Source: an uncultured Bacilli bacterium (lineage in GTDB: Bacteria; Bacillota_I; Bacilli_A; RFN20; CAG-449). Taken from it: a DNA stretch of 56,487 nt. The notes under the pieces are model-generated. The model was not told where the DNA came from and searched no databases. It saw only the letters and a program-made list of their open reading frames with translations. The position numbers were made by a program, and so were the translations under genes. This document shows positions 1-56,487 of this stretch, piece after piece (the first letter of the stretch is position 1; each line of letters begins with the position of its first letter). The stretch spans positions 1 through 56,487 of the forward strand of contig CALVJL010000010.1 of NCBI GenBank assembly GCA_944332075.1, given 5' to 3'.

Positions 1-120
1 GACACCTAATTTTATGAGATATCATTCCTATTCAAATTATATTTACTTTTAATTAATTATTTTTATACTTTTTCCTGCCTACTTGACAAGGAGCAGTTCA
101 GTTCAGCAGTTTTTTATGCT
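1..120. other. Left edge, AT-rich, no gene seen
   Basis: This short stretch lies downstream of the minus-strand hpt gene. I see no reading frame with a ribosome binding site and no clear T-tailed hairpin on either strand. The gene beyond it, if any, is outside the window. Confidence 0.5.
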
Positions 121-699
121 TTATTTTTGCTTTTCGACTTTTTTCTCTATTTCGCGAAGTTTATCGATTTCTTCAATTTGATTTTTGGAAGGAACAAAGA
201 CTTCTTTTTCGTTACGGAAAAATTCATCGTAATCAAGACCGTATCCAACGATAAAGTAGTCGCCGATTTCTTTTCCGACAAAATCGCATTCAAATGGGAT
301 TTTCCGTTTGCATTTTTTGTCTAATAAGACACAGGTTAATAATTTCTTTGGACAATAGGTTTTCTCTAGATAATTTTTTAGCCAGTTCATCGTATAACCT
401 GAATCAATAATATCTTCAACGATAACGACATTTCTGTTTCTAATATCTAATGAAACATCCTTCTTTAAAGAAATAATTCCGGTCGATTCAGTACCCAAGT
501 AAGAAGATACTTGCATGAAGTCTAATAAAACTGGGCAATCGATTTCTCTGACTAAGTCGATCATGAAGGGAACAGCGCCTTTCATAACACCGATGAAAAT
601 CGGAGGTAAAGGATCATCCTTGAACATATCGGTAAACATTTGACCGAATTTTCTGGTAATTTCGGTGATTTCTTTTTGGCTTAAGATAATTTGTCTCAT
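121..699 (-). CDS. hpt: Hypoxanthine phosphoribosyltransferase
   Basis: The 192-residue protein transfers the ribose phosphate of PRPP to hypoxanthine or guanine, giving IMP or GMP, a cytoplasmic purine-salvage step. The PRPP-binding signature VVIVEDIIDSGYT is at residues 91-103, with the acidic pair E95/D96 and the phosphate-binding turn D99-T103. Length matches bacterial HPRTs (about 180-200). The start at 699 has AGGGAG upstream on the minus strand. It is the third minus-strand gene after ferredoxin and a DUF3810 protein, but spacers separate them. Salvage fits an organism likely to depend on imported nucleobases, as the nuclease/ABC island at 18-31 kb suggests. Family is certain; preference between hypoxanthine and guanine cannot be read from sequence. 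Confidence 0.95.
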   Translation of the reverse strand: MRQIILSQKEITEITRKFGQMFTDMFKDDPLPPIFIGVMKGAVPFMIDLVREIDCPVLLDFMQVSSYLGTESTGIISLKKDVSLDIRNRNVVIVEDIIDSGYTMNWLKNYLEKTYCPKKLLTCVLLDKKCKRKIPFECDFVGKEIGDYFIVGYGLDYDEFFRNEKEVFVPSKNQIEEIDKLREIEKKVEKQK

Positions 700-767
700 A
701 TCTCTTTTCTCCCTTGATACAAAGATATTAGCAAAAACTTAATCAAATAAGAAGATAAATAAAATAG

Positions 768-1907
768 TTATAAAAGATTTTTATAAGTTTGGAAATAAAG
801 CTTTTGGTAAGGAGAGTAGTTTGTTATTTCGTAAATAACATGACCTTGGTCATCTTTATCACCTGTATCGACTGATGTTGAGGTGTCATCGTAGTCTGAT
901 GTCCCATCTTTATTACCGTTGAAAATAAGATAAAGATTATTTATAAAGTCGCCGATTGCGCTTAATAAATCGTGTTCAGAATAATATTTTGCAATATTAT
1001 TTGTTTCAGTTATTATCGCTTTATCAAGCGAAGAGATTATTTTTTGATAAGATTGATAATCGGTCAGGCGATAAATATCAATAAGGGATAAATAAGACCA
1101 ATAATAAGCTGAATAACGTAAATAAGGAATATCGCTATTGAGGAGGATATAAAGACTGGTAAGATTAGCTTGATCTTCTTTAGCAACACCTTTTATATGG
1201 GCAATCTCATGCGCGGTGACAAAAGGTATTTCTGCTGTATGCAGCTTGCTTGATACCGAAGCTTGACCGACGCCGAGAAATGAAACACCGGTTATATGAA
1301 ATTCATTAAATAAAAAAGAAAATGTTAAAGTTGAAACTCTAGGTGAATATGTTGAAATATTTAGTTCTTGATGCTTTAAAAATTCTTCGTTTATTAAATC
1401 GTTTAGTTCCTTTTTGGTGTAGGGGTTGATAACAAAACCATTTTCATCTCTTTCAAGCAGTGATGATACATAATTATAGTCAGCTGTGAAATAAGCGATG
1501 CTTTCATCAATTAATTCATCTGAAGGTTTATCCTCGTATAAAGAAATATTTAAATTATCAGCGTTATAACCAATTCCTTGAGTAAAGGTAAAATATGATA
1601 GTGAAAAACTTATAATTATCAAAATATTTAAAAATTGGTATAACGATTTTCTAAATTCTTTTTTAAAAAGATGGCGAAGGCAAAGAATTAGCAATATCAA
1701 TAATGCAATAACTAGAATAGCTATAATAAATTCAAATAAAGAAAAAGGGATAAACGAAGTTATCGTTCCAATAAAAGCCACGCATGGCGAAGAAATTTCT
1801 TTAGTAAAATAGCTTGCTGATGAAGTATTTGCTTTTACAATCAGCAATGCGATTAAAGATAACAAAAAGAAAGATAAAAATGATAATTTTAAAATTATTT
1901 TTTTCAT
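768..1907 (-). CDS. DUF3810-family membrane zinc metallopeptidase
   Basis: This 379-residue protein has hydrophobic segments near residues 6-26, 55-80 and 90-110, then a mostly soluble region. It carries a zinc-protease motif HEIAH at residues 233-237, followed by GVAKEDQAN, where the glutamate is a candidate third ligand. This arrangement (N-terminal membrane segments, then HExxH and an E-D-x-A-N block) is typical of DUF3810, a predicted but little-studied peptidase family. The C-terminal 60 residues are rich in Asp, Thr and Gly and may be flexible. No good ribosome binding site precedes the ATG, and two hairpins lie just upstream, so translation may be weak. Substrate unknown. Confidence 0.75.
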   Translation of the reverse strand: MKKIILKLSFLSFFLLSLIALLIVKANTSSASYFTKEISSPCVAFIGTITSFIPFSLFEFIIAILVIALLILLILCLRHLFKKEFRKSLYQFLNILIIISFSLSYFTFTQGIGYNADNLNISLYEDKPSDELIDESIAYFTADYNYVSSLLERDENGFVINPYTKKELNDLINEEFLKHQELNISTYSPRVSTLTFSFLFNEFHITGVSFLGVGQASVSSKLHTAEIPFVTAHEIAHIKGVAKEDQANLTSLYILLNSDIPYLRYSAYYWSYLSLIDIYRLTDYQSYQKIISSLDKAIITETNNIAKYYSEHDLLSAIGDFINNLYLIFNGNKDGTSDYDDTSTSVDTGDKDDQGHVIYEITNYSPYQKLYFQTYKNLL

Positions 1908-1928
1908 AAATTTATCTTATAAAAAAAA

Positions 1929-1946
1929 TCTCTAGATAACTAGAGA
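1929..1946 (-). terminator. Hairpin with U-run just upstream of the DUF3810 gene
   Basis: A perfect 7-bp stem (TCTCTAG/CTAGAGA, 4-nt loop). Read on the minus strand it is followed by eight T. It lies only about 20 nt before the DUF3810 start, so it can act as a terminator of ferredoxin read-through or as an attenuator for the downstream gene. Confidence 0.6.
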
Positions 1947-1952
1947 TAAAAT

Positions 1953-1983
1953 AAAAAAAGTTGCTAAGGATAAACCTTGCAAC
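1953..1983 (-). terminator. Terminator of the ferredoxin gene
   Basis: On the minus strand GTTGCAAGG pairs with CCTTAGCAAC (one bulged base) around a small loop, and a run of seven T follows. It sits 22 nt after the ferredoxin stop. Confidence 0.7.
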
Positions 1984-2005
1984 TCAATTTTTTTGCCAAT
2001 GAAGC

Positions 2006-2197
2006 TTATTTAACTTCAATTGCTTGGACTGGGCAGTTTGCTGCTGCTTCTTCAACAGAAGCTTCTAAATCAGCAGGAATATCGCCTAAGATATTTTCTG
2101 CTTTGCCTTCAGCATTGAGTGCGAATACTGCGTCGCAGATTGACATGCACATTCCGCATCCGATGCAGGAATCGTTTACTTTGCAAGATTTTGCCAT
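2006..2197 (-). CDS. [4Fe-4S] ferredoxin
   Basis: A 63-residue electron carrier. Cys11, Cys14 and Cys17 (CIGCGMC) and Cys55 (CPVQAI) form the usual single [4Fe-4S] site; Cys5 and Cys21 are additional. Cys21 is followed by Asp rather than Pro, and there is no second complete CxxCxxC, so one cluster is expected, as in Bacillus- or Thermotoga-type monocluster ferredoxins. It has a strong AGGAGGA site and its own promoter, and is likely the acceptor for the pyruvate:ferredoxin oxidoreductase at 32603. No hydrogenase or Rnf genes are in the window, so the final electron sink is unseen. Confidence 0.93.
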   Translation of the reverse strand: MAKSCKVNDSCIGCGMCMSICDAVFALNAEGKAENILGDIPADLEASVEEAAANCPVQAIEVK

Positions 2198-2225
2198 TGT
2201 AGAAAATCCTCCTTATGCTTTTTTT

Positions 2226-2253
2226 ATTATAGAGCATTTCTGACTTTTTTCAA
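2226..2253 (-). promoter_or_regulatory. Ferredoxin promoter
   Basis: On the minus strand TTGAAA (2248-2253) and TATAAT (2226-2231) are separated by 16 bp. The start point would fall about 25 nt before the ferredoxin ATG, with AGGAGG between them. Confidence 0.7.
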
Positions 2254-2403
2254 TTGTTTTTTGCTTTGTGGAAAATTACATACACAGGGGCGGTCGTTAT
2301 TTTTTGCGTTTCTAAGTAATCATGTGTATTTTTCCTCAACAAAGCATTGCAATTGCTAGAAAACGATATTTAAATAATTTATCATTATGTAGGTACTTTA
2401 AAG

Positions 2404-2733
2404 ATGGAAACGCGTGTTGAAAAATTTAAAAAATACCGCGAGGAAATTAAGCGGGCTGATATGAAGGAAGAAGTTGAAGAAATCACAGAGGAAATACCTG
2501 TTGAAGACCTCGACAAAAAAAATACTTTGACTATGACTATTGACCAAATTATTGAAGCTCATGATCAATATGTTTCCAATCAAGCAAAAGAAGATCTTCT
2601 CGCTAGAGAAAAAGCTAAAAAGAGAGCTTATCGTTTAACTAAGATGAAACAATGGTTAAAATATCTAGCGTTAATTATTACAATAGGAGCGATTATCTGC
2701 TTGATTATCGTGTGCGTATTTATCGCAAGTTAG
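2404..2733 (+). CDS. Small tail-anchored membrane protein of unknown function
   Basis: I do not recognise a family. The 109-residue protein has a highly charged, Lys/Glu-rich, probably helical N-terminal part (residues 1-80) and one hydrophobic segment at about 85-107 ending at the C-terminus, the layout of a tail-anchored protein with a cytoplasmic charged domain. It has no signal peptide. It is 7 nt upstream of cmk, whose AGGAGG overlaps its stop region, so it is probably the first gene of the cmk-der-gpsA operon. Codon use resembles its neighbours, and the ATG-to-stop frame with a membrane segment supports a real gene. Confidence 0.7.
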   Translation: METRVEKFKKYREEIKRADMKEEVEEITEEIPVEDLDKKNTLTMTIDQIIEAHDQYVSNQAKEDLLAREKAKKRAYRLTKMKQWLKYLALIITIGAIICLIIVCVFIAS

Positions 2734-2740
2734 GAGGATT

Positions 2741-3415
2741 ATGAAAAATATAAAGATTGCTATTGATGGACCGGCTGCAGCTGGAAAATCTACAGTGGCT
2801 CAGCTCGTAGCCAAACAACTTAATTTTGTTTATATCGACACTGGTGCGATGTATCGCGCGGTAACTGTTTATTGCTTGTGGAATGATATTGATTGCCGCG
2901 ATGAACAAAAAGTAGCTTCTGTGCTCGACAATATCAATATAACTTTATATCCGGATCATTCAATTTCTCTTAATGACCGCGATGTTACTAAGGAAATTCG
3001 TTCTACGATTGTTAATGAAAATGTGTCATATATTGCAGCAAATAAAGAGGTTCGTTATTTCTTAGTTAAACAGCAAAGAAAAATTGCGGAAAATGTATCT
3101 GTTGTCATGGATGGAAGAGATATCGGTACATACGTTCTTCCTAATGCTGATGTTAAAATTTTTCAAATTGCCTCAGTTGATACTAGAGCTAAGAGAAGAT
3201 ATTTAGAAAATATTCAAAAAGGTATACCTTGTTCTTTAGAATCGATAACTAAAGAACTCGAAAAAAGAGATTATATCGATTCCCATCGCGAATTAGCTCC
3301 GTTAAAAAAAGCTGATGATGCGATTAGCTTAGATACATCTAATATGACGATTGAAGAAGTCGTTAATGCGATTATGGATATTATTTATCGGAAAGTAGGT
3401 AATGTACATGCCTAG
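2741..3415 (+). CDS. cmk: Cytidylate kinase
   Basis: The 224-residue enzyme phosphorylates CMP and dCMP with ATP in the cytoplasm. The P-loop GPAAAGKST is at residues 10-18, followed by the DTGAMYRA nucleoside-binding stretch and later MDGRDIGT, all diagnostic of bacterial Cmk. Length is normal (about 220-230). TAGGAGG lies immediately before the ATG. It overlaps der by 8 nt if der starts at 3408. The cmk-der-gpsA order is common in Firmicutes. CMP recycling matters for phospholipid synthesis and fits the salvage theme. Confidence 0.96.
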   Translation: MKNIKIAIDGPAAAGKSTVAQLVAKQLNFVYIDTGAMYRAVTVYCLWNDIDCRDEQKVASVLDNINITLYPDHSISLNDRDVTKEIRSTIVNENVSYIAANKEVRYFLVKQQRKIAENVSVVMDGRDIGTYVLPNADVKIFQIASVDTRAKRRYLENIQKGIPCSLESITKELEKRDYIDSHRELAPLKKADDAISLDTSNMTIEEVVNAIMDIIYRKVGNVHA

Positions 3416-4715
3416 AGGAATTGTAGCGATTGTCGGCGCGCCTAATGTCGGCAAATCAACTATTTTTAATAGAATTATCGGTGACAGAAAAGCAATTGTT
3501 AATGATGAAGCTGGTGTTACAAGAGACCGCCTTTATGGTGTCGGAGAATGGTTAACTAAGACCTTTACAGTTATTGATACCGGCGGAATTGAAATTAAGA
3601 ACGCACCTTTTCAGGCACAGATTAGAGCCCAAGTTGAAATTGCTATTGAAGAAGCAGATGTAGTTATCTATGTCGGAGATGGAAAAGCTGGAGTCACTAA
3701 TGATGATTTATATGCGTCTAAAATGCTTCGAAAGTCTAATAAAAAAGTTATTTTAGCTGTAAATAAAATTGATGATTTTTCAAAAATTGATAGCATCCAC
3801 GATTTTTATTCTCTTGGTTTAGGTGAACCGATGGCAATTTCTTCAGCGCACGGAATCGGTATTGGTGATTTACTTGATAAAGTGATTGCAATGCTTCCAG
3901 AAAAAGAGATGGAAGAGTATCCTGATGCTATTTGCTTTTCACTTGTTGGACGACCAAATGTTGGAAAATCTTCTTTGACAAACGCCATTTTAAATCAAGA
4001 TAGAGTCATCGTATCAAATATAGAGGGCACTACCAGAGATTCTATTGATACCCCATTTACTAAAGATGATAAAAATTATGTGGTTATAGATACGGCCGGA
4101 TTAAAAAAGCGCGGTAAGATTTATGAATCTGTCGATAAATATGCAGCGTTAAGAGCTTTAGCGGCAATTGAAAGAAGCGATGTCGTCTTACTTTTAATCG
4201 ACGCTAAAGAAGGAATTCAAATGCAAGATAAGCATGTCATCGGTTATGCCGTAGATATGCATAAAGCGATTATCATCGTCGTCAATAAGTGGGACTTGAT
4301 TGAAAAAGGTGAAAAGACGATGGATGAATTCAAAAAGAATATCCGTAAAGAATTTAAATTCTTAGATTACGCTCCAATCGTTTTCGTCTCGGCTTTAACA
4401 AAGAGCCGTTTAAATACAATTTTTTCAGCGATAACTTTAGCATATGATTCTTATAATAGAAGAGTTCCGACTTCTACGCTTAATGAAGTTATAGCGGATG
4501 CACAAATTATTAATCCGACTCCAGAATTTAACGGGGACAGATTAAAAATCTTCTATGCATCTCAAGTCGGTATTAAACCTCCGACGATTGTTTTATTTGT
4601 TAATAATCCTTCATCGCTTCATTTCTCTTACCAAAGATATCTAGAAAATCGCTTAAGAGAAACGTTTGAATTTACTGGGTCACCGATTAAAATTATCGCG
4701 AGGATGAAAAAATAA
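3408..4715 (+). CDS. der: Ribosome assembly GTPase Der (EngA)
   Basis: Der is a double-GTPase needed for 50S maturation. Two G domains are visible: P-loop GAPNVGKST at residues 10-18 with DTGG and NKID, and GRPNVGKSS near residue 180 with DTAG and NKWD, followed by the C-terminal KH-like domain ending in KIIARMKK. I choose the ATG at 3408 (435 aa) over one two codons earlier because GTAGG is then 8 nt away and the protein begins like its family. The first P-loop has Ala where most homologues have Arg (GRPNVGKS). It overlaps cmk and, by one base, gpsA. Confidence 0.95.
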   Translation: MPRGIVAIVGAPNVGKSTIFNRIIGDRKAIVNDEAGVTRDRLYGVGEWLTKTFTVIDTGGIEIKNAPFQAQIRAQVEIAIEEADVVIYVGDGKAGVTNDDLYASKMLRKSNKKVILAVNKIDDFSKIDSIHDFYSLGLGEPMAISSAHGIGIGDLLDKVIAMLPEKEMEEYPDAICFSLVGRPNVGKSSLTNAILNQDRVIVSNIEGTTRDSIDTPFTKDDKNYVVIDTAGLKKRGKIYESVDKYAALRALAAIERSDVVLLLIDAKEGIQMQDKHVIGYAVDMHKAIIIVVNKWDLIEKGEKTMDEFKKNIRKEFKFLDYAPIVFVSALTKSRLNTIFSAITLAYDSYNRRVPTSTLNEVIADAQIINPTPEFNGDRLKIFYASQVGIKPPTIVLFVNNPSSLHFSYQRYLENRLRETFEFTGSPIKIIARMKK

Positions 4716-5710
4716 TGAAAATTAGTATATTAGGTGCTGGCAGCTGGGGATTAGCGCTAGCCCAAGTTCTAAACGATAATAATAATGATGTTTTGATTTA
4801 TGCTAGAAGAGAAGAAGTGGTTACGGAAATAAATTTCCAGCATACGAATAAAAAATATTTTCCGTCTGTTATATTTTCTGAAAAAATAAAAGCGACATTT
4901 AATTTAAAGGAAGCTGTTCAATTTGCAGATATTCTTTTAATCGCGGTACCGGTTAAGGCTTATCGCTCGTTATTGTTGGAAGTTAAAGATTATCTAAACG
5001 AACGTAAGTATTTTATTTCTACGGCGAAGGGCTTTGAAGAAAAAACGTTAATGCGTATGAGCGATGTAATACGCGACGTGATTCCAGAAAGTTATCGCTA
5101 TGAAATTATATCTCTTCTCGGACCAAGTCATGCGGAAGAGGTTGTTTTAAGAGAGCTTACTTGTATTGCTTCTGTCTCTCGTGACAATAACGCAGCAAAG
5201 CTTGTTCAGAAACTTTTTTCTAATAATTATTTCCGAGTTTATACTCAAAATGATGAAATTGGTGCTGAATCGGCTTCGGCATTAAAAAACGCAATTGCAA
5301 TTGCCTCTGGAATTTTGCAGGGAATAGCGCTGGGCGATAATGCTAGAGCAGCGCTTGTTACACGGGGGTTAAAAGAGTTGATTCGTTTTGGCTTAGCTAG
5401 TGGCGGAAAGTTTGAAACGTTTATGGGATTAACAGGAGTTGGAGATTTATTAGTTACCTGCAATTCTTGGCATTCTAGAAACTTTCAAGCTGGATATGCG
5501 ATTGGTAAAGCTGACTTAGCTAAAGAATTTTTGGAAAAGAATGATAAAACAGTTGAGGGTATTCAAACTGTTAAATTAGTTCATCAAATAGCTAAAGAAA
5601 AAAATATTAGTATGCCGATTATTGATGCATTATACGATGTTTTGTTCCGCGGCCTATCTAGCCATGAAACAGTTTACAATCTAATGCTTCGCGAATTGAA
5701 ACCAGAATAA
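4715..5710 (+). CDS. gpsA: Glycerol-3-phosphate dehydrogenase [NAD(P)+]
   Basis: This 331-residue cytoplasmic enzyme reduces dihydroxyacetone phosphate to sn-glycerol-3-phosphate, the backbone of phospholipids. The Rossmann signature GAGSWG is at residues 7-12, the GPSHAEEV block follows at mid-protein, and the SALKNAIAIASG stretch contains the catalytic lysine. Length is standard. Its ATG shares the last base of the der stop (TAATG), indicating translational coupling. The triose phosphate it needs is interconverted by TpiA at 54.5 kb. Confidence 0.96.
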   Translation: MKISILGAGSWGLALAQVLNDNNNDVLIYARREEVVTEINFQHTNKKYFPSVIFSEKIKATFNLKEAVQFADILLIAVPVKAYRSLLLEVKDYLNERKYFISTAKGFEEKTLMRMSDVIRDVIPESYRYEIISLLGPSHAEEVVLRELTCIASVSRDNNAAKLVQKLFSNNYFRVYTQNDEIGAESASALKNAIAIASGILQGIALGDNARAALVTRGLKELIRFGLASGGKFETFMGLTGVGDLLVTCNSWHSRNFQAGYAIGKADLAKEFLEKNDKTVEGIQTVKLVHQIAKEKNISMPIIDALYDVLFRGLSSHETVYNLMLRELKPE

Positions 5711-5787
5711 TTGATAATTAGTGATATTATTAGTTAATTTTACCAAATATTAATATAAAATAAAAAAAGATATATAGGGGTGGATAA

Positions 5788-8325
5788 ATGAGCTCAGATA
5801 AAGAAAAGTATTCAACGATTACCATTGAAGATGATGAAGAAATTGAAAGCAAGTCGATTTTTTCTAAAACTTTGGAAATTCCGCGAATCATTTTAACAAA
5901 AAGAAACAGAAAAAGAAAAAATGCTGATTTATTTGATAAAGCTGTAAGATACACTCCTTCACCCGATGATGGACTTAATTCGTTGCAGGTTGAAGAAAGA
6001 CAAAACAACAACTTGATTAATAAGCAAACTAAAAGTCTTTCTAAATCATATCTGCAGATATTAATAAGCAATATTTTTACTTTTTTTAATGTATTGCTCG
6101 TAACAATTGCTGTTTTTTTAATCGCGGTTGGTGCATATGCTGACTGCTTCTTTTTGGTAATTGTTATCGCTAATACTTTGATTGGTATTTTACAAGAGAT
6201 AAAAGCTAAAAAGAAAGTTGATCAATTATCTTTAATGTCGATTCCTGAAATTAAAGTTAAAAGAGATGCTTTAAAGATGAAAATTCCAGCTGATAAGTTA
6301 GTATTAGACGATATATATTACTTAGCATCAGGAAATGAAATTCCATGCGATTCTTATATTGTGCGCGGCGAAGTTGAAGTTAATGAAGCTGCATTAACCG
6401 GAGAAGCTCTGCCAATAAAAAAGAAAACCGATGATTATCTTTTAGCGGGATCTTTTATCGTATCTGGTTCCTGTATGTGCCGCGTTGACCGCATCGGGGA
6501 ACATAACTATGTCGCTCAGTTACAAAATAAGGCGAGAAAAGTTAAAAAAGCTAAATCGATCTTATTATCTTCTTTAAACAAGATAATTATGTATATTTCC
6601 GGAATTATCATTCCATTAGGCGCTTTATTAGCTTGGAATAACTATGTTAATTCTTCACATGATATTATTACGACAATTGAAAAAACAGGAGCGAGTTTAG
6701 TTTCGATGATTCCTTCGGGATTATTCTTACTTCTTTCAACTACCTTAACTGTCGCAGTTATCTCTTTAGCTAAGAGAAAAACAATGGTTCAAGATTCTTA
6801 TGCTATTGAATCATTAGCTCGAGCTAATGTTATTTGTCTAGATAAAACAGGGACAATTACTGATGGAACGATGAGAGTAGAGAAAGAGATAAAACTCACA
6901 GCTAAACGAATTGATATTAAAAAATTAATGGGCTCATTCATTTCTGCTTTTGAAGATGATAAAAACGTTACAATGCAAGCATTGGCGAATGCTTACCCAG
7001 AAACAAAAACTCATAAAATTAAAGTTGTTTTACCGTTTTCTTCAGCGCGAAAATTATCTGCTGTCGAATTTGAAAAAACAGGAACTTTTGTCCTAGGTGC
7101 ACCGGAATTCATCACAAAAGATAAAGATGTTTTAAAAAAGAGCGAAAATTATGCTAAAGAAGGTTATAGAGTTTTGTTAATAGCCTATACTAGTGAACCA
7201 CTTTCGGAAAAGTCTAAATTTAATAAAGTCGAACCATATGCTTTATTTGTTTTATCAGATCATATCCGCGATGAAGCTTATGATACAATTAAATGGTTTA
7301 TCGATAATGATGTAGAAGTTAAAATTATTTCCGGTGATAATCCTTCAACAGTTTCACAAATCGCTTTAAAAGCTGGTGTTCCACATGCGGAAAATTATGT
7401 TTCACTTGAAGGCTTAACCGGTGAAGAAGTTAGCGAAATCGCTGATAGATACGTTGTCTTTGGCAGAGTTTCCCCTGAGCAAAAAGCTATTTTAATCAAG
7501 GCTTTAAAGAGCAAAGGAAAGACTGTGGCGATGACGGGTGACGGCGTTAACGATATTTTAGCTATGAAACAAGCTAACTGTTCTATTGCCATGGCATCAG
7601 GTAGTGATGCTGCAAGAAACGCTTCGCATTTGGTATTGATGGATTCAAATTTTGCTTCAATGCCGAAAGTTGTCGAACAAGGAAGAAAAGTAATCAACAA
7701 TATCCAAAGAACAGCCTCGTTATACTTAATGAAAACTGTATATGCGATTTTGTTTGCAATTGTAACATTAATCGCTTGGGCATTTGGTAAGGGTTTTGTC
7801 CAACCATTTGACGCTAAACATTTATATATCATTGAATTTGCAGTTATCGGTATTCCATCTTTTGTCTTAGCTCTGCAACCGAATAAATCTTTAATAAAAG
7901 GATCATTTATGCGGACAGTTTTATCTAAAGCTTTCCCAAATGGAGTGATTATGCTTTTATCAGTGGCAGCAATTATGCTTATGACTCATTTCCCTTCCCT
8001 TGATGTAACATCTGATAACGGAGTTATGGTAACTATGGCCTGCTTATCTATTTCTTTAACAGGATTTATAATGTTATTCTTAACTTGCTTACCTTTGAAT
8101 ATCTACCGTATTATTACTTTCCTTGCTATGCTTGGTTTCGCTTTGATATTTGTCTTTGTTTTACCTTCAAATATCACAGGATTAAGCCTTGGTGCATTAA
8201 GCGTAAAGAACTGGATTGAACTCGGAATAGTTGTTGGTGTGTTAGCGGTGATAACTATAATTGTTCACATCATTAGATATGTTCTTTTATCCCGTCACGA
8301 AAGGAGAAAGATAAATGTTAATTAA
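5788..8325 (+). CDS. Cation-transporting P-type ATPase (CtpE-like)
   Basis: This 845-residue membrane pump has all P-type signatures: TGEA in the actuator domain (residues 204-207), the phosphorylation motif DKTGT (352-356) and the hinge GDGVND (584-589), with about ten membrane segments. The segment before DKTGT contains MIPSGL (from 307), the position where Ca2+-type pumps have PEGL. With the following S/A-rich membrane helices this resembles the CtpE-type HAD-IC subfamily, for which calcium transport has been proposed. The substrate is inference. About 80 charged N-terminal residues precede the core. AGGGG lies 10 nt before the ATG. It overlaps psuG by 11 nt. Confidence 0.9.
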   Translation: MSSDKEKYSTITIEDDEEIESKSIFSKTLEIPRIILTKRNRKRKNADLFDKAVRYTPSPDDGLNSLQVEERQNNNLINKQTKSLSKSYLQILISNIFTFFNVLLVTIAVFLIAVGAYADCFFLVIVIANTLIGILQEIKAKKKVDQLSLMSIPEIKVKRDALKMKIPADKLVLDDIYYLASGNEIPCDSYIVRGEVEVNEAALTGEALPIKKKTDDYLLAGSFIVSGSCMCRVDRIGEHNYVAQLQNKARKVKKAKSILLSSLNKIIMYISGIIIPLGALLAWNNYVNSSHDIITTIEKTGASLVSMIPSGLFLLLSTTLTVAVISLAKRKTMVQDSYAIESLARANVICLDKTGTITDGTMRVEKEIKLTAKRIDIKKLMGSFISAFEDDKNVTMQALANAYPETKTHKIKVVLPFSSARKLSAVEFEKTGTFVLGAPEFITKDKDVLKKSENYAKEGYRVLLIAYTSEPLSEKSKFNKVEPYALFVLSDHIRDEAYDTIKWFIDNDVEVKIISGDNPSTVSQIALKAGVPHAENYVSLEGLTGEEVSEIADRYVVFGRVSPEQKAILIKALKSKGKTVAMTGDGVNDILAMKQANCSIAMASGSDAARNASHLVLMDSNFASMPKVVEQGRKVINNIQRTASLYLMKTVYAILFAIVTLIAWAFGKGFVQPFDAKHLYIIEFAVIGIPSFVLALQPNKSLIKGSFMRTVLSKAFPNGVIMLLSVAAIMLMTHFPSLDVTSDNGVMVTMACLSISLTGFIMLFLTCLPLNIYRIITFLAMLGFALIFVFVLPSNITGLSLGALSVKNWIELGIVVGVLAVITIIVHIIRYVLLSRHERRKINVN

Positions 8326-9226
8326 AATTAGTGAAGAAGTAAAAAAAGCCTTGGCTGAACATAAACCGGTTGTAGCCTTAGAATCGACAATTATTTCGCA
8401 TGGCATGCCTTATCCAACTAATGTTGAAACGGCTTTAAAAGTTGAGCAAACTATTAGAGAAAATGGTGCTGTTCCTGCAACTATCGGTATCATTGAAGGC
8501 GTACCAGTTGTTGGAATGAGCGAAGAAGAAATAAATCAATTCGCTTCTCGTAAAGATATTGAAAAAGTGTCGAGAAGAGATTTGCCATTAGTTATCGCTA
8601 ATAAAAAATGGGGTGCTACAACTGTTGCTGTTACAATGATTATTGCTGCGATGGCAGGAATAAAAATCTTTGTCACTGGCGGAATTGGCGGAGTACATCG
8701 CGGAGTGAATGAAACAATGGATATCTCTGCTGATTTAATTGAATTAGCGACGACTCCGGTTATGGTTATTTGCGCGGGAGTTAAAGCAATTCTTGATTTA
8801 CCGAGAACTTTGGAATATCTTGAAACGATGGGAGTCACTGTTGTTGGATATCAAAGTGATAATCTCGGTGATTTCTATACGAGAGATTCTCATTTAAAAG
8901 TGGATGGAAGAGTTGATACTCCGGAAGCAGCAGCTAAACTAATTAAAGCAAAAGAAGATTATTCTTTACGCGGCGGAATTTTAGTTTCTAATCCAATTCC
9001 GGAAAAAGAATCTCTTGATGAAAAAATGATTAATAAAGCGATTGAAGAAGCTCTTAAGGATGCTGAAAAAGAACATATTAAAGGCAAAAAAGTAACACCT
9101 TATCTATTAAGTAAAGTTACTGAATTAACTAAAGGTGATTCTTTGAAAGCAAATATTGCATTAATTCTTAATAATGCGGCTTTAGGCGCTAAAATCGCTA
9201 AGGAGTACTATTTATTACATGATTAA
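8315..9226 (+). CDS. psuG: Pseudouridine-5'-phosphate glycosidase
   Basis: PsuG reversibly splits pseudouridine 5'-phosphate into uracil and ribose 5-phosphate. The 303-residue protein has the family signature ALESTIISHGMPYPTN near residues 21-36, the glycine-rich TGGIGGVHRG segment and the NPIPE block. It starts within the ATPase gene behind AAAGGAG and overlaps the next gene by 8 nt. The usual partner, a PfkB-type pseudouridine kinase (PsuK), is not adjacent; the substrate could be phosphorylated elsewhere. The reaction lets the cell recover uracil and ribose phosphate from RNA-derived pseudouridine. Confidence 0.95.
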   Translation: MLIKISEEVKKALAEHKPVVALESTIISHGMPYPTNVETALKVEQTIRENGAVPATIGIIEGVPVVGMSEEEINQFASRKDIEKVSRRDLPLVIANKKWGATTVAVTMIIAAMAGIKIFVTGGIGGVHRGVNETMDISADLIELATTPVMVICAGVKAILDLPRTLEYLETMGVTVVGYQSDNLGDFYTRDSHLKVDGRVDTPEAAAKLIKAKEDYSLRGGILVSNPIPEKESLDEKMINKAIEEALKDAEKEHIKGKKVTPYLLSKVTELTKGDSLKANIALILNNAALGAKIAKEYYLLHD

Positions 9227-10373
9227 TTTTGCATTTTATTTACCGACGCATTTATATGTCGGTATCGACCAAGAGGAAAAGGTAGGTAAGCTGATTAAAG
9301 CTGATGGCGGAAGCAATATTTTGCTTGTCTATGGCGGTGGATCAATTAAAAAAATCGGATTATATGACAAAGTCATCAAAGCTCTTGATGATGAAGGAAT
9401 TACTTATCACGAATTAAAAGATGTCCATCCTAATCCTCAAATGGATAAAGTTTATGAAGGAATAAACTTAGTTAGAGAAAATAAAATTGATTATATTCTC
9501 GCTGTTGGCGGAGGATCGGTTATCGATACCGCTAAATCTATTGCTCACGGAGTATTTTATGACGGGGACTGCTTTGATTTTAATTTAAAGAAAGCTGTTC
9601 CTGGTAAAGCGATGAAAGTTGGGGTCATCTTAACTATCGCAGCTTCAGGATCGGAGATGTCTAATTCTTGCGTAATGTCTAAAGGCGATAAAAAAGCCGG
9701 TTTTAATGTTGAAACAAATCGTCCGCGTTTCGCTATTGAAAATCCAGCTTTGACTTTTTCAGTTTCTCCTACTCAAACAGCATATGGAAGCGTTGATATT
9801 ATATCACATTCATTAGAAAGATATTTCAATCAATCAGATGATTATTGCTTAGCGGATGATTTTGCATTAGGATTAATAAAAGAAGTTATTAAAAGTACGT
9901 TAAAAGTAATCAAAGAACCGACAAATTATGATGCGCGGGCCACATTAATGGTCGCTTCTGGTTTCTCACATAACGGACTGACAGGTATTGGCAAAGTTTT
10001 CTCTTTCCCGATTCATGCTTTAGAGCATGAGGTATCTGGCTTACATGAAAATATTGCTCATGGAGCAGGATTAGCTTGTCTTATCCCGGCATATTTGACA
10101 ATTCTTGAAGGAGAAGAAAGAGAAAAAATCGCTCATTTTGGCCGCGAGGTTTTCTCAATCCAGGAAAAAGATGATGAACATGCTAGTAAATTAACTATAT
10201 TAGCTATCAAAAAGTTCATTGAACAGATTGGATTATCATATCATCTTAAAGATTATGGATTCCTCCCATCAGATATTGATATTATTGTCAACGAAAGAAT
10301 CCAAAGCGATATTAAAGGCCACATTGTTCTGACTAAGGAAATCATTAGACAAATCTTTATTCAGGCTCTATAG
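9219..10373 (+). CDS. Iron-containing alcohol dehydrogenase (butanol dehydrogenase-like)
   Basis: The 384-residue protein belongs to the type III, metal-dependent alcohol dehydrogenases. The dinucleotide motif GGGSVIDTAKS is near residue 96, the HSLERYF stretch follows, and a histidine cluster HALEHEVSGLHENIAHG near residues 265-281 supplies metal ligands. The ensemble resembles YqhD/butanol-dehydrogenase members that reduce aldehydes with NAD(P)H. It overlaps psuG by 8 nt, so the two are probably translated together. The aldehyde substrate is unknown; a role in detoxifying sugar-derived aldehydes or in fermentative NAD(P)+ regeneration is inference. Confidence 0.88.
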   Translation: MINFAFYLPTHLYVGIDQEEKVGKLIKADGGSNILLVYGGGSIKKIGLYDKVIKALDDEGITYHELKDVHPNPQMDKVYEGINLVRENKIDYILAVGGGSVIDTAKSIAHGVFYDGDCFDFNLKKAVPGKAMKVGVILTIAASGSEMSNSCVMSKGDKKAGFNVETNRPRFAIENPALTFSVSPTQTAYGSVDIISHSLERYFNQSDDYCLADDFALGLIKEVIKSTLKVIKEPTNYDARATLMVASGFSHNGLTGIGKVFSFPIHALEHEVSGLHENIAHGAGLACLIPAYLTILEGEEREKIAHFGREVFSIQEKDDEHASKLTILAIKKFIEQIGLSYHLKDYGFLPSDIDIIVNERIQSDIKGHIVLTKEIIRQIFIQAL

Positions 10374-10384
10374 GAGGCTTATTT

Positions 10385-11533
10385 ATGAGCGATAAAGAAA
10401 ACAAAAAAAACGAGATAAAACCAAAATATAGAAATTACGATATCTTTATTTATGTCCTCGTCATCATTGTTGCTTATTTTGTTGGTACGGCGATATTTGA
10501 ACACACTTTTGATGTTTATGGCAGCGATGTCTATCTCTTTGCTGTCGTTGGCTTAATCGTTGGTTACCTAGTAACGACAATTGTGTATGAAATTGGAAAA
10601 TTAATCTTCGGATTAATTGGCAATTTCCGTTTAATTTCTTTAAATATTTTAGGATTCACTTTTAAAAAGGAAAACGGCAAAATTCATTTTGCTTTCACCA
10701 AAGTTAGAAATTATGGTGGATCAACTGAAATGTATCCTAAAGATATAAACAAAAATATACCGTATCTTTATCTTTTAGGCGGATTTATTTTTACTGTTTT
10801 AGTCGATATCGGAATTATTTTTCTCGGTAGATATTTAACAGAACTCCTCGATGAAGGTATTTATCGTTATGTTGGATATTTAATTTCTGCCGTATCTTTA
10901 ATTATTCTCATTCTTAATATTGTACCGTTCTACAGCGGCGCTCTTCTTGACGGCTTTGTCATTAGAGTTATTTATAATAAAGATAATCGCAGAGCTTACT
11001 TAGAATATTTAAGCAATCTTCATCAAATGACTTCTAGCGATGGAAAACTCGTCGTTTATAAAGAAGATAAAAAGAGCGATTTCTTCCAAGCTAAGACATT
11101 ATTACAAGATTATTATTACTATCTTTTAAATAATCAACTTGATGAAGCTAAAGCAACATTAAATATGGTAGTTGAATGCGTTAATCTTCTTGAAGATGAT
11201 GAAATTGCTATTATGTATTCAAATAAGATTTATTTCCTTTTGATGGAAAATAAAAACGATGAAGCTGATGAGTTATATTCTTCTTTAGATTCTAGCTATC
11301 GAAGAAAAATTGCTTCAGGCCGCTATCGCTTCTTTAAAACATCAATTCTCTTAACTGCGACAATTGAATTAAATTATGATAACTATGAGTATTTAATGGA
11401 TAAATTTTCTCATGTTAAAAAAGATGCTCTTCCATTATTAATTAATCTTGAGGATTCTTTAATTGATAAGAGTCTCGACTTTGTTAAGAATGTTCAAAAA
11501 GAATGGTTTAAACAGGAAGAAAGTAACCAATAA
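10385..11533 (+). CDS. Degenerate M50 (site-2-protease-like) membrane protein
   Basis: This 382-residue protein has membrane segments at about residues 17-37, 48-75, 120-145 and 158-178, then a soluble helical C-terminal half. The second segment with the following YEIGKLIFGLIGNFR resembles M50 peptidases that read HELGHLIFGLLTGY, and the later NIVPFYSGALLDGF resembles the M50 metal-binding block that ends in Asp-Gly. The two zinc histidines are Tyr and Lys here, with only the Glu kept, so it is probably a non-catalytic relative. It lies 11 nt after the dehydrogenase behind AGGAGG and closes the operon. The assignment is pattern recognition and needs a structural search. Confidence 0.6.
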   Translation: MSDKENKKNEIKPKYRNYDIFIYVLVIIVAYFVGTAIFEHTFDVYGSDVYLFAVVGLIVGYLVTTIVYEIGKLIFGLIGNFRLISLNILGFTFKKENGKIHFAFTKVRNYGGSTEMYPKDINKNIPYLYLLGGFIFTVLVDIGIIFLGRYLTELLDEGIYRYVGYLISAVSLIILILNIVPFYSGALLDGFVIRVIYNKDNRRAYLEYLSNLHQMTSSDGKLVVYKEDKKSDFFQAKTLLQDYYYYLLNNQLDEAKATLNMVVECVNLLEDDEIAIMYSNKIYFLLMENKNDEADELYSSLDSSYRRKIASGRYRFFKTSILLTATIELNYDNYEYLMDKFSHVKKDALPLLINLEDSLIDKSLDFVKNVQKEWFKQEESNQ

Positions 11534-11542
11534 TTAATTATT

Positions 11543-11569
11543 ACCGTGACTTTATGCCACGGTTTTTAA
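11543..11569 (+). terminator. Terminator after the M50-like gene
   Basis: ACCGTG pairs with CACGGT around a 9-nt loop, followed by TTTTTAATTTT. It ends the ATPase-psuG-dehydrogenase-M50 transcript. Confidence 0.8.
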
Positions 11570-11571
11570 TT

Positions 11572-11602
11572 TTGCTATTAAAAAGTAAAAAAATGCTATA
11601 AT
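11572..11602 (+). promoter_or_regulatory. Extended -10 promoter for a probably leaderless gene
   Basis: TGCTATAAT at 11594-11602 is an extended -10 element, with a weak TTGCTA 19 bp upstream. The expected start point, 6-7 nt after the -10, is at or next to the ATG at 11609. Confidence 0.6.
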
Positions 11603-11608
11603 TAAATT

Positions 11609-12055
11609 ATGAATAATAGATTTATAACTTTTTTGAGAAGTAATGCTGTACAATTACGTAATTTTTTCTTAGTAATAGCAACCATTATTTTTGAAGTATT
11701 CTTACCATGTTCTTTGCTAGAAAGAGATGCTTCGGGAGATATCGTCGGTTTAACGGTATATCATTATTATGATATATTTATGATTAAGCAAGGTATAACA
11801 TTTCCGTTTATAACCCTTATCGCAACACTATTAGCAGCAGTTTTTGTGATATTGTTTATTGCAACGAAAAAAATAATATTTTTGATTATAGAAGAAGTAA
11901 TTATTCTCGCTGCGATTATAATTACGGTTACTCAAATACCTGGTGGTACATTTGGTTATGAAAATATAATCGTACTTATTTTACTTGCGGTTATCTTTAT
12001 CAATCAAATACTAGATTACTTTTTAATAATAAGAAGATTAAAAAACAGACATTAA
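11609..12055 (+). CDS. Four-helix membrane protein of unknown function
   Basis: I do not recognise a family. The 148-residue protein has four hydrophobic segments, at about residues 17-37, 62-83, 88-108 and 118-141. The loop after the first contains charged residues and two tyrosine-histidine pairs, and a short basic tail ends RRLKNRH. No Shine-Dalgarno sequence precedes the ATG and the promoter -10 box ends 6 nt before it, so the mRNA is probably leaderless. It stands alone between a terminator and a convergent phosphofructokinase gene. A small transporter or sensor is possible; nothing specific can be claimed. Confidence 0.7.
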   Translation: MNNRFITFLRSNAVQLRNFFLVIATIIFEVFLPCSLLERDASGDIVGLTVYHYYDIFMIKQGITFPFITLIATLLAAVFVILFIATKKIIFLIIEEVIILAAIIITVTQIPGGTFGYENIIVLILLAVIFINQILDYFLIIRRLKNRH

Positions 12056-12060
12056 AATAA

Positions 12061-12089
12061 AAAATCTCATGAGAAATTCATGAGATTTT
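12061..12089. terminator. Bidirectional terminator between convergent genes
   Basis: A perfect 12-bp stem (AAAATCTCATGA/TCATGAGATTTT) with a 5-nt loop, with T-rich tracts outward on both strands. It serves the membrane gene on the plus strand and the phosphofructokinase gene on the minus strand. Confidence 0.85.
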
Positions 12090-12092
12090 ATT

Positions 12093-13304
12093 TTAGAAAA
12101 ATTCTTTTTGTGAATAGAGATATAATCCGTTTTTCTCGTCGTGATTAATCTTTCCGCGGATTAATGGAATGAGATAATCGATAAACTCTTGGCTGATGTT
12201 ATCTTTTGTTCCGTTTAACATTGAAAGAGGTAAATACTTAATTTGATTAGCAATTTTTTCAAATGGCACTAATTCATAGGTGAGTTGATAATTGTTTTTA
12301 TCAAGTCTTTTCATTGTTACCATTCCGTTTCCATAATCGTTAGAAGCATACTTAACGGCATTTTCTCCGCAGTGGATGGCTTCTTTAATATCGGTTAAAG
12401 AAGCTTCTGGAGCAAAGCAGCGCTGCAATAATGATAATTCAATTGCTCTTGTTGATATATTAAGTTTTTCTTCAACTAAAGCAGCTAAGTAATGAGAAAC
12501 ACCACCGAGCTGAGAATGGGCAAAAACATCTTGGCTAGCTTGCTTATAAACAAATTCGCCTTCTTTATCTTTGATACCCTCAGATACGGCGACTAATACG
12601 CGACCTTTTTCTTTATAAATTCTTTCCACTTCGGTTAAAAATTTACTTGTATCAAAAGCGACTTCTGGGACAAATATTAAATCAGGACCAGATTTATGAA
12701 GCGAAGCTAATCCGCTAGCGGCGGTTAGCCATCCGGTATCACGGCCCATAATTTCGACGATATTAACTCGTCCTTTTTGATAAGTTAAGTTATCATAGGT
12801 TAATGTTTCCATAACATTAGCGACAAATTTGGCTGCTGAGGCAAAACCAGGTGTATGGTCAGTGATAACTAAATCATTATCAATGGTTTTTGGAATACCG
12901 ATAAATTTGCAAGGATATTTTTTAAATTTAAGATAAGCAGATAGTTTCATCGCGGTATCCATTGAATCGTTACCACCATTTAGAAAAATATAATGAATAT
13001 TATTTTTCTTTAAAGTATCGAGAATTCTTAAATAGTCTTCTTCATCTTCATGAAAATCCTTCATCTTATAACGAACAGATCCTAATATGCATGAAGGTGT
13101 ATAAGGCAATAATTCGATTTGCTCAGTTGGAATAGATTTAGCGTTTTTTAAATCATTATTTATCAAACCTTTGATTCCGTAATGCGAGAGAAATAAATCT
13201 CCGATTGTATCGGATATCTCGACTTGGTTAATGACACCGAATAATGATGCGTTGATAACGGAGGTTGGACCACCAGACTGTAAATAAACTGCATTTTCTT
13301 TCAT
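12093..13304 (-). CDS. pfp: Diphosphate-fructose-6-phosphate 1-phosphotransferase (PPi-PFK)
   Basis: The 403-residue enzyme phosphorylates fructose 6-phosphate using pyrophosphate, reversibly, in glycolysis. Instead of the GGDGS of ATP enzymes it has GGNDSMDTA (about residue 108), whose second acidic residue blocks ATP, and PKTIDND (about 138) in place of GTIDND; the lysine there is a mark of PPi use. MGRDTGW lies further on. The start has AGGAGAT upstream on the minus strand. It stands alone, divergent from the str operon. Use of PPi saves one ATP per hexose and links glycolysis to PPi made by biosynthesis and HprK activity. The cofactor is inferred from motifs. Confidence 0.88.
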   Translation of the reverse strand: MKENAVYLQSGGPTSVINASLFGVINQVEISDTIGDLFLSHYGIKGLINNDLKNAKSIPTEQIELLPYTPSCILGSVRYKMKDFHEDEEDYLRILDTLKKNNIHYIFLNGGNDSMDTAMKLSAYLKFKKYPCKFIGIPKTIDNDLVITDHTPGFASAAKFVANVMETLTYDNLTYQKGRVNIVEIMGRDTGWLTAASGLASLHKSGPDLIFVPEVAFDTSKFLTEVERIYKEKGRVLVAVSEGIKDKEGEFVYKQASQDVFAHSQLGGVSHYLAALVEEKLNISTRAIELSLLQRCFAPEASLTDIKEAIHCGENAVKYASNDYGNGMVTMKRLDKNNYQLTYELVPFEKIANQIKYLPLSMLNGTKDNISQEFIDYLIPLIRGKINHDEKNGLYLYSQKEFF

Positions 13305-13373
13305 TATAAATATCTCCTAAATAAATATTATCATAAGATAATAAACAAGTTTCAAAAAATATGAAAATTCTTC

Positions 13374-13402
13374 TTGCAATGCAGTTTTGCACTTGCTAAT
13401 AT
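13374..13402 (+). promoter_or_regulatory. str operon promoter
   Basis: TTGCAA (13374-13379), a 17-bp spacer and the extended -10 TGCTAATAT ending at 13402. The start point would be near 13409, giving a leader of about 100 nt before rpsL. Confidence 0.8.
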
Positions 13403-13420
13403 ATTTAAGCGTGGTCATAT

Positions 13421-13476
13421 ATCCGGGTGTTTAGTTACTTGATGATGGTTAAGTAAACACCGGGATAAGTGACTAA
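13421..13476 (+). promoter_or_regulatory. Structured leader with two alternative pairings upstream of rpsL
   Basis: Bases 13421-13437 can pair with 13449-13466 in a long hairpin with two mismatches (the GGGTGTTTA and TAAACACC arms are visible). The 3' part of the first arm (13431-13440) can instead pair over ten bases, with one G-U, with 13467-13476. The pairings exclude each other, the form expected of an attenuator or protein-controlled switch. No known ribosomal leader family was recognised. Confidence 0.5.
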
Positions 13477-13508
13477 CTTAGTTTTATTAGAGGAAAGGAG
13501 AAATTTCA

Positions 13509-13931
13509 ATGCCAACTATTAATCAATTAGTTCGTCAAGGAAGAACTAAATCGGTAGAGAAATCAAAAGCACCAGCATTAAACTTCCGCTGGAATTCACT
13601 TGCTAAGAAAGAGACTATTCAAGCATCAGCTCAAAAGAGAGGCGTTTGCACCCGTGTCGGTACAATGACTCCTAAGAAACCTAACTCAGCTATGCGTAAA
13701 TACGCTCGTGTCCGCTTATCAAATGGATATGAAGTCACTGCTTATATCGGCGGTGAAGGACATAACTTACAAGAGCACTCAACCGTTTTCATCCGTGGAG
13801 GCCGTGTTAAGGATTTACCTGGTGTCCGTTATCACATCATTAGAGGTGTTAAGGATTGCGCAGGTGTCCAAGACAGAAAACAAGGCAGATCTCTTTATGG
13901 CGCTAAGAAACCAAAAGCCAAAGAGAATTAA
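13509..13931 (+). CDS. rpsL: Ribosomal protein S12
   Basis: S12 lies at the 30S decoding centre. The 140-residue protein carries the PNSAMRK and [13 protein letters not shown] blocks. The lysines of TPKKPNSA and of the RVKDLPG stretch, where streptomycin-resistance changes arise, are present in their ordinary form. It is longer than the E. coli protein owing to an insertion around residues 20-32 and a basic C-terminal tail, as in many Firmicutes. GAAAGGAG precedes the ATG. It is first in the str operon, 18 nt before rpsG. Confidence 0.98.
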
Positions 13932-13949
13932 TGAAAGGAGGAATGTTGA

Positions 13950-14420
13950 ATGCCACGTAAAGGATTTATCGCAAAACGCGATGTGTTACCAGATCCAATC
14001 TACAATTCAAAACTCGTAACACGTTTAATTAATAAATTAATGATCGATGGTAAGAAGGGCACTGCTCAAACCATCTTATACGATGCTTTCAAGAAAATCG
14101 AAGCTAAGACTGGAAAACCAGCTATGGAAGTTTTCGAAGTTGCTATTGGAAACATCATGCCAGCTCTCGAATTAAAGGTCAGAAGAGTTGGTGCAGCTAA
14201 CTACCAAGTCCCAGTTGAAGTTTCAGCTGAAAGAAGAGTTACTTTAGGATTAAGATGGTTAGTTAACTATTCTCGTTTAAGAAACGAAAAATCTATGGAA
14301 GATCGTTTGGCTAACGAAATTATCGATGCTGCTAACGGCACCGGTGCTTCCGTCAAGAAGAGAGAAGATACACACAAGATGGCCGACGCTAATAAGGCCT
14401 ACGCACATTACCGTTGGTAA
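13950..14420 (+). CDS. rpsG: Ribosomal protein S7
   Basis: S7 starts assembly of the 30S head by binding the 3' domain of 16S rRNA and contacts E-site tRNA. The 156-residue protein matches the family in length and begins [15 protein letters not shown], with the conserved VGGANYQVP-like stretch (here VGAANYQVP) and the C-terminal YAHYRW. GAAAGGAGG lies just upstream. In E. coli S7 represses its own operon; whether it does so here through the leader upstream of rpsL is open. Confidence 0.98.
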
Positions 14421-14441
14421 TATAAAGGGGAGAAATGAATT

Positions 14442-16514
14442 ATGGCTCGTCAATATCCTATTGAAAACACCAGAAACATCGGTATTATGGCGCACATCGA
14501 TGCTGGTAAGACAACTGTTTCTGAAAGAATTTTGTTCTATACCGGAAAAACTTACAAAATTGGTGAAACTCACGAAGGTACCGCAACAATGGACTGGATG
14601 AAGCAAGAGCAAGAAAGAGGTATTACTATTACTTCTGCTGCTACTACCTGCTATTGGAAAGGTCATAGAATTAACTTAATTGACACTCCGGGCCACGTCG
14701 ACTTTACCGCTGAGGTTGAAAGATCGTTACGTGTTCTCGATGGCGCAGTCACTGTTCTCGATGGTAAAAATGGTGTCGAACCACAAACCGAAACCGTTTG
14801 GAGACAAGGATCTAAATATAACGTTCCGAGAATTGTCTTCGTTAATAAACTTGATGCTATCGGTGCTGATTTCGATATGTCAGTTCGTTCAATCGGTGAA
14901 AAATTAGGAGCAAATGCTGCTGCTATTCAATATCCGATTGGAATCGAATCTTCATTAAAAGGAGTTATCGATATCGTTGAACAAAAAGGTTATGTTTACA
15001 CCGATGTCATGGGTGAAAAGGAAGAGGTTGTCGAAATCCCTGAAGAATATAAAGAAAAAGTTCATGAACTCAGAGAACAATTATTCGAAAATTTAGCTAA
15101 TTTCGATGATGATATCATGATGAAAGTTCTCGAAGGCGAAGAACCTACAGTTGAAGAAACCAAGGCAGCTATCCGTAAAGGTGTCTTATCTTGCGAATTC
15201 TTCCCGGTTCTCTGCGGATCTGCTTATAAGAATAAAGGTATTCAAAACTTACTTGATGCAGTTGTTGAATACTTACCTTCACCAGTTGATATTAAGCACA
15301 CAATTGGTCACACACCTGATGGAAAAGAAGTCGTCTGCGAACCTCGCGATGACGCTCCATTAGCTGCTCTTGCTTTCAAGATTATGACCGATCCATTCAT
15401 TGGAAAACTCGCTTTCTTCCGTGTTTATTCCGGTACAGCAAAAGCTGGTACATATGTTCTTAACTCAACTAAAGACGTCAAGGAAAGATTTGCGCGTTTA
15501 GTCTTAATGCATGCAAACCACAGACAAGAAGTCGACGAAGTCTTAGCTGGTGATATCGGTGCAGCAGTTGGTCTTAAGGCTACTGTAACTGGTAATACCC
15601 TCTGCGATGTCGACCACCCAGTTATCCTTGAAACAATTCAATTCTCTGATCCAGTTATTTCTGAATCAATTGAACCAAAGAGCAAAGCTGACCAAGAAAA
15701 GATGACTGCAGCTTTAATCAAGTTATCTGAAGAAGACCCAACATTCCATTTCTATACCAACCAAGAAACTGGTCAAAACATCATCTCAGGTGTCGGTGAA
15801 CTTCACCTCGATGTTATGGTTACTAGATTAAAAGATGAATATAAAGTCCAAGTCAACGTCGGTGCTCCTGAAGTCGCATACCGCGAAACTATCAGAAAGA
15901 CTGCTGAATGTGAAGGACGTTATATCAAACAATCTGGTGGTCATGGTCAATATGGTCACGTTTGGATTAGATTTGAACCAAATCCTGGAAAAGGCTTTGA
16001 ATTCGTTGATGCTATCGTCGGCGGTGTTGTTCCAAAAGAATACATCAAGCCTACTTGCGATGGTTTAAAAGAATCTCTTGATAGAGGTTTAGTTGCTGGT
16101 TATCCAATTACCGATATCAAAGCTACCTTATTTGATGGTAGTTACCACGATGTCGACTCATCTGAAGCCGCTTATAAAGTTGCTGCTTCCTTAGCTCTTA
16201 AAGAAGCTGCAAAGAAGTGTGATCCAGTTATTTTGGAACCAATTATGAAAGTTGAAATCACCGTTCCTAATGAATATTTAGGTGATGTTATGGGTGATAT
16301 CGCTTCAAGAAGAGGTACTGTTGCCGGATACTTTACAAGAAATGGCGCTGAAGTTGTTGATGCTTCTGTCCCACTTGCTAATATGTTCGGATACGTTACT
16401 GATCTTCGTTCTCTTACTAAAGGTAGAGCTTCTTACACAATGGAACTTGACCGTTATGAAGAATGCCCTAAATTCGTCGCTGACGAAATTATCAAAAAGA
16501 ACGCTGCAAAGTAG
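14442..16514 (+). CDS. fusA: Elongation factor G
   Basis: EF-G drives GTP-dependent translocation and, with RRF, ribosome recycling. The 690-residue protein has AHIDAGKTT at residues 17-25, the switch [10 protein letters not shown] and NKLD guanine-specificity motif, then domains II-V ending with [16 protein letters not shown]-like sequence. Length is standard for EF-G1. It follows rpsG by 21 nt behind AAAGGGGAG. Codon choice is noticeably richer in C-ending codons than in the small membrane genes nearby, as expected for a highly expressed gene. Confidence 0.98.
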
Positions 16515-16553
16515 TTCAAATCTAACTAATGAAAAGTTTACTTTTCTCGTAAG

Positions 16554-16583
16554 TTGTTGATTTTATAAAAAGTTTGCTATAAC
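16554..16583 (+). promoter_or_regulatory. Independent tuf promoter
   Basis: TTGTTG (16554-16559), an 18-bp spacer and extended -10 TGCTATAAC ending at 16583. It lies in the 108-nt fusA-tuf gap, where no terminator is visible, so tuf is probably read from both promoters. Confidence 0.6.
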
Positions 16584-16622
16584 ATTATAAATGTTAAAAA
16601 ATATAGAGGAGGAATTTTAACA

Positions 16623-17807
16623 ATGGCAAAAGAAAAATTTGACAGAAGTAAAGTCCACGTTAATATTGGTACCATTGGTCACGTTGACCACGGTAAAACA
16701 ACTTTAACCGCAGCTATTACTAGTGTCTTAGCAAAGAAAGGTTTATCTGAGAAGAAAGCATACGATCAAATCGATGCAGCTCCAGAAGAAAAAGCACGTG
16801 GTATTACAATTAATACTGCTCACATCGAATATCAAACTGCAAAGAGACACTATGCTCACGTTGACTGCCCGGGCCATGCTGACTATGTCAAGAACATGAT
16901 TACCGGTGCTGCACAAATGGATGGTGCTATCCTTGTTGTTGCTGCTACTGATGGTGTTATGCCTCAAACTCGTGAACACATCTTACTCGCAAGACAAGTC
17001 GGTGTTCCTTACATTGTTGTTTTCTTAAATAAATGCGACCAAGTCGATGATCCAGAATTAATCGACATCGTCGAAATGGAAATCCGTGATATCTTAAACG
17101 AATACGGCTTCCCAGGAGATGAAACTCCAATTATCCGTGGTTCTGCTTTAAAAGCTTTACAAGGCGATCCTACTGAAGAAGAACACATCATGGAATTAAT
17201 GGATGCAGTTGATGCTTATATCCCTGATCCAGTTCGTGATACTGATAAACCATTCTTACTCGCTATCGAAGACGTTGTTACCATCACTGGCCGTGGCACT
17301 GTTGTCACTGGTAGAGTTGAAAGAGGTACAACTAAGTTAGGTGACGAAGTTGAAATCGTCGGTATCAAACCTACAAAGAAGACAGTCATTACTGGTATTG
17401 AAATGTTCCGTAAGACTCTTGATGAAGCAAGAGCTGGCGATAACGTCGGTATCCTTTTAAGAGGTATCAACCGTGATGAAGTCGTCCGTGGACAAGTCTT
17501 AGCAAAACCTGGTACTGTTACTCCACATACTAAGTTCGATGCTTCTGTCTACGTATTAACCAAAGAAGAAGGTGGACGTCATACTGCTTTCTTAAATGGT
17601 TACAGACCACAATTCTACTTCCGTACAACCGATATTACCGGTGTCATCACATTACCTGAAGATGTCCAAATGGTTATGCCTGGTGACAATGTTAACTTAA
17701 CTGTTGAATTAATTCACCCAGTTGCTGTTGAGAAAGGTACTAAGTTCTCCATTCGTGAAGGCGGACGTACTGTTGGTGCTGGTACAGTTAACAATATCAT
17801 TAAGTAA
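16623..17807 (+). CDS. tuf: Elongation factor Tu
   Basis: EF-Tu delivers aminoacyl-tRNA to the ribosome. The 394-residue protein has GHVDHGKTT at residues 19-27, DCPGHADY and NKCD, then two beta-barrel domains ending in [16 protein letters not shown] precedes the ATG. It ends the str operon and is followed by a strong terminator. Highly expressed codon pattern. Only one copy is in the window. Confidence 0.99.
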
Positions 17808-17829
17808 TCTATTTAATATTTATTTAATG

Positions 17830-17872
17830 AGGGCTGTTTAAAACCTAATAAATGGTTGACAGCCCTTTTTTA
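17830..17872 (+). terminator. Terminator after tuf
   Basis: AGGGCTGT pairs with ACAGCCCT, with a further AACC/GGTT step inside, followed by TTTTTTATA. It ends the str operon. Confidence 0.9.
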
Positions 17873-18144
17873 TACAATTTTTTAGAAAATAATCTATTAT
17901 ATTTGCTTATTTAATTGTAATAATATGAATCATATAGAAGTCACCGATAATTATTATTAATCTTCATGATTAGTTAAAATATAAATAATTAATTTAGTAA
18001 CTATTTCTTCTTAGTGTATCTATTATTAAAAGCTTGTTTAGCATTTTTCATTTATAGTTTTCAAGATAACTATTTTTTGAAGTAATCCTAATAAAAGTTT
18101 TCTTTTATTCTCACACTTGTTAGAATTATCAAAAGGAGGTAAAC
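17873..18144 (+). other. AT-rich spacer between tuf and the RDD genes
   Basis: About 270 bp with no credible reading frame. Near the 3' end an extended -10 (TGT followed by TAGAAT, 18118-18126) can serve the RDD gene at 18145. The start point would fall just before AAAAGGAGG, giving a very short leader. No other structure was recognised. Confidence 0.5.
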
Positions 18145-19080
18145 ATGAATCTATCTAAAAATAAAGCCGATACGATGATTCGAATTGCTTCTTTGTTTGT
18201 TGATTTTTTTATATTTTTAATTTTTGATATTTTAATATTAACAAACATAGTTTCCATGATTATCTCTGCAACCCCTTCTTATAGGGAAACTTATATGAAT
18301 TATGAGATTGCGTTATTAGATACTGGACTTTATGAAAAAGATGAAAATGATACAGTTCATTTAATCTTAGATGATTTTAATTCTGATAAGATACCGCTTT
18401 ATGAAGAAAAAATTGTCAGCCTTTATCAACGCTATGATGCGGTTGATCAGTTAGATAATTATCAAGCTTCGAAAAAACTTTCTAATACGGGTTTTATTTT
18501 AGAAAATGGAAATTATATTCCTGGCAGTAATCTTAATTTATTAGAAAAATTTTATAATAATGCTTATGCAGAATGTTTAAATTACGTTATTACTGTCGAT
18601 GAAAATTTGTCTTCTTCATATGGTAAGTTGAATTCTTATTTTGACACTATTAATTTTACTTCGATTGTTTTGTCTTCATTGATATTTTATTTGCTAATTC
18701 CATTTATGACTAAGAATGGTCAAACTTTAGGTAAATTATTTTTTAAACTATATGTTGTTGAAGCTAAGAGTGAAAACGAATCATTATCAAAATTAAAAGT
18801 ATTAATTCGTCAGGGTTCATTTATTATTGTTGAACTAATTTTTTCTCAATTTACATATTATATTCCAGCAATCGTTTCTTTTATTTGTATGATAGTGACA
18901 AAGAATAAAATTTCTTTACATGATTTAATTGCTGGTACTGTTGTACTTGGAGTTAATAGTAATAAAAAAGAAGTAGAGTCAAACTATAAAGGAATTAAAA
19001 TTGGTGAACCTCTCAATAATGTTGATGATTTTGTGAATAAAAGTATTGATCAAACTAATGAATTGCATCATAAAAATTAA
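18145..19080 (+). CDS. RDD-family membrane protein 1
   Basis: The 311-residue protein has the RDD layout: a first membrane helix with Arg at its start and Asp inside (RIASLFVDFF, about residues 14-40), then here an insertion of about 120 residues presumably outside the membrane, a second helix pair (about 165-235) with the loop NGQTLGKLFFKL, and the LHDLIAGTVVLG block near 265. RDD proteins are poorly understood; some are linked to ion exchange. It is the first of three tandem paralogues before an ABC importer, behind AAAGGAGG. Function within the island is unknown. Confidence 0.82.
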   Translation: MNLSKNKADTMIRIASLFVDFFIFLIFDILILTNIVSMIISATPSYRETYMNYEIALLDTGLYEKDENDTVHLILDDFNSDKIPLYEEKIVSLYQRYDAVDQLDNYQASKKLSNTGFILENGNYIPGSNLNLLEKFYNNAYAECLNYVITVDENLSSSYGKLNSYFDTINFTSIVLSSLIFYLLIPFMTKNGQTLGKLFFKLYVVEAKSENESLSKLKVLIRQGSFIIVELIFSQFTYYIPAIVSFICMIVTKNKISLHDLIAGTVVLGVNSNKKEVESNYKGIKIGEPLNNVDDFVNKSIDQTNELHHKN

Positions 19081-19117
19081 TAAAATATATTGAGATTTTA
19101 AATAATGGAGAAAAAAT

Positions 19118-19987
19118 ATGAAAAAAATTGCAGTTTATGAGCGAGGAAAATTATTAAGACGATTTGGAGCGGTTGTTTTTGATTTAATTACCGTTTTCAT
19201 TTTTACAATTATTTTTGCTTCATTAATTACTGAGCCATTGATTATGAATTTTTCTGATTACAATGTGCTTTACGAAAATATTAGAACACAATCTTTAGAG
19301 TCTCGACTATATATTCTTAATGATGAAGGAGAGTTAGATGTAATTACTTCTAATTATGATGATGCTTTGACTTATTTTTATACCAATTATGATGATATTG
19401 AAAATTATAATCAGAAAAAAGCTGAATCAAATTTGTTCACATATGATGAAACTACTTCTAGTTATATTGAAATTGGCTCTGAAAAAGATTTAAAAGAATT
19501 TTATCGGTTAACGGTGATTGAGGCTAGAGATACAATTTTGTTTACAAGCGAAAAATTTTATAAAGTAGCTAGTAAACTTGAAGCATATAATTTTCTTATT
19601 ATTTTTATAGCTTGCATTCCTTCGTTTTTTATAGTTTTTTTAATAATACCTCTAATTTTTTATGATCGTGCTACTATTGGAATGAAATTATTAAAATTGA
19701 AGTTAGTTTCCAAGAGAAGTGGGATGATTGCTTCTAGAGTGGAGGTGACATTCAAATTTCTCATCTTCTTACTTTTTGAAGTTATCGCGGCAGTATATAC
19801 TTTTGGATTAACGGCAGTAATCTCTATGATTATGGTTGCTGTAACGCCAGCTCGAACTTCTTTTAGTGATTTAATTTGTTCCGTATATACAGTTGATTCG
19901 AGTGAACAAAATAAAAATATTAAAGAAATTAATCAAATAGTTATACCATATTATGATATTGGAGAAAAAGAACATGGACAAAAATAA
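19118..19987 (+). CDS. RDD-family membrane protein 2
   Basis: This 289-residue paralogue shows the same plan: first helix RRFGAVVFDLITVF (about residues 10-38), a 110-residue extracytoplasmic insertion rich in Asp, Asn and Tyr, then helices from about 165 with the loop RATIGMKLLKLKL and a final FSDLICSVYTVD block. Sequence identity to its neighbours is low outside those blocks, so the duplication is old. ATGGAGAAAA sits 5' to its start. The next gene begins within its last 14 nt. Confidence 0.8.
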   Translation: MKKIAVYERGKLLRRFGAVVFDLITVFIFTIIFASLITEPLIMNFSDYNVLYENIRTQSLESRLYILNDEGELDVITSNYDDALTYFYTNYDDIENYNQKKAESNLFTYDETTSSYIEIGSEKDLKEFYRLTVIEARDTILFTSEKFYKVASKLEAYNFLIIFIACIPSFFIVFLIIPLIFYDRATIGMKLLKLKLVSKRSGMIASRVEVTFKFLIFLLFEVIAAVYTFGLTAVISMIMVAVTPARTSFSDLICSVYTVDSSEQNKNIKEINQIVIPYYDIGEKEHGQK

Positions 19988-20726
19988 GAAATCAATTTAT
20001 GAACCAATAAAAGCTAGTAAAGGTAAGCGATTAGCAGCATTTTTGTTGGATTTTATTTTATTTATCTCTTTATTCACAGGGGTTATGTTCATAATGTCGT
20101 GGATAACCGGATATCAGCAAAATAGTAGTTTGTTACAAGAAGCGTATATTAAATACGGAATATATTTACCCAATCCAAATGGAAATGGTTATTATATGTG
20201 CTCTGATAGTGATTCATCTTGTATTACAGCTTGGGAGAATTTTTCTAAAGATTCACAGGCATTATATTATTATTCGCATGCTTTGGAGTTAACGTTATTA
20301 ATAATTACGGTGTCAGCATTTATATCCTTATTGATTTTTGAATTTATTATTCCTCTGTTATTAAAAAACGGACGGACAATCGGTATGTATGTCATGAAAA
20401 TTGGATTAATTGATCAAGAGGGAATAAAAGCTAATCATATTCAACTTTTTATTCGCTTCCTATTTGGTAAATTTATAATCTTAACAGCTTTGCCGTTATA
20501 TGGAATTATGTTTTTAATTTTTAATGCTTTTGGTGGGGGGATTGGATTAATATTGGCTGTAGTAATTATTTTGCTTAATTTTGCTTTATTAATCTGGACT
20601 AAAAAAAGTCAAGGTATTGCTGATTACTTAGGCCGTGTATATGCAATTAATATCGAAGAAACGATGATTTTTTCTTCTCTCGAAGAACTCAACCACTATA
20701 AGGCATTAGAAAAACAAAATAAGTAA
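19974..20726 (+). CDS. RDD-family membrane protein 3
   Basis: A 250-residue third paralogue. I place the start at 19974 because GGAG lies 9 nt upstream; an earlier in-frame ATG at 19953 has no such site. Its first helix KRLAAFLLDFILF is followed by a shorter insertion (about 60 residues) containing two cysteines nine residues apart (YMCSDSDSSCIT) that could form an extracytoplasmic disulfide. The loop NGRTIGMYVMKIGL and the IADYLGRVYAIN block close the RDD pattern. It overlaps RDD protein 2, which indicates one transcript. No strong terminator separates it from the ABC genes, about 200 bp on. Confidence 0.8.
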   Translation: MDKNKKSIYEPIKASKGKRLAAFLLDFILFISLFTGVMFIMSWITGYQQNSSLLQEAYIKYGIYLPNPNGNGYYMCSDSDSSCITAWENFSKDSQALYYYSHALELTLLIITVSAFISLLIFEFIIPLLLKNGRTIGMYVMKIGLIDQEGIKANHIQLFIRFLFGKFIILTALPLYGIMFLIFNAFGGGIGLILAVVIILLNFALLIWTKKSQGIADYLGRVYAINIEETMIFSSLEELNHYKALEKQNK

Positions 20727-20759
20727 TATTTTTATGAAAATTTTCTAAGTATATGGACA

Positions 20760-20774
20760 AGTAAGCGCTTAAAC
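20760..20774 (+). promoter_or_regulatory. cre-like palindrome upstream of the ABC importer
   Basis: The perfect 10-bp palindrome TAAGCGCTTA (20762-20771) sits in AGTAAGCGCTTAAA, two mismatches from the CcpA-type cre TGTAAGCGCTTACA. It lies about 60 bp upstream of a candidate extended -10, TGCTATGAT (20834-20841). A CcpA or LacI-family repressor is the likely reader, by inference. Confidence 0.5.
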
Positions 20775-20923
20775 ATGTAAAAAATAAATATGGTCTTTAT
20801 TATATAAAGTTTTCTATGATAAACTAATTATGTGCTATGATTAATATGACTGAGGTTGTAGACACAAAAAAACGGACAATTGATAACTTAAATGCTTTGT
20901 TTTAAGGAGGAAAACATTTATTT

Positions 20924-22159
20924 ATGAAAGTTGTGTTAGACAAGTTAACTAAGATTTTCCCTAATAAGAAAAAAAATGAAGAAGTTGTTGCGGTTAACAA
21001 TTTCACATTTGAAATTCCTGATGGAAAATTGATTGGATTACTTGGCCCTTCTGGATGTGGTAAATCGACAACATTATATATGTTATCTGGTTTACAAAAG
21101 CCGAGTTCGGGCAAAATTTATTTTGGAGATGATGATGTTACAACATTAGCTCCAGAGAAGCGTGGAGTTGGATTAGTTTTCCAAAACTATGCGCTTTACC
21201 CACATATGACTGTAAAGCAAAATATCTTATTTCCTTTACAAAATCAAAAAGTCAGTAAAGAGGAAGCTTTACGCAGAACTATTGAAGTTGCTAAATTAGT
21301 TCAAATTGATGAATTGTTAGACCGTAAACCTAATGAATTGTCCGGTGGTCAACAACAACGTGTTGCAATTGCAAGAGCCTTAGTTAAACAACCAAAAGTC
21401 TTGTTATTAGATGAGCCATTATCTAATCTAGATGCGAGATTGAGGTTACAAACTCGTGAAGAGATTAGACGTATTCAAAGAGAAACAAAGGTAACAACAA
21501 TTTTCGTCACACATGACCAAGAAGAAGCGATGTCCATTTCTGATTTGATTGTTGTTATGAAAAAAGGTGTTGTTCAACAAATCGATCACCCTCAGGATGT
21601 TTATGACAATCCAAAAAATCTTTTTGTCTCTAAATTTTTAGGTACACCTCCAATCAACGTTTTTACTGGTGTTATTAAAGACCATAAAGTTTTCATTGGA
21701 AATGATAATATTGCTTTCTGCGATGCACCTGATCAAGAGGTTTATGTCGGTATTCGACCTGAAGGTTTTGCTATTGATAAGAATGGCCCGTTCAAGTTAC
21801 CAGTTAAGAGCATTGAAGTTATGGGGAGAGACTCTTCCATTATTGGTGAACGTGATGAAGCTGAGAACAAAATTGTAAAGGCAATTGTTAACGATTTGAT
21901 TGATAATCCAAGCAAGGTTTTTGCGGGTATCAGCGAAATTTCTTTGGGCATTAAAGAACATAAGATTTTCTTATTTAATAAGGAAACTGAGGAAAGAATT
22001 AATGTAGAAATTAAGACTACGTTGGCTGATAATAAAGAAAATAAATTAAACAAAGTAACAACTAAAAGAAGTGTTGCAGAAAAATCTGCTGGTAAAAGCG
22101 AAAAAAAGGTCGTAAGAAAAACAGCAAAAAAAGTATCAAATGTTGTTAAGGAGAAGTAA
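20924..22159 (+). CDS. ABC importer ATPase, MalK/UgpC/MsmX-like, with basic tail
   Basis: The 411-residue protein powers import through the permeases that follow. Walker A GPSGCGKST is at about residues 41-49, the signature LSGGQQQR near 139, and Walker B VLLLDEPLSNLD follows. A C-terminal regulatory barrel like that of carbohydrate-type importers extends to about 360. The last 50 residues are extra: lysine-rich, low in hydrophobics and likely disordered (ending VSNVVKEK). AAGGAGG lies unusually far, about 13 nt, from the ATG. Substrate cannot be read from the ATPase; MsmX-type subunits can serve several permeases. Confidence 0.92.
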   Translation: MKVVLDKLTKIFPNKKKNEEVVAVNNFTFEIPDGKLIGLLGPSGCGKSTTLYMLSGLQKPSSGKIYFGDDDVTTLAPEKRGVGLVFQNYALYPHMTVKQNILFPLQNQKVSKEEALRRTIEVAKLVQIDELLDRKPNELSGGQQQRVAIARALVKQPKVLLLDEPLSNLDARLRLQTREEIRRIQRETKVTTIFVTHDQEEAMSISDLIVVMKKGVVQQIDHPQDVYDNPKNLFVSKFLGTPPINVFTGVIKDHKVFIGNDNIAFCDAPDQEVYVGIRPEGFAIDKNGPFKLPVKSIEVMGRDSSIIGERDEAENKIVKAIVNDLIDNPSKVFAGISEISLGIKEHKIFLFNKETEERINVEIKTTLADNKENKLNKVTTKRSVAEKSAGKSEKKVVRKTAKKVSNVVKEK

Positions 22160-22162
22160 ATT

Positions 22163-24061
22163 ATGGAATTAAAGAAATTAATTTCTCCCGAAACAGAGAA
22201 AATCATTAACGATAAGTTGCTTGAACTAGAAAGCTTATACAATAATTATTTCTATAGAAAAAATTATTCAAAAAACGAATTAAAAAAGCTTAATAATGAT
22301 GTTTCTTTTGAACTTCGTCAAGCTAAACAAAAATTGTTACGCGCAGATTTCGTTAATAAAAAAGCAGAATTAAAGTCTTATAAAGATAAAAGAAGAAAAG
22401 AAATAGCTGAAAATCAAGTTAAGTTAAAAGTCGATTTAAATAATCTAAAAAAAGAAATAACTATTAAAAGAAAAGAATTAGACTTATTTATTAGAAACAC
22501 TTATGATGATGCTATTAAATCTAGACAAGAAGAAATCAAACCTTTAAAAGCAGAATTAAAAAATAGTAAAAAAGATAAAATTTCTAAAAATAAAGCTATT
22601 CTTTTTAATAAAGATATCAATACTACTAATTCAAGCAAGATTAGTGAACTAAAAAAAATATATAAAGAAGAATGCGCAGCACTAGATTTGTCTTGCAAAG
22701 AAGAAATAGATAAGGAAGTTAATTCACTTGATGTTTCTCTATCAGAAAAAGATAAAAAGTCTGCTGTTAAAAAAATTAAACATAATATTTCTAGTAAATA
22801 TAGCGAATTAAAAATTGATAAAAAAATAAATTTAGATCATGAAATCGCAGCTATAAATCAAAACATCACTGATGCTAAAACACAGATTTCTACTGATAAA
22901 AGATTTTGCAAAGATAGAATTAGAGAATTAAATAATTCTGTCTTATCTCTTGTTTCAGCAAAATATTCATTAATATATAAAACTAATAATTCACACTTAT
23001 CGGTTTTAGATAGAATGAGTCGATATTTTAAAGAAACTAGATATAGTTTTGATTGGAATGTTTTCTATCGTGAAAACAAGGCATGGATTTATTTACTACC
23101 AGCTTTGATTTTATTACTTATCTTTACAGTTTATCCAATTATTAATACGATTAGAATTGCTTTTTTAGAAGGTTATTCACCTTTAGGGTCTTTAGGAGGA
23201 CAAATATTCCCGATTGGCTTTGGTAACTTTACTAAAGTTATTAAATATCCGGGTTTCTTAACAGCTTTGAAAAACACGATGGTTTTAACCATATTAACTG
23301 TTCCAATCTCTTGTTTCTTAGCTTTAATTGTTTCTGTTTTCCTAAATTCTATTACTAAATTTTCAAGAACATTTCAAACTATTTACTTCTTACCATACGT
23401 TACAAACTCAATTGCTATTGGTATGGTTTTCGCGGCTATGTTTAATATCGTCGGATTACAGCCTGTCGCTGTTGAGTCTTATACCGGTTCATTACAAATT
23501 TATAATCAATATGTTGATGCCGAGGGAGTTTTAAGAGGATTTACCGCTGAATCGTGGGGTATTGTTAACTATTTAATTATGCTATTCGGTGGAAATCCAA
23601 TTAACTGGATTAATGTCGGGTCATCTTATGTTGCTAATATTACGGTTATGGTTATTTACATTATATGGAATGCTCTGCCATTTAAAATATTAATTTTATT
23701 AGGCGGGTTGCAAAGTGTAAATAAACAATATTATGAAGCAGCAAAAATTGATGGTGCTTCGAAAGGAACTGTTTTCTGGAGAATTACTGTCCCAATGCTC
23801 TCACCAATGATTGCCTATGTTGTTATTACTGGTTTTATTGGTGGTTTCAAAGAATACTCAAGCATTGTTGGTGTTTTCGGTGAAGGCATGGGTCCTGCTG
23901 GTAACGCCGGCTCATTAAATACTATTGTCGGTATGATTTACGATTCATTATCGAGTGATAATTATGGTCGTGCATCAGCTGCAGCTTTAATCTTATTCGT
24001 GATTATTCTTGCTGTTACTTTAGTTAATTTATATGTCAGTAAGAAAAAGGTTCATTACTAG
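22163..24061 (+). CDS. ABC importer permease fused to a long charged coiled-coil-like N-terminus
   Basis: The 632-residue protein has two parts. Residues 1 to about 290 are almost purely Lys/Glu/Asp/Asn/Ser/Leu, with heptad-like stretches and no membrane segment, likely a cytoplasmic coiled coil. From AWIYLLPALILLL (about residue 307) it is a MalF/UgpA-type permease with six helices and the EAA loop EAAKIDGASKG at about 525-535, which docks on the ATPase. Ordinary permeases of this class are about 290-320 residues. The frame is open with one start 4 nt after the ATPase stop, and its ribosome site GGAG lies in the ATPase 3' end. The extension is unusual. Confidence 0.88.
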   Translation: MELKKLISPETEKIINDKLLELESLYNNYFYRKNYSKNELKKLNNDVSFELRQAKQKLLRADFVNKKAELKSYKDKRRKEIAENQVKLKVDLNNLKKEITIKRKELDLFIRNTYDDAIKSRQEEIKPLKAELKNSKKDKISKNKAILFNKDINTTNSSKISELKKIYKEECAALDLSCKEEIDKEVNSLDVSLSEKDKKSAVKKIKHNISSKYSELKIDKKINLDHEIAAINQNITDAKTQISTDKRFCKDRIRELNNSVLSLVSAKYSLIYKTNNSHLSVLDRMSRYFKETRYSFDWNVFYRENKAWIYLLPALILLLIFTVYPIINTIRIAFLEGYSPLGSLGGQIFPIGFGNFTKVIKYPGFLTALKNTMVLTILTVPISCFLALIVSVFLNSITKFSRTFQTIYFLPYVTNSIAIGMVFAAMFNIVGLQPVAVESYTGSLQIYNQYVDAEGVLRGFTAESWGIVNYLIMLFGGNPINWINVGSSYVANITVMVIYIIWNALPFKILILLGGLQSVNKQYYEAAKIDGASKGTVFWRITVPMLSPMIAYVVITGFIGGFKEYSSIVGVFGEGMGPAGNAGSLNTIVGMIYDSLSSDNYGRASAAALILFVIILAVTLVNLYVSKKKVHY

Positions 24062-24072
24062 GAGGCATAAAT

Positions 24073-25023
24073 ATGGCAAACGAAGAAAATAAAAAAATCA
24101 TCGATGGTCAGCATGTTGATGTTTCTAGTAATGGTACATTGGTAGCTAAAGAAGATCGATATGATATTGAAAAACTTACAAGATCTCAATTGATTAGCAA
24201 GATTATTTCTTATTTTATAATTTATTTGTTGTTAATTCTCTTAGCAATTATAGTTTTATTCCCTTTCTATTGGATGATTAACTCATCATTAAAATCACTT
24301 ACAGAATATAAATACTCTATTCCTACTTTTTTCCCAGAGCATATTGTTTGGCAAAACTATGTTGATGCATTCAATACAGCAAATTTAGGTAGATTATTCA
24401 TCAATACTTTATATGTTGGCGTTGTTTCTACTTTGTTATCATTAGTTATTACTATTTTATCGGCATTTGCTTTTGCTAGATTAGAGTTTAAAGGCAAAAA
24501 CGTCATGTTTGCTGCTTTATTGGCAACTATGATGATTCCAGGTGAATTATTTACTATTACTAACTATGAAACAGTTGTTGTTTGGTTTGATTGGAAAAAT
24601 ACATTCACTGCATTGATTGTCCCATTCTTAGTTTCAGTCTTCTATATATATCTATTAAGACAATCATTCTTACAGGTTCCAAATGAACTGTATCTAGCAG
24701 CTAAAGTTGATGGTACAAGCGATTTAAAATATTTAGTTAAAGTAATGATTCCGTTAGCTTTACCAACAATTATCACAATTACAATTTTAAAGATGATGGG
24801 AGCATGGAACTCTTACGTTTGGCCACGTTTAGTCGCAAATGATGCAGCTCACCAAATGATTACTAATGGTTTAAGAAATGCATTTACTGATAACACTGGC
24901 GAAGTAAACTATCCAGTACAAATGGCTGCTGTCGCTCTCGTATCGATTCCGTTATTCTTGATTTTCCTCTTCTTTAGAAAGTACATTATGAGAGGCGTTT
25001 CAAGAAGTGGTATTAAAGGCTAA
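24073..25023 (+). CDS. ABC importer permease, MalG/UgpE-like
   Basis: The 316-residue second permease has a polar N-terminal tail of about 45 residues, then six membrane helices and the EAA loop LAAKVDGTSDLKYL near residue 210. It ends KYIMRGVSRSGIKG, the typical MalG-type C-terminus. AGGAGG is 6 nt before the ATG. It pairs with the upstream extended permease to form the channel. Confidence 0.93.
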   Translation: MANEENKKIIDGQHVDVSSNGTLVAKEDRYDIEKLTRSQLISKIISYFIIYLLLILLAIIVLFPFYWMINSSLKSLTEYKYSIPTFFPEHIVWQNYVDAFNTANLGRLFINTLYVGVVSTLLSLVITILSAFAFARLEFKGKNVMFAALLATMMIPGELFTITNYETVVVWFDWKNTFTALIVPFLVSVFYIYLLRQSFLQVPNELYLAAKVDGTSDLKYLVKVMIPLALPTIITITILKMMGAWNSYVWPRLVANDAAHQMITNGLRNAFTDNTGEVNYPVQMAAVALVSIPLFLIFLFFRKYIMRGVSRSGIKG

Positions 25024-25074
25024 TCTATGTTAGCAAAAAAACATATTTTATAAAAAAGGAGATTTTAAAAAAGT

Positions 25075-26475
25075 ATGAAAACCAAATTAGTTCTCAAATT
25101 AGCCGCGCTTGCTACATTAGCATGCACTGCAGTTACATTATCTAGCTGTGGCGGTTACAGAATTCAACCTGGTGACTGGGTTGCACCTGAAGGTGGATTC
25201 GATGAATCAGCTGAAGTAACTATCAGTTTCTATTCCACTATGGGAGATGATTTACAAAAAGTTTTTGATACATATTTAGCAGACTTTAATAAATTATATC
25301 CTAATATTCACGTTGAACATGAACCTATCGGTGGCTATGACGATGTTAGAGATCAAATTAAAACAGAATTATCAGTTGGTCAAGGACCAAATCTTGCGTA
25401 TTGTTATCCTGACCATGTCGCACTTTATAATAAGTCTGGCCGTGTTTGCACTCTTGATCCATTAATTCATAGCACTGAAGAAGTAACTTTAGGTGATGGC
25501 ACTAAAACAATTATCGGTTTGACCGATGAAGAAATTGATAATTACATACCTGGTTATTATGAAGAAGGTAAACAATTTGGCGATAATAAATTATATACGT
25601 TACCTTTCTCAAAATCTACTGAAGTATTATATTACAATGTTGATTTCTTTGAGAAAAATAATTTAACAGTTCCTACTACTTGGGATGAAATGGAAGAAAC
25701 ACTAAAGAAAATTAAAGAGATTGATCCAGATTCAACTCCATTAGGATATGACTCAGAAGCTAACTGGTTTATCACTATGTGTGAGCAACTTAATACTCCA
25801 TATACTTCTGCTACTGGTGAACATTTCTTATTTAATACTCCAGAAAACAAAGAGTTCGTCCAAAGATTCGCTAATTGGTATAAAAATGGTTATATTACTA
25901 CTCAAGAATTAAATGGTGGCTACACTTCAGACTTATTTGTCTCTCAAAAATCCTATATGTCAATTGGCTCTTCTGCTGGCGCCACTCACCAATTACCTGC
26001 AGCTGATGCTTCTGGTGTTAGACCGTTTGAAGTCGGTATTGCTCCAATTCCACAAGCTGATGCTGAAAATCATCCAGCAGTTATTTCCCAAGGACCATCT
26101 TTAGTTATGTTTAAAGATGAAGATCCACAAAAGGTTTATGCTTCTTGGTTATTAATGAAATTCATGACTAGTAATGCTGAATTCCAAGCACAATTCTCAA
26201 TTTCTTCTGGTTATGTTCCAGCCGTTACAACAGTCAACGATATTCCAGCTTATCAAGAACACCTCAGTAAAGCAGATGGCGGTGACAATATTTCTGCATT
26301 AGCAGCTAAAGTTTGTATGGAACAAGAAGAATGGTATTTCACATCACCAGCTTTCATTGGTTCTTCTGAAGCAAGAGACCAAGTTGGTAACTTAATGCAA
26401 GCAGTCTTATCCGGTTCAAAAGATATTGATAAAGCTTTTTCTGATGCTATTGCCGAATGCGAAGCTTCTCTATAA
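25075..26475 (+). CDS. ABC substrate-binding lipoprotein 1 (MalE-type)
   Basis: The 466-residue protein has a lipobox LSSC with lipidated Cys25 after a basic-hydrophobic signal, then a solute-binding fold of the carbohydrate cluster. The ITISFYSTMG-like start of the first domain, the FSKSTEVLYYN hinge block and the TTWDEMEETL stretch are typical. AAAAGGAG lies upstream. It is clearly paralogous to the next gene. Annotation programs would call it sugar-binding, but this cluster also contains members for other polar ligands, and the nuclease neighbours point to nucleosides or oligonucleotides as an alternative. Confidence 0.88.
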   Translation: MKTKLVLKLAALATLACTAVTLSSCGGYRIQPGDWVAPEGGFDESAEVTISFYSTMGDDLQKVFDTYLADFNKLYPNIHVEHEPIGGYDDVRDQIKTELSVGQGPNLAYCYPDHVALYNKSGRVCTLDPLIHSTEEVTLGDGTKTIIGLTDEEIDNYIPGYYEEGKQFGDNKLYTLPFSKSTEVLYYNVDFFEKNNLTVPTTWDEMEETLKKIKEIDPDSTPLGYDSEANWFITMCEQLNTPYTSATGEHFLFNTPENKEFVQRFANWYKNGYITTQELNGGYTSDLFVSQKSYMSIGSSAGATHQLPAADASGVRPFEVGIAPIPQADAENHPAVISQGPSLVMFKDEDPQKVYASWLLMKFMTSNAEFQAQFSISSGYVPAVTTVNDIPAYQEHLSKADGGDNISALAAKVCMEQEEWYFTSPAFIGSSEARDQVGNLMQAVLSGSKDIDKAFSDAIAECEASL

Positions 26476-26488
26476 TTAAGGAAATAAT

Positions 26489-27883
26489 ATGAAAAAACTA
26501 CTAAAATCAATCGTTGCCATTACTACAATTGCTACGTGCGCTGTTTTTACAAGTGGTTGCGGATCCAGAGGATTACCAGAATTTGTAATGCCTGAAACAG
26601 GTTTTGATACAGAAAAACCTGTTGAAATTACTTTCTATCACACAATGGGACAAAGTCTTCAACAAGTTTTGGACATGTATCTTGAAGACTTCCATGAAAT
26701 GTATCCTAATATTACAGTTAAGCATCAGTCTATTGGTGCTTATGATGATGTGCGTGATCAAATGGTCACTGAAATTTCTACTGCAAGATTAGATTGTGAT
26801 ATGGCTTATTGCTATCCTGATCATGTCGCTACATATAACAAAGCAAATTCTGTTGTTAATCTCGATACATTAATCGATTCAGATTTAACTGTTACTCATG
26901 CTGACGGAACAACAGAGCAAATTGGTTATACTCAAGCACAAAAAGATGATTTTGTTGATGCTTATTATGAAGAGGGTAAAAGTTTTGGTGATGGCAGCGT
27001 TTATTGCTTACCATTCTCTAAATCTTCAGAAGTTATGTATTATAACAAAACATTCTTTGATGAACATGACTTGGATGTTCCAACAACTTGGGATGAGGTT
27101 GAAACGGTTGCTAAAGAAATTAAGAAGTTAGAACCAGATTCTATTCCTTTTGCATACGATTCTGAATCTAACTTATTCATTACGATGACTGAGCAGCTTA
27201 ATACACCTTATACTTCTGCTAATGAGCCACATTATCTTTTCAATACTAAAGAAAACAAAGATTTTGTAACTAAATTTGCTTCTTGGTATCAACAAGGTTT
27301 AATGACTACTAAAGAAATGTATGGATCATATACTTCAGGTTTATTTACCAGTACAACCGGTAGTAAATGTTATATGTGTGTAGGTTCTTCTGCTGGTGCG
27401 TCTTATCAAATTCCTACTCCAATTAATGGACAATATCCATTTGAAGTCGGTATTGCTCCAATCCCTCAAGCTGATGTTGAAAATCATCCAGCAGTTATCC
27501 AGCAGGGACCAGATATCTGTATCTTCAGAAATAAGGATCCACAAAAGGTCTTAGCCTGCTGGTTATTGACTAAATTTTTAACGACATCAGTTGAATTCCA
27601 GGCCCAATTTTCTATGATATCTGGTTATACGCCTGTTATTGAATCTGTCTATGAAAATCAAATTTATCAAGATTTTCTTGATAGTGCTAATGGTTATGGT
27701 CGGTTGGCGGCTTTAGCTACTAAACAAACTGTTCAACAATCTGACTGGTATTTTTATTCTCCAGCTTTTGAAGGTTCTTCTAAGGCAAGAGATCAAGTTG
27801 GATTTATTCTGCCTGCTGTCATGGGAAATACAAAATCAGTTGATGAGGCGTTTGATGACGCTATCACCGAATGCGAATATTAA
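26489..27883 (+). CDS. ABC substrate-binding lipoprotein 2, tandem paralogue
   Basis: This 464-residue protein has lipobox TSGC (Cys24) and aligns along its length with the preceding protein: both have YDDVRDQ, YCYPDHVA, LPFSKS and IPQAD blocks. It is 13 nt downstream behind AAGGAAA. Divergence is spread through the ligand-facing regions as well as the surface, so the pair may bind different ligands for one channel. Same fold and anchoring; ligand not known. Confidence 0.88.
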   Translation: MKKLLKSIVAITTIATCAVFTSGCGSRGLPEFVMPETGFDTEKPVEITFYHTMGQSLQQVLDMYLEDFHEMYPNITVKHQSIGAYDDVRDQMVTEISTARLDCDMAYCYPDHVATYNKANSVVNLDTLIDSDLTVTHADGTTEQIGYTQAQKDDFVDAYYEEGKSFGDGSVYCLPFSKSSEVMYYNKTFFDEHDLDVPTTWDEVETVAKEIKKLEPDSIPFAYDSESNLFITMTEQLNTPYTSANEPHYLFNTKENKDFVTKFASWYQQGLMTTKEMYGSYTSGLFTSTTGSKCYMCVGSSAGASYQIPTPINGQYPFEVGIAPIPQADVENHPAVIQQGPDICIFRNKDPQKVLACWLLTKFLTTSVEFQAQFSMISGYTPVIESVYENQIYQDFLDSANGYGRLAALATKQTVQQSDWYFYSPAFEGSSKARDQVGFILPAVMGNTKSVDEAFDDAITECEY

Positions 27884-27900
27884 AATAAAAGAGGTACTTT

Positions 27901-29181
27901 ATGAAAATTAAAAAATTTGTTTTAGTCTTCTCTTTGCTATTCTTAGGTGTTGCTACTTTACCTAGTTGCGGCGGTCAAACATCATCAGTTAGCACAGCAA
28001 CCGAAGCAATTGATTATGCTAGTCAATTAAAATTTAATGAAAATTCAGGTAGAATTTATACAAAAGTTGAACTTCAATATTCTGTTGATGGTGATACGAC
28101 ACATTTCTATTGTGATGTTGATGAAATTACTACAGCGGGTATATTAAAAGTTCGTTATTTAGGAATTGATACTCCAGAATCTACCGGTAAAGTTCAACCT
28201 TATGGTCATAAAGCTTCTGATTTTACTAAAGAAAGAGTTAAAAATGCTACAAGTATCATTGTTGAATCTGACTCAAGTGAATGGGAAGCTGATTCGACTG
28301 GAAGCAGATATCTTTGTTGGGTTTGGTATCGTCTAAGTGAAACAGAAGATTATAAATTATTAAACTTAGAAATTATGCAAGCAGGATTAGCGGCAGCAAA
28401 AAATATCGGAGGAACTAGCTATGCATCAGAAATGCAAGCTGCTTACTCTCAAGCCATGAATTTAAAATTAAATATGTGGTCTGGTGAAGATGATCCGGAT
28501 TTCTATTATGGCACCGCAATTCAAACTGATATTAAAGATATTAGGTTAAATATTGAAGACTATCTCGAAAAGAAAGTTCAATTTGAAGCCAATGTTACCC
28601 GTGTTAGTGGACAAACAGCTTATGTCGAAGATTATTATGAGGATGATGACCGAAGCTATGGTATTTCTGTTTATATGGGATTTGATGTTAATGTCCAAGG
28701 GCAAATCAAAGTTAATACTCGCGTAAGATTTGTTGGTAATGTTGAATACTATGAAGCTGCCGGTACTTACCAAATTTCTAATTTAACTTACATGGCAATG
28801 AAACCTGATTATGCTGATAACGTTAAAGTTATTGATGAAAATGTCGATGTTTTTCCAACAGAAATCACACCTAGCGAATTAATAGAAGATGGTGATGAGT
28901 TAATGAGTACTTATGTCTCAATGAAAAATTTGACTGTCACCGATACTTATACAACTCACAATGGTGGGGATAATGATGGTGCATTAACACTCACTTGCAC
29001 ATCGGAAGATAATAAAACGATTACTATTAGAACTTCCGTTTTATATCATGAAGATAAAACTTTAGTTCTTGAAGATGAATTAATGGGGAAAACAATTGAC
29101 GTTGTTGGTGTCGTTGATACTTATGATGGGGAAACTCAAATTCACGTATTCTTATATGATGACATTACTTTTGTAGAATAA
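27901..29181 (+). CDS. Lipoprotein nuclease: SNase-like domain plus OB-fold-like C-terminus
   Basis: The 426-residue protein has a lipobox LPSC (Cys23), so it is anchored outside. Residues 55-205 match staphylococcal (thermo)nuclease: VDGDT with D65 (like SNase D21), R85, then GIDTPE with D90, T91 and E93 (like D40, T41, E43) and R136 in the STGSRYL stretch (like R87). All catalytic positions are thus present. Residues 210-425 look like two OB-fold-type beta domains resembling those appended to other extracellular nucleases. It sits 17 nt after the binding proteins, behind AAAGAGG. It probably cleaves external DNA or RNA for import. Confidence 0.87.
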   Translation: MKIKKFVLVFSLLFLGVATLPSCGGQTSSVSTATEAIDYASQLKFNENSGRIYTKVELQYSVDGDTTHFYCDVDEITTAGILKVRYLGIDTPESTGKVQPYGHKASDFTKERVKNATSIIVESDSSEWEADSTGSRYLCWVWYRLSETEDYKLLNLEIMQAGLAAAKNIGGTSYASEMQAAYSQAMNLKLNMWSGEDDPDFYYGTAIQTDIKDIRLNIEDYLEKKVQFEANVTRVSGQTAYVEDYYEDDDRSYGISVYMGFDVNVQGQIKVNTRVRFVGNVEYYEAAGTYQISNLTYMAMKPDYADNVKVIDENVDVFPTEITPSELIEDGDELMSTYVSMKNLTVTDTYTTHNGGDNDGALTLTCTSEDNKTITIRTSVLYHEDKTLVLEDELMGKTIDVVGVVDTYDGETQIHVFLYDDITFVE

Positions 29182-29194
29182 AGGAGAGAAAAAA

Positions 29195-31156
29195 ATGAAA
29201 GTAAATAAATTATTAATCTTAGGTGCTACTGCTATTTTAGGAATTGGATTAGTTGCTTGTGGTGGAACAACTTCTAGTTCAGTTAATCCATCTGAACATA
29301 TTAATGATGCGGCTGACTACTTATATCAAATGTACAGAGAAGAGAGCACTAAAACTACTTCTGATTTTGAAAGAGTCAACACTCTCATCTTAGATTATGG
29401 TACTTATGATGTTGCTTGGGCAGTTAGCGGCATTGCTGAAGCTGATTCTAAATATGTTAAAGTTGTCGAGGGTACAGGAAATTATGATACTATCGAAATT
29501 GAAACGGCAGATCATGAGATTAACTATACTTTAACAGCAACTGTTTCTTATGAAGAAGTTACTAAATCTGTTGAATTTAAATATTCAATTCCAGCTATTG
29601 AAAAATTAACTATAGCTGAATTCATTGAAAAGAAGGATGCAGATTCGATTTATTCATTACAAGGCGTTATAACTGCTGTTAATAAAGTCGGTGAGGCTGG
29701 ATCATTTGTCATCTCTGATGAAACAGGATCTATTTTCTCATATGATAGCGCTAATGTTACTTTAGGTGATGAAGTTGTTCTTACAGGTACATATGATAGC
29801 TATAATGGATTCCATCAACTTGCTTCTCCAACTATTGTTGAAGTTATTGCTCAGGATAAATTATCAACAATCGTTGGTGCAAAGGGCGAAAAGGCTACTA
29901 CTTTCAATGCAGATACCATAGCTGCTGATTTATCAACAGGTACGGAGGCTCTTGTTAGTAAATATGCTGGCAAATTCTTAAAACTTACAGATTCTTATCT
30001 TTTAAAAAATAGTAGTGGTTATGCTGGTGGTTATACAGCTGCATCAAATGGTAAACAAATTATCAATATCTATGCTAACAAAACGATTAGTTATGATGAT
30101 TATCTTGGCAAAAAAGTTGATATTTATGGATTTGTTCGCGGAGTTTCTTCAAGTTATTTAACCATTCAAGTCTTAACCTTAGCTAACCCTGGCGAAGAAG
30201 TAAATTTTGCTCCAACAGATATTTCTACTGATCCAGCTGAAAATATTGATATCGCTGCTGACGATTTAGCTAAAATGTATACAAGTAAAACAACACTTGT
30301 CGACTATGATTTGGTTACAAAATTAGAAGAAGAATACGGAACTTATGATGTTTCTTGGGCAGTCAATGTTGATAGTGGTGTTACTCTTGGCACACCTGCT
30401 AATGATAAGGTTACAGTTAGTGTTGTCCCAACAACCACTGCTCTCGATTATACTTTAACAGCAACTATCTCTTATGAAGACACTAGTAAAGAAGTTACTT
30501 TTGATAAGACAGTTCCAGCTGTGCAAAATGTTGAAAACATTTCTTCCTTTAGAAATATTGCCTATGACAAAAATAGTGAAACTTATTACCAACTAACAGG
30601 TGTTGTTACAGCTGTTAATAAAGTGGATGCAGCAGGTTCTTTTGTTATCGCTGATTCAAGTGCTGCAGTTTTCTCATATAATACTTTAAATGTCACATTA
30701 GGCGATGAAATTACTATTTATGCAATGCGTGGTGAAAACTATGGGCTTCCACAAGTTTCTTCTCCTGTCCTTAAAGAAGTTGTTTCACATGATAAATTAG
30801 AAACTATTGTTGGTGAAAATTGTTCAAATGCTGAAACTTTAACAGTAGCTCAAATGAAAGAAGCTCTCACTGAATATGATGCTGATCAAACAGTTGCTGC
30901 TGATTACTCTAGCAAACTTTATAAAGTTACTGGCGGTTATGCTTGCGCTTCTGGTAATTTCGTTAATTTATATGAAGATGCAGAAGGAAAGAAGCTTATT
31001 TCTGATTTATATGTTAATTCAAGCATTAAATTAGATGACCTTAAAGGAAAACAAGTTGATGTTTATGGATATGTTAGAGGAATGAATGCTAAATCTGGCA
31101 AATTCCAAATTCAAGTACTTGCTGCCGTTGAAGCTGGTCAAGCTCTCACTCTTTAA
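29195..31156 (+). CDS. Lipoprotein with duplicated Ig-like/OB-fold-like modules
   Basis: The 653-residue protein has a lipobox LVAC (Cys22) and two tandem halves. Each half begins with a helix and an Ig-like strand set (YGTYDVAWAV and YGTYDVSWAV; LTATVSYE and LTATISYE), then an OB-like segment (GVITAVNKVGEAGSFVI and GVVTAVNKVDAAGSFVI), then a second beta segment ending in VDIYGFVRG or VDVYGYVRG. No catalytic motif was seen. OB folds often bind nucleic acids, and the adjacent nuclease has similar segments, so it may capture polynucleotides at the surface. It is 13 nt after the nuclease gene behind AAAGGAGAG and ends the operon. Confidence 0.75.
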   Translation: MKVNKLLILGATAILGIGLVACGGTTSSSVNPSEHINDAADYLYQMYREESTKTTSDFERVNTLILDYGTYDVAWAVSGIAEADSKYVKVVEGTGNYDTIEIETADHEINYTLTATVSYEEVTKSVEFKYSIPAIEKLTIAEFIEKKDADSIYSLQGVITAVNKVGEAGSFVISDETGSIFSYDSANVTLGDEVVLTGTYDSYNGFHQLASPTIVEVIAQDKLSTIVGAKGEKATTFNADTIAADLSTGTEALVSKYAGKFLKLTDSYLLKNSSGYAGGYTAASNGKQIINIYANKTISYDDYLGKKVDIYGFVRGVSSSYLTIQVLTLANPGEEVNFAPTDISTDPAENIDIAADDLAKMYTSKTTLVDYDLVTKLEEEYGTYDVSWAVNVDSGVTLGTPANDKVTVSVVPTTTALDYTLTATISYEDTSKEVTFDKTVPAVQNVENISSFRNIAYDKNSETYYQLTGVVTAVNKVDAAGSFVIADSSAAVFSYNTLNVTLGDEITIYAMRGENYGLPQVSSPVLKEVVSHDKLETIVGENCSNAETLTVAQMKEALTEYDADQTVAADYSSKLYKVTGGYACASGNFVNLYEDAEGKKLISDLYVNSSIKLDDLKGKQVDVYGYVRGMNAKSGKFQIQVLAAVEAGQALTL

Positions 31157-31181
31157 TTAAAAGAGAATTTTAATTTTCAAT

Positions 31182-31217
31182 AAGAGGTTTTAGTCTTTTC
31201 TAAGGCCTCTTTATTTT
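31182..31217 (+). terminator. Terminator after the importer/nuclease operon
   Basis: A 12-bp stem with two G-U pairs (AAGAGGTTTTAG with CTAAGGCCTCTT) and a 6-nt loop, followed by TATTTTAT. A weaker AATTAAAA/TTTTAATT hairpin lies just before it. It separates udk from the island, so co-transcription would need read-through. Confidence 0.75.
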
Positions 31218-31236
31218 ATGTAAGGAGAAAGATAAG

Positions 31237-31863
31237 ATGAAGCCGATTCTTATTGTTATAGCTGGTGGTTCTGCATCTGGCAAAACGACTGTTGTTGAAG
31301 AAATTAAGGCAAAAATTGGCCATGAAGATGCTGTTTTTATTAAGCATGACGATTATTATCGCTGCCAAGATAATTTAACACCGGAGGAGAGAAGAAAAAC
31401 TAATTATGACCATCCAAATTCTTTAGAAAACGATTTATTGGTTAAACATTTAAAGATACTTCTCAATAACCAGGCAATTGATAAGCCGATTTATGATTTC
31501 GTTACACAAACAAGAAAAAAAGAAACCGAGCATATTGAACCAACACCGGTTATCATCTTAGAAGGAATTTTAGCTTTAGAAGATGAACGTATTCGCGATT
31601 TGGCTTCAATTAAAGTTTTTGTCAACTGCGATGACGATTTAAGATTTATTCGAAGACTTAAAAGAGATATCTCCGAAAGAGGAAGATCGGTAGATATGGT
31701 CATTAATCAGTATTTAGCGACTGTTCGTCCGATGCATCATCTTTTTGTCAGACCGACAATCCGCTATGCAGACATTATCATTCCTAACGACCGCGACCAC
31801 GTTATTGGTACACAGATGTTAATAAGAAACATTAAGGCGTTGGTTAAAGAAAATAAAGATTAG
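31237..31863 (+). CDS. udk: Uridine kinase
   Basis: Udk phosphorylates uridine and cytidine to UMP and CMP. The 208-residue protein has the P-loop GGSASGKTT at residues 9-17, the KHDDYYR acceptor block and IYDFVTQTR, with a normal length. AAGGAG precedes the ATG. It is immediately downstream of the nuclease/ABC operon but behind a terminator; the position suits phosphorylation of imported nucleosides. CMP would then pass to Cmk at 2.7 kb. Confidence 0.95.
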   Translation: MKPILIVIAGGSASGKTTVVEEIKAKIGHEDAVFIKHDDYYRCQDNLTPEERRKTNYDHPNSLENDLLVKHLKILLNNQAIDKPIYDFVTQTRKKETEHIEPTPVIILEGILALEDERIRDLASIKVFVNCDDDLRFIRRLKRDISERGRSVDMVINQYLATVRPMHHLFVRPTIRYADIIIPNDRDHVIGTQMLIRNIKALVKENKD

Positions 31864-31892
31864 AAAGAAAGGCTTCGGCCTTTCTTTTTTTA
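31864..31892 (+). terminator. Terminator after udk
   Basis: AAAGAAAGGC pairs with GCCTTTCTTT around a TTCG tetraloop, with further T residues. Strong intrinsic terminator. Confidence 0.92.
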
Positions 31893-31916
31893 AAAAAAGA
31901 AATTGATATTTTCTTC

Positions 31917-31945
31917 TTGCATTAATTAAAAAAATGTAATATTAT
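31917..31945 (+). promoter_or_regulatory. tRNA-Lys promoter
   Basis: TTGCAT (31917-31922), 17 bp, TATTAT (31940-31945); the start point falls about 5 nt before the mature tRNA. Confidence 0.65.
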
Positions 31946-31956
31946 ACTTAGGCGAT

Positions 31957-32032
31957 GGACCCTTAGCTCAGTTGGCAGAGCAACTGACTCTTAATCAGTG
32001 GGTCTAGAGTTCGAATCTCTAAGGGTCCACCA
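31957..32032 (+). tRNA. tRNA-Lys(CUU)
   Basis: The full cloverleaf can be folded: acceptor GGACCCT/AGGGTCC, D stem GCTC/GAGC, anticodon stem ACTGA/TCAGT with loop CTCTTAA (anticodon CUU), T stem TAGAG/CTCTA with loop TTCGAAT, discriminator A and encoded CCA. It reads AAG codons. It is a single tRNA gene with its own promoter and terminator. Confidence 0.97.
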
Positions 32033-32048
32033 GCTTATATAGATTTAG

Positions 32049-32070
32049 TAACCTTCGGGTTATTTTTTTT
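32049..32070 (+). terminator. Terminator after tRNA-Lys
   Basis: TAACC pairs with GGTTA around a TTCG loop, followed by eight T. Confidence 0.85.
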
Positions 32071-32075
32071 TACAA

Positions 32076-32099
32076 AAAAAAGAAGCATTTGCTTCTTTT
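32076..32099 (-). terminator. Terminator of the HPr-like gene
   Basis: A 9-bp perfect stem AAAAGAAGC/GCTTCTTTT with a 4-nt loop. On the minus strand it is followed by T-rich sequence. It touches the stop codon of the HPr-like gene and could also back up the tRNA terminator. Confidence 0.8.
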
Positions 32100-32361
32100 A
32101 TAATAAATCAAGTTCTTTTAAGAATTTTTGAAAATTTTCGTAGGCTTTATCTTCGTCTTCGCCTTCAATATTAATAACGAAAGGTGTTGATGAAGGAACA
32201 ACTAAGGCCATGACATTCATTATTGATTTTAAGTCAGCCTCCTCGTCAAAGACTTTAATAGTGATAGAAGATTTAAATTGATTAGCCTCAGCAACTATCT
32301 GCGCGGATAAGCGAGATGTTAATCCTTTTGTGTTATTAACTTTTCCTTCAATTACTTTCAT
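32098..32361 (-). CDS. HPr-like (Crh-like) regulatory protein lacking the active-site histidine
   Basis: The 87-residue protein has the HPr fold and length, with the regulatory serine region KSIMNVMAL placing Ser46 exactly where HPr kinase acts. The phosphotransfer region reads KGLTSRLSA where PTS HPr has GLHARPA: position 15 is Thr, not His, and Pro18 is Leu. It cannot accept phosphate from enzyme I in the usual way. In B. subtilis the same situation (Gln at 15, Ser46 kept) defines Crh, a regulator. HprK is encoded at 47.2 kb. GAGGT lies before the ATG. A PTS-free signalling role is inferred; a separate true HPr may exist elsewhere. Confidence 0.85.
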   Translation of the reverse strand: MKVIEGKVNNTKGLTSRLSAQIVAEANQFKSSITIKVFDEEADLKSIMNVMALVVPSSTPFVINIEGEDEDKAYENFQKFLKELDLL

Positions 32362-32445
32362 ATTTTTACCTCATTTACTCGTTAACATTATTTTACTATT
32401 TAATTATTTTTTCGGCAATAATTATAAAACAATGATTGTTTTGTT

Positions 32446-32523
32446 ATGGCACCTAGAACGACAAAAAAAGATAAAAATAATAAAAGCAAAACAAATTGGC
32501 TATTTCTTTTAATTTTCGTTTAA
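32446..32523 (+). CDS. Possible 25-residue basic-hydrophobic micro-ORF
   Basis: ATG to TAA encodes MAPRTTKKDKNNKSKTNWLF followed by LLIFV: a basic head and a short hydrophobic end. No ribosome binding site is visible, though a TATAAA lies about 18 nt upstream. It could be chance, a membrane micropeptide, or the remnant of the N-terminus of a larger membrane protein. No conservation data are available, so confidence is low. Confidence 0.15.
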   Translation: MAPRTTKKDKNNKSKTNWLFLLIFV

Positions 32524-32563
32524 GTAAAAGATAGTTTTACTATTAAAAACATAAAAAATATAT

Positions 32564-32569
32564 TATAAT
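32564..32569 (+). promoter_or_regulatory. -10 element before the pyruvate oxidoreductase gene
   Basis: A perfect TATAAT about 33 nt before the ATG, with TAGGAGG between. No good -35 is visible at 16-18 bp. An AT-rich hairpin (AGTAAAA/TTTTACT, 32523-32541) lies where it would be, so an activator may be needed. Confidence 0.5.
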
Positions 32570-32602
32570 ATCTTCGGTTTTATAGGAGGAAAAAAATAAA
32601 AC

Positions 32603-35600
32603 ATGTCAGAAGAAATTAAAAAGACCATGAAATCTGTCGATGGTAATACTGCGGCAGCTTTAGAGTCTTATAATTTTACCGAAGTTGCTAGTATTTACCC
32701 GATTACCCCATCATCAACGATGGCTGAATTAGTCGAACAATACGCAGCTGAAGGAATGAAAAATTGCTTTGGCAATACTGTTAAGGTTGTAGAAATGCAA
32801 TCTGAAGCTGGTGCTTCTGGTGCCGTCCACGGCGCATTACAAGGTGGGGCATTAGCCACAACTTACACCGCATCCCAAGGTTTATTATTAATGATTCCAA
32901 ATATCTATAAATGGGTCGGTGAATGCTTACCAGCTGTTTTGCACGTCTCAGCAAGAGCTATTGCATCTAGATCATTATCAATTTTCGGTGATCATCAAGA
33001 TATTTATGCAATTAGACAAACCGGCATTACTATGATTTGCTCACACTCTGTTCAAGAGGTTGCAGACTTAGCTTCTGTCGCTCACTTAGTTGCTATTAAG
33101 TCAGCAGTTCCTGTTTGCCATTTCTTTGATGGTTTCAGAACTAGCCATGAAATTCAAAATGTTGAATTTGTTGATTCCAGTGAATGGAACAAATTACTCG
33201 ACAAAGATGCTCTTGAAGCTTTCAGAGCAAGAGCTTTAAACCCACATACTCACCCAGTTACTAGAGGTGGTGCAGAAAATGATGATATCTACTTCCAAGG
33301 TAGAGAAGCTCAAAATGCTCACTTTGATAAGGTTCTTGATGTTGTTGAATACTACTTCAAAGAAGCTACAAGATTAACCGGCAGATACTACGCTCCATTT
33401 GTTTACTATGGTGCTAAAGATGCTGATAGAGTTATTATCGCAATGGGCTCAATTACTGAAACTGCGATGGAAGTTGTTGATGCTCTCAACAAGAAAGGTG
33501 AAAAAGTCGGCTTAGTCAAAGTCCACTTATACCGCCCATTCTCAGCTAAACACTTAGTTTCTGTTATTCCTGAAACAGTTAAGAAGATTGCTGTTCTCGA
33601 TAGAACAAAAGAGACTGGTGCAACTGGTGAACCTCTCTATCTCGATGTCGTAGCAGCTCTTGAACAAATGAACCGCCACGTCGATGTCATCTTAGGTGGT
33701 AGATATGGTTTATCTTCTAAAGATACTCAACCAAAACACGTTAAGGCTGTCTATGATTTCCTCAATGCTGAGAAACATTGGACATCATTCACTGTCGGTA
33801 TCAATGATGATGTAACTCATTTATCAATCCCAGTTGATGATAGATTCCATGTCGAAGGCGACTATACTTCTTGCTTATTCTACGGATTAGGTTCTGATGG
33901 TACAGTTTCTGCTAACAAGTCATCAATTAAGATTATCGGTGATGCAACTCACCAATATGCTCAAGCATATTTCGCTTACGATTCACGTAAAGCTGGTGGT
34001 GTCACTCGTTCACACTTAAGATTTGGTAAGAATCCTATCCATTCAACTTATTATGTTGAACACGCAGACTTCTTATCTTGCTCACTTGATTCCTATATCT
34101 TCAAGTTTGATATGATCAAGTGCTTAAAGGACAACGGAACATTCCTCCTCAATACAGATATTCCGGCTGATGAATTACCAAACCGCATGCCAAACCGCAT
34201 GAAGAAACAATTAGCCGAAAAACATGCTAAATTCTATATTATCGATGCTAATAAGATTGCTTTAAGTATCGGCTTAGGTAGAAGAACTAATACGATTTTA
34301 CAATCAGCATTCTTCTATCTCAATCAAAACATCATGCCATATGATCAAGCAAAAGACTTGATGAAACAATTCGCTAAGAAATCTTACTCTAAGAAGGGCG
34401 AAGAAATCGTTCAAATGAACTACAAAGCAATTGATGCAGGTTCAGATGGCTTAGTCGAAGTTAAGGTTGACCCAGCATGGGCTGATTTACCAGTTAACAA
34501 AGTCAATAGCAAGACCGGTGATGAATACTTTGATTCATTTGTCGATGTAATTGGCAACCTTGATGGTTATGATCTCCCAGTTTCTAAATTCACTGAATAC
34601 GAACTCCTCGATGGTACAATGAGAAACAATGTTACCTTCATGGAAAAGAGATCAATTGCTGATAGAGTTCCAGTTTGGAATAAAGATGCATGTATTCAAT
34701 GTAACCAATGTGCATTCGTCTGCCCTCACGCAACTATTCGTCCATTCCTCTTAACTGATGAAGAAGTTGCTAAATTACCAGAAAACGTCAGAAATGATGT
34801 CTTACCAGCAATGGGTGGACCAGCTGTCAAAGGACTTAAGTTCAGAATTCAAGTTTCACCACAAAACTGTGTTGGATGTGGACTCTGTGTTGTTGAATGC
34901 CCAGGCAAAGGTGGAGTTAAAGCTTTGGAAATGGTCGAAGCAAAATCTCAATTTGCTGTTCAAGAACCAGCAGCTGATTACTTATATAAACACGTTGACT
35001 ACAAGACTGGTGGATTCCCTGTAACAACTGTTAAGGGTGCATCATTCTTAATGCCATATGCTGAAGTTTCTGGCGCTTGCGCAGGATGTGGAGAAACTCC
35101 ATACTACCGTTTAGCTTCTCAATTATTCGGTAAAGATATGATGATTGCTAACGCAACTGGTTGCTCATCAATTTATAACGGCTCAACTCCATTAACTCCT
35201 TTCTGCACTGATAAGAATGGAAATGGTATCGCTTGGGCTAACTCCTTATTCGAAGATAACGCTGAATACGGCTTCGGTATGAGATTAGCAACAGATTACA
35301 AACTTGATCAAATTGTTAAGATTCTTACTGAAAGCAAAGACGAAGTCGAAGATGAACTCAAAGCAGTTATCGATGACTACGTCGCTCACATTAAAGATAG
35401 AGACTATGTCAGAACTATCGTTGATAAGTTAGTTTCCTTAGTCAAAGCTTCTAAGAGTGAAAAGGTTAAAGCAGTTCTCGAATACGAAAGAGACTTAATC
35501 GATAAGTCAGTTTGGATCGTCGGTGGCGATGGCTGGGCTTACGATATCGGTTACGGCGGACTTGATCACGTTATCGCTAACGAAGAAGATGTCAACATCC

Positions 35601-36166
35601 TCGTTCTCGATACTGAAGTTTACTCCAATACCGGCGGACAATCTTCTAAGTCTTCACAAACTGGATCTATTGCTAAATTCACAGCTTCTGGTAAGAAGAC
35701 AGCTAAGAAGAACCTCGCTTTAATGGCTATTGCTTATGGCAATGTCTATGTTGCACAAATTTCTATGGGTGCTAACAAGATGCAAGCAATCAAGGCTTTA
35801 AAAGAAGCTGAATCCTACAACGGACCTTCACTTGTTATCTGCTACTCTCCTTGCCAAGCACACGGACTTAAAGGTGGATTAGCTAACTCACAAATCACTG
35901 AAAAGCAAGCAGTTGAATGTGGTTACTTCCCAATCTTCCGTTATGATCCACGTCTTGAAGAACAAGGTAAGTGCCCAATGCAAATGGATTGCAAAGATCC
36001 TGACTTCTCCAAGTTCAGAGACTTCGTTATGACTCAAACAAGATACTCTCAATTACCTAAGGTAAATCCTGCTCACGCAGAAGAATTATTAACTAAATCT
36101 CAACACTATGCAGAAATGCGTTATAAGAGATTTAAAGCTCTTGTTTGGACTGACGAAAACAAGTAA
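32603..36166 (+). CDS. nifJ: Pyruvate:ferredoxin (flavodoxin) oxidoreductase
   Basis: The 1187-residue single-chain enzyme oxidatively decarboxylates pyruvate with CoA to acetyl-CoA and CO2, passing electrons to ferredoxin. The N-terminal TPP half starts with SVDGNTAAA and YPITPSS. Two [4Fe-4S] sites are visible: CIQCNQCAFVCP near residue 697 and CVGCGLCVVECP near 755. The C-terminal TPP domain has CAGCGE near 826, GDGWAYDIG from about 974 and the VLDTEVYSNTGGQ block. Length is normal for the homodimeric type. C-ending codons suggest high expression. The ferredoxin at 2.0 kb is a likely partner. Confidence 0.97.
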   Translation: MSEEIKKTMKSVDGNTAAALESYNFTEVASIYPITPSSTMAELVEQYAAEGMKNCFGNTVKVVEMQSEAGASGAVHGALQGGALATTYTASQGLLLMIPNIYKWVGECLPAVLHVSARAIASRSLSIFGDHQDIYAIRQTGITMICSHSVQEVADLASVAHLVAIKSAVPVCHFFDGFRTSHEIQNVEFVDSSEWNKLLDKDALEAFRARALNPHTHPVTRGGAENDDIYFQGREAQNAHFDKVLDVVEYYFKEATRLTGRYYAPFVYYGAKDADRVIIAMGSITETAMEVVDALNKKGEKVGLVKVHLYRPFSAKHLVSVIPETVKKIAVLDRTKETGATGEPLYLDVVAALEQMNRHVDVILGGRYGLSSKDTQPKHVKAVYDFLNAEKHWTSFTVGINDDVTHLSIPVDDRFHVEGDYTSCLFYGLGSDGTVSANKSSIKIIGDATHQYAQAYFAYDSRKAGGVTRSHLRFGKNPIHSTYYVEHADFLSCSLDSYIFKFDMIKCLKDNGTFLLNTDIPADELPNRMPNRMKKQLAEKHAKFYIIDANKIALSIGLGRRTNTILQSAFFYLNQNIMPYDQAKDLMKQFAKKSYSKKGEEIVQMNYKAIDAGSDGLVEVKVDPAWADLPVNKVNSKTGDEYFDSFVDVIGNLDGYDLPVSKFTEYELLDGTMRNNVTFMEKRSIADRVPVWNKDACIQCNQCAFVCPHATIRPFLLTDEEVAKLPENVRNDVLPAMGGPAVKGLKFRIQVSPQNCVGCGLCVVECPGKGGVKALEMVEAKSQFAVQEPAADYLYKHVDYKTGGFPVTTVKGASFLMPYAEVSGACAGCGETPYYRLASQLFGKDMMIANATGCSSIYNGSTPLTPFCTDKNGNGIAWANSLFEDNAEYGFGMRLATDYKLDQIVKILTESKDEVEDELKAVIDDYVAHIKDRDYVRTIVDKLVSLVKASKSEKVKAVLEYERDLIDKSVWIVGGDGWAYDIGYGGLDHVIANEEDVNILVLDTEVYSNTGGQSSKSSQTGSIAKFTASGKKTAKKNLALMAIAYGNVYVAQISMGANKMQAIKALKEAESYNGPSLVICYSPCQAHGLKGGLANSQITEKQAVECGYFPIFRYDPRLEEQGKCPMQMDCKDPDFSKFRDFVMTQTRYSQLPKVNPAHAEELLTKSQHYAEMRYKRFKALVWTDENK

Positions 36167-36189
36167 TCTCTAATAAAACAAATTAAAAA

Positions 36190-36221
36190 TAGAGCTAAGG
36201 CTATTTAGCTCTATTTTTTTT
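36190..36221 (+). terminator. Terminator after the oxidoreductase gene
   Basis: TAGAGCTAA pairs with TTAGCTCTA around a 5-nt loop, then eight T. Confidence 0.88.
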
Positions 36222-36223
36222 GC

Positions 36224-36258
36224 AAAAGAAAAGGATTGCTGGCTCTTACAGCAATCCT
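36224..36258 (-). terminator. Terminator of the large lipoprotein gene
   Basis: AGGATTGCTG pairs with CAGCAATCCT (10 bp, 7-nt loop). On the minus strand it is followed by TTTTCTTTT, about 60 nt after the lipoprotein stop. Confidence 0.75.
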
Positions 36259-36316
36259 CCTAGAAAGGAGATAATTTAGACATGAGAAATCTAAAATATC
36301 ACTAATTAAGTGAAGC

Positions 36317-38779
36317 CTAAGCTTCAGGAGCAAAGATATAGATACCTCCATTATAGAGGTCATTTGTTAAATCAACTTCTACTCTAATTCCGGTTTCATC
36401 AGTGAATACGGCATAGACAATAGTATCGCCATACCAATCTTCATCAGTGTAATCTTCTTGACGGGTAAAGCCGTTTTCAACTAATGCTTTCATAAATTCT
36501 GCTAGGAAAGCTTGCGATAAGTCAGGTGTTTCCATCCAAACTTCGTCGTAATAATAACCATCATTATAGAGTTGAAGGCTTCCGGCAGCTACAGATGTTC
36601 CCCAGTTTCCAGTTAAGGCTTCTTTGAAAATATAAGGAATTTTTTCTACACCCTCTTCACCTAATATTGAGACAAGTGTGTTGTAGACATCAATATCTTC
36701 AGTGAACCATGATGTTGGTGTTGTCCATTCAGGAACGCCTTTAATTAAAGTTAATAACGCTTCATCAATGGTGACATTATCATATTTATAGGTAATGGTT
36801 TCTTGTCCTACTGCCATCCACATTGTATAATCGCTGACAATTGATGTGATGTGAGTTTCATCGGTGTTAATAACAATGTCTGTTGCATAAGGAGTGTATG
36901 TGGTGAACGGGAACGCTTCGCCATAGTTATAAACTCCATCAATAATACCATATGTATTAGTTCCGGTTTCTTCGATAACTCTCGGTGATAAATCAAATGG
37001 TCTAATAACTTCTGTGAGAGATGTTGCTTCAATTGCAGCACTTGGAGAAGTAACCATAAATCCATCTGCTCCTTCAGCGAGGACAAACGGAATAACTTTT
37101 CCTTCGCGGTAGACATAGCCATTTGAAGGAGTGTAAGATGTGATAGTTTCAACGCCGTCTACTTCTTCAATAACGGGTAAATACATTAAAACTACATCAT
37201 CATAGAAAACGATTTTTACTGAATCATCAGCATATTCGCTGGTAACAGTGATTTCAACATCGCTTGTTCCGTCTAATTTTCCAGTAATGAATTGAGCTTT
37301 GAATTCATCTCCGGCTGTTTCAGATGGGGCTGTGATATTGATAATATCGCCTTCACCTATGGCACCAAACTTTAATTCTGCTTCATAATGGATGGTATTA
37401 CCATATCCGTCATCACCGCTGTTGGAGACGAGCTTTAATCCGGTAACCTGTCCGTTTTCAATGATTGCTTCGCCCTCGACGGTTGCGCCAGTTAATTCAA
37501 CTCCGCTATATGTAGCTAAAATATCAATTAAATCTAAAGTTCCGATATAATCAAATGTTGTTCCATCTTTCGTGGCTAAGGTATCTGCTGTCAAGAATGA
37601 TGAAACTTTCAGCATTTCAACATAATCAGCGAATAAGTAATTATACATATAATCAAATACAACTGGTTCGTATTTGATATCGCCCGTTAAAGCATCGATT
37701 GTCGCTTCTGCAACTAAGCCGTCGCTATCTTTACAATAAGTTAATGTAGATTCTTCACCATCGAAAAGTAAATATTGAGTGATATTTTCTTCGTTATAAG
37801 CTAAATAACCTTCAGCTATGGTCTCTTTTGTACCAGCTGTTTCATCGACTAACTCAATTTTTGATGTAACTTTCATTTCATCAGCAGCAAGAGGTGTTAA
37901 TTTATCTGCAGTGATGAAAGAAGTGTATGGAGCAGTATATGTCGACACGAAGGTTTTTAATTCTTCAATCGATGAAGTACCAATATTTTTGAAAGTTCCA
38001 GCAAGTTCAGGATCGTGTTCTTCTTCGCCATTAAATGTTACTTGGAAATGAATATCTCCTCCTTCTGTTAATGTGAAGATAGTGTCTCCAAAATATCCAT
38101 AGTAATCGCTTGCATCAAATTGCAATAAAGATAATAAGTAGATGGCTAAGTATTGATCGCTACTAACAACTGTTTCTGCATCTTGCTGAGCAAATATACC
38201 TGGAGTCATTTCAACTAATTCGCCGATATAAGGCATCATGCAAGTTTCAGCTAGATCAACATAGTATGTTTCCCCGGTTTCATAGTCTTCAGAAGTTACA
38301 ACACCTCCAACATTGACTTCACCATCAGCTAAATCAAACATAAAAGTGTATTCAGTTTCTTCACCTTGGATTAATGGTAATTTGATATAGCCAGATTCAT
38401 TAAACCCAAAATAGTAATAGCCTTCATCAAGATTTATTACATCAGTATAAGTAACATCTTCATAAAGATATTCCAATGAGAAATTTAAATCTTGAGACAT
38501 ACCTAATATAGCATCTTCAACTTCGGCAGCAGTTAACTTATCTTCTTCAATAGGTGTGGTGCTTGGTGATGTTGGAGCGCTTGTTGAAACTGAAGGTTCT
38601 GCAGCGCTAGATGTGGACGGCATTGGTTTTTCGGATGTTGATACCGGTGCTGAAGACACAGGTTCGGTAGTACCAACAGAAGTTGAACTTGTTGAGACTA
38701 TGCTCGACGATGCGCCACCGCAAGCGGCTAACAAACCAAGAGACGATACAAGCAATAAAGCTAATTTTTTTGTATTCAT
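36317..38779 (-). CDS. Large surface lipoprotein with Ser/Thr linker, function unknown
   Basis: The 820-residue protein has a lipobox LAAC (Cys20), then about 55 residues of Ser, Thr, Pro and Val only, a flexible tether. The remainder is soluble, acidic and Tyr/Thr-rich, likely beta-rich, with no membrane segment and no catalytic motif I recognise. Two stretches look like related domains (the TADKLTPLAADEMKVTSK and TADTLATKDGTTFDYIG regions, each starting TAD), suggesting internal repetition. GAGGGGG precedes the ATG. It is monocistronic and divergent from the pfl cluster. An adhesin, binding protein or scaffold are all possible. Confidence 0.7.
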   Translation of the reverse strand: MNTKKLALLLVSSLGLLAACGGASSSIVSTSSTSVGTTEPVSSAPVSTSEKPMPSTSSAAEPSVSTSAPTSPSTTPIEEDKLTAAEVEDAILGMSQDLNFSLEYLYEDVTYTDVINLDEGYYYFGFNESGYIKLPLIQGEETEYTFMFDLADGEVNVGGVVTSEDYETGETYYVDLAETCMMPYIGELVEMTPGIFAQQDAETVVSSDQYLAIYLLSLLQFDASDYYGYFGDTIFTLTEGGDIHFQVTFNGEEEHDPELAGTFKNIGTSSIEELKTFVSTYTAPYTSFITADKLTPLAADEMKVTSKIELVDETAGTKETIAEGYLAYNEENITQYLLFDGEESTLTYCKDSDGLVAEATIDALTGDIKYEPVVFDYMYNYLFADYVEMLKVSSFLTADTLATKDGTTFDYIGTLDLIDILATYSGVELTGATVEGEAIIENGQVTGLKLVSNSGDDGYGNTIHYEAELKFGAIGEGDIINITAPSETAGDEFKAQFITGKLDGTSDVEITVTSEYADDSVKIVFYDDVVLMYLPVIEEVDGVETITSYTPSNGYVYREGKVIPFVLAEGADGFMVTSPSAAIEATSLTEVIRPFDLSPRVIEETGTNTYGIIDGVYNYGEAFPFTTYTPYATDIVINTDETHITSIVSDYTMWMAVGQETITYKYDNVTIDEALLTLIKGVPEWTTPTSWFTEDIDVYNTLVSILGEEGVEKIPYIFKEALTGNWGTSVAAGSLQLYNDGYYYDEVWMETPDLSQAFLAEFMKALVENGFTRQEDYTDEDWYGDTIVYAVFTDETGIRVEVDLTNDLYNGGIYIFAPEA

Positions 38780-39139
38780 GTTTTATCCCCCTCTTTTTAT
38801 TAATAAAGTTAAAAGAAAAAGATAATATGAAAGATAACTTCCCTACGAATATTATCGTTAATTAAATTTTCCCCTTTTTATTAATGCCTTAATGGTAAGC
38901 CTTCAAGATACATAATTGCAAGACTTTAATAAAAAAATGCTTACAAAAAATTTTTGCTAGAAAAGTTTATACAAAGTATAAAAAATTTTTTGAACAAGAT
39001 TTAAATTACCTAATAATATTGAAATATTAATCGATAAAAAAATATTTAATGATTAGCATAGGCCTATCTACCTTTTTTTGAAGGTGGATTTTTGCTATTA
39101 TTTTTTTACGAGAGAAGTAATATTAAGGATATTTTTTAT
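38780..39139 (+). promoter_or_regulatory. Divergent regulatory region between lipoprotein and pfl genes
   Basis: About 360 bp without a gene. It holds a perfect inverted repeat TTTATAC-AAA-GTATAAA (38966-38982), a promoter just downstream (TTGAAC 38990-38995, 18 bp, TAATAT 39014-39019) and a T-tailed hairpin (39067-39095) before pflA. On the minus strand TTGAAG and TAATAA with a 17-bp spacer near 38880-38905 could serve the lipoprotein. Confidence 0.5.
39067..39095 (+). terminator. Terminator-like hairpin in the pfl leader
   Basis: TCTACCTT pairs with AAGGTGGA (one G-U), followed by TTTTTGCTATTATTTTTTT. It lies after the candidate promoter and before pflA, so it is either an attenuator or the end of a short transcript. 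Confidence 0.55.
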
Positions 39140-39862
39140 ATGATAGGGTATATTCATTCTTTTGAAACCTTTGGTACGGTTGATGGACCAGGAATTCGTT
39201 ATGTTATTTTTGTTAAAGGCTGCCCTTTAAGATGTTTATATTGCCATAATCCAGATACCTGGACGATGGATAATGCAAAACAATATGAACCGGATGACAT
39301 AGTGAGATTAATTAATAAATATAGAGCTTACTATGTAAACGGAGGTGTGACAATATCAGGTGGAGAACCTTTATTACAAATTGATTTCTTAATTGATCTT
39401 TGTAAAAAGCTTAAAGAAAATAATTATCATGTCGCGATTGATACTTCTGGTGCTGTCTATGATGAAAATAACAAGGAGTTGGTAGAAAAAATTAAAACGT
39501 TAAATAAATATGTGGATCTCTATCTTTTAGATATTAAACATATCAATAGTGAAAAACATAAAATGCTGACTTCAAAAGGTAACGTAAATATTCTTTCTTT
39601 TGCTAGATTCCTTGATCGAGAAAATAAAAAAATGTGGATTAGACACGTTATTGTTCCAACTATCAATCTCGATGATGAGTCATTAAAAGAAACCAAGAAA
39701 TTTATTGATACGTTGAAAAATGTTGAGAAAGTTGAAATACTCCCTTATCATACGATGGGTATTGTTAAATATGAACAATTAAATATCCCTTATCCTTTAA
39801 AAGGTGTGAGAGTTCCTACAGAAGAAGAAATATCTCATGCTAAAGAAATATTAAAGAGGTGA
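39140..39862 (+). CDS. pflA: Pyruvate formate-lyase activating enzyme
   Basis: This radical-SAM enzyme abstracts a hydrogen from the glycyl-radical site of formate-lyase. The 240-residue protein begins MIGYIHSFETFGTVDGPG and carries CPLRCLYC, the CX3CX2C cluster ligands, near residue 28. I choose 39140 since it gives the family N-terminus and AAGGAT 9 nt upstream; an ATG 48 nt earlier is in frame but adds residues that homologues lack. The GGEPLL block is also present. It leads a four-gene cluster with a thioredoxin-like gene and the split lyase; its target glycine is on the separate small subunit. Confidence 0.94.
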   Translation: MIGYIHSFETFGTVDGPGIRYVIFVKGCPLRCLYCHNPDTWTMDNAKQYEPDDIVRLINKYRAYYVNGGVTISGGEPLLQIDFLIDLCKKLKENNYHVAIDTSGAVYDENNKELVEKIKTLNKYVDLYLLDIKHINSEKHKMLTSKGNVNILSFARFLDRENKKMWIRHVIVPTINLDDESLKETKKFIDTLKNVEKVEILPYHTMGIVKYEQLNIPYPLKGVRVPTEEEISHAKEILKR

Positions 39863-39867
39863 CTAAA

Positions 39868-40152
39868 TTGAAACAGATTAGAGTTATTGCTATTTCAGGT
39901 GATTCATGTGCGAATTGCTATAGTGTATCCAAGCAAATTATGAGTTTTAAAGATACATATAAAGATGTTGAATTCTCTTCTCTGGAGGCTAGTGAAAATC
40001 CAGCATTTATCTCTAAGTATAAGATAGAATATGTTCCAACTATTTTGATTTTAAAAGGCGAAGAAGAAATTGCTAGAGCTAGAGGTTATCAACCTGAAGA
40101 AATCCTCGAAATATGGCTTGAGGATAAAATAGAAAAAGCGCGGGAGGAATAA
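39868..40152 (+). CDS. Thioredoxin-like protein (CANC motif)
   Basis: The 94-residue protein has the thioredoxin pattern: a first strand, then SCANC (CxxC redox pair near residue 14), and the cis-proline stretch EYVPTILIL, ending with a helical [15 protein letters not shown] place the start at the TTG at 39868 because AAAGAGGTGA ends 5 nt before it; a GTG at 39859 overlaps the pflA stop and is the alternative. Canonical thioredoxin has WCGPC, so this is a divergent member. Tight packing between pflA and pflB suggests a redox role for the lyase system, which is inference. Confidence 0.75.
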
Positions 40153-40154
40153 AA

Positions 40155-42194
40155 ATGGCTTACAAAATTTATGATGGCTGGGAAGGCTTTAATCTCGGTC
40201 ATTGGTCTAATGACGAAGTAGATGTCAGAGATTTTATTCAAAGAAACTATGAACCATATGAAGGTGATGGTAGTTTTCTTGAAGGACCAACAGATGCTAG
40301 TGTTAAATTATGGAATGAAATATTGGAGTTGTCAAAAAAGGAACGGGAACACGGCGGCGTTCTTGATGCTGATACAAAAATTGTTTCTACAATCACTAGC
40401 CATGGACCTGGATATATAGATAAAGAATTAGAAAAAATTGTCGGATTACAAACAGACGTTGCATTTAAAAGATCACTCCAACCTTTTGGCGGCATTAAAA
40501 TGGCTGAACAAGCTTTATCGCTTTATGGCTATCAAATCGACCCAGAAGTTAAAGAAATTTTTACAAAATATCGTAAAACACATAACCAAGGTGTCTTTGA
40601 TGCTTATACACCAGAAATGAGAAGATGCCGTACTGCTCATATTCTTACTGGATTACCAGATGCTTATGGCCGCGGAAGAATTATTGGTGATTATCGTAGA
40701 GTTGCACTTTACGGAATTGATTATTTAATCCGTCATAAAGAAAACGATCGTTCTTTATTAGAAGGTGAGATGCGTCCTGATACTATTCGTGACCGCGAGG
40801 AGTTAATGGAACAAATTAATGCCTTAAAAGCTTTAAAAGAAATGGCAGCTAGTTATGGCTATGATATTTCTGAACCGGCAAAGACTGCAAAAGAAGCTAT
40901 TCAGTTCCTATATTTTGGATATTTAGCTGCAATTAAAGATCAAAATGGAGCAGCTATGTCAATTGGCAGAAATACAACATTCCTTGATATTTATATTCAA
41001 AGAGATTTAAAAAAGGGTTTGATTACTGAAAAAGAAGCTCAAGAATTAATTGATCACTTAGTTATGAAATTAAGAATCGTTAAATTCATGAGAACAAAAG
41101 CCTATAACGAATTATTCTCTGGCGATCCAACTTGGGTTACAGAATCTATCGGAGGAATGGGAATTGACGGCAGAACCTTAGTTACTAAGACTTCATTTAG
41201 AATTCTTCATACATTAACTAATTTAGGACCAGCTCCAGAACCTAACTTAACAGTTCTTTGGTCAAAGCGTTTGCCATTAGGCTTTAAGCGTTTCTGTGCT
41301 GATTTATCAATTAAAACATCTTCAATTCAATATGAAAGCGATGATTTAATGCGTCCTGAGTTAGGCGATGATTATGCGATTGCTTGCTGCGTTTCCGGAA
41401 TGAGAGTCGGAAAAGATATGCAGTTCTTCGGTGCTAGAGCTAATTTGGCTAAATGCCTTCTCTACGCATTAAATGGCGGCGCGGATGAATTAGTAAAAGA
41501 TAAAGTCACCGGCAAGCCTCTTCAAGTATCTCCAAGGTTTGCAAAAGTCACATCTGATGACGCTCTTGATTACCAAGATGTCGTACAAAAATATGACAAT
41601 ATGATGGAATGGTTAGCAGGCGTATATGTTAATGCCTTAAATGTCATCCATTATATGCACGATAAATATTCTTATGAAGCAGTAGAAATGGCTTTACATG
41701 ATTCAAAAGTTAGAAGATTCTTTGCTACCGGTATTGCCGGATTATCTTGCGCGGTTGATTCATTATCGGCAATCAAATATGCTAAAGTTTATCCAATTAG
41801 AAATGAAGAAGGATTAATTACTGATTTCCGTACGGAAGGAGATTTCCCTAAATATGGAAATAACGACGATAGAGTTGATGAAATCGCTGTTTGGTTAGTT
41901 AAGACCTTTATGAACAAAATCAAAAAGCATTATACTTACCGCGAGTCAATCCCAACAATGTCCATTTTGACTATTACCTCTAATGTCGTATATGGCAAGA
42001 ATACTGGTAATACTCCAGATGGTAGAAGAGCTGGAGAAGCTTTAGCTCCAGGAGCGAATCCAATGCACGGCAGAGATTCTAACGGAGCCTTAGCTTCACT
42101 TGAATCAGTAGCGAAACTGCCTTATGATTACGCTAGAGATGGAATCTCAAATACATTCTCAATTACACCTAATTCACTTGGAAAAGATGATTAA
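40155..42194 (+). CDS. pflB: Pyruvate formate-lyase, catalytic subunit lacking the glycyl-radical domain
   Basis: The 679-residue protein converts pyruvate and CoA to acetyl-CoA and formate. The catalytic pair Cys411-Cys412 is in IACCVSGM. It follows normal lyases up to [15 protein letters not shown] and then stops. A normal lyase (about 750-760 aa) continues with some 75 residues that hold the radical glycine loop. That segment is encoded by the next gene in another frame, 17 nt later, behind its own AAGGAGG. Without it this protein cannot carry the radical. CGGGAGG precedes the ATG. Very likely functional as a two-polypeptide enzyme. Confidence 0.93.
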
Positions 42195-42211
42195 TATAAG
42201 GAGGTAAAAAA

Positions 42212-42445
42212 ATGTCCAATAAAGTAGATAATTTAGTTAATATGCTCGACGCATATGTCGGAGACGGAGGATATCATTTAAACGTTAATGTATTCAACCG
42301 CGATACCTTATTAGATGCTCAAAAACATCCTGAAAAATATCCTCAATTAACAATCAGAGTTTCTGGATATGCTGTTAACTTTATCAAGCTTACTAAAGAG
42401 CAACAAGATGAAGTTATCAAGAGAACAATTCACGAATCAATGTAA
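42212..42445 (+). CDS. Separate glycyl-radical subunit of pyruvate formate-lyase
   Basis: The 77-residue protein corresponds to the C-terminal tail of formate-lyase: [20 protein letters not shown] and the radical loop RVSGYAVNF with Gly52. It starts at its own ATG, 7 nt after AAGGAGG, in a different frame from the catalytic gene. It resembles the standalone E. coli YfiD/GrcA 'spare part' (127 aa) in concept, but here no radical glycine exists in the large protein, so this subunit is required and not a repair piece. A terminator follows. The intact ribosome site and clean domain boundary argue against a frameshift or a sequencing error. Confidence 0.93.
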
Positions 42446-42453
42446 TAAAAAAA

Positions 42454-42485
42454 CATCTGGCTTATCGGTCAGATGCTTTTATTTT
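42454..42485. terminator. Terminator after the pfl cluster, shared with the minus strand
   Basis: CATCTGGC pairs with GTCAGATG with one unpaired base and one G-U, followed by TTTTATTTT on the plus strand and seven T on the minus strand. It separates the convergent pfl and CDF genes. Confidence 0.8.
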
Positions 42486-43701
42486 ATTCTTCTTCCTTTT
42501 CTTTGCTGACGTAAGATGTATAGTCGTAGTCAATAGTTATAACAGGATTGTATTTATCGCTGATAGAAACAACCTTATCATGAATTTCTTCCATTGCTTT
42601 TTCAATAGAAAGATTTTTTTCATTTTTGATTAAGGCATCAAATACGACGTTGATATGAGTTGGTCCTTTAACAACGCGGAAATCATGAATATTGAGAATA
42701 TATGGAATGTCTTTCAAAGCAGAGGTAACTTCCCCTTTAATTTTATCTGTCAATGGATCGCCGATGACGATTGGATCCATGTGCAGGGTGGTGATAACGT
42801 TTAATTCTCTTTGAATTTCTTTTTCTACATTATCAATTAAGTCATGGGTCTCTAAAATATTTTTCCGAGCATCAATTTCAACATGGCATGTCGCAAAATA
42901 AATATTTGGACCATATGAATGAATTTGTAAATCGTGATATCCAAGAATATTTTTTTCACGTTTGATAATTTTAATAAATTTTTGAATTAACTCCTCACTT
43001 GGTTTTTCACCAATTAAAGGATTAGATGTTTCAATAATTAATTTAATTCCGTTAACTAAGATGAATAGGCCAACAATTAATGACAAATATCCATCAATAT
43101 AGAAAGAAAATATTTTAGAAATGATTAAACCAATTAAAACAGCAGACGTTGCGATTACATCGTTACGGGAATCACATCCAGCCGCGAGTAAAGTCGCTGA
43201 GGAGATTCTTTTAGCAATCTTTTTATAAAATAATCCTTGATATAGTTTAATTAAAATAGAAACTGCCAAAGCGCATAAAGTGATATAGAAATATAAATCT
43301 GATAGAGGAACAAATTCTTCACTAAAAGAAGAAATAATGTCTTGAACTGAAGAAATTATCAATTCACCTCCGACAAAGACGATAATTAATGAAACGATTA
43401 ATCCAGCGATATACTCAATTCTTGCATGACCGAATGGGTGAGAAGAATCGGCTGGTTTTGTGGATAATTTAAAGCCGACTAGACTAACAATAGAACTTCC
43501 AGCATCAGTTAAGTTATTTAAACCATCTGCGACAAGGGAGATAAGTCCAAATATTAATCCGAGAATTAATTTCATTAAACAGACGACAATATTGCTAACG
43601 ATTCCAAAGATGGAGGCTAGTAAGCCATAGTGTTCCCTAACTTTGCTATCATTGATATTTTCTGAATTTTTTACAAATAATTTAATTAATAATTTTGTCA
43701 T
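42484..43701 (-). CDS. Cation diffusion facilitator transporter, probably Mn2+
   Basis: The 405-residue protein exports divalent metal by proton exchange. It has six helices, the membrane motif ADGLNNLTDAGSS in helix 2 and CDSRNDVIATS in helix 5, and the cytoplasmic HPFGHARIEY block, then a soluble domain in about the last 190 residues. In helix 2 the site is Asn-x3-Asp and in helix 5 Asp-x3-Asp; zinc members have His at the latter first position, so manganese is more likely. The soluble part is longer than usual. It starts 1 nt from the end of the HdeD-like gene. Confidence 0.88.
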   Translation of the reverse strand: MTKLLIKLFVKNSENINDSKVREHYGLLASIFGIVSNIVVCLMKLILGLIFGLISLVADGLNNLTDAGSSIVSLVGFKLSTKPADSSHPFGHARIEYIAGLIVSLIIVFVGGELIISSVQDIISSFSEEFVPLSDLYFYITLCALAVSILIKLYQGLFYKKIAKRISSATLLAAGCDSRNDVIATSAVLIGLIISKIFSFYIDGYLSLIVGLFILVNGIKLIIETSNPLIGEKPSEELIQKFIKIIKREKNILGYHDLQIHSYGPNIYFATCHVEIDARKNILETHDLIDNVEKEIQRELNVITTLHMDPIVIGDPLTDKIKGEVTSALKDIPYILNIHDFRVVKGPTHINVVFDALIKNEKNLSIEKAMEEIHDKVVSISDKYNPVITIDYDYTSYVSKEKEEE

Positions 43702-43702
43702 A

Positions 43703-44221
43703 CTATTTTTTCCTAATTAAAGCAACTAAAGAGATGACGAAGTAGATTGATGAAAGCACTAAAAGAATATAGCCGATTATATCTAAAATGATATCAAGTA
43801 CTCCACCGATACCTATTACCAAAATAATAATTGCAAAGATAATTGCAGGTATTTGATGAATTAATTCTTCAGACCAACTACTTTTAGCCATAATAATTCT
43901 AATTAAAGAAAAAATTAAAATTAATATGGAAATTATCCAAGTTAAAGCATCGTGCCAAAAAATTAAAATAATCCCGGAAATGATGGTTATTAATGCTCCC
44001 GCAAATTGGCTATAGGCTACAGGTGTGCGATAATGCAAATCTTTAATTGACTGTATAAATGCTGGCAAAGTAAAAGCGATAATTAAAACTCCGATAATGA
44101 TAAAAACGATATTTGCTAGAATTTCACCGCTTAATAAAACAAATAATAAGCCAACTATAATACCGATTAAAGAAATTGTTAAACCGGTTATTCTAAATTG
44201 CCTTTGATTTGATTCATTCAT
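43703..44221 (-). CDS. HdeD/DUF308-family membrane protein
   Basis: The 172-residue protein has six hydrophobic helices and a basic C-terminus (ALIRKK), the HdeD-like (DUF308) layout; these are small membrane proteins, some tied to acid stress. I place the start at 44221 since AAAGGAG lies 8 nt upstream; an ATG 51 nt earlier has no site and adds a polar stretch. It is co-directional and directly adjacent to the metal exporter, so the pair probably forms an operon. Exact role unknown. Confidence 0.78.
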   Translation of the reverse strand: MNESNQRQFRITGLTISLIGIIVGLLFVLLSGEILANIVFIIIGVLIIAFTLPAFIQSIKDLHYRTPVAYSQFAGALITIISGIILIFWHDALTWIISILILIFSLIRIIMAKSSWSEELIHQIPAIIFAIIILVIGIGGVLDIILDIIGYILLVLSSIYFVISLVALIRKK

Positions 44222-44333
44222 TTGCTTTTCTCCTTTGCTAATTATTATATAATTAGGATTTTGATAATTCAAATAATAAAAATGTGATTATTATTCACAT
44301 GTGTAGTAAAATAACAAGGCGAGGTGATTTAAC

Positions 44334-47183
44334 GTGGAAAAAGATCAAATCATTATTAAGGGAGCTAGAGAAAATAATTTAAAAAATATTGATTTGACGC
44401 TCCCAAAAAATAAATTAATCGTATTTACTGGTGTCTCTGGTTCGGGAAAATCCACCTTAGCATTTGATACCATTTATGCTGAAGGACAAAGACGATATTT
44501 AGAATCTTTATCTAGTTATGCTAGACAATTTTTAGGTGGAAATGAAAAGCCTGACGTCGATTCGATTGAAGGACTTTCGCCTACTATTTCAATTGATCAA
44601 AAGACTACGTCGCATAACCCGCGTTCCACAGTTGGAACAGTTACAGAGATTTATGACTATCTTCGGGTTCTCTTTGCTCGTATTGGTGTTGCTTATTGCC
44701 CAGAACATCATACAAAAATAGTTAAATTTACACCTAAACAAATCATTGATATCATTTTTAATAATCATCAATTAGGCGAAAAAATTAATATTCTTTCTCC
44801 TTTAGTAAAAAACGAAAAAGGTACTCATAAGGATACATTAGAAAAATTCTTTAAGCAGGGCTATTCACGTTTTAAAGTCGATGGAGAAACATATCGCTAT
44901 GAACAAATACCACCTCTAGAAAAAAATAAGAAACATTTTATTGATATTGTTATCGATAGAATTGTTCTTTCTGAAGAAAAGAAAACAAGAATTGCTGCAT
45001 CAATTGAAAATGCTTTGGAAGCATCTTCTGGATATGTAATTATTGAAGATCAAAACGGAAAAGAAAGCCTATATTCTGATAAAGCTTCGTGTCCGATATG
45101 CGGATTTAGTGTGCCACCTCTTGAACCGAGATTATTTTCTTTTAATAACCCTCTTGGAGCATGTCCAACTTGCGGTGGAATTGGTTTAAAAAGTGAAGTG
45201 GCTGAAGATTTACTAGTTCCAAATATGGATTTAACTCTTAATCAAGGTGCAATTGCCTTTTTAAAAGGCAGCATGCAAAATAATAATCTTGACTGGCAGC
45301 AATTTAAGTATGTTTGCCTTTATTATGGCATACCAATGGATGTTCCGTATCGTGAATTGACCCCAGAACAAAGAAAAATCTTGTTGCGCGGAAGCGGTGA
45401 TGATATTGAAATACCGGTTAAATTAAGCAGCGGTCATACTTCATATAAGCGCGGCTTTGAAGGTATTGCAAATAGAATTGAAAGATTATATCCGGAAACC
45501 GAATCTGAATTTAATAGAAGATGGTATCGCAGCTTTTTAAGAGACCACGAGTGCCCGACTTGTCACGGTGCTAGATTAAATGAAAAAGTTCTGTCTATCA
45601 GAATTGGCGGATTAAATATTAATGATGTATGTCAGCTACCACTTAATAAACTTTATAAATTTTTTGATGAATTGACATTGACTAAAGAAGAAGAGCAAAT
45701 CGCTTCACTAGTTTTAAAAGAAATTAAGAATAGAATTTCCTTCTTAATCGATGTTGGACTTGAATATTTAACGTTAGGAAGAATTGCTACGACATTATCT
45801 GGCGGCGAAGCTCAAAGAATTCGTTTAGCTACTCAAATTGGTTCGCGGTTAACAGGTGTTTTATATGTTCTCGATGAACCATCAATTGGTTTACATCAAA
45901 AAGATAATGACCGTTTAATTTCTTCTTTGAAAAAAATGCGCGATTTAGGTAATACCTTAATTGTTGTTGAACACGATGAAGATACAATGCTTGCAAGCGA
46001 CTACTTAGTTGACATTGGGCCTGGCGCTGGTGTGCACGGAGGCAGAGTTGTAGCAGCCGGTACGGTTGAAGAAGTGATGAAAAATGAAAATTCTTTGACC
46101 GGGCAATATTTATCCGGCAAGAAATTTATTCCTTATTCGCCATATAGAAATAAAGGTAATGGACACTTTTTAGAAGTAATCGGTGCAGAATGCAATAATT
46201 TAAAGAAGATTAATGTCAAAATTCCTCTAGGTAGCTTTACTTGCGTAACTGGAGTATCAGGATCTGGTAAATCTACGTTGGTGAACGAGGTAATTTATAA
46301 AAATGTTTATAATAAATTATTCCGCGGTAAAGAAAATGCGGGAAAAGTAAAAGAAATTAAAGGTATTGAGTATATTGATAAAGTTATTAATATTTCTCAA
46401 GATCCGATTGGAAAAACTCCGCGTAGTAATCCAGCAACTTATATTGGTGTCTTTGATGATATCCGCGACTTATTTGCTTCGACTGTCGAAGCTCGGGCAC
46501 GCGGCTATACCAAGGGTAGATTCTCTTTTAATGTCAAAGGCGGCAGATGTGAAGCTTGTGAAGGAGACGGGGTTAAACGCATCAGTATGTCTTTCTTCCC
46601 AGATGTTTTTGTCGAATGCGAAGAATGCCACGGCAAACGTTATAATGATGAAACATTAGAGATTACTTATAAGGGTAAAAATATTTATGATGTTTTAGAG
46701 ATGACTTGTGAAGAAGCGAAGAACTTCTTTGAAAATATCCCCGCTGTTTACCGGAAGATTAAAACGCTTTGCGATGTCGGTTTAGGATATGTTAAACTCG
46801 GCCAATCTTCAACTACCCTTTCTGGCGGTGAATCTCAAAGAGTCAAATTAGCTGCTGAATTATCAAGAAGAGCTACCGGTAATACACTTTATATTCTTGA
46901 TGAACCGACTACCGGTTTACATATTGATGATGTTAGATGTTTACTCGATGTTTTGAAATCGTTTGTTGCAGGCGGCAACACTATATTGGTTATTGAACAT
47001 AACTTAGATTTAATTAAATGCGCAGATTATATTATTGATTTAGGACCTGATGGCGGAGAAAATGGTGGACAAGTTGTTGTTACAGGAACACCTGAAGAAG
47101 TCGCTAAATGTGAAAAATCTTATACCGGTATATATTTAAAGAAGATTCTTGAGCGCGATAAAAAGCGGATGAACTCAATTTAA
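44334..47183 (+). CDS. uvrA: UvrABC system protein A
   Basis: UvrA is the DNA-damage recognition ATPase of nucleotide excision repair. The 949-residue protein has two ABC modules with P-loops GVSGSGKST near residues 34 and 640, two signatures (LSGGEAQR and LSGGESQR) and zinc sites CPICGF/CPTCGG and CEACEGDG/CEECHGK. It begins with GTG preceded by GAGGTGAT. It lies divergent from the HdeD-like gene and 46 nt before hprK. Neither uvrB nor uvrC is in the window. Standard length. Confidence 0.98.
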   Translation: MEKDQIIIKGARENNLKNIDLTLPKNKLIVFTGVSGSGKSTLAFDTIYAEGQRRYLESLSSYARQFLGGNEKPDVDSIEGLSPTISIDQKTTSHNPRSTVGTVTEIYDYLRVLFARIGVAYCPEHHTKIVKFTPKQIIDIIFNNHQLGEKINILSPLVKNEKGTHKDTLEKFFKQGYSRFKVDGETYRYEQIPPLEKNKKHFIDIVIDRIVLSEEKKTRIAASIENALEASSGYVIIEDQNGKESLYSDKASCPICGFSVPPLEPRLFSFNNPLGACPTCGGIGLKSEVAEDLLVPNMDLTLNQGAIAFLKGSMQNNNLDWQQFKYVCLYYGIPMDVPYRELTPEQRKILLRGSGDDIEIPVKLSSGHTSYKRGFEGIANRIERLYPETESEFNRRWYRSFLRDHECPTCHGARLNEKVLSIRIGGLNINDVCQLPLNKLYKFFDELTLTKEEEQIASLVLKEIKNRISFLIDVGLEYLTLGRIATTLSGGEAQRIRLATQIGSRLTGVLYVLDEPSIGLHQKDNDRLISSLKKMRDLGNTLIVVEHDEDTMLASDYLVDIGPGAGVHGGRVVAAGTVEEVMKNENSLTGQYLSGKKFIPYSPYRNKGNGHFLEVIGAECNNLKKINVKIPLGSFTCVTGVSGSGKSTLVNEVIYKNVYNKLFRGKENAGKVKEIKGIEYIDKVINISQDPIGKTPRSNPATYIGVFDDIRDLFASTVEARARGYTKGRFSFNVKGGRCEACEGDGVKRISMSFFPDVFVECEECHGKRYNDETLEITYKGKNIYDVLEMTCEEAKNFFENIPAVYRKIKTLCDVGLGYVKLGQSSTTLSGGESQRVKLAAELSRRATGNTLYILDEPTTGLHIDDVRCLLDVLKSFVAGGNTILVIEHNLDLIKCADYIIDLGPDGGENGGQVVVTGTPEEVAKCEKSYTGIYLKKILERDKKRMNSI

Positions 47184-47229
47184 TTGCAAGTGACTATTTA
47201 CTTTTGTATGATTTTAAAAAAGGAGGATT

Positions 47230-48162
47230 ATGACTAATAAGACTATTACTGTCGAAACTTATATTAATCATTTCGGATTAACAGTTCTTTGCGGATATGA
47301 AGAAATTTCTTCTAGAACTATTTCAGAAATGGCTACTAACCGTCCGGGTTTTGAACTCTGCGGCGTTTTTAAGTCGAGCGAACGTCATAGATTAGTTATC
47401 CTCGGTAACAGAGAAATTGAATATATTAATGATCATGATGAAAAACGGTTAAGAAAAGTCTATGAATTTTTAACATCTGAAGAATGCCCAGGTATTGTTA
47501 TCTGTTCATCACTTGAATGCCCAAAAGCTTTACTTGAAATCGCTAGAAAAAATCATTGTCCAGTTTTGTCTACTGGAATGCGGACTAGTGATTTAATTGT
47601 TCAGACATTTACTTATCTGCAGGAAGCTTTAGCCCCGACGACTAATTTACATGCTTCTTTGCTTGAAATATATTCAATGGGTGTTTTAATTCTCGGGGAA
47701 TCGGGAATTGGAAAATCTGAAACAACCTTGGAATTAATAAAAAAAGGTCATAAGCTAATTGCCGATGACCGCGTTGATATTACATTGATTAGAGGTAAAT
47801 TAATCGGAAGAGCTCCAGATTTATTAACCGGGGTGATGGAAGTAAGAGGTATTGGAATTATAGATATCGCTAAACTTTTCGGAATTAATTCTCTGAGTAA
47901 AGAAGAAAGAATTATGTATGCGATTAAATTAACGCCTTTTAAAAAGGAAAATGTTTATGACCGCTTAGGTAATTCAGTCCAATATTTAAATATCTTAGGC
48001 GTCAATGTTCCTTTATTGAATTTACCGGTTTCGGGTGCCCGTTCAATGGCAGAAATTATTGAAGTCGCCGTCACTAATCTTAAATTAAAAGATCAAGGTA
48101 TCGATTCAACTTTCGAATTTGAAAATAGAATGAATGAATTGTTACTTAAAAAGAAAGGGTAA
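47230..48162 (+). CDS. hprK: HPr kinase/phosphorylase
   Basis: HprK phosphorylates Ser46 of HPr or Crh when glycolytic intermediates are high and removes the phosphate by phosphorolysis, making PPi. The 310-residue protein has the P-loop GESGIGKSE at about residues 156-164, DDRVDI, and the family signature LTGVMEVRGIGIIDI near 200. AAAGGAGG precedes the ATG. It leads the conserved hprK-lgt-ppaX run. Its visible partner in the window, the HPr-like protein at 32.1 kb, keeps Ser46 but not His15. Confidence 0.97.
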   Translation: MTNKTITVETYINHFGLTVLCGYEEISSRTISEMATNRPGFELCGVFKSSERHRLVILGNREIEYINDHDEKRLRKVYEFLTSEECPGIVICSSLECPKALLEIARKNHCPVLSTGMRTSDLIVQTFTYLQEALAPTTNLHASLLEIYSMGVLILGESGIGKSETTLELIKKGHKLIADDRVDITLIRGKLIGRAPDLLTGVMEVRGIGIIDIAKLFGINSLSKEERIMYAIKLTPFKKENVYDRLGNSVQYLNILGVNVPLLNLPVSGARSMAEIIEVAVTNLKLKDQGIDSTFEFENRMNELLLKKKG

Positions 48163-48164
48163 TT

Positions 48165-49250
48165 ATGAATAGCTTGTTTTTTATTCCGTCTGGAATTTAT
48201 ATTGGTAACTTACATATTGCCTTTTATGCGATTTGTATTATTGTTGGTGCGATTGTTGCCTATAAGTTATCGCAGCATTTTTTAAAGAAAAAAGGATTTG
48301 ATCCTGAGGCAATAGAAAATCTTTTCTATATCGCTTTTCCTTGCGGAATTGTCGGCGCGCGTATTTGGTATGTTATCGCTCAGTGGAGTGCAGAATTCGC
48401 ATCTAGACCATGGTATAAAGTATTCTTTATTTGGGAAGGCGGATTAGCTATTCAAGGCGGAGTTATCGCTGGAGTTGTTGCCGGGGTCATCTTTATGATT
48501 AAAAGAAGACCGAATATTCCGGTTTTACTAGCGGCAGACTGCATCGTTCCGACTATCTTGATCGCCCAAGCCATTGGTCGGTGGGGCAATTTCTTTAATC
48601 AAGAAGTTTATGGTTTCTGCGTCGATAGCAAATATTGGTCATGGTTACCTAATTTTATTCAAGATCGTTTGACCATTCAAATTAATAAAACTGGAACGGC
48701 TTGGGAAACTGTAGGTGATAGTTATAAATATCTATGCGAAGGTGGTCCTAATGAAATGGTGTTACCACTTTTCTTAATTGAAGGAATTATTAATGTCGCA
48801 GGATTCTTTATAATTACTTATGGTATACCGGCTTTATTTAAGTTCTTATCAAAGAAGACACATAATGTTTTACATTTAGCTAATGGTGATTTAGCTTTCT
48901 CATATCTTATTTGGTACGGAATAGTTAGAGCTATTCTCGAGCCGATGCGAAATAATAGTTATATAATGGGTGACTATACTTCAGTTATAATGTCTATTGT
49001 TTTTGTTGTTGTCGGTGTTGCCGGGATTGTCTTATGCCATATTTACGAAAAGTATCTTAAAAAGAAACAGCCTATTCTATCAACAAATGTTATCGAGGGA
49101 ACAGAGGCTAGCAAAGAATCGCTTAATGTTGCCGATTTAGCCAATGCTGAAAAAGAACAAGAAGAAACCTTAGAAAATAAAGAACCTAATTTAAAAGAAA
49201 ATAAAGGTGAAGAAGATAAGACAAATGAAAAAGGAGATCAAAATGATTAA
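48165..49250 (+). CDS. lgt: Prolipoprotein diacylglyceryl transferase
   Basis: Lgt attaches diacylglycerol to the lipobox cysteine of secreted precursors. The 361-residue membrane protein has the GGLAIQGG block near residue 92 and GRWGNFFNQEVYG near 136, plus about seven helices. The C-terminal 60 residues are charged and rich in Glu, Lys and Asn, an extension beyond the usual 260-290 aa. It starts 3 nt after hprK. Five or more lipoproteins in the window need this enzyme. Confidence 0.95.
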   Translation: MNSLFFIPSGIYIGNLHIAFYAICIIVGAIVAYKLSQHFLKKKGFDPEAIENLFYIAFPCGIVGARIWYVIAQWSAEFASRPWYKVFFIWEGGLAIQGGVIAGVVAGVIFMIKRRPNIPVLLAADCIVPTILIAQAIGRWGNFFNQEVYGFCVDSKYWSWLPNFIQDRLTIQINKTGTAWETVGDSYKYLCEGGPNEMVLPLFLIEGIINVAGFFIITYGIPALFKFLSKKTHNVLHLANGDLAFSYLIWYGIVRAILEPMRNNSYIMGDYTSVIMSIVFVVVGVAGIVLCHIYEKYLKKKQPILSTNVIEGTEASKESLNVADLANAEKEQEETLENKEPNLKENKGEEDKTNEKGDQND

Positions 49251-49890
49251 AGCAATTGTTTTTGATCTTGATGGGACTTTAGTTGATACAGATGAACTAG
49301 TAAAAAAATCATATACTCATCTTTTTAAAATTTATCGGAATGATTTTAATTTAACTGATGATGTTTTAAATTCTTTTCTTGGACCAACATTGAAAGAAAT
49401 GTTTCCGAAATACTTTAAAGAAGATTTTGATATATTGGAAAAAGCTTATCATGAATATGCTTATGCTCATACTAAAGAATTTGCATATCTATATCCATAT
49501 GCTGAAGATGTGATAAAAGAATTAAAAAGACGCGGGTATAAAATAGGATTAGTTACATCTAGATTAAAAGAGTCGTTAATTCAAATGGTTGAGACTTTAA
49601 ATATTAAAAATCTCTTTGATGCTTTTATTTCTCTTGATGATGTTTCCAAAGCCAAACCTAGCGGTGAAGGCATAATCAAAATTTGTAAAATATTTAATAT
49701 AGAACCAGAAGAATGCTTTTATTTAGGTGATAATTTAACTGATTATTTAGCTGCTGAAGATGCGCATGCTCAAGGCGGATTAGTTACGTATGTTAACCGC
49801 GATTTAAAAAATTATCCGATAAAAATTAAAATATCTTCCTTTCTTGATTTATTAAATTTATTTCCGGGGGTGGACAATGAAAAAGATTGA
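49243..49890 (+). CDS. ppaX: HAD-family phosphatase, probable pyrophosphatase PpaX
   Basis: The 215-residue HAD phosphatase has the nucleophile motif DLDGTLVDTDE near residue 8, the VTSR block, and the GDNLTDYLAA acidic motif. I take the start at 49243, since AAAGGAG is 6 nt upstream; earlier in-frame ATGs lack a site. In B. subtilis ppaX lies in the hprK-lgt operon and hydrolyses the PPi made when HprK dephosphorylates P-Ser-HPr. The same order here supports that role; a phosphoglycolate phosphatase is the alternative. It overlaps lgt by 8 nt and trxB by 14 nt. Confidence 0.82.
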   Translation: MIKAIVFDLDGTLVDTDELVKKSYTHLFKIYRNDFNLTDDVLNSFLGPTLKEMFPKYFKEDFDILEKAYHEYAYAHTKEFAYLYPYAEDVIKELKRRGYKIGLVTSRLKESLIQMVETLNIKNLFDAFISLDDVSKAKPSGEGIIKICKIFNIEPEECFYLGDNLTDYLAAEDAHAQGGLVTYVNRDLKNYPIKIKISSFLDLLNLFPGVDNEKD

Positions 49891-50794
49891 TGTAGTTATT
49901 TTAGGCGCTGGACCAGCGGGTGTTACTTGCGCGATATATCTAAAAAGAGCAAATATTGATTTTGTTCTTATTGAAAAAGGTTCAGTTGGCGGAAAAGTTA
50001 ATTTGACAGCTGATGTGGATAACTATCCTCCATTTAAGCATATTTCCGGTGTTGATTTCGCTTTTGCTCTATACGAAGATCTTTTACATAATCAAATTGA
50101 TGTTCAGTTTGAAGAAGCAAAAGAAGTAAAAAGAGAAAATGATGATTTTATCGTTACTACTGATAACGAAACATATCAATGTAAAACGGTTTTTTTCGCT
50201 TTAGGAACTAAGGATTTGCATCTTAATGTTCTTAATGAAGAAAAGTTTTTACATAAAGGAATATCTAATTGCGCGATTTGCGATGGAAACCTTTTTAAAG
50301 GACAGCCGATGGCCGTTGTCGGAGGCGGGAATTCTGCTTTAGAAGAAACCTTATATCTTTCTAAAATTACCGACAAAATTTATTTAATTCATCGGAGAAA
50401 TGAATTTAGAGGATCAGCTCAATATGTTTCAATGGTCAAAAGTGATCCGCATGTCGAAATACTTACTCCATATGTTATAAAAGAATGCCATGGCGAAGAA
50501 AAACTTTCATCTCTTATTGTTGAAAATCTCGAGACAAAAGAATTAAAAACTTTAAATGTCGCGGCATTATTTGAATATGTCGGAGCTAAACCTGCTACGG
50601 ATATTATTTCTTTTAAAGAAGTTTTAAATGAAAAAGGATACGTTAAGGTTAAGATTGATATGTCAACTGATGTACCGGGATTTTTTGCTGGCGGCGATGT
50701 CACTGATAAAAAGCTACGTCAAATTGCCGTAGCTATCGGTGATGGTGCGAATGCTTCACAGTCCATAATTGATTATCTTAATTCTAGAAAGTGA
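49877..50794 (+). CDS. trxB: Thioredoxin reductase
   Basis: The 305-residue flavoenzyme reduces thioredoxin with NADPH. FAD-binding GAGPAGVTCA lies at the N-terminus, the redox pair Cys132-Cys135 is in CAICDG, and a second Rossmann motif GGGNSALEETLYL binds NADPH. The C-terminal FFAGGDVTDK block binds FAD. GGGGGTGG precedes the ATG. It is located between ppaX and whiA, and could feed the thioredoxin-like protein of the pfl cluster. Confidence 0.95.
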   Translation: MKKIDVVILGAGPAGVTCAIYLKRANIDFVLIEKGSVGGKVNLTADVDNYPPFKHISGVDFAFALYEDLLHNQIDVQFEEAKEVKRENDDFIVTTDNETYQCKTVFFALGTKDLHLNVLNEEKFLHKGISNCAICDGNLFKGQPMAVVGGGNSALEETLYLSKITDKIYLIHRRNEFRGSAQYVSMVKSDPHVEILTPYVIKECHGEEKLSSLIVENLETKELKTLNVAALFEYVGAKPATDIISFKEVLNEKGYVKVKIDMSTDVPGFFAGGDVTDKKLRQIAVAIGDGANASQSIIDYLNSRK

Positions 50795-50800
50795 TAATTT

Positions 50801-51763
50801 ATGATTCCTCAAGCAACAACTTTCACTCAATTAATTAAGGAAGAAATATGCGGTCGCGAGTATAGCGAAGAAGAATTAAAAGCGGTTCTTAGCGGATTTA
50901 TCAAGGCTAGCGGTGATATTTCTATTAGTATAGGCGGCATATCTTTATCGCTTCATAGCGAAAATTCTAAGATTGCAATGTTTTTATTTACGTCTTTTAA
51001 AAGGTTATATGATGTTACACCATCTTCTTCCTATTATCGAAAAATGAAACTTGATAAGGGTGTCATTTATTCTTTGAAAATTCAAGAAAAAGTTTTGGAT
51101 ATTTTAGAAGATTTAAAATTGATGAGCGATGGAATGTTTGTTTTCCCTAAATTATCGATTAATGATGAATTAGTGAGAAACTTTATTGAAGGCGTCTTTT
51201 TAGCTTCGGGATCAGTTAACTCCCCGTCTTCTCGTAACTATCATTTGCAGCTCGCTTTACCTAGCGAAGATGACGCTACCTCTCTTCTTCATGTCCTTCA
51301 AAAGTTTAAAAACAATCGTAAAATGGATTTTAAAATGATTGCTAGAAAGCAAAAGTTTATTCTTTATTTAAAAAGAGCGGAACAGATTGCAACATTTTTA
51401 TCAATTATTTATGCACATAACACATTATTGCAATTTGAAAATGAGAGAATCATGAAAGATTATTTGAATAATGATAATCGTATCCAAATTTGCTATAACG
51501 CGAATTATAAAAAAACATTAGAAAAAGCAAAAGCGCAGATTGAAGAAATAAATTATTTAAAAGAAACTCCATATTATTATCAACTTAGTGATAAAGAAAG
51601 ACTGCTTTGCGAAATAAGACTTGCTAATCAAGATGAATCATTGACTTCTCTTGCGGATATTATGGAAAAGGAATTCAAGATTGCTCTTTCAAAATCCGGA
51701 GTTAATCACCTTTTTAAAAAAATTCATGAAAAATATTTGGAGGCAAAAAATGGAGAGCGTTGA
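50801..51763 (+). CDS. whiA: DNA-binding protein WhiA
   Basis: The 320-residue protein has the WhiA layout: an N-terminal LAGLIDADG-like half (SGFIKASG, then EGVFLASGSVNSP near residues 130-142) and a C-terminal helix-turn-helix ending in SKSGVNHLFKKI. WhiA acts in sporulation-like septation or, in Firmicutes, cell division and chromosome segregation. Only a weak GTGAT lies before the ATG, 6 nt after trxB, so translation may be coupled. It overlaps the next gene by 14 nt. Confidence 0.92.
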   Translation: MIPQATTFTQLIKEEICGREYSEEELKAVLSGFIKASGDISISIGGISLSLHSENSKIAMFLFTSFKRLYDVTPSSSYYRKMKLDKGVIYSLKIQEKVLDILEDLKLMSDGMFVFPKLSINDELVRNFIEGVFLASGSVNSPSSRNYHLQLALPSEDDATSLLHVLQKFKNNRKMDFKMIARKQKFILYLKRAEQIATFLSIIYAHNTLLQFENERIMKDYLNNDNRIQICYNANYKKTLEKAKAQIEEINYLKETPYYYQLSDKERLLCEIRLANQDESLTSLADIMEKEFKIALSKSGVNHLFKKIHEKYLEAKNGER

Positions 51764-52001
51764 TATTTATTATCAGCTTGGAAAAAGAATTGCTTATCTA
51801 AGAAAGAAAAAAGGTTTGTCTGGATTAGATCTGGCTTTAAAAGCTGAGATAAACCGAAATTATTTAAATGATTTAGAAAATGGAAGACGCAATCCAACAT
51901 TAAAGATTTTGCGAAAGATTGCTATCGCTTTAGACATAGATTTATCAACCTTATTTTATAATATACGCGATTATCAACTTAGCTCTGAAAATATCGATTG
52001 A
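51750..52001 (+). CDS. Small XRE-family helix-turn-helix regulator
   Basis: The 83-residue protein is one HTH of the Cro/C1 type: GKRIAYLRKKKGLSGLDLA, then the recognition helix region EINRNYLNDLENGRRNPTLK. I place the start at 51750, where TTGGAGGC is 6 nt upstream and still inside whiA. A longer frame reads further into whiA but has no site. Position after whiA and before gapA makes it a candidate local regulator, without direct evidence. Confidence 0.85.
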   Translation: MESVDIYYQLGKRIAYLRKKKGLSGLDLALKAEINRNYLNDLENGRRNPTLKILRKIAIALDIDLSTLFYNIRDYQLSSENID

Positions 52002-52069
52002 AGATAAACATTCTTGGCTTGTGCCAATGACTTTAAAATATCATTTTTTACAATCGATATTTTTTTATT
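51988..52069 (+). terminator. Nested terminator that includes the XRE gene's last codons
   Basis: A 13-bp perfect outer stem (AAAATATCGATTG, 51988-52000, with CAATCGATATTTT, 52051-52063) closes around a 50-nt loop with an inner TTGGC/GCCAA hairpin. TTTTTT follows. The 5' arm overlaps the stop codon of the XRE gene. Confidence 0.7.
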
Positions 52070-52098
52070 GAAAGTGAAAACAAATACGCATTAACCCT

Positions 52099-52128
52099 TT
52101 GACAAAAACAAACAAATTTAACTATAAT
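52099..52128 (+). promoter_or_regulatory. gapA promoter with palindromic -10
   Basis: Consensus TTGACA (52099-52104) and TATAAT (52123-52128), 18 bp apart. The -10 lies within a perfect inverted repeat AACTATA-A-TATAGTT (52120-52134). Confidence 0.88.
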
Positions 52129-52158
52129 ATAGTTGCAAAAATAAGGAGGACATTTTGA

Positions 52159-53190
52159 ATGTCAAATAAAGTTAAAATTGCAATTAATGGTTTTGGCCGT
52201 ATTGGTCGTTTAGCTTTAAGAAGAGCTTACGAAGACGGCGGATTTGAAGTTGTTGCTATCAACGATTTAACAAGTCCAAAAGAATTAGCTTACTTACTTA
52301 AGTACGATTCTGCTCACGGAACCTTCAACCACGAAGTTTCATGCACTGAAACAGCTATCGTTGTTGATGGCAAGGAAATCCCAGTTATCGGTAATCCTGA
52401 TCCATCAAAACTTGAATGGGCAAAATATGGTGCTGAAATCGTTCTTGAATGCACAGGTAGATTAAAAGGCGCTAAGGATGCAGTTATCCACGTCACCGCT
52501 GGCGGTGCAAAAGGTGTCATCATCTCCGCTCCATCAGATAAAGAAACTCCTACTTTCGTCTATGGTGTCAATACTGATAATTTAACAGCTGACATGAAGG
52601 TTATTTCTGGTGCTTCATGCACTACTAACTGCTTAGGCCCTGTTATGAAGGTTATCGAAGACAAGTTCGGTGTTACTGGTGGTTTCATGACTACTGTCCA
52701 CGCATATACAAATGACCAAACTACTCTTGACCTTCCTAAGAAAGGACAATTAAGAAGAGGTAGAGCTGCTGCTCAAAACATCGTTCCTACTACAACTGGT
52801 GCTGCTAAAGCTATCAACCTTGTTATCCCATCATTAAAGGGAAGATTACAAGGCGGTGCTGTCCGTGTTCCAGTTCTCGATGGTTCATTAGTTGACTTAT
52901 CATTAAAATTAAATAAGAAAGTCACTGTTGAAGAAATGAACGCTGCTATGAAGGAAGCTTCAGAAGGCGCATTAAAGGGTGTCTTAGGATACACTGAAGA
53001 TCAAATCGTTTCTAGCGATATCATCGGTATCACATGTGGTTCATTATTTGATGCAACTCAAACAATGATCTATGACAACCCAGAAGGCGAACAATTCGTT
53101 AAAGTCGTCGCTTGGTATGATAATGAATATTCATATACTTGCCAAATGATGAGACTTGCTAAGAAGTACGCTGAAATTTTAAGCAAATAG
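52159..53190 (+). CDS. gapA: Glyceraldehyde-3-phosphate dehydrogenase
   Basis: The 343-residue glycolytic enzyme oxidises glyceraldehyde 3-phosphate to 1,3-bisphosphoglycerate with NAD+. The Rossmann start NGFGRIGRLA and the Asp of AINDLT (NAD choice) are present, and catalytic Cys154 is in SCTTNC. AAGGAGG precedes the ATG. It has its own strong promoter and a terminator before pgk, so its expression can differ from that of the other glycolytic genes. High C-ending codon use. Confidence 0.98.
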   Translation: MSNKVKIAINGFGRIGRLALRRAYEDGGFEVVAINDLTSPKELAYLLKYDSAHGTFNHEVSCTETAIVVDGKEIPVIGNPDPSKLEWAKYGAEIVLECTGRLKGAKDAVIHVTAGGAKGVIISAPSDKETPTFVYGVNTDNLTADMKVISGASCTTNCLGPVMKVIEDKFGVTGGFMTTVHAYTNDQTTLDLPKKGQLRRGRAAAQNIVPTTTGAAKAINLVIPSLKGRLQGGAVRVPVLDGSLVDLSLKLNKKVTVEEMNAAMKEASEGALKGVLGYTEDQIVSSDIIGITCGSLFDATQTMIYDNPEGEQFVKVVAWYDNEYSYTCQMMRLAKKYAEILSK

Positions 53191-53242
53191 TCTCTATCAC
53201 TAGGGTAGCGAATAATAACGATAATTTAATTACGTAAAAAAG

Positions 53243-53270
53243 AGCACCCGGATTCTCGGGTGCTTTATTT
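53243..53270 (+). terminator. Terminator between gapA and pgk
   Basis: AGCACCCG pairs with CGGGTGCT around a 6-nt loop, then TTATTTAT. The tail has only a few consecutive T, so partial read-through into pgk-tpiA is plausible. Confidence 0.8.
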
Positions 53271-53286
53271 ATATAAGGAGAATAAT

Positions 53287-54495
53287 ATGAAATTAGTTAG
53301 AGATTTAGATGTCGCTCATAAGACCGTATTAGTCCGTTGCGATTTCAACGTCCCATTTGTTAACGGCGTCATCAGCGATGATAACAGAATCGTCTCAGCT
53401 CTTCCTACTATCAGAGAGTTATTACAAAAAGGCGCGAAAGTCGTTTTAATGTCTCACTTAGGAAAAGTTGATCACAAAGATCCTGTTAAATGCGAAGAAC
53501 AAAAGAAGAAAAATAATATGGCACCGGTCGCTAAGAGACTTGGTGAATTACTTGGCATGGATGTTAAGTTCTGCCCAGCTACTCATGGCGAAGAATTAAA
53601 AGCAGCTGTCGCTTCATTAAAAGATGGCGAAGTTCTTTTAATGCAAAATACTCGTTATGAAAAAGGCGAAACTAAAAATGATCCAGCTTTAGCAGCTGAA
53701 TGGGCTTCTTTATGCGATGCTTTCGTTATGGATGCTTTCGGTTCTGCTCATAGAGCTCACGCTTCAACATATGGCGTTCCTGAAATTTTAAGAAAAGAAG
53801 GAAAGCAAACAGCTATTGGTTACCTTGTTGAAAAAGAAGTTAAATCATTAGGAAAAGTTGTCCATGTTGATGATGACGGACGTCCTTTCATCGCAATTTT
53901 AGGTGGATTTAAAGTTTCTGATAAGATTAAAGTTATCGATTCTTTAGTTAAGAAATGCGATAAAATTATTATCGGCGGCGCTATGGCTTATACTTTCTTA
54001 AAAGCTATAGGTCATAAAGTTGGTCATTCACCAGTCGAAGACGATCAATTAGAATATGCTAAGGAGATGTATAAAACTGGAAAGATTATGCTTCCAATTG
54101 ATACAGTCATAGCTAATGATTTTGATAACCCAACCGATATCAAGATTATCAATAGTGATGAAATTCCTGATGGATATCAAGGAATGGATATCGGACCTAA
54201 GACTATCGAAGCTTATGTTAATGAAATTAAGAAAGCTAAGACCGTTTTCTGGAATGGACCTGTTGGTGTTTTCGAAAAGAAACAATTCCAAACTGGTACT
54301 ATTGCTATCTGCAAAGCTTGTGCTGAATTAAAAGGTAAAGCCTTTACAGTTATCGGCGGCGGCGATTCTGCTTCTGCTTGCAAACAATTTGGTTACAAGG
54401 ATGAATTCTCACATGTTTCTACTGGTGGCGGAGCATCTTTGGAGATGATTGAAAACGATGGCCACTTACCTGGAATCGATGTCATTGGTGACTAA
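53287..54495 (+). CDS. pgk: Phosphoglycerate kinase
   Basis: The 402-residue enzyme makes ATP from 1,3-bisphosphoglycerate. Blocks VLVRCDFNVPF, the MSHLGK loop, GGFKVSDK and the C-terminal GGGDSASA are present. I take the ATG at 53287, 6 nt after AAGGAGAA; a frame-compatible earlier ATG lies inside the terminator stem and adds residues that the family lacks. Length is normal. It ends one base before the tpiA start. Confidence 0.97.
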   Translation: MKLVRDLDVAHKTVLVRCDFNVPFVNGVISDDNRIVSALPTIRELLQKGAKVVLMSHLGKVDHKDPVKCEEQKKKNNMAPVAKRLGELLGMDVKFCPATHGEELKAAVASLKDGEVLLMQNTRYEKGETKNDPALAAEWASLCDAFVMDAFGSAHRAHASTYGVPEILRKEGKQTAIGYLVEKEVKSLGKVVHVDDDGRPFIAILGGFKVSDKIKVIDSLVKKCDKIIIGGAMAYTFLKAIGHKVGHSPVEDDQLEYAKEMYKTGKIMLPIDTVIANDFDNPTDIKIINSDEIPDGYQGMDIGPKTIEAYVNEIKKAKTVFWNGPVGVFEKKQFQTGTIAICKACAELKGKAFTVIGGGDSASACKQFGYKDEFSHVSTGGGASLEMIENDGHLPGIDVIGD

Positions 54496-54496
54496 C

Positions 54497-55252
54497 ATGA
54501 GAAAAAAATTACTTTTAGGCAACTGGAAGATGAATAAAACCATTGCTGAAGCCAAAGAATTCGCTTTAGCTTCTCATGGTATCGCCCATTACGCCAAAGA
54601 ACATAATATTTTAGTCGGTGTCGCACCTACTTACCTCTCTTTAGCAGTTGTTAAAGAAAATAGTGAGGATATGATTGTTGCAGCTCAAAACTGCCATTTT
54701 GAAGATCATGGTGCTTTTACCGGTGAAATTTCAATTCCAATGTTAAAGGAATTAAAAATTGACCATGTCATTATCGGACACTCTGAAAGAAGAACTTATG
54801 ATAATGAAACCAACGAAAAATGCAATAAAAAGATCAAAAAACTCTTAGAAAACGATATGGTACCTGTTTATTGCGTCGGTGAAACTTTAGCTGAATTCGA
54901 AGCGGGAAAAACTAAAGAAATCGTTGGAGAACAAGTTAGAGTTGGTTTAGCATCTCTTTGCGAAAAATGCGTTAGAAAAGTCATTATCGCTTATGAGCCT
55001 GTTTGGTCAATTGGAACTGGTAAAAATGCTTCAACCGAAATCGCTGAAGACATTTGCTCTTTCATCAGAGAAACTATCAAAGAAATGTATCCTGGCGCTG
55101 AAGAAGATGTCATGATTCTTTATGGTGGATCGGTTAAGCCGGAAAATGTTAAAGGTTATCTCCATCAAAAAGATGTTGATGGTGCATTAGTCGGCGGTGC
55201 TTCATTAAAGATTGATTCATTTGAAGCAATGGTTAAAAATCTTGCTGAATAA
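54497..55252 (+). CDS. tpiA: Triosephosphate isomerase
   Basis: The 251-residue enzyme interconverts dihydroxyacetone phosphate and glyceraldehyde 3-phosphate. The start GNWKMNKT, GHSERR with the catalytic His, and YEPVWSIGTGKNAS with the catalytic Glu are present. I place the start at 54497, one base after the pgk stop; the longer frame into pgk lacks the family N-terminus. No strong ribosome site is visible, so translation is probably coupled to pgk. Confidence 0.97.
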   Translation: MRKKLLLGNWKMNKTIAEAKEFALASHGIAHYAKEHNILVGVAPTYLSLAVVKENSEDMIVAAQNCHFEDHGAFTGEISIPMLKELKIDHVIIGHSERRTYDNETNEKCNKKIKKLLENDMVPVYCVGETLAEFEAGKTKEIVGEQVRVGLASLCEKCVRKVIIAYEPVWSIGTGKNASTEIAEDICSFIRETIKEMYPGAEEDVMILYGGSVKPENVKGYLHQKDVDGALVGGASLKIDSFEAMVKNLAE

Positions 55253-55281
55253 TAAAATAATTAAATAATTGATGAAAAAAT

Positions 55282-55322
55282 GGCAGATTGTGAAAAGGAG
55301 GGTATCACGGTCTGCCTTTTTT
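55282..55322 (+). terminator. Terminator after tpiA
   Basis: A 12-bp stem with two G-U pairs (GGCAGATTGTGA with TCACGGTCTGCC), followed by TTTTTT. The 11-nt loop contains AGGAGG. Confidence 0.85.
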
Positions 55323-55405
55323 GTATAAAGTTAATAAATAGTTAAAAAAATATTGATATTATCAACATTACCATGGTTATCATGGACTTGAAAGGAGGAT
55401 TTTTT
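55323..55405 (+). promoter_or_regulatory. Spacer before the Bax-inhibitor gene with two inverted repeats
   Basis: AT-rich. TTGATA-T-TATCAA lies close to 55353 and CCATG-GTTAT-CATGG at about 55371-55385. Either may be an operator. The -35 and -10 are not clear, although TATTAT is present in the first repeat. Confidence 0.4.
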
Positions 55406-56140
55406 ATGCCTCAAGTATATTTTGATAATAATGACAATAATCAAGCTGCGACTAGCAGCCATAATCCATTTGCTGCATCGTCATCAAGTAGCGCATCATT
55501 AACTGCTAAAACAATGCTCTATCTCTGCTTAGCAATTTTAATTAGCGGGGGAACAGCTGTTGGATTACCATATCTTTTAATTGCGGCAAAGGCTACTGAT
55601 TTATTCTATGGAATATTTATCGGATCCGCTATTGTCTTGCTAGTTCTTTCATTTATTATTAATTTTTTAATTCTTAGATCACAAAGTAAAGTGGTTCCGA
55701 TTATCCTGTTTGTAATTTATTCGTTAGCCTGGGGAGTGCTTCTCTCATCGTTTACTTTGATTTACCCATTAGAAACAATGGGATATGCATTGTTGGTAAC
55801 TGGAGCAATTTTCGGAGTAATGGGATTGTTTGGCTATTTAACAAAGAGAAGTTTGGAAGGATTTGGTGCGACATTAGCAATGTTAATGTTCGGAGCTATA
55901 ATCATTTCAATTATTAATATCTTTGTTGCTAGTTCAACAGTTGATTGGATTATCTCTTATGTTTTATTGGCGGTAGTTATCGGTTTTGTCGCTGTTGACT
56001 TCAATAGATTAAGAAGAATGAATGAGCTTCGGTTTAATCAAACAAATCTAGCGCTATTTATGGCGATTAATCTATACGTAGATTTTGCTTATATCTTCGT
56101 TAGAATACTTCCATTAATCGCAGCATCAAGAAGAAATTAA
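55406..56140 (+). CDS. Bax inhibitor-1 (TMBIM/YccA-like) family membrane protein
   Basis: The 244-residue protein has a polar, Asn/Ser/Ala-rich N-terminal tail of about 30 residues, then seven hydrophobic helices with the pattern of the BI-1 family, including the AVDFNRLRRMN-like segment late in the chain. Such proteins can be calcium-leak channels or act in membrane protease quality control. I choose 55406 because AAAGGAGG lies 10 nt upstream. It stands alone before the rRNA operon, with a terminator after. Confidence 0.82.
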   Translation: MPQVYFDNNDNNQAATSSHNPFAASSSSSASLTAKTMLYLCLAILISGGTAVGLPYLLIAAKATDLFYGIFIGSAIVLLVLSFIINFLILRSQSKVVPIILFVIYSLAWGVLLSSFTLIYPLETMGYALLVTGAIFGVMGLFGYLTKRSLEGFGATLAMLMFGAIIISIINIFVASSTVDWIISYVLLAVVIGFVAVDFNRLRRMNELRFNQTNLALFMAINLYVDFAYIFVRILPLIAASRRN

Positions 56141-56146
56141 AATTAA

Positions 56147-56166
56147 CCCGGATATCCGGGTTTTTC
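56147..56166 (+). terminator. Terminator after the Bax-inhibitor-1-family gene
   Basis: CCCGGAT pairs with ATCCGGG with no spacer, so the tip must open, followed by TTTTTC. A second small hairpin, AGGCT/AGCCT at 56193-56205 with a T-rich tail, backs it up ahead of the rRNA promoters. Confidence 0.8.
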
Positions 56167-56227
56167 TTTTCTTATTATATAAATATATATAGAGGCTTTC
56201 AGCCTTCATTTTTTCTTCTTTAAGAGA

Positions 56228-56242
56228 AGAAAGCGCTTTATC
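56228..56242 (+). promoter_or_regulatory. Second cre-like palindrome, upstream of the rRNA promoters
   Basis: The AGAAAGCGCTTTAT sequence here has the same AAGCGCTT core as the site at 20.76 kb, and deviates from a perfect cre at the same two positions. It lies about 45 bp before the first rRNA promoter candidate. Confidence 0.35.
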
Positions 56243-56283
56243 AAAAATATACAAAAAATAACGAAAATTTGTGAAAAAAGTTC

Positions 56284-56315
56284 TTGATTTAACCTTTTTG
56301 TTATGGCAATATATA
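56284..56315 (+). promoter_or_regulatory. Candidate rRNA promoter P1
   Basis: TTGATT (56284-56289) and TATATA (56310-56315), 20 bp apart, is a weak match. Its downstream sequence (AAAGCTGACCGCAAG) resembles that after P2 (AAAGCTGTCGCAAG), which suggests a duplicated promoter unit. Confidence 0.5.
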
Positions 56316-56375
56316 AAAGCTGACCGCAAGAAAGCAACAAGCAAAAAGATAACTTAAAAAAAGTGAAATTTCTTG

Positions 56376-56404
56376 TTGACAATAACTTGTCGGTGTAGTA
56401 TTAT
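56376..56404 (+). promoter_or_regulatory. rRNA operon promoter P2
   Basis: TTGACA (56376-56381), 17 bp, TATTAT (56399-56404), a near-consensus strong promoter reading toward the window end. Confidence 0.85.
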
Positions 56405-56442
56405 AAAAAAGCTGTCGCAAGCGAGAGCAATAAGGCAGCGAT

Positions 56443-56487
56443 TGATCTTTGAAAACTGAGTAGAAGAAGAAATTACGAAAACAACGT
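56443..56487 (+). other. 16S rRNA leader with boxA-like element, cut by the window end
   Basis: TGATCTTTGAAAACTGAG at 56443-56460 matches the boxA-type antitermination and processing region found just before 16S rRNA in Firmicutes. The mature 16S gene would begin shortly beyond 56487 and is not in the window. Confidence 0.8.

Follow-up and report, generated by a model that had tools for sequence, protein, structure and literature searches.

The host of the window (the whole 56,487-nucleotide stretch of DNA that we analysed, from an uncultured Bacilli bacterium) seems to keep HPr purely as a sugar-status signal after the loss of its sugar-phosphotransfer machinery. Sequence comparisons lead us to propose, with a probability of roughly 0.83, that the HPr-like protein encoded here is a signalling-only, Crh-like member of an HprK-CcpA catabolite-control pathway that has outlived the phosphotransferase system (PTS). 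In model Firmicutes, HPr takes part in sugar transport through His15 and in catabolite control through Ser46, and since one protein serves both, either role is difficult to examine on its own. The bacteria described here would be natural separation-of-function cases, with HprK-HPr-CcpA signalling in genomes without a detected PTS, beside relatives whose PTS HPr lost Ser46. They would allow tests of whether catabolite control needs a PTS, of what HprK senses without one, and of how a shared protein evolves once it is released by the loss of one partner. A literature search, conducted without most subscription journals, found no paper on an enzyme-I-less HprK-HPr system that had lost His15.

As the preliminary description had read, the protein has Thr at the phosphotransfer position and an intact Ser46 (Table 1). 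Both residues were placed by alignment to B. subtilis HPr and Crh, in a residue register that matched a PDB search and the Pfam model. The translation (beginning MKVIEGKVNNTKGLTSRLSAQIVAEANQFKSSITIKVFDEEADLKSIMNVMAL...) scored 69.7 bits against Pfam PTS-HPr (PF00381, cut-off 23) and 65.6 against TIGR01003 (cut-off 47.9), and its AlphaFold model (mean pLDDT 94.4) has an ordinary HPr fold, so that curated scores and fold both place it in the family. The best solved structure matches of the model were Mycoplasma and Bacillus HPrs, with the Mycoplasma HPr 1pch as top relative. Wrong coordinates had been suspected, since stops run throughout the plus-strand frame; the gene lies on the minus strand. 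It looks monocistronic. A tRNA-Lys (CTT) gene sits between a uridine-kinase-like gene and the convergent HPr gene.

Table 1 Features of the window and, in the last line, of a second contig of the same genome
Feature	Position	Strand	Remarks
HPr-like protein, 87 aa	32098..32361	-	Thr15, Arg17, Ser46; proposed signalling-only HPr
Thr15 codon of HPr	32319-32317	-	Alignment to B. subtilis HPr and Crh
Ser46 codon of HPr	32226-32224	-	Alignment to B. subtilis HPr and Crh
Ribosome-binding site GAGGT	32368..32372	-	Upstream of the HPr ATG, read from the sequence
Intrinsic terminator, 9-bp stem and T run	32070..32099	-	Directly after the HPr stop codon
tRNA-Lys (CTT)	31957-32032	+	
HprK, HPr(Ser) kinase/phosphorylase, 310 aa	47230..48162	+	N and C domains complete
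Phosphofructokinase	12093..13304	-	PF00365, 192 bits; context only
Sugar-type ABC importer genes	20924..27883	+	ATPase, two permeases, two solute-binding proteins; context only
ABC permease with N-terminal extension	22163-24061	+	
CcpA-like LacI protein (contig C1)	98912-99898	-	Best CcpA-like match of the genome

The Thr15/Ser46 protein was present in 18/18 genomes of the host's family, and Thr15, Arg17 and the KSIMN region were conserved across all of them. Purifying selection appears to act on HPr; between genera, dN was far below dS (for example 0.26 versus 1.84), with many of the dS values saturated. Because of this conservation, the low dN and the gene's own ribosome-binding site and terminator, we regard it as neither a sequencing error nor a decaying gene.

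The host genome (1.47 Mb in 20 contigs, 98.75% complete) encodes no other HPr. Neither an enzyme I N-domain nor a match to PTS_EIIC, the EII family covered by the search, was found in it. Its only PEP-utiliser C-domain was considered as a candidate enzyme I and rejected, since it lies in an 884-aa frame of pyruvate-phosphate-dikinase size and the genome gave no enzyme I N-domain. Two marks of a PTS phosphocarrier, a phosphorylatable His15 and an enzyme I in the same genome, are thus missing. The preliminary description had also reported hprK in the window, and the gene is complete. Its product scored 331.5 bits against TIGR00679 (cut-off 240), and alignment to 1ko7, 1knx and 1jb1 found the P-loop GESGIGKSE and the signature motifs ADDR and MEVRGIG intact. 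The suggestion that HprK signalling runs here without PTS phosphotransfer through this HPr therefore gains support at the level of sequence, and a working PTS with this protein as its only HPr, which would have spoken against it, was not found in the genome. Across several genera and families (the window and G008, G012, G013, G022, G031, G035, G037 and G048), HPr and hprK share a contig at a distance of about 8 to 27 kb, a loose conserved linkage.

Fructose-1,6-bisphosphate stimulates HprK in known systems, and the phosphofructokinase encoded in the window is a likely source of it. The sugar-type ABC importer, whose second permease and first binding protein were named from reading frames only, would provide a PTS-independent uptake route, as judged from its genes. 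One of its permeases carries about 300 additional N-terminal residues ahead of the transmembrane domain; this unusual extension is Lys/Glu-rich and coiled-coil-like. ABC sugar import without a PTS has also been inferred for most of the uncultured lineages (RFN20, RF39 and others) covered by one survey (PMC7301438).

Within the order we sampled 156 genomes, each at least 85% complete. HPr was found in 33, enzyme I in 6 and HprK above its cut-off in 26. Position 15 is Thr in families f1 (15 genomes) and f5 (11 genomes) and Asn in f6 (one genome); all 27 HPrs have Ser46, none of the genomes has enzyme I, and HprK was present in all but G014. Conversely, each of the 26 genomes with a full HprK lacks enzyme I and carries an HPr with Ser46 but without His15, although such co-occurrence counts overstate the number of events, the genomes being related and hence not independent. 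The opposite combination (His15, enzyme I and EIIC, without HprK) is that of the five HPr-bearing f4 genomes. They are the only genomes of the order with EIIC above its cut-off, and four of the five f4 HPrs have Arg46. G018 (f2) encodes a Gly15/Ser46 HPr, with no HprK match.

A CcpA homologue, which the preliminary description had proposed to look for, is encoded on a contig other than the window's. Its closest solved relative is B. megaterium CcpA (E 1e-49), but with 216 bits against the NCBIfam cut-off of 442 (TIGR01481) it falls outside the CcpA family as curated. It nevertheless has Arg303, Thr306 and Lys307, residues of the surface at which HPr-Ser46-P docks and triggers the switch, as expected by sequence of a protein with CcpA-like function. 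We take Lys307 to bind the phosphate, and Tyr89, Val300, Asp69, Asp99 and Asp296 to be further contacts; Asp69 and Asp99, presumably the contacts of HPr Arg17, are mostly not kept in the CcpA-like proteins. Arg303 and Lys307 were both kept in 26/26 genomes with HprK, as well as in G014 and G018, and lost in 5/5 enzyme I genomes and in 34 of the 35 HPr-less genomes, the exception being G024 (Fisher value 8e-18, which treats related genomes as independent and is descriptive only). When alignment columns were ranked by how well they separated these groups, leaving aside the LacI proteins of G103 and G134 (not orthologous-looking, both counted among the 35), position 303 came first, and the ten best columns also included 299, 89, 300, 307 and 306. 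In B. megaterium CcpA, Arg303 is contacted by P-Ser46-HPr, and this contact displaces Thr306 (PMC6155242); in B. subtilis CcpA, no residue matters more for the binding of HPr-Ser46-P than the equivalent Arg304 (PMC4591507). The very small f2 genomes G018 (L139) and G024 (L154) keep the docking residues while HprK was not found, and G024 is also without HPr; they may be partway through the loss, or their assemblies may have gaps. Searches of the window for cre-like operators gave three matches to a first consensus form (1.4 expected) and one-mismatch matches only to a second, none of them convincing.

HprK might phosphorylate Ser46 while HPr acts mainly on targets other than a CcpA-like regulator, such as glycogen phosphorylase, a transporter or another enzyme. 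The divergence of the CcpA-like protein fits such a role, as do the solved E. coli HPr-glycogen phosphorylase complexes among the fold matches of our model. We nevertheless consider it unlikely: the docking residues persist only alongside HprK and a Ser46-bearing HPr (again except for G024), and therefore the CcpA-like protein does not look like a bystander. Very unlikely, in our judgement, is that HPr is a decaying relic of the PTS, without a function today. The massive PTS loss in the order would fit that picture, but the conservation of Thr15, Arg17 and the KSIMN region through 18 family genomes, the low dN relative to dS, and the joint retention of HprK and the docking surface all speak against it.

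Loss of His15 with Ser46 retained also occurs beyond the order. Among the 296 genomes of our class sample, 11 outside the order had HPr without enzyme I, and HprK was found in 11/11. One of them, G262, has three His15 HPrs and was excluded; its missing enzyme I is probably an assembly gap. The ten remaining HPrs all have Ser46, and His15 is absent in eight. Position 15 is Gln in three f27 genomes (two of which, G244 and G256, were assembled into single contigs and gave no enzyme I match), Asn in three (f27 and f22) and Asp in two (f22 and f11); the two exceptions with His15 belong to f14 and f22. The f27 relatives that bear enzyme I have His15. From 30 enzyme I genomes we fetched the best HPr, and 29/29 readable ones were His15/Ser46, in a sample that favours canonical HPrs because the highest-scoring matches were taken. 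It is most improbable of all that enzyme I or a His15 HPr was missed through genome incompleteness, with the window HPr as a second, Crh-like copy: the assemblies are draft metagenomes and G262 shows that gaps occur, but 27 genomes of three families of the order agree, the host genome is 98.75% complete, and G244 and G256 lack an enzyme I match on single contigs.

In HprK trees, f1, f5 and f6 grouped together at a long distance from f27, and within f27 the members with His15 were interspersed with those without it. Thus, His15 has very likely been lost more than once, the trees having been built without f22 rows and the number of losses being judged from families rather than counted on a full tree. 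That Thr15 reflects an independent loss, as suggested in the preliminary description, agrees with the Gln, Asn or Asp of the other enzyme-I-less lineages; the loss is not confined to one organism, since Thr15 is common to two whole families of the order. The same loss occurring several times in related bacteria would mean that evolution repeatedly separated signalling from transport. Further HPr-like proteins (L223, L224 and L215-L218) have altered surroundings of position 15 (GLHAALA, GIDARLA, GINAQ) and keep Ser46.

G283 (f22) encodes HprK and two HPrs. The first, His15/Arg46, is flanked by a fructose-type EII gene and enzyme I; the second, Asp15/Ser46, is located elsewhere. One fully read f4 genome also has a fructose-type operon with an Arg46 HPr, and so does G010 of the host's family, where it is possibly foreign since that assembly is 76% complete with 5% contamination. 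Such operons (EII, His15/Arg46 HPr, enzyme I) were recorded at L210 (G283), L252 (G104) and L003 (G010), in different families, and are possibly mobile. Because of its Arg46, the HPr they encode should be blind to HprK, and a mobile fructose PTS may thus bring along an HPr beyond the reach of HprK. On balance it appears somewhat probable that Bacilli, after PTS loss, repeatedly and independently gave their sole HPr over to Ser46 signalling alone, with Thr, Gln, Asn or Asp as residue 15, and that in parallel horizontally spread fructose-PTS operons bring in a His15 HPr without Ser46. Transport and signalling HPrs would then be mutually insulated, with both present in G283.

For the window's host we infer the following course, including the phosphorylation of Ser46, the docking, the effector and the target genes. 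Sugars would enter via ABC importers, and rising glycolytic intermediates would lead HprK to phosphorylate Ser46 of HPr. HPr-Ser46-P would then dock on the CcpA-like LacI protein via Arg303 and Lys307 and switch its DNA binding, resulting in carbon catabolite control. When energy is scarce, HprK would take the phosphate off again. Phosphotransfer at residue 15 would have been lost because enzyme I is absent, after which His15 was presumably free to change.

Compared with the HPrs of Firmicutes and Mollicutes (PF00381), the window protein shares the fold and the Ser46 region KSIMNVM but differs in its His15 to Thr and Pro18 to Leu replacements and in the lack of an enzyme I. Against NF010354, the closest curated small-HPr equivalog model, it scored 50.8 (cut-off 123). 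The regulatory, incomplete PTS of Brucella is similar in that PTS proteins are retained for regulation without sugar permeases (PMC2937029); Brucella, however, keeps EINtr and NPr, so that phosphotransfer can continue, whereas the host of the window has no enzyme I. A close parallel in kind is B. subtilis Crh. Crh carries Gln15 and accompanies a complete PTS that has a separate His15 HPr, whereas the window protein has Thr15 and is the sole HPr of a genome in which no enzyme I or EIIC was found, and hence it is not a Crh orthologue in the strict sense. As a Crh-type regulator it fits by sequence and gene content: both proteins have the HPr fold, a replaced His15, a retained Ser46 and an HprK encoded in the same genome, and we propose that the window protein likewise has HprK as partner and the CcpA-like protein as the receiver of the signal.
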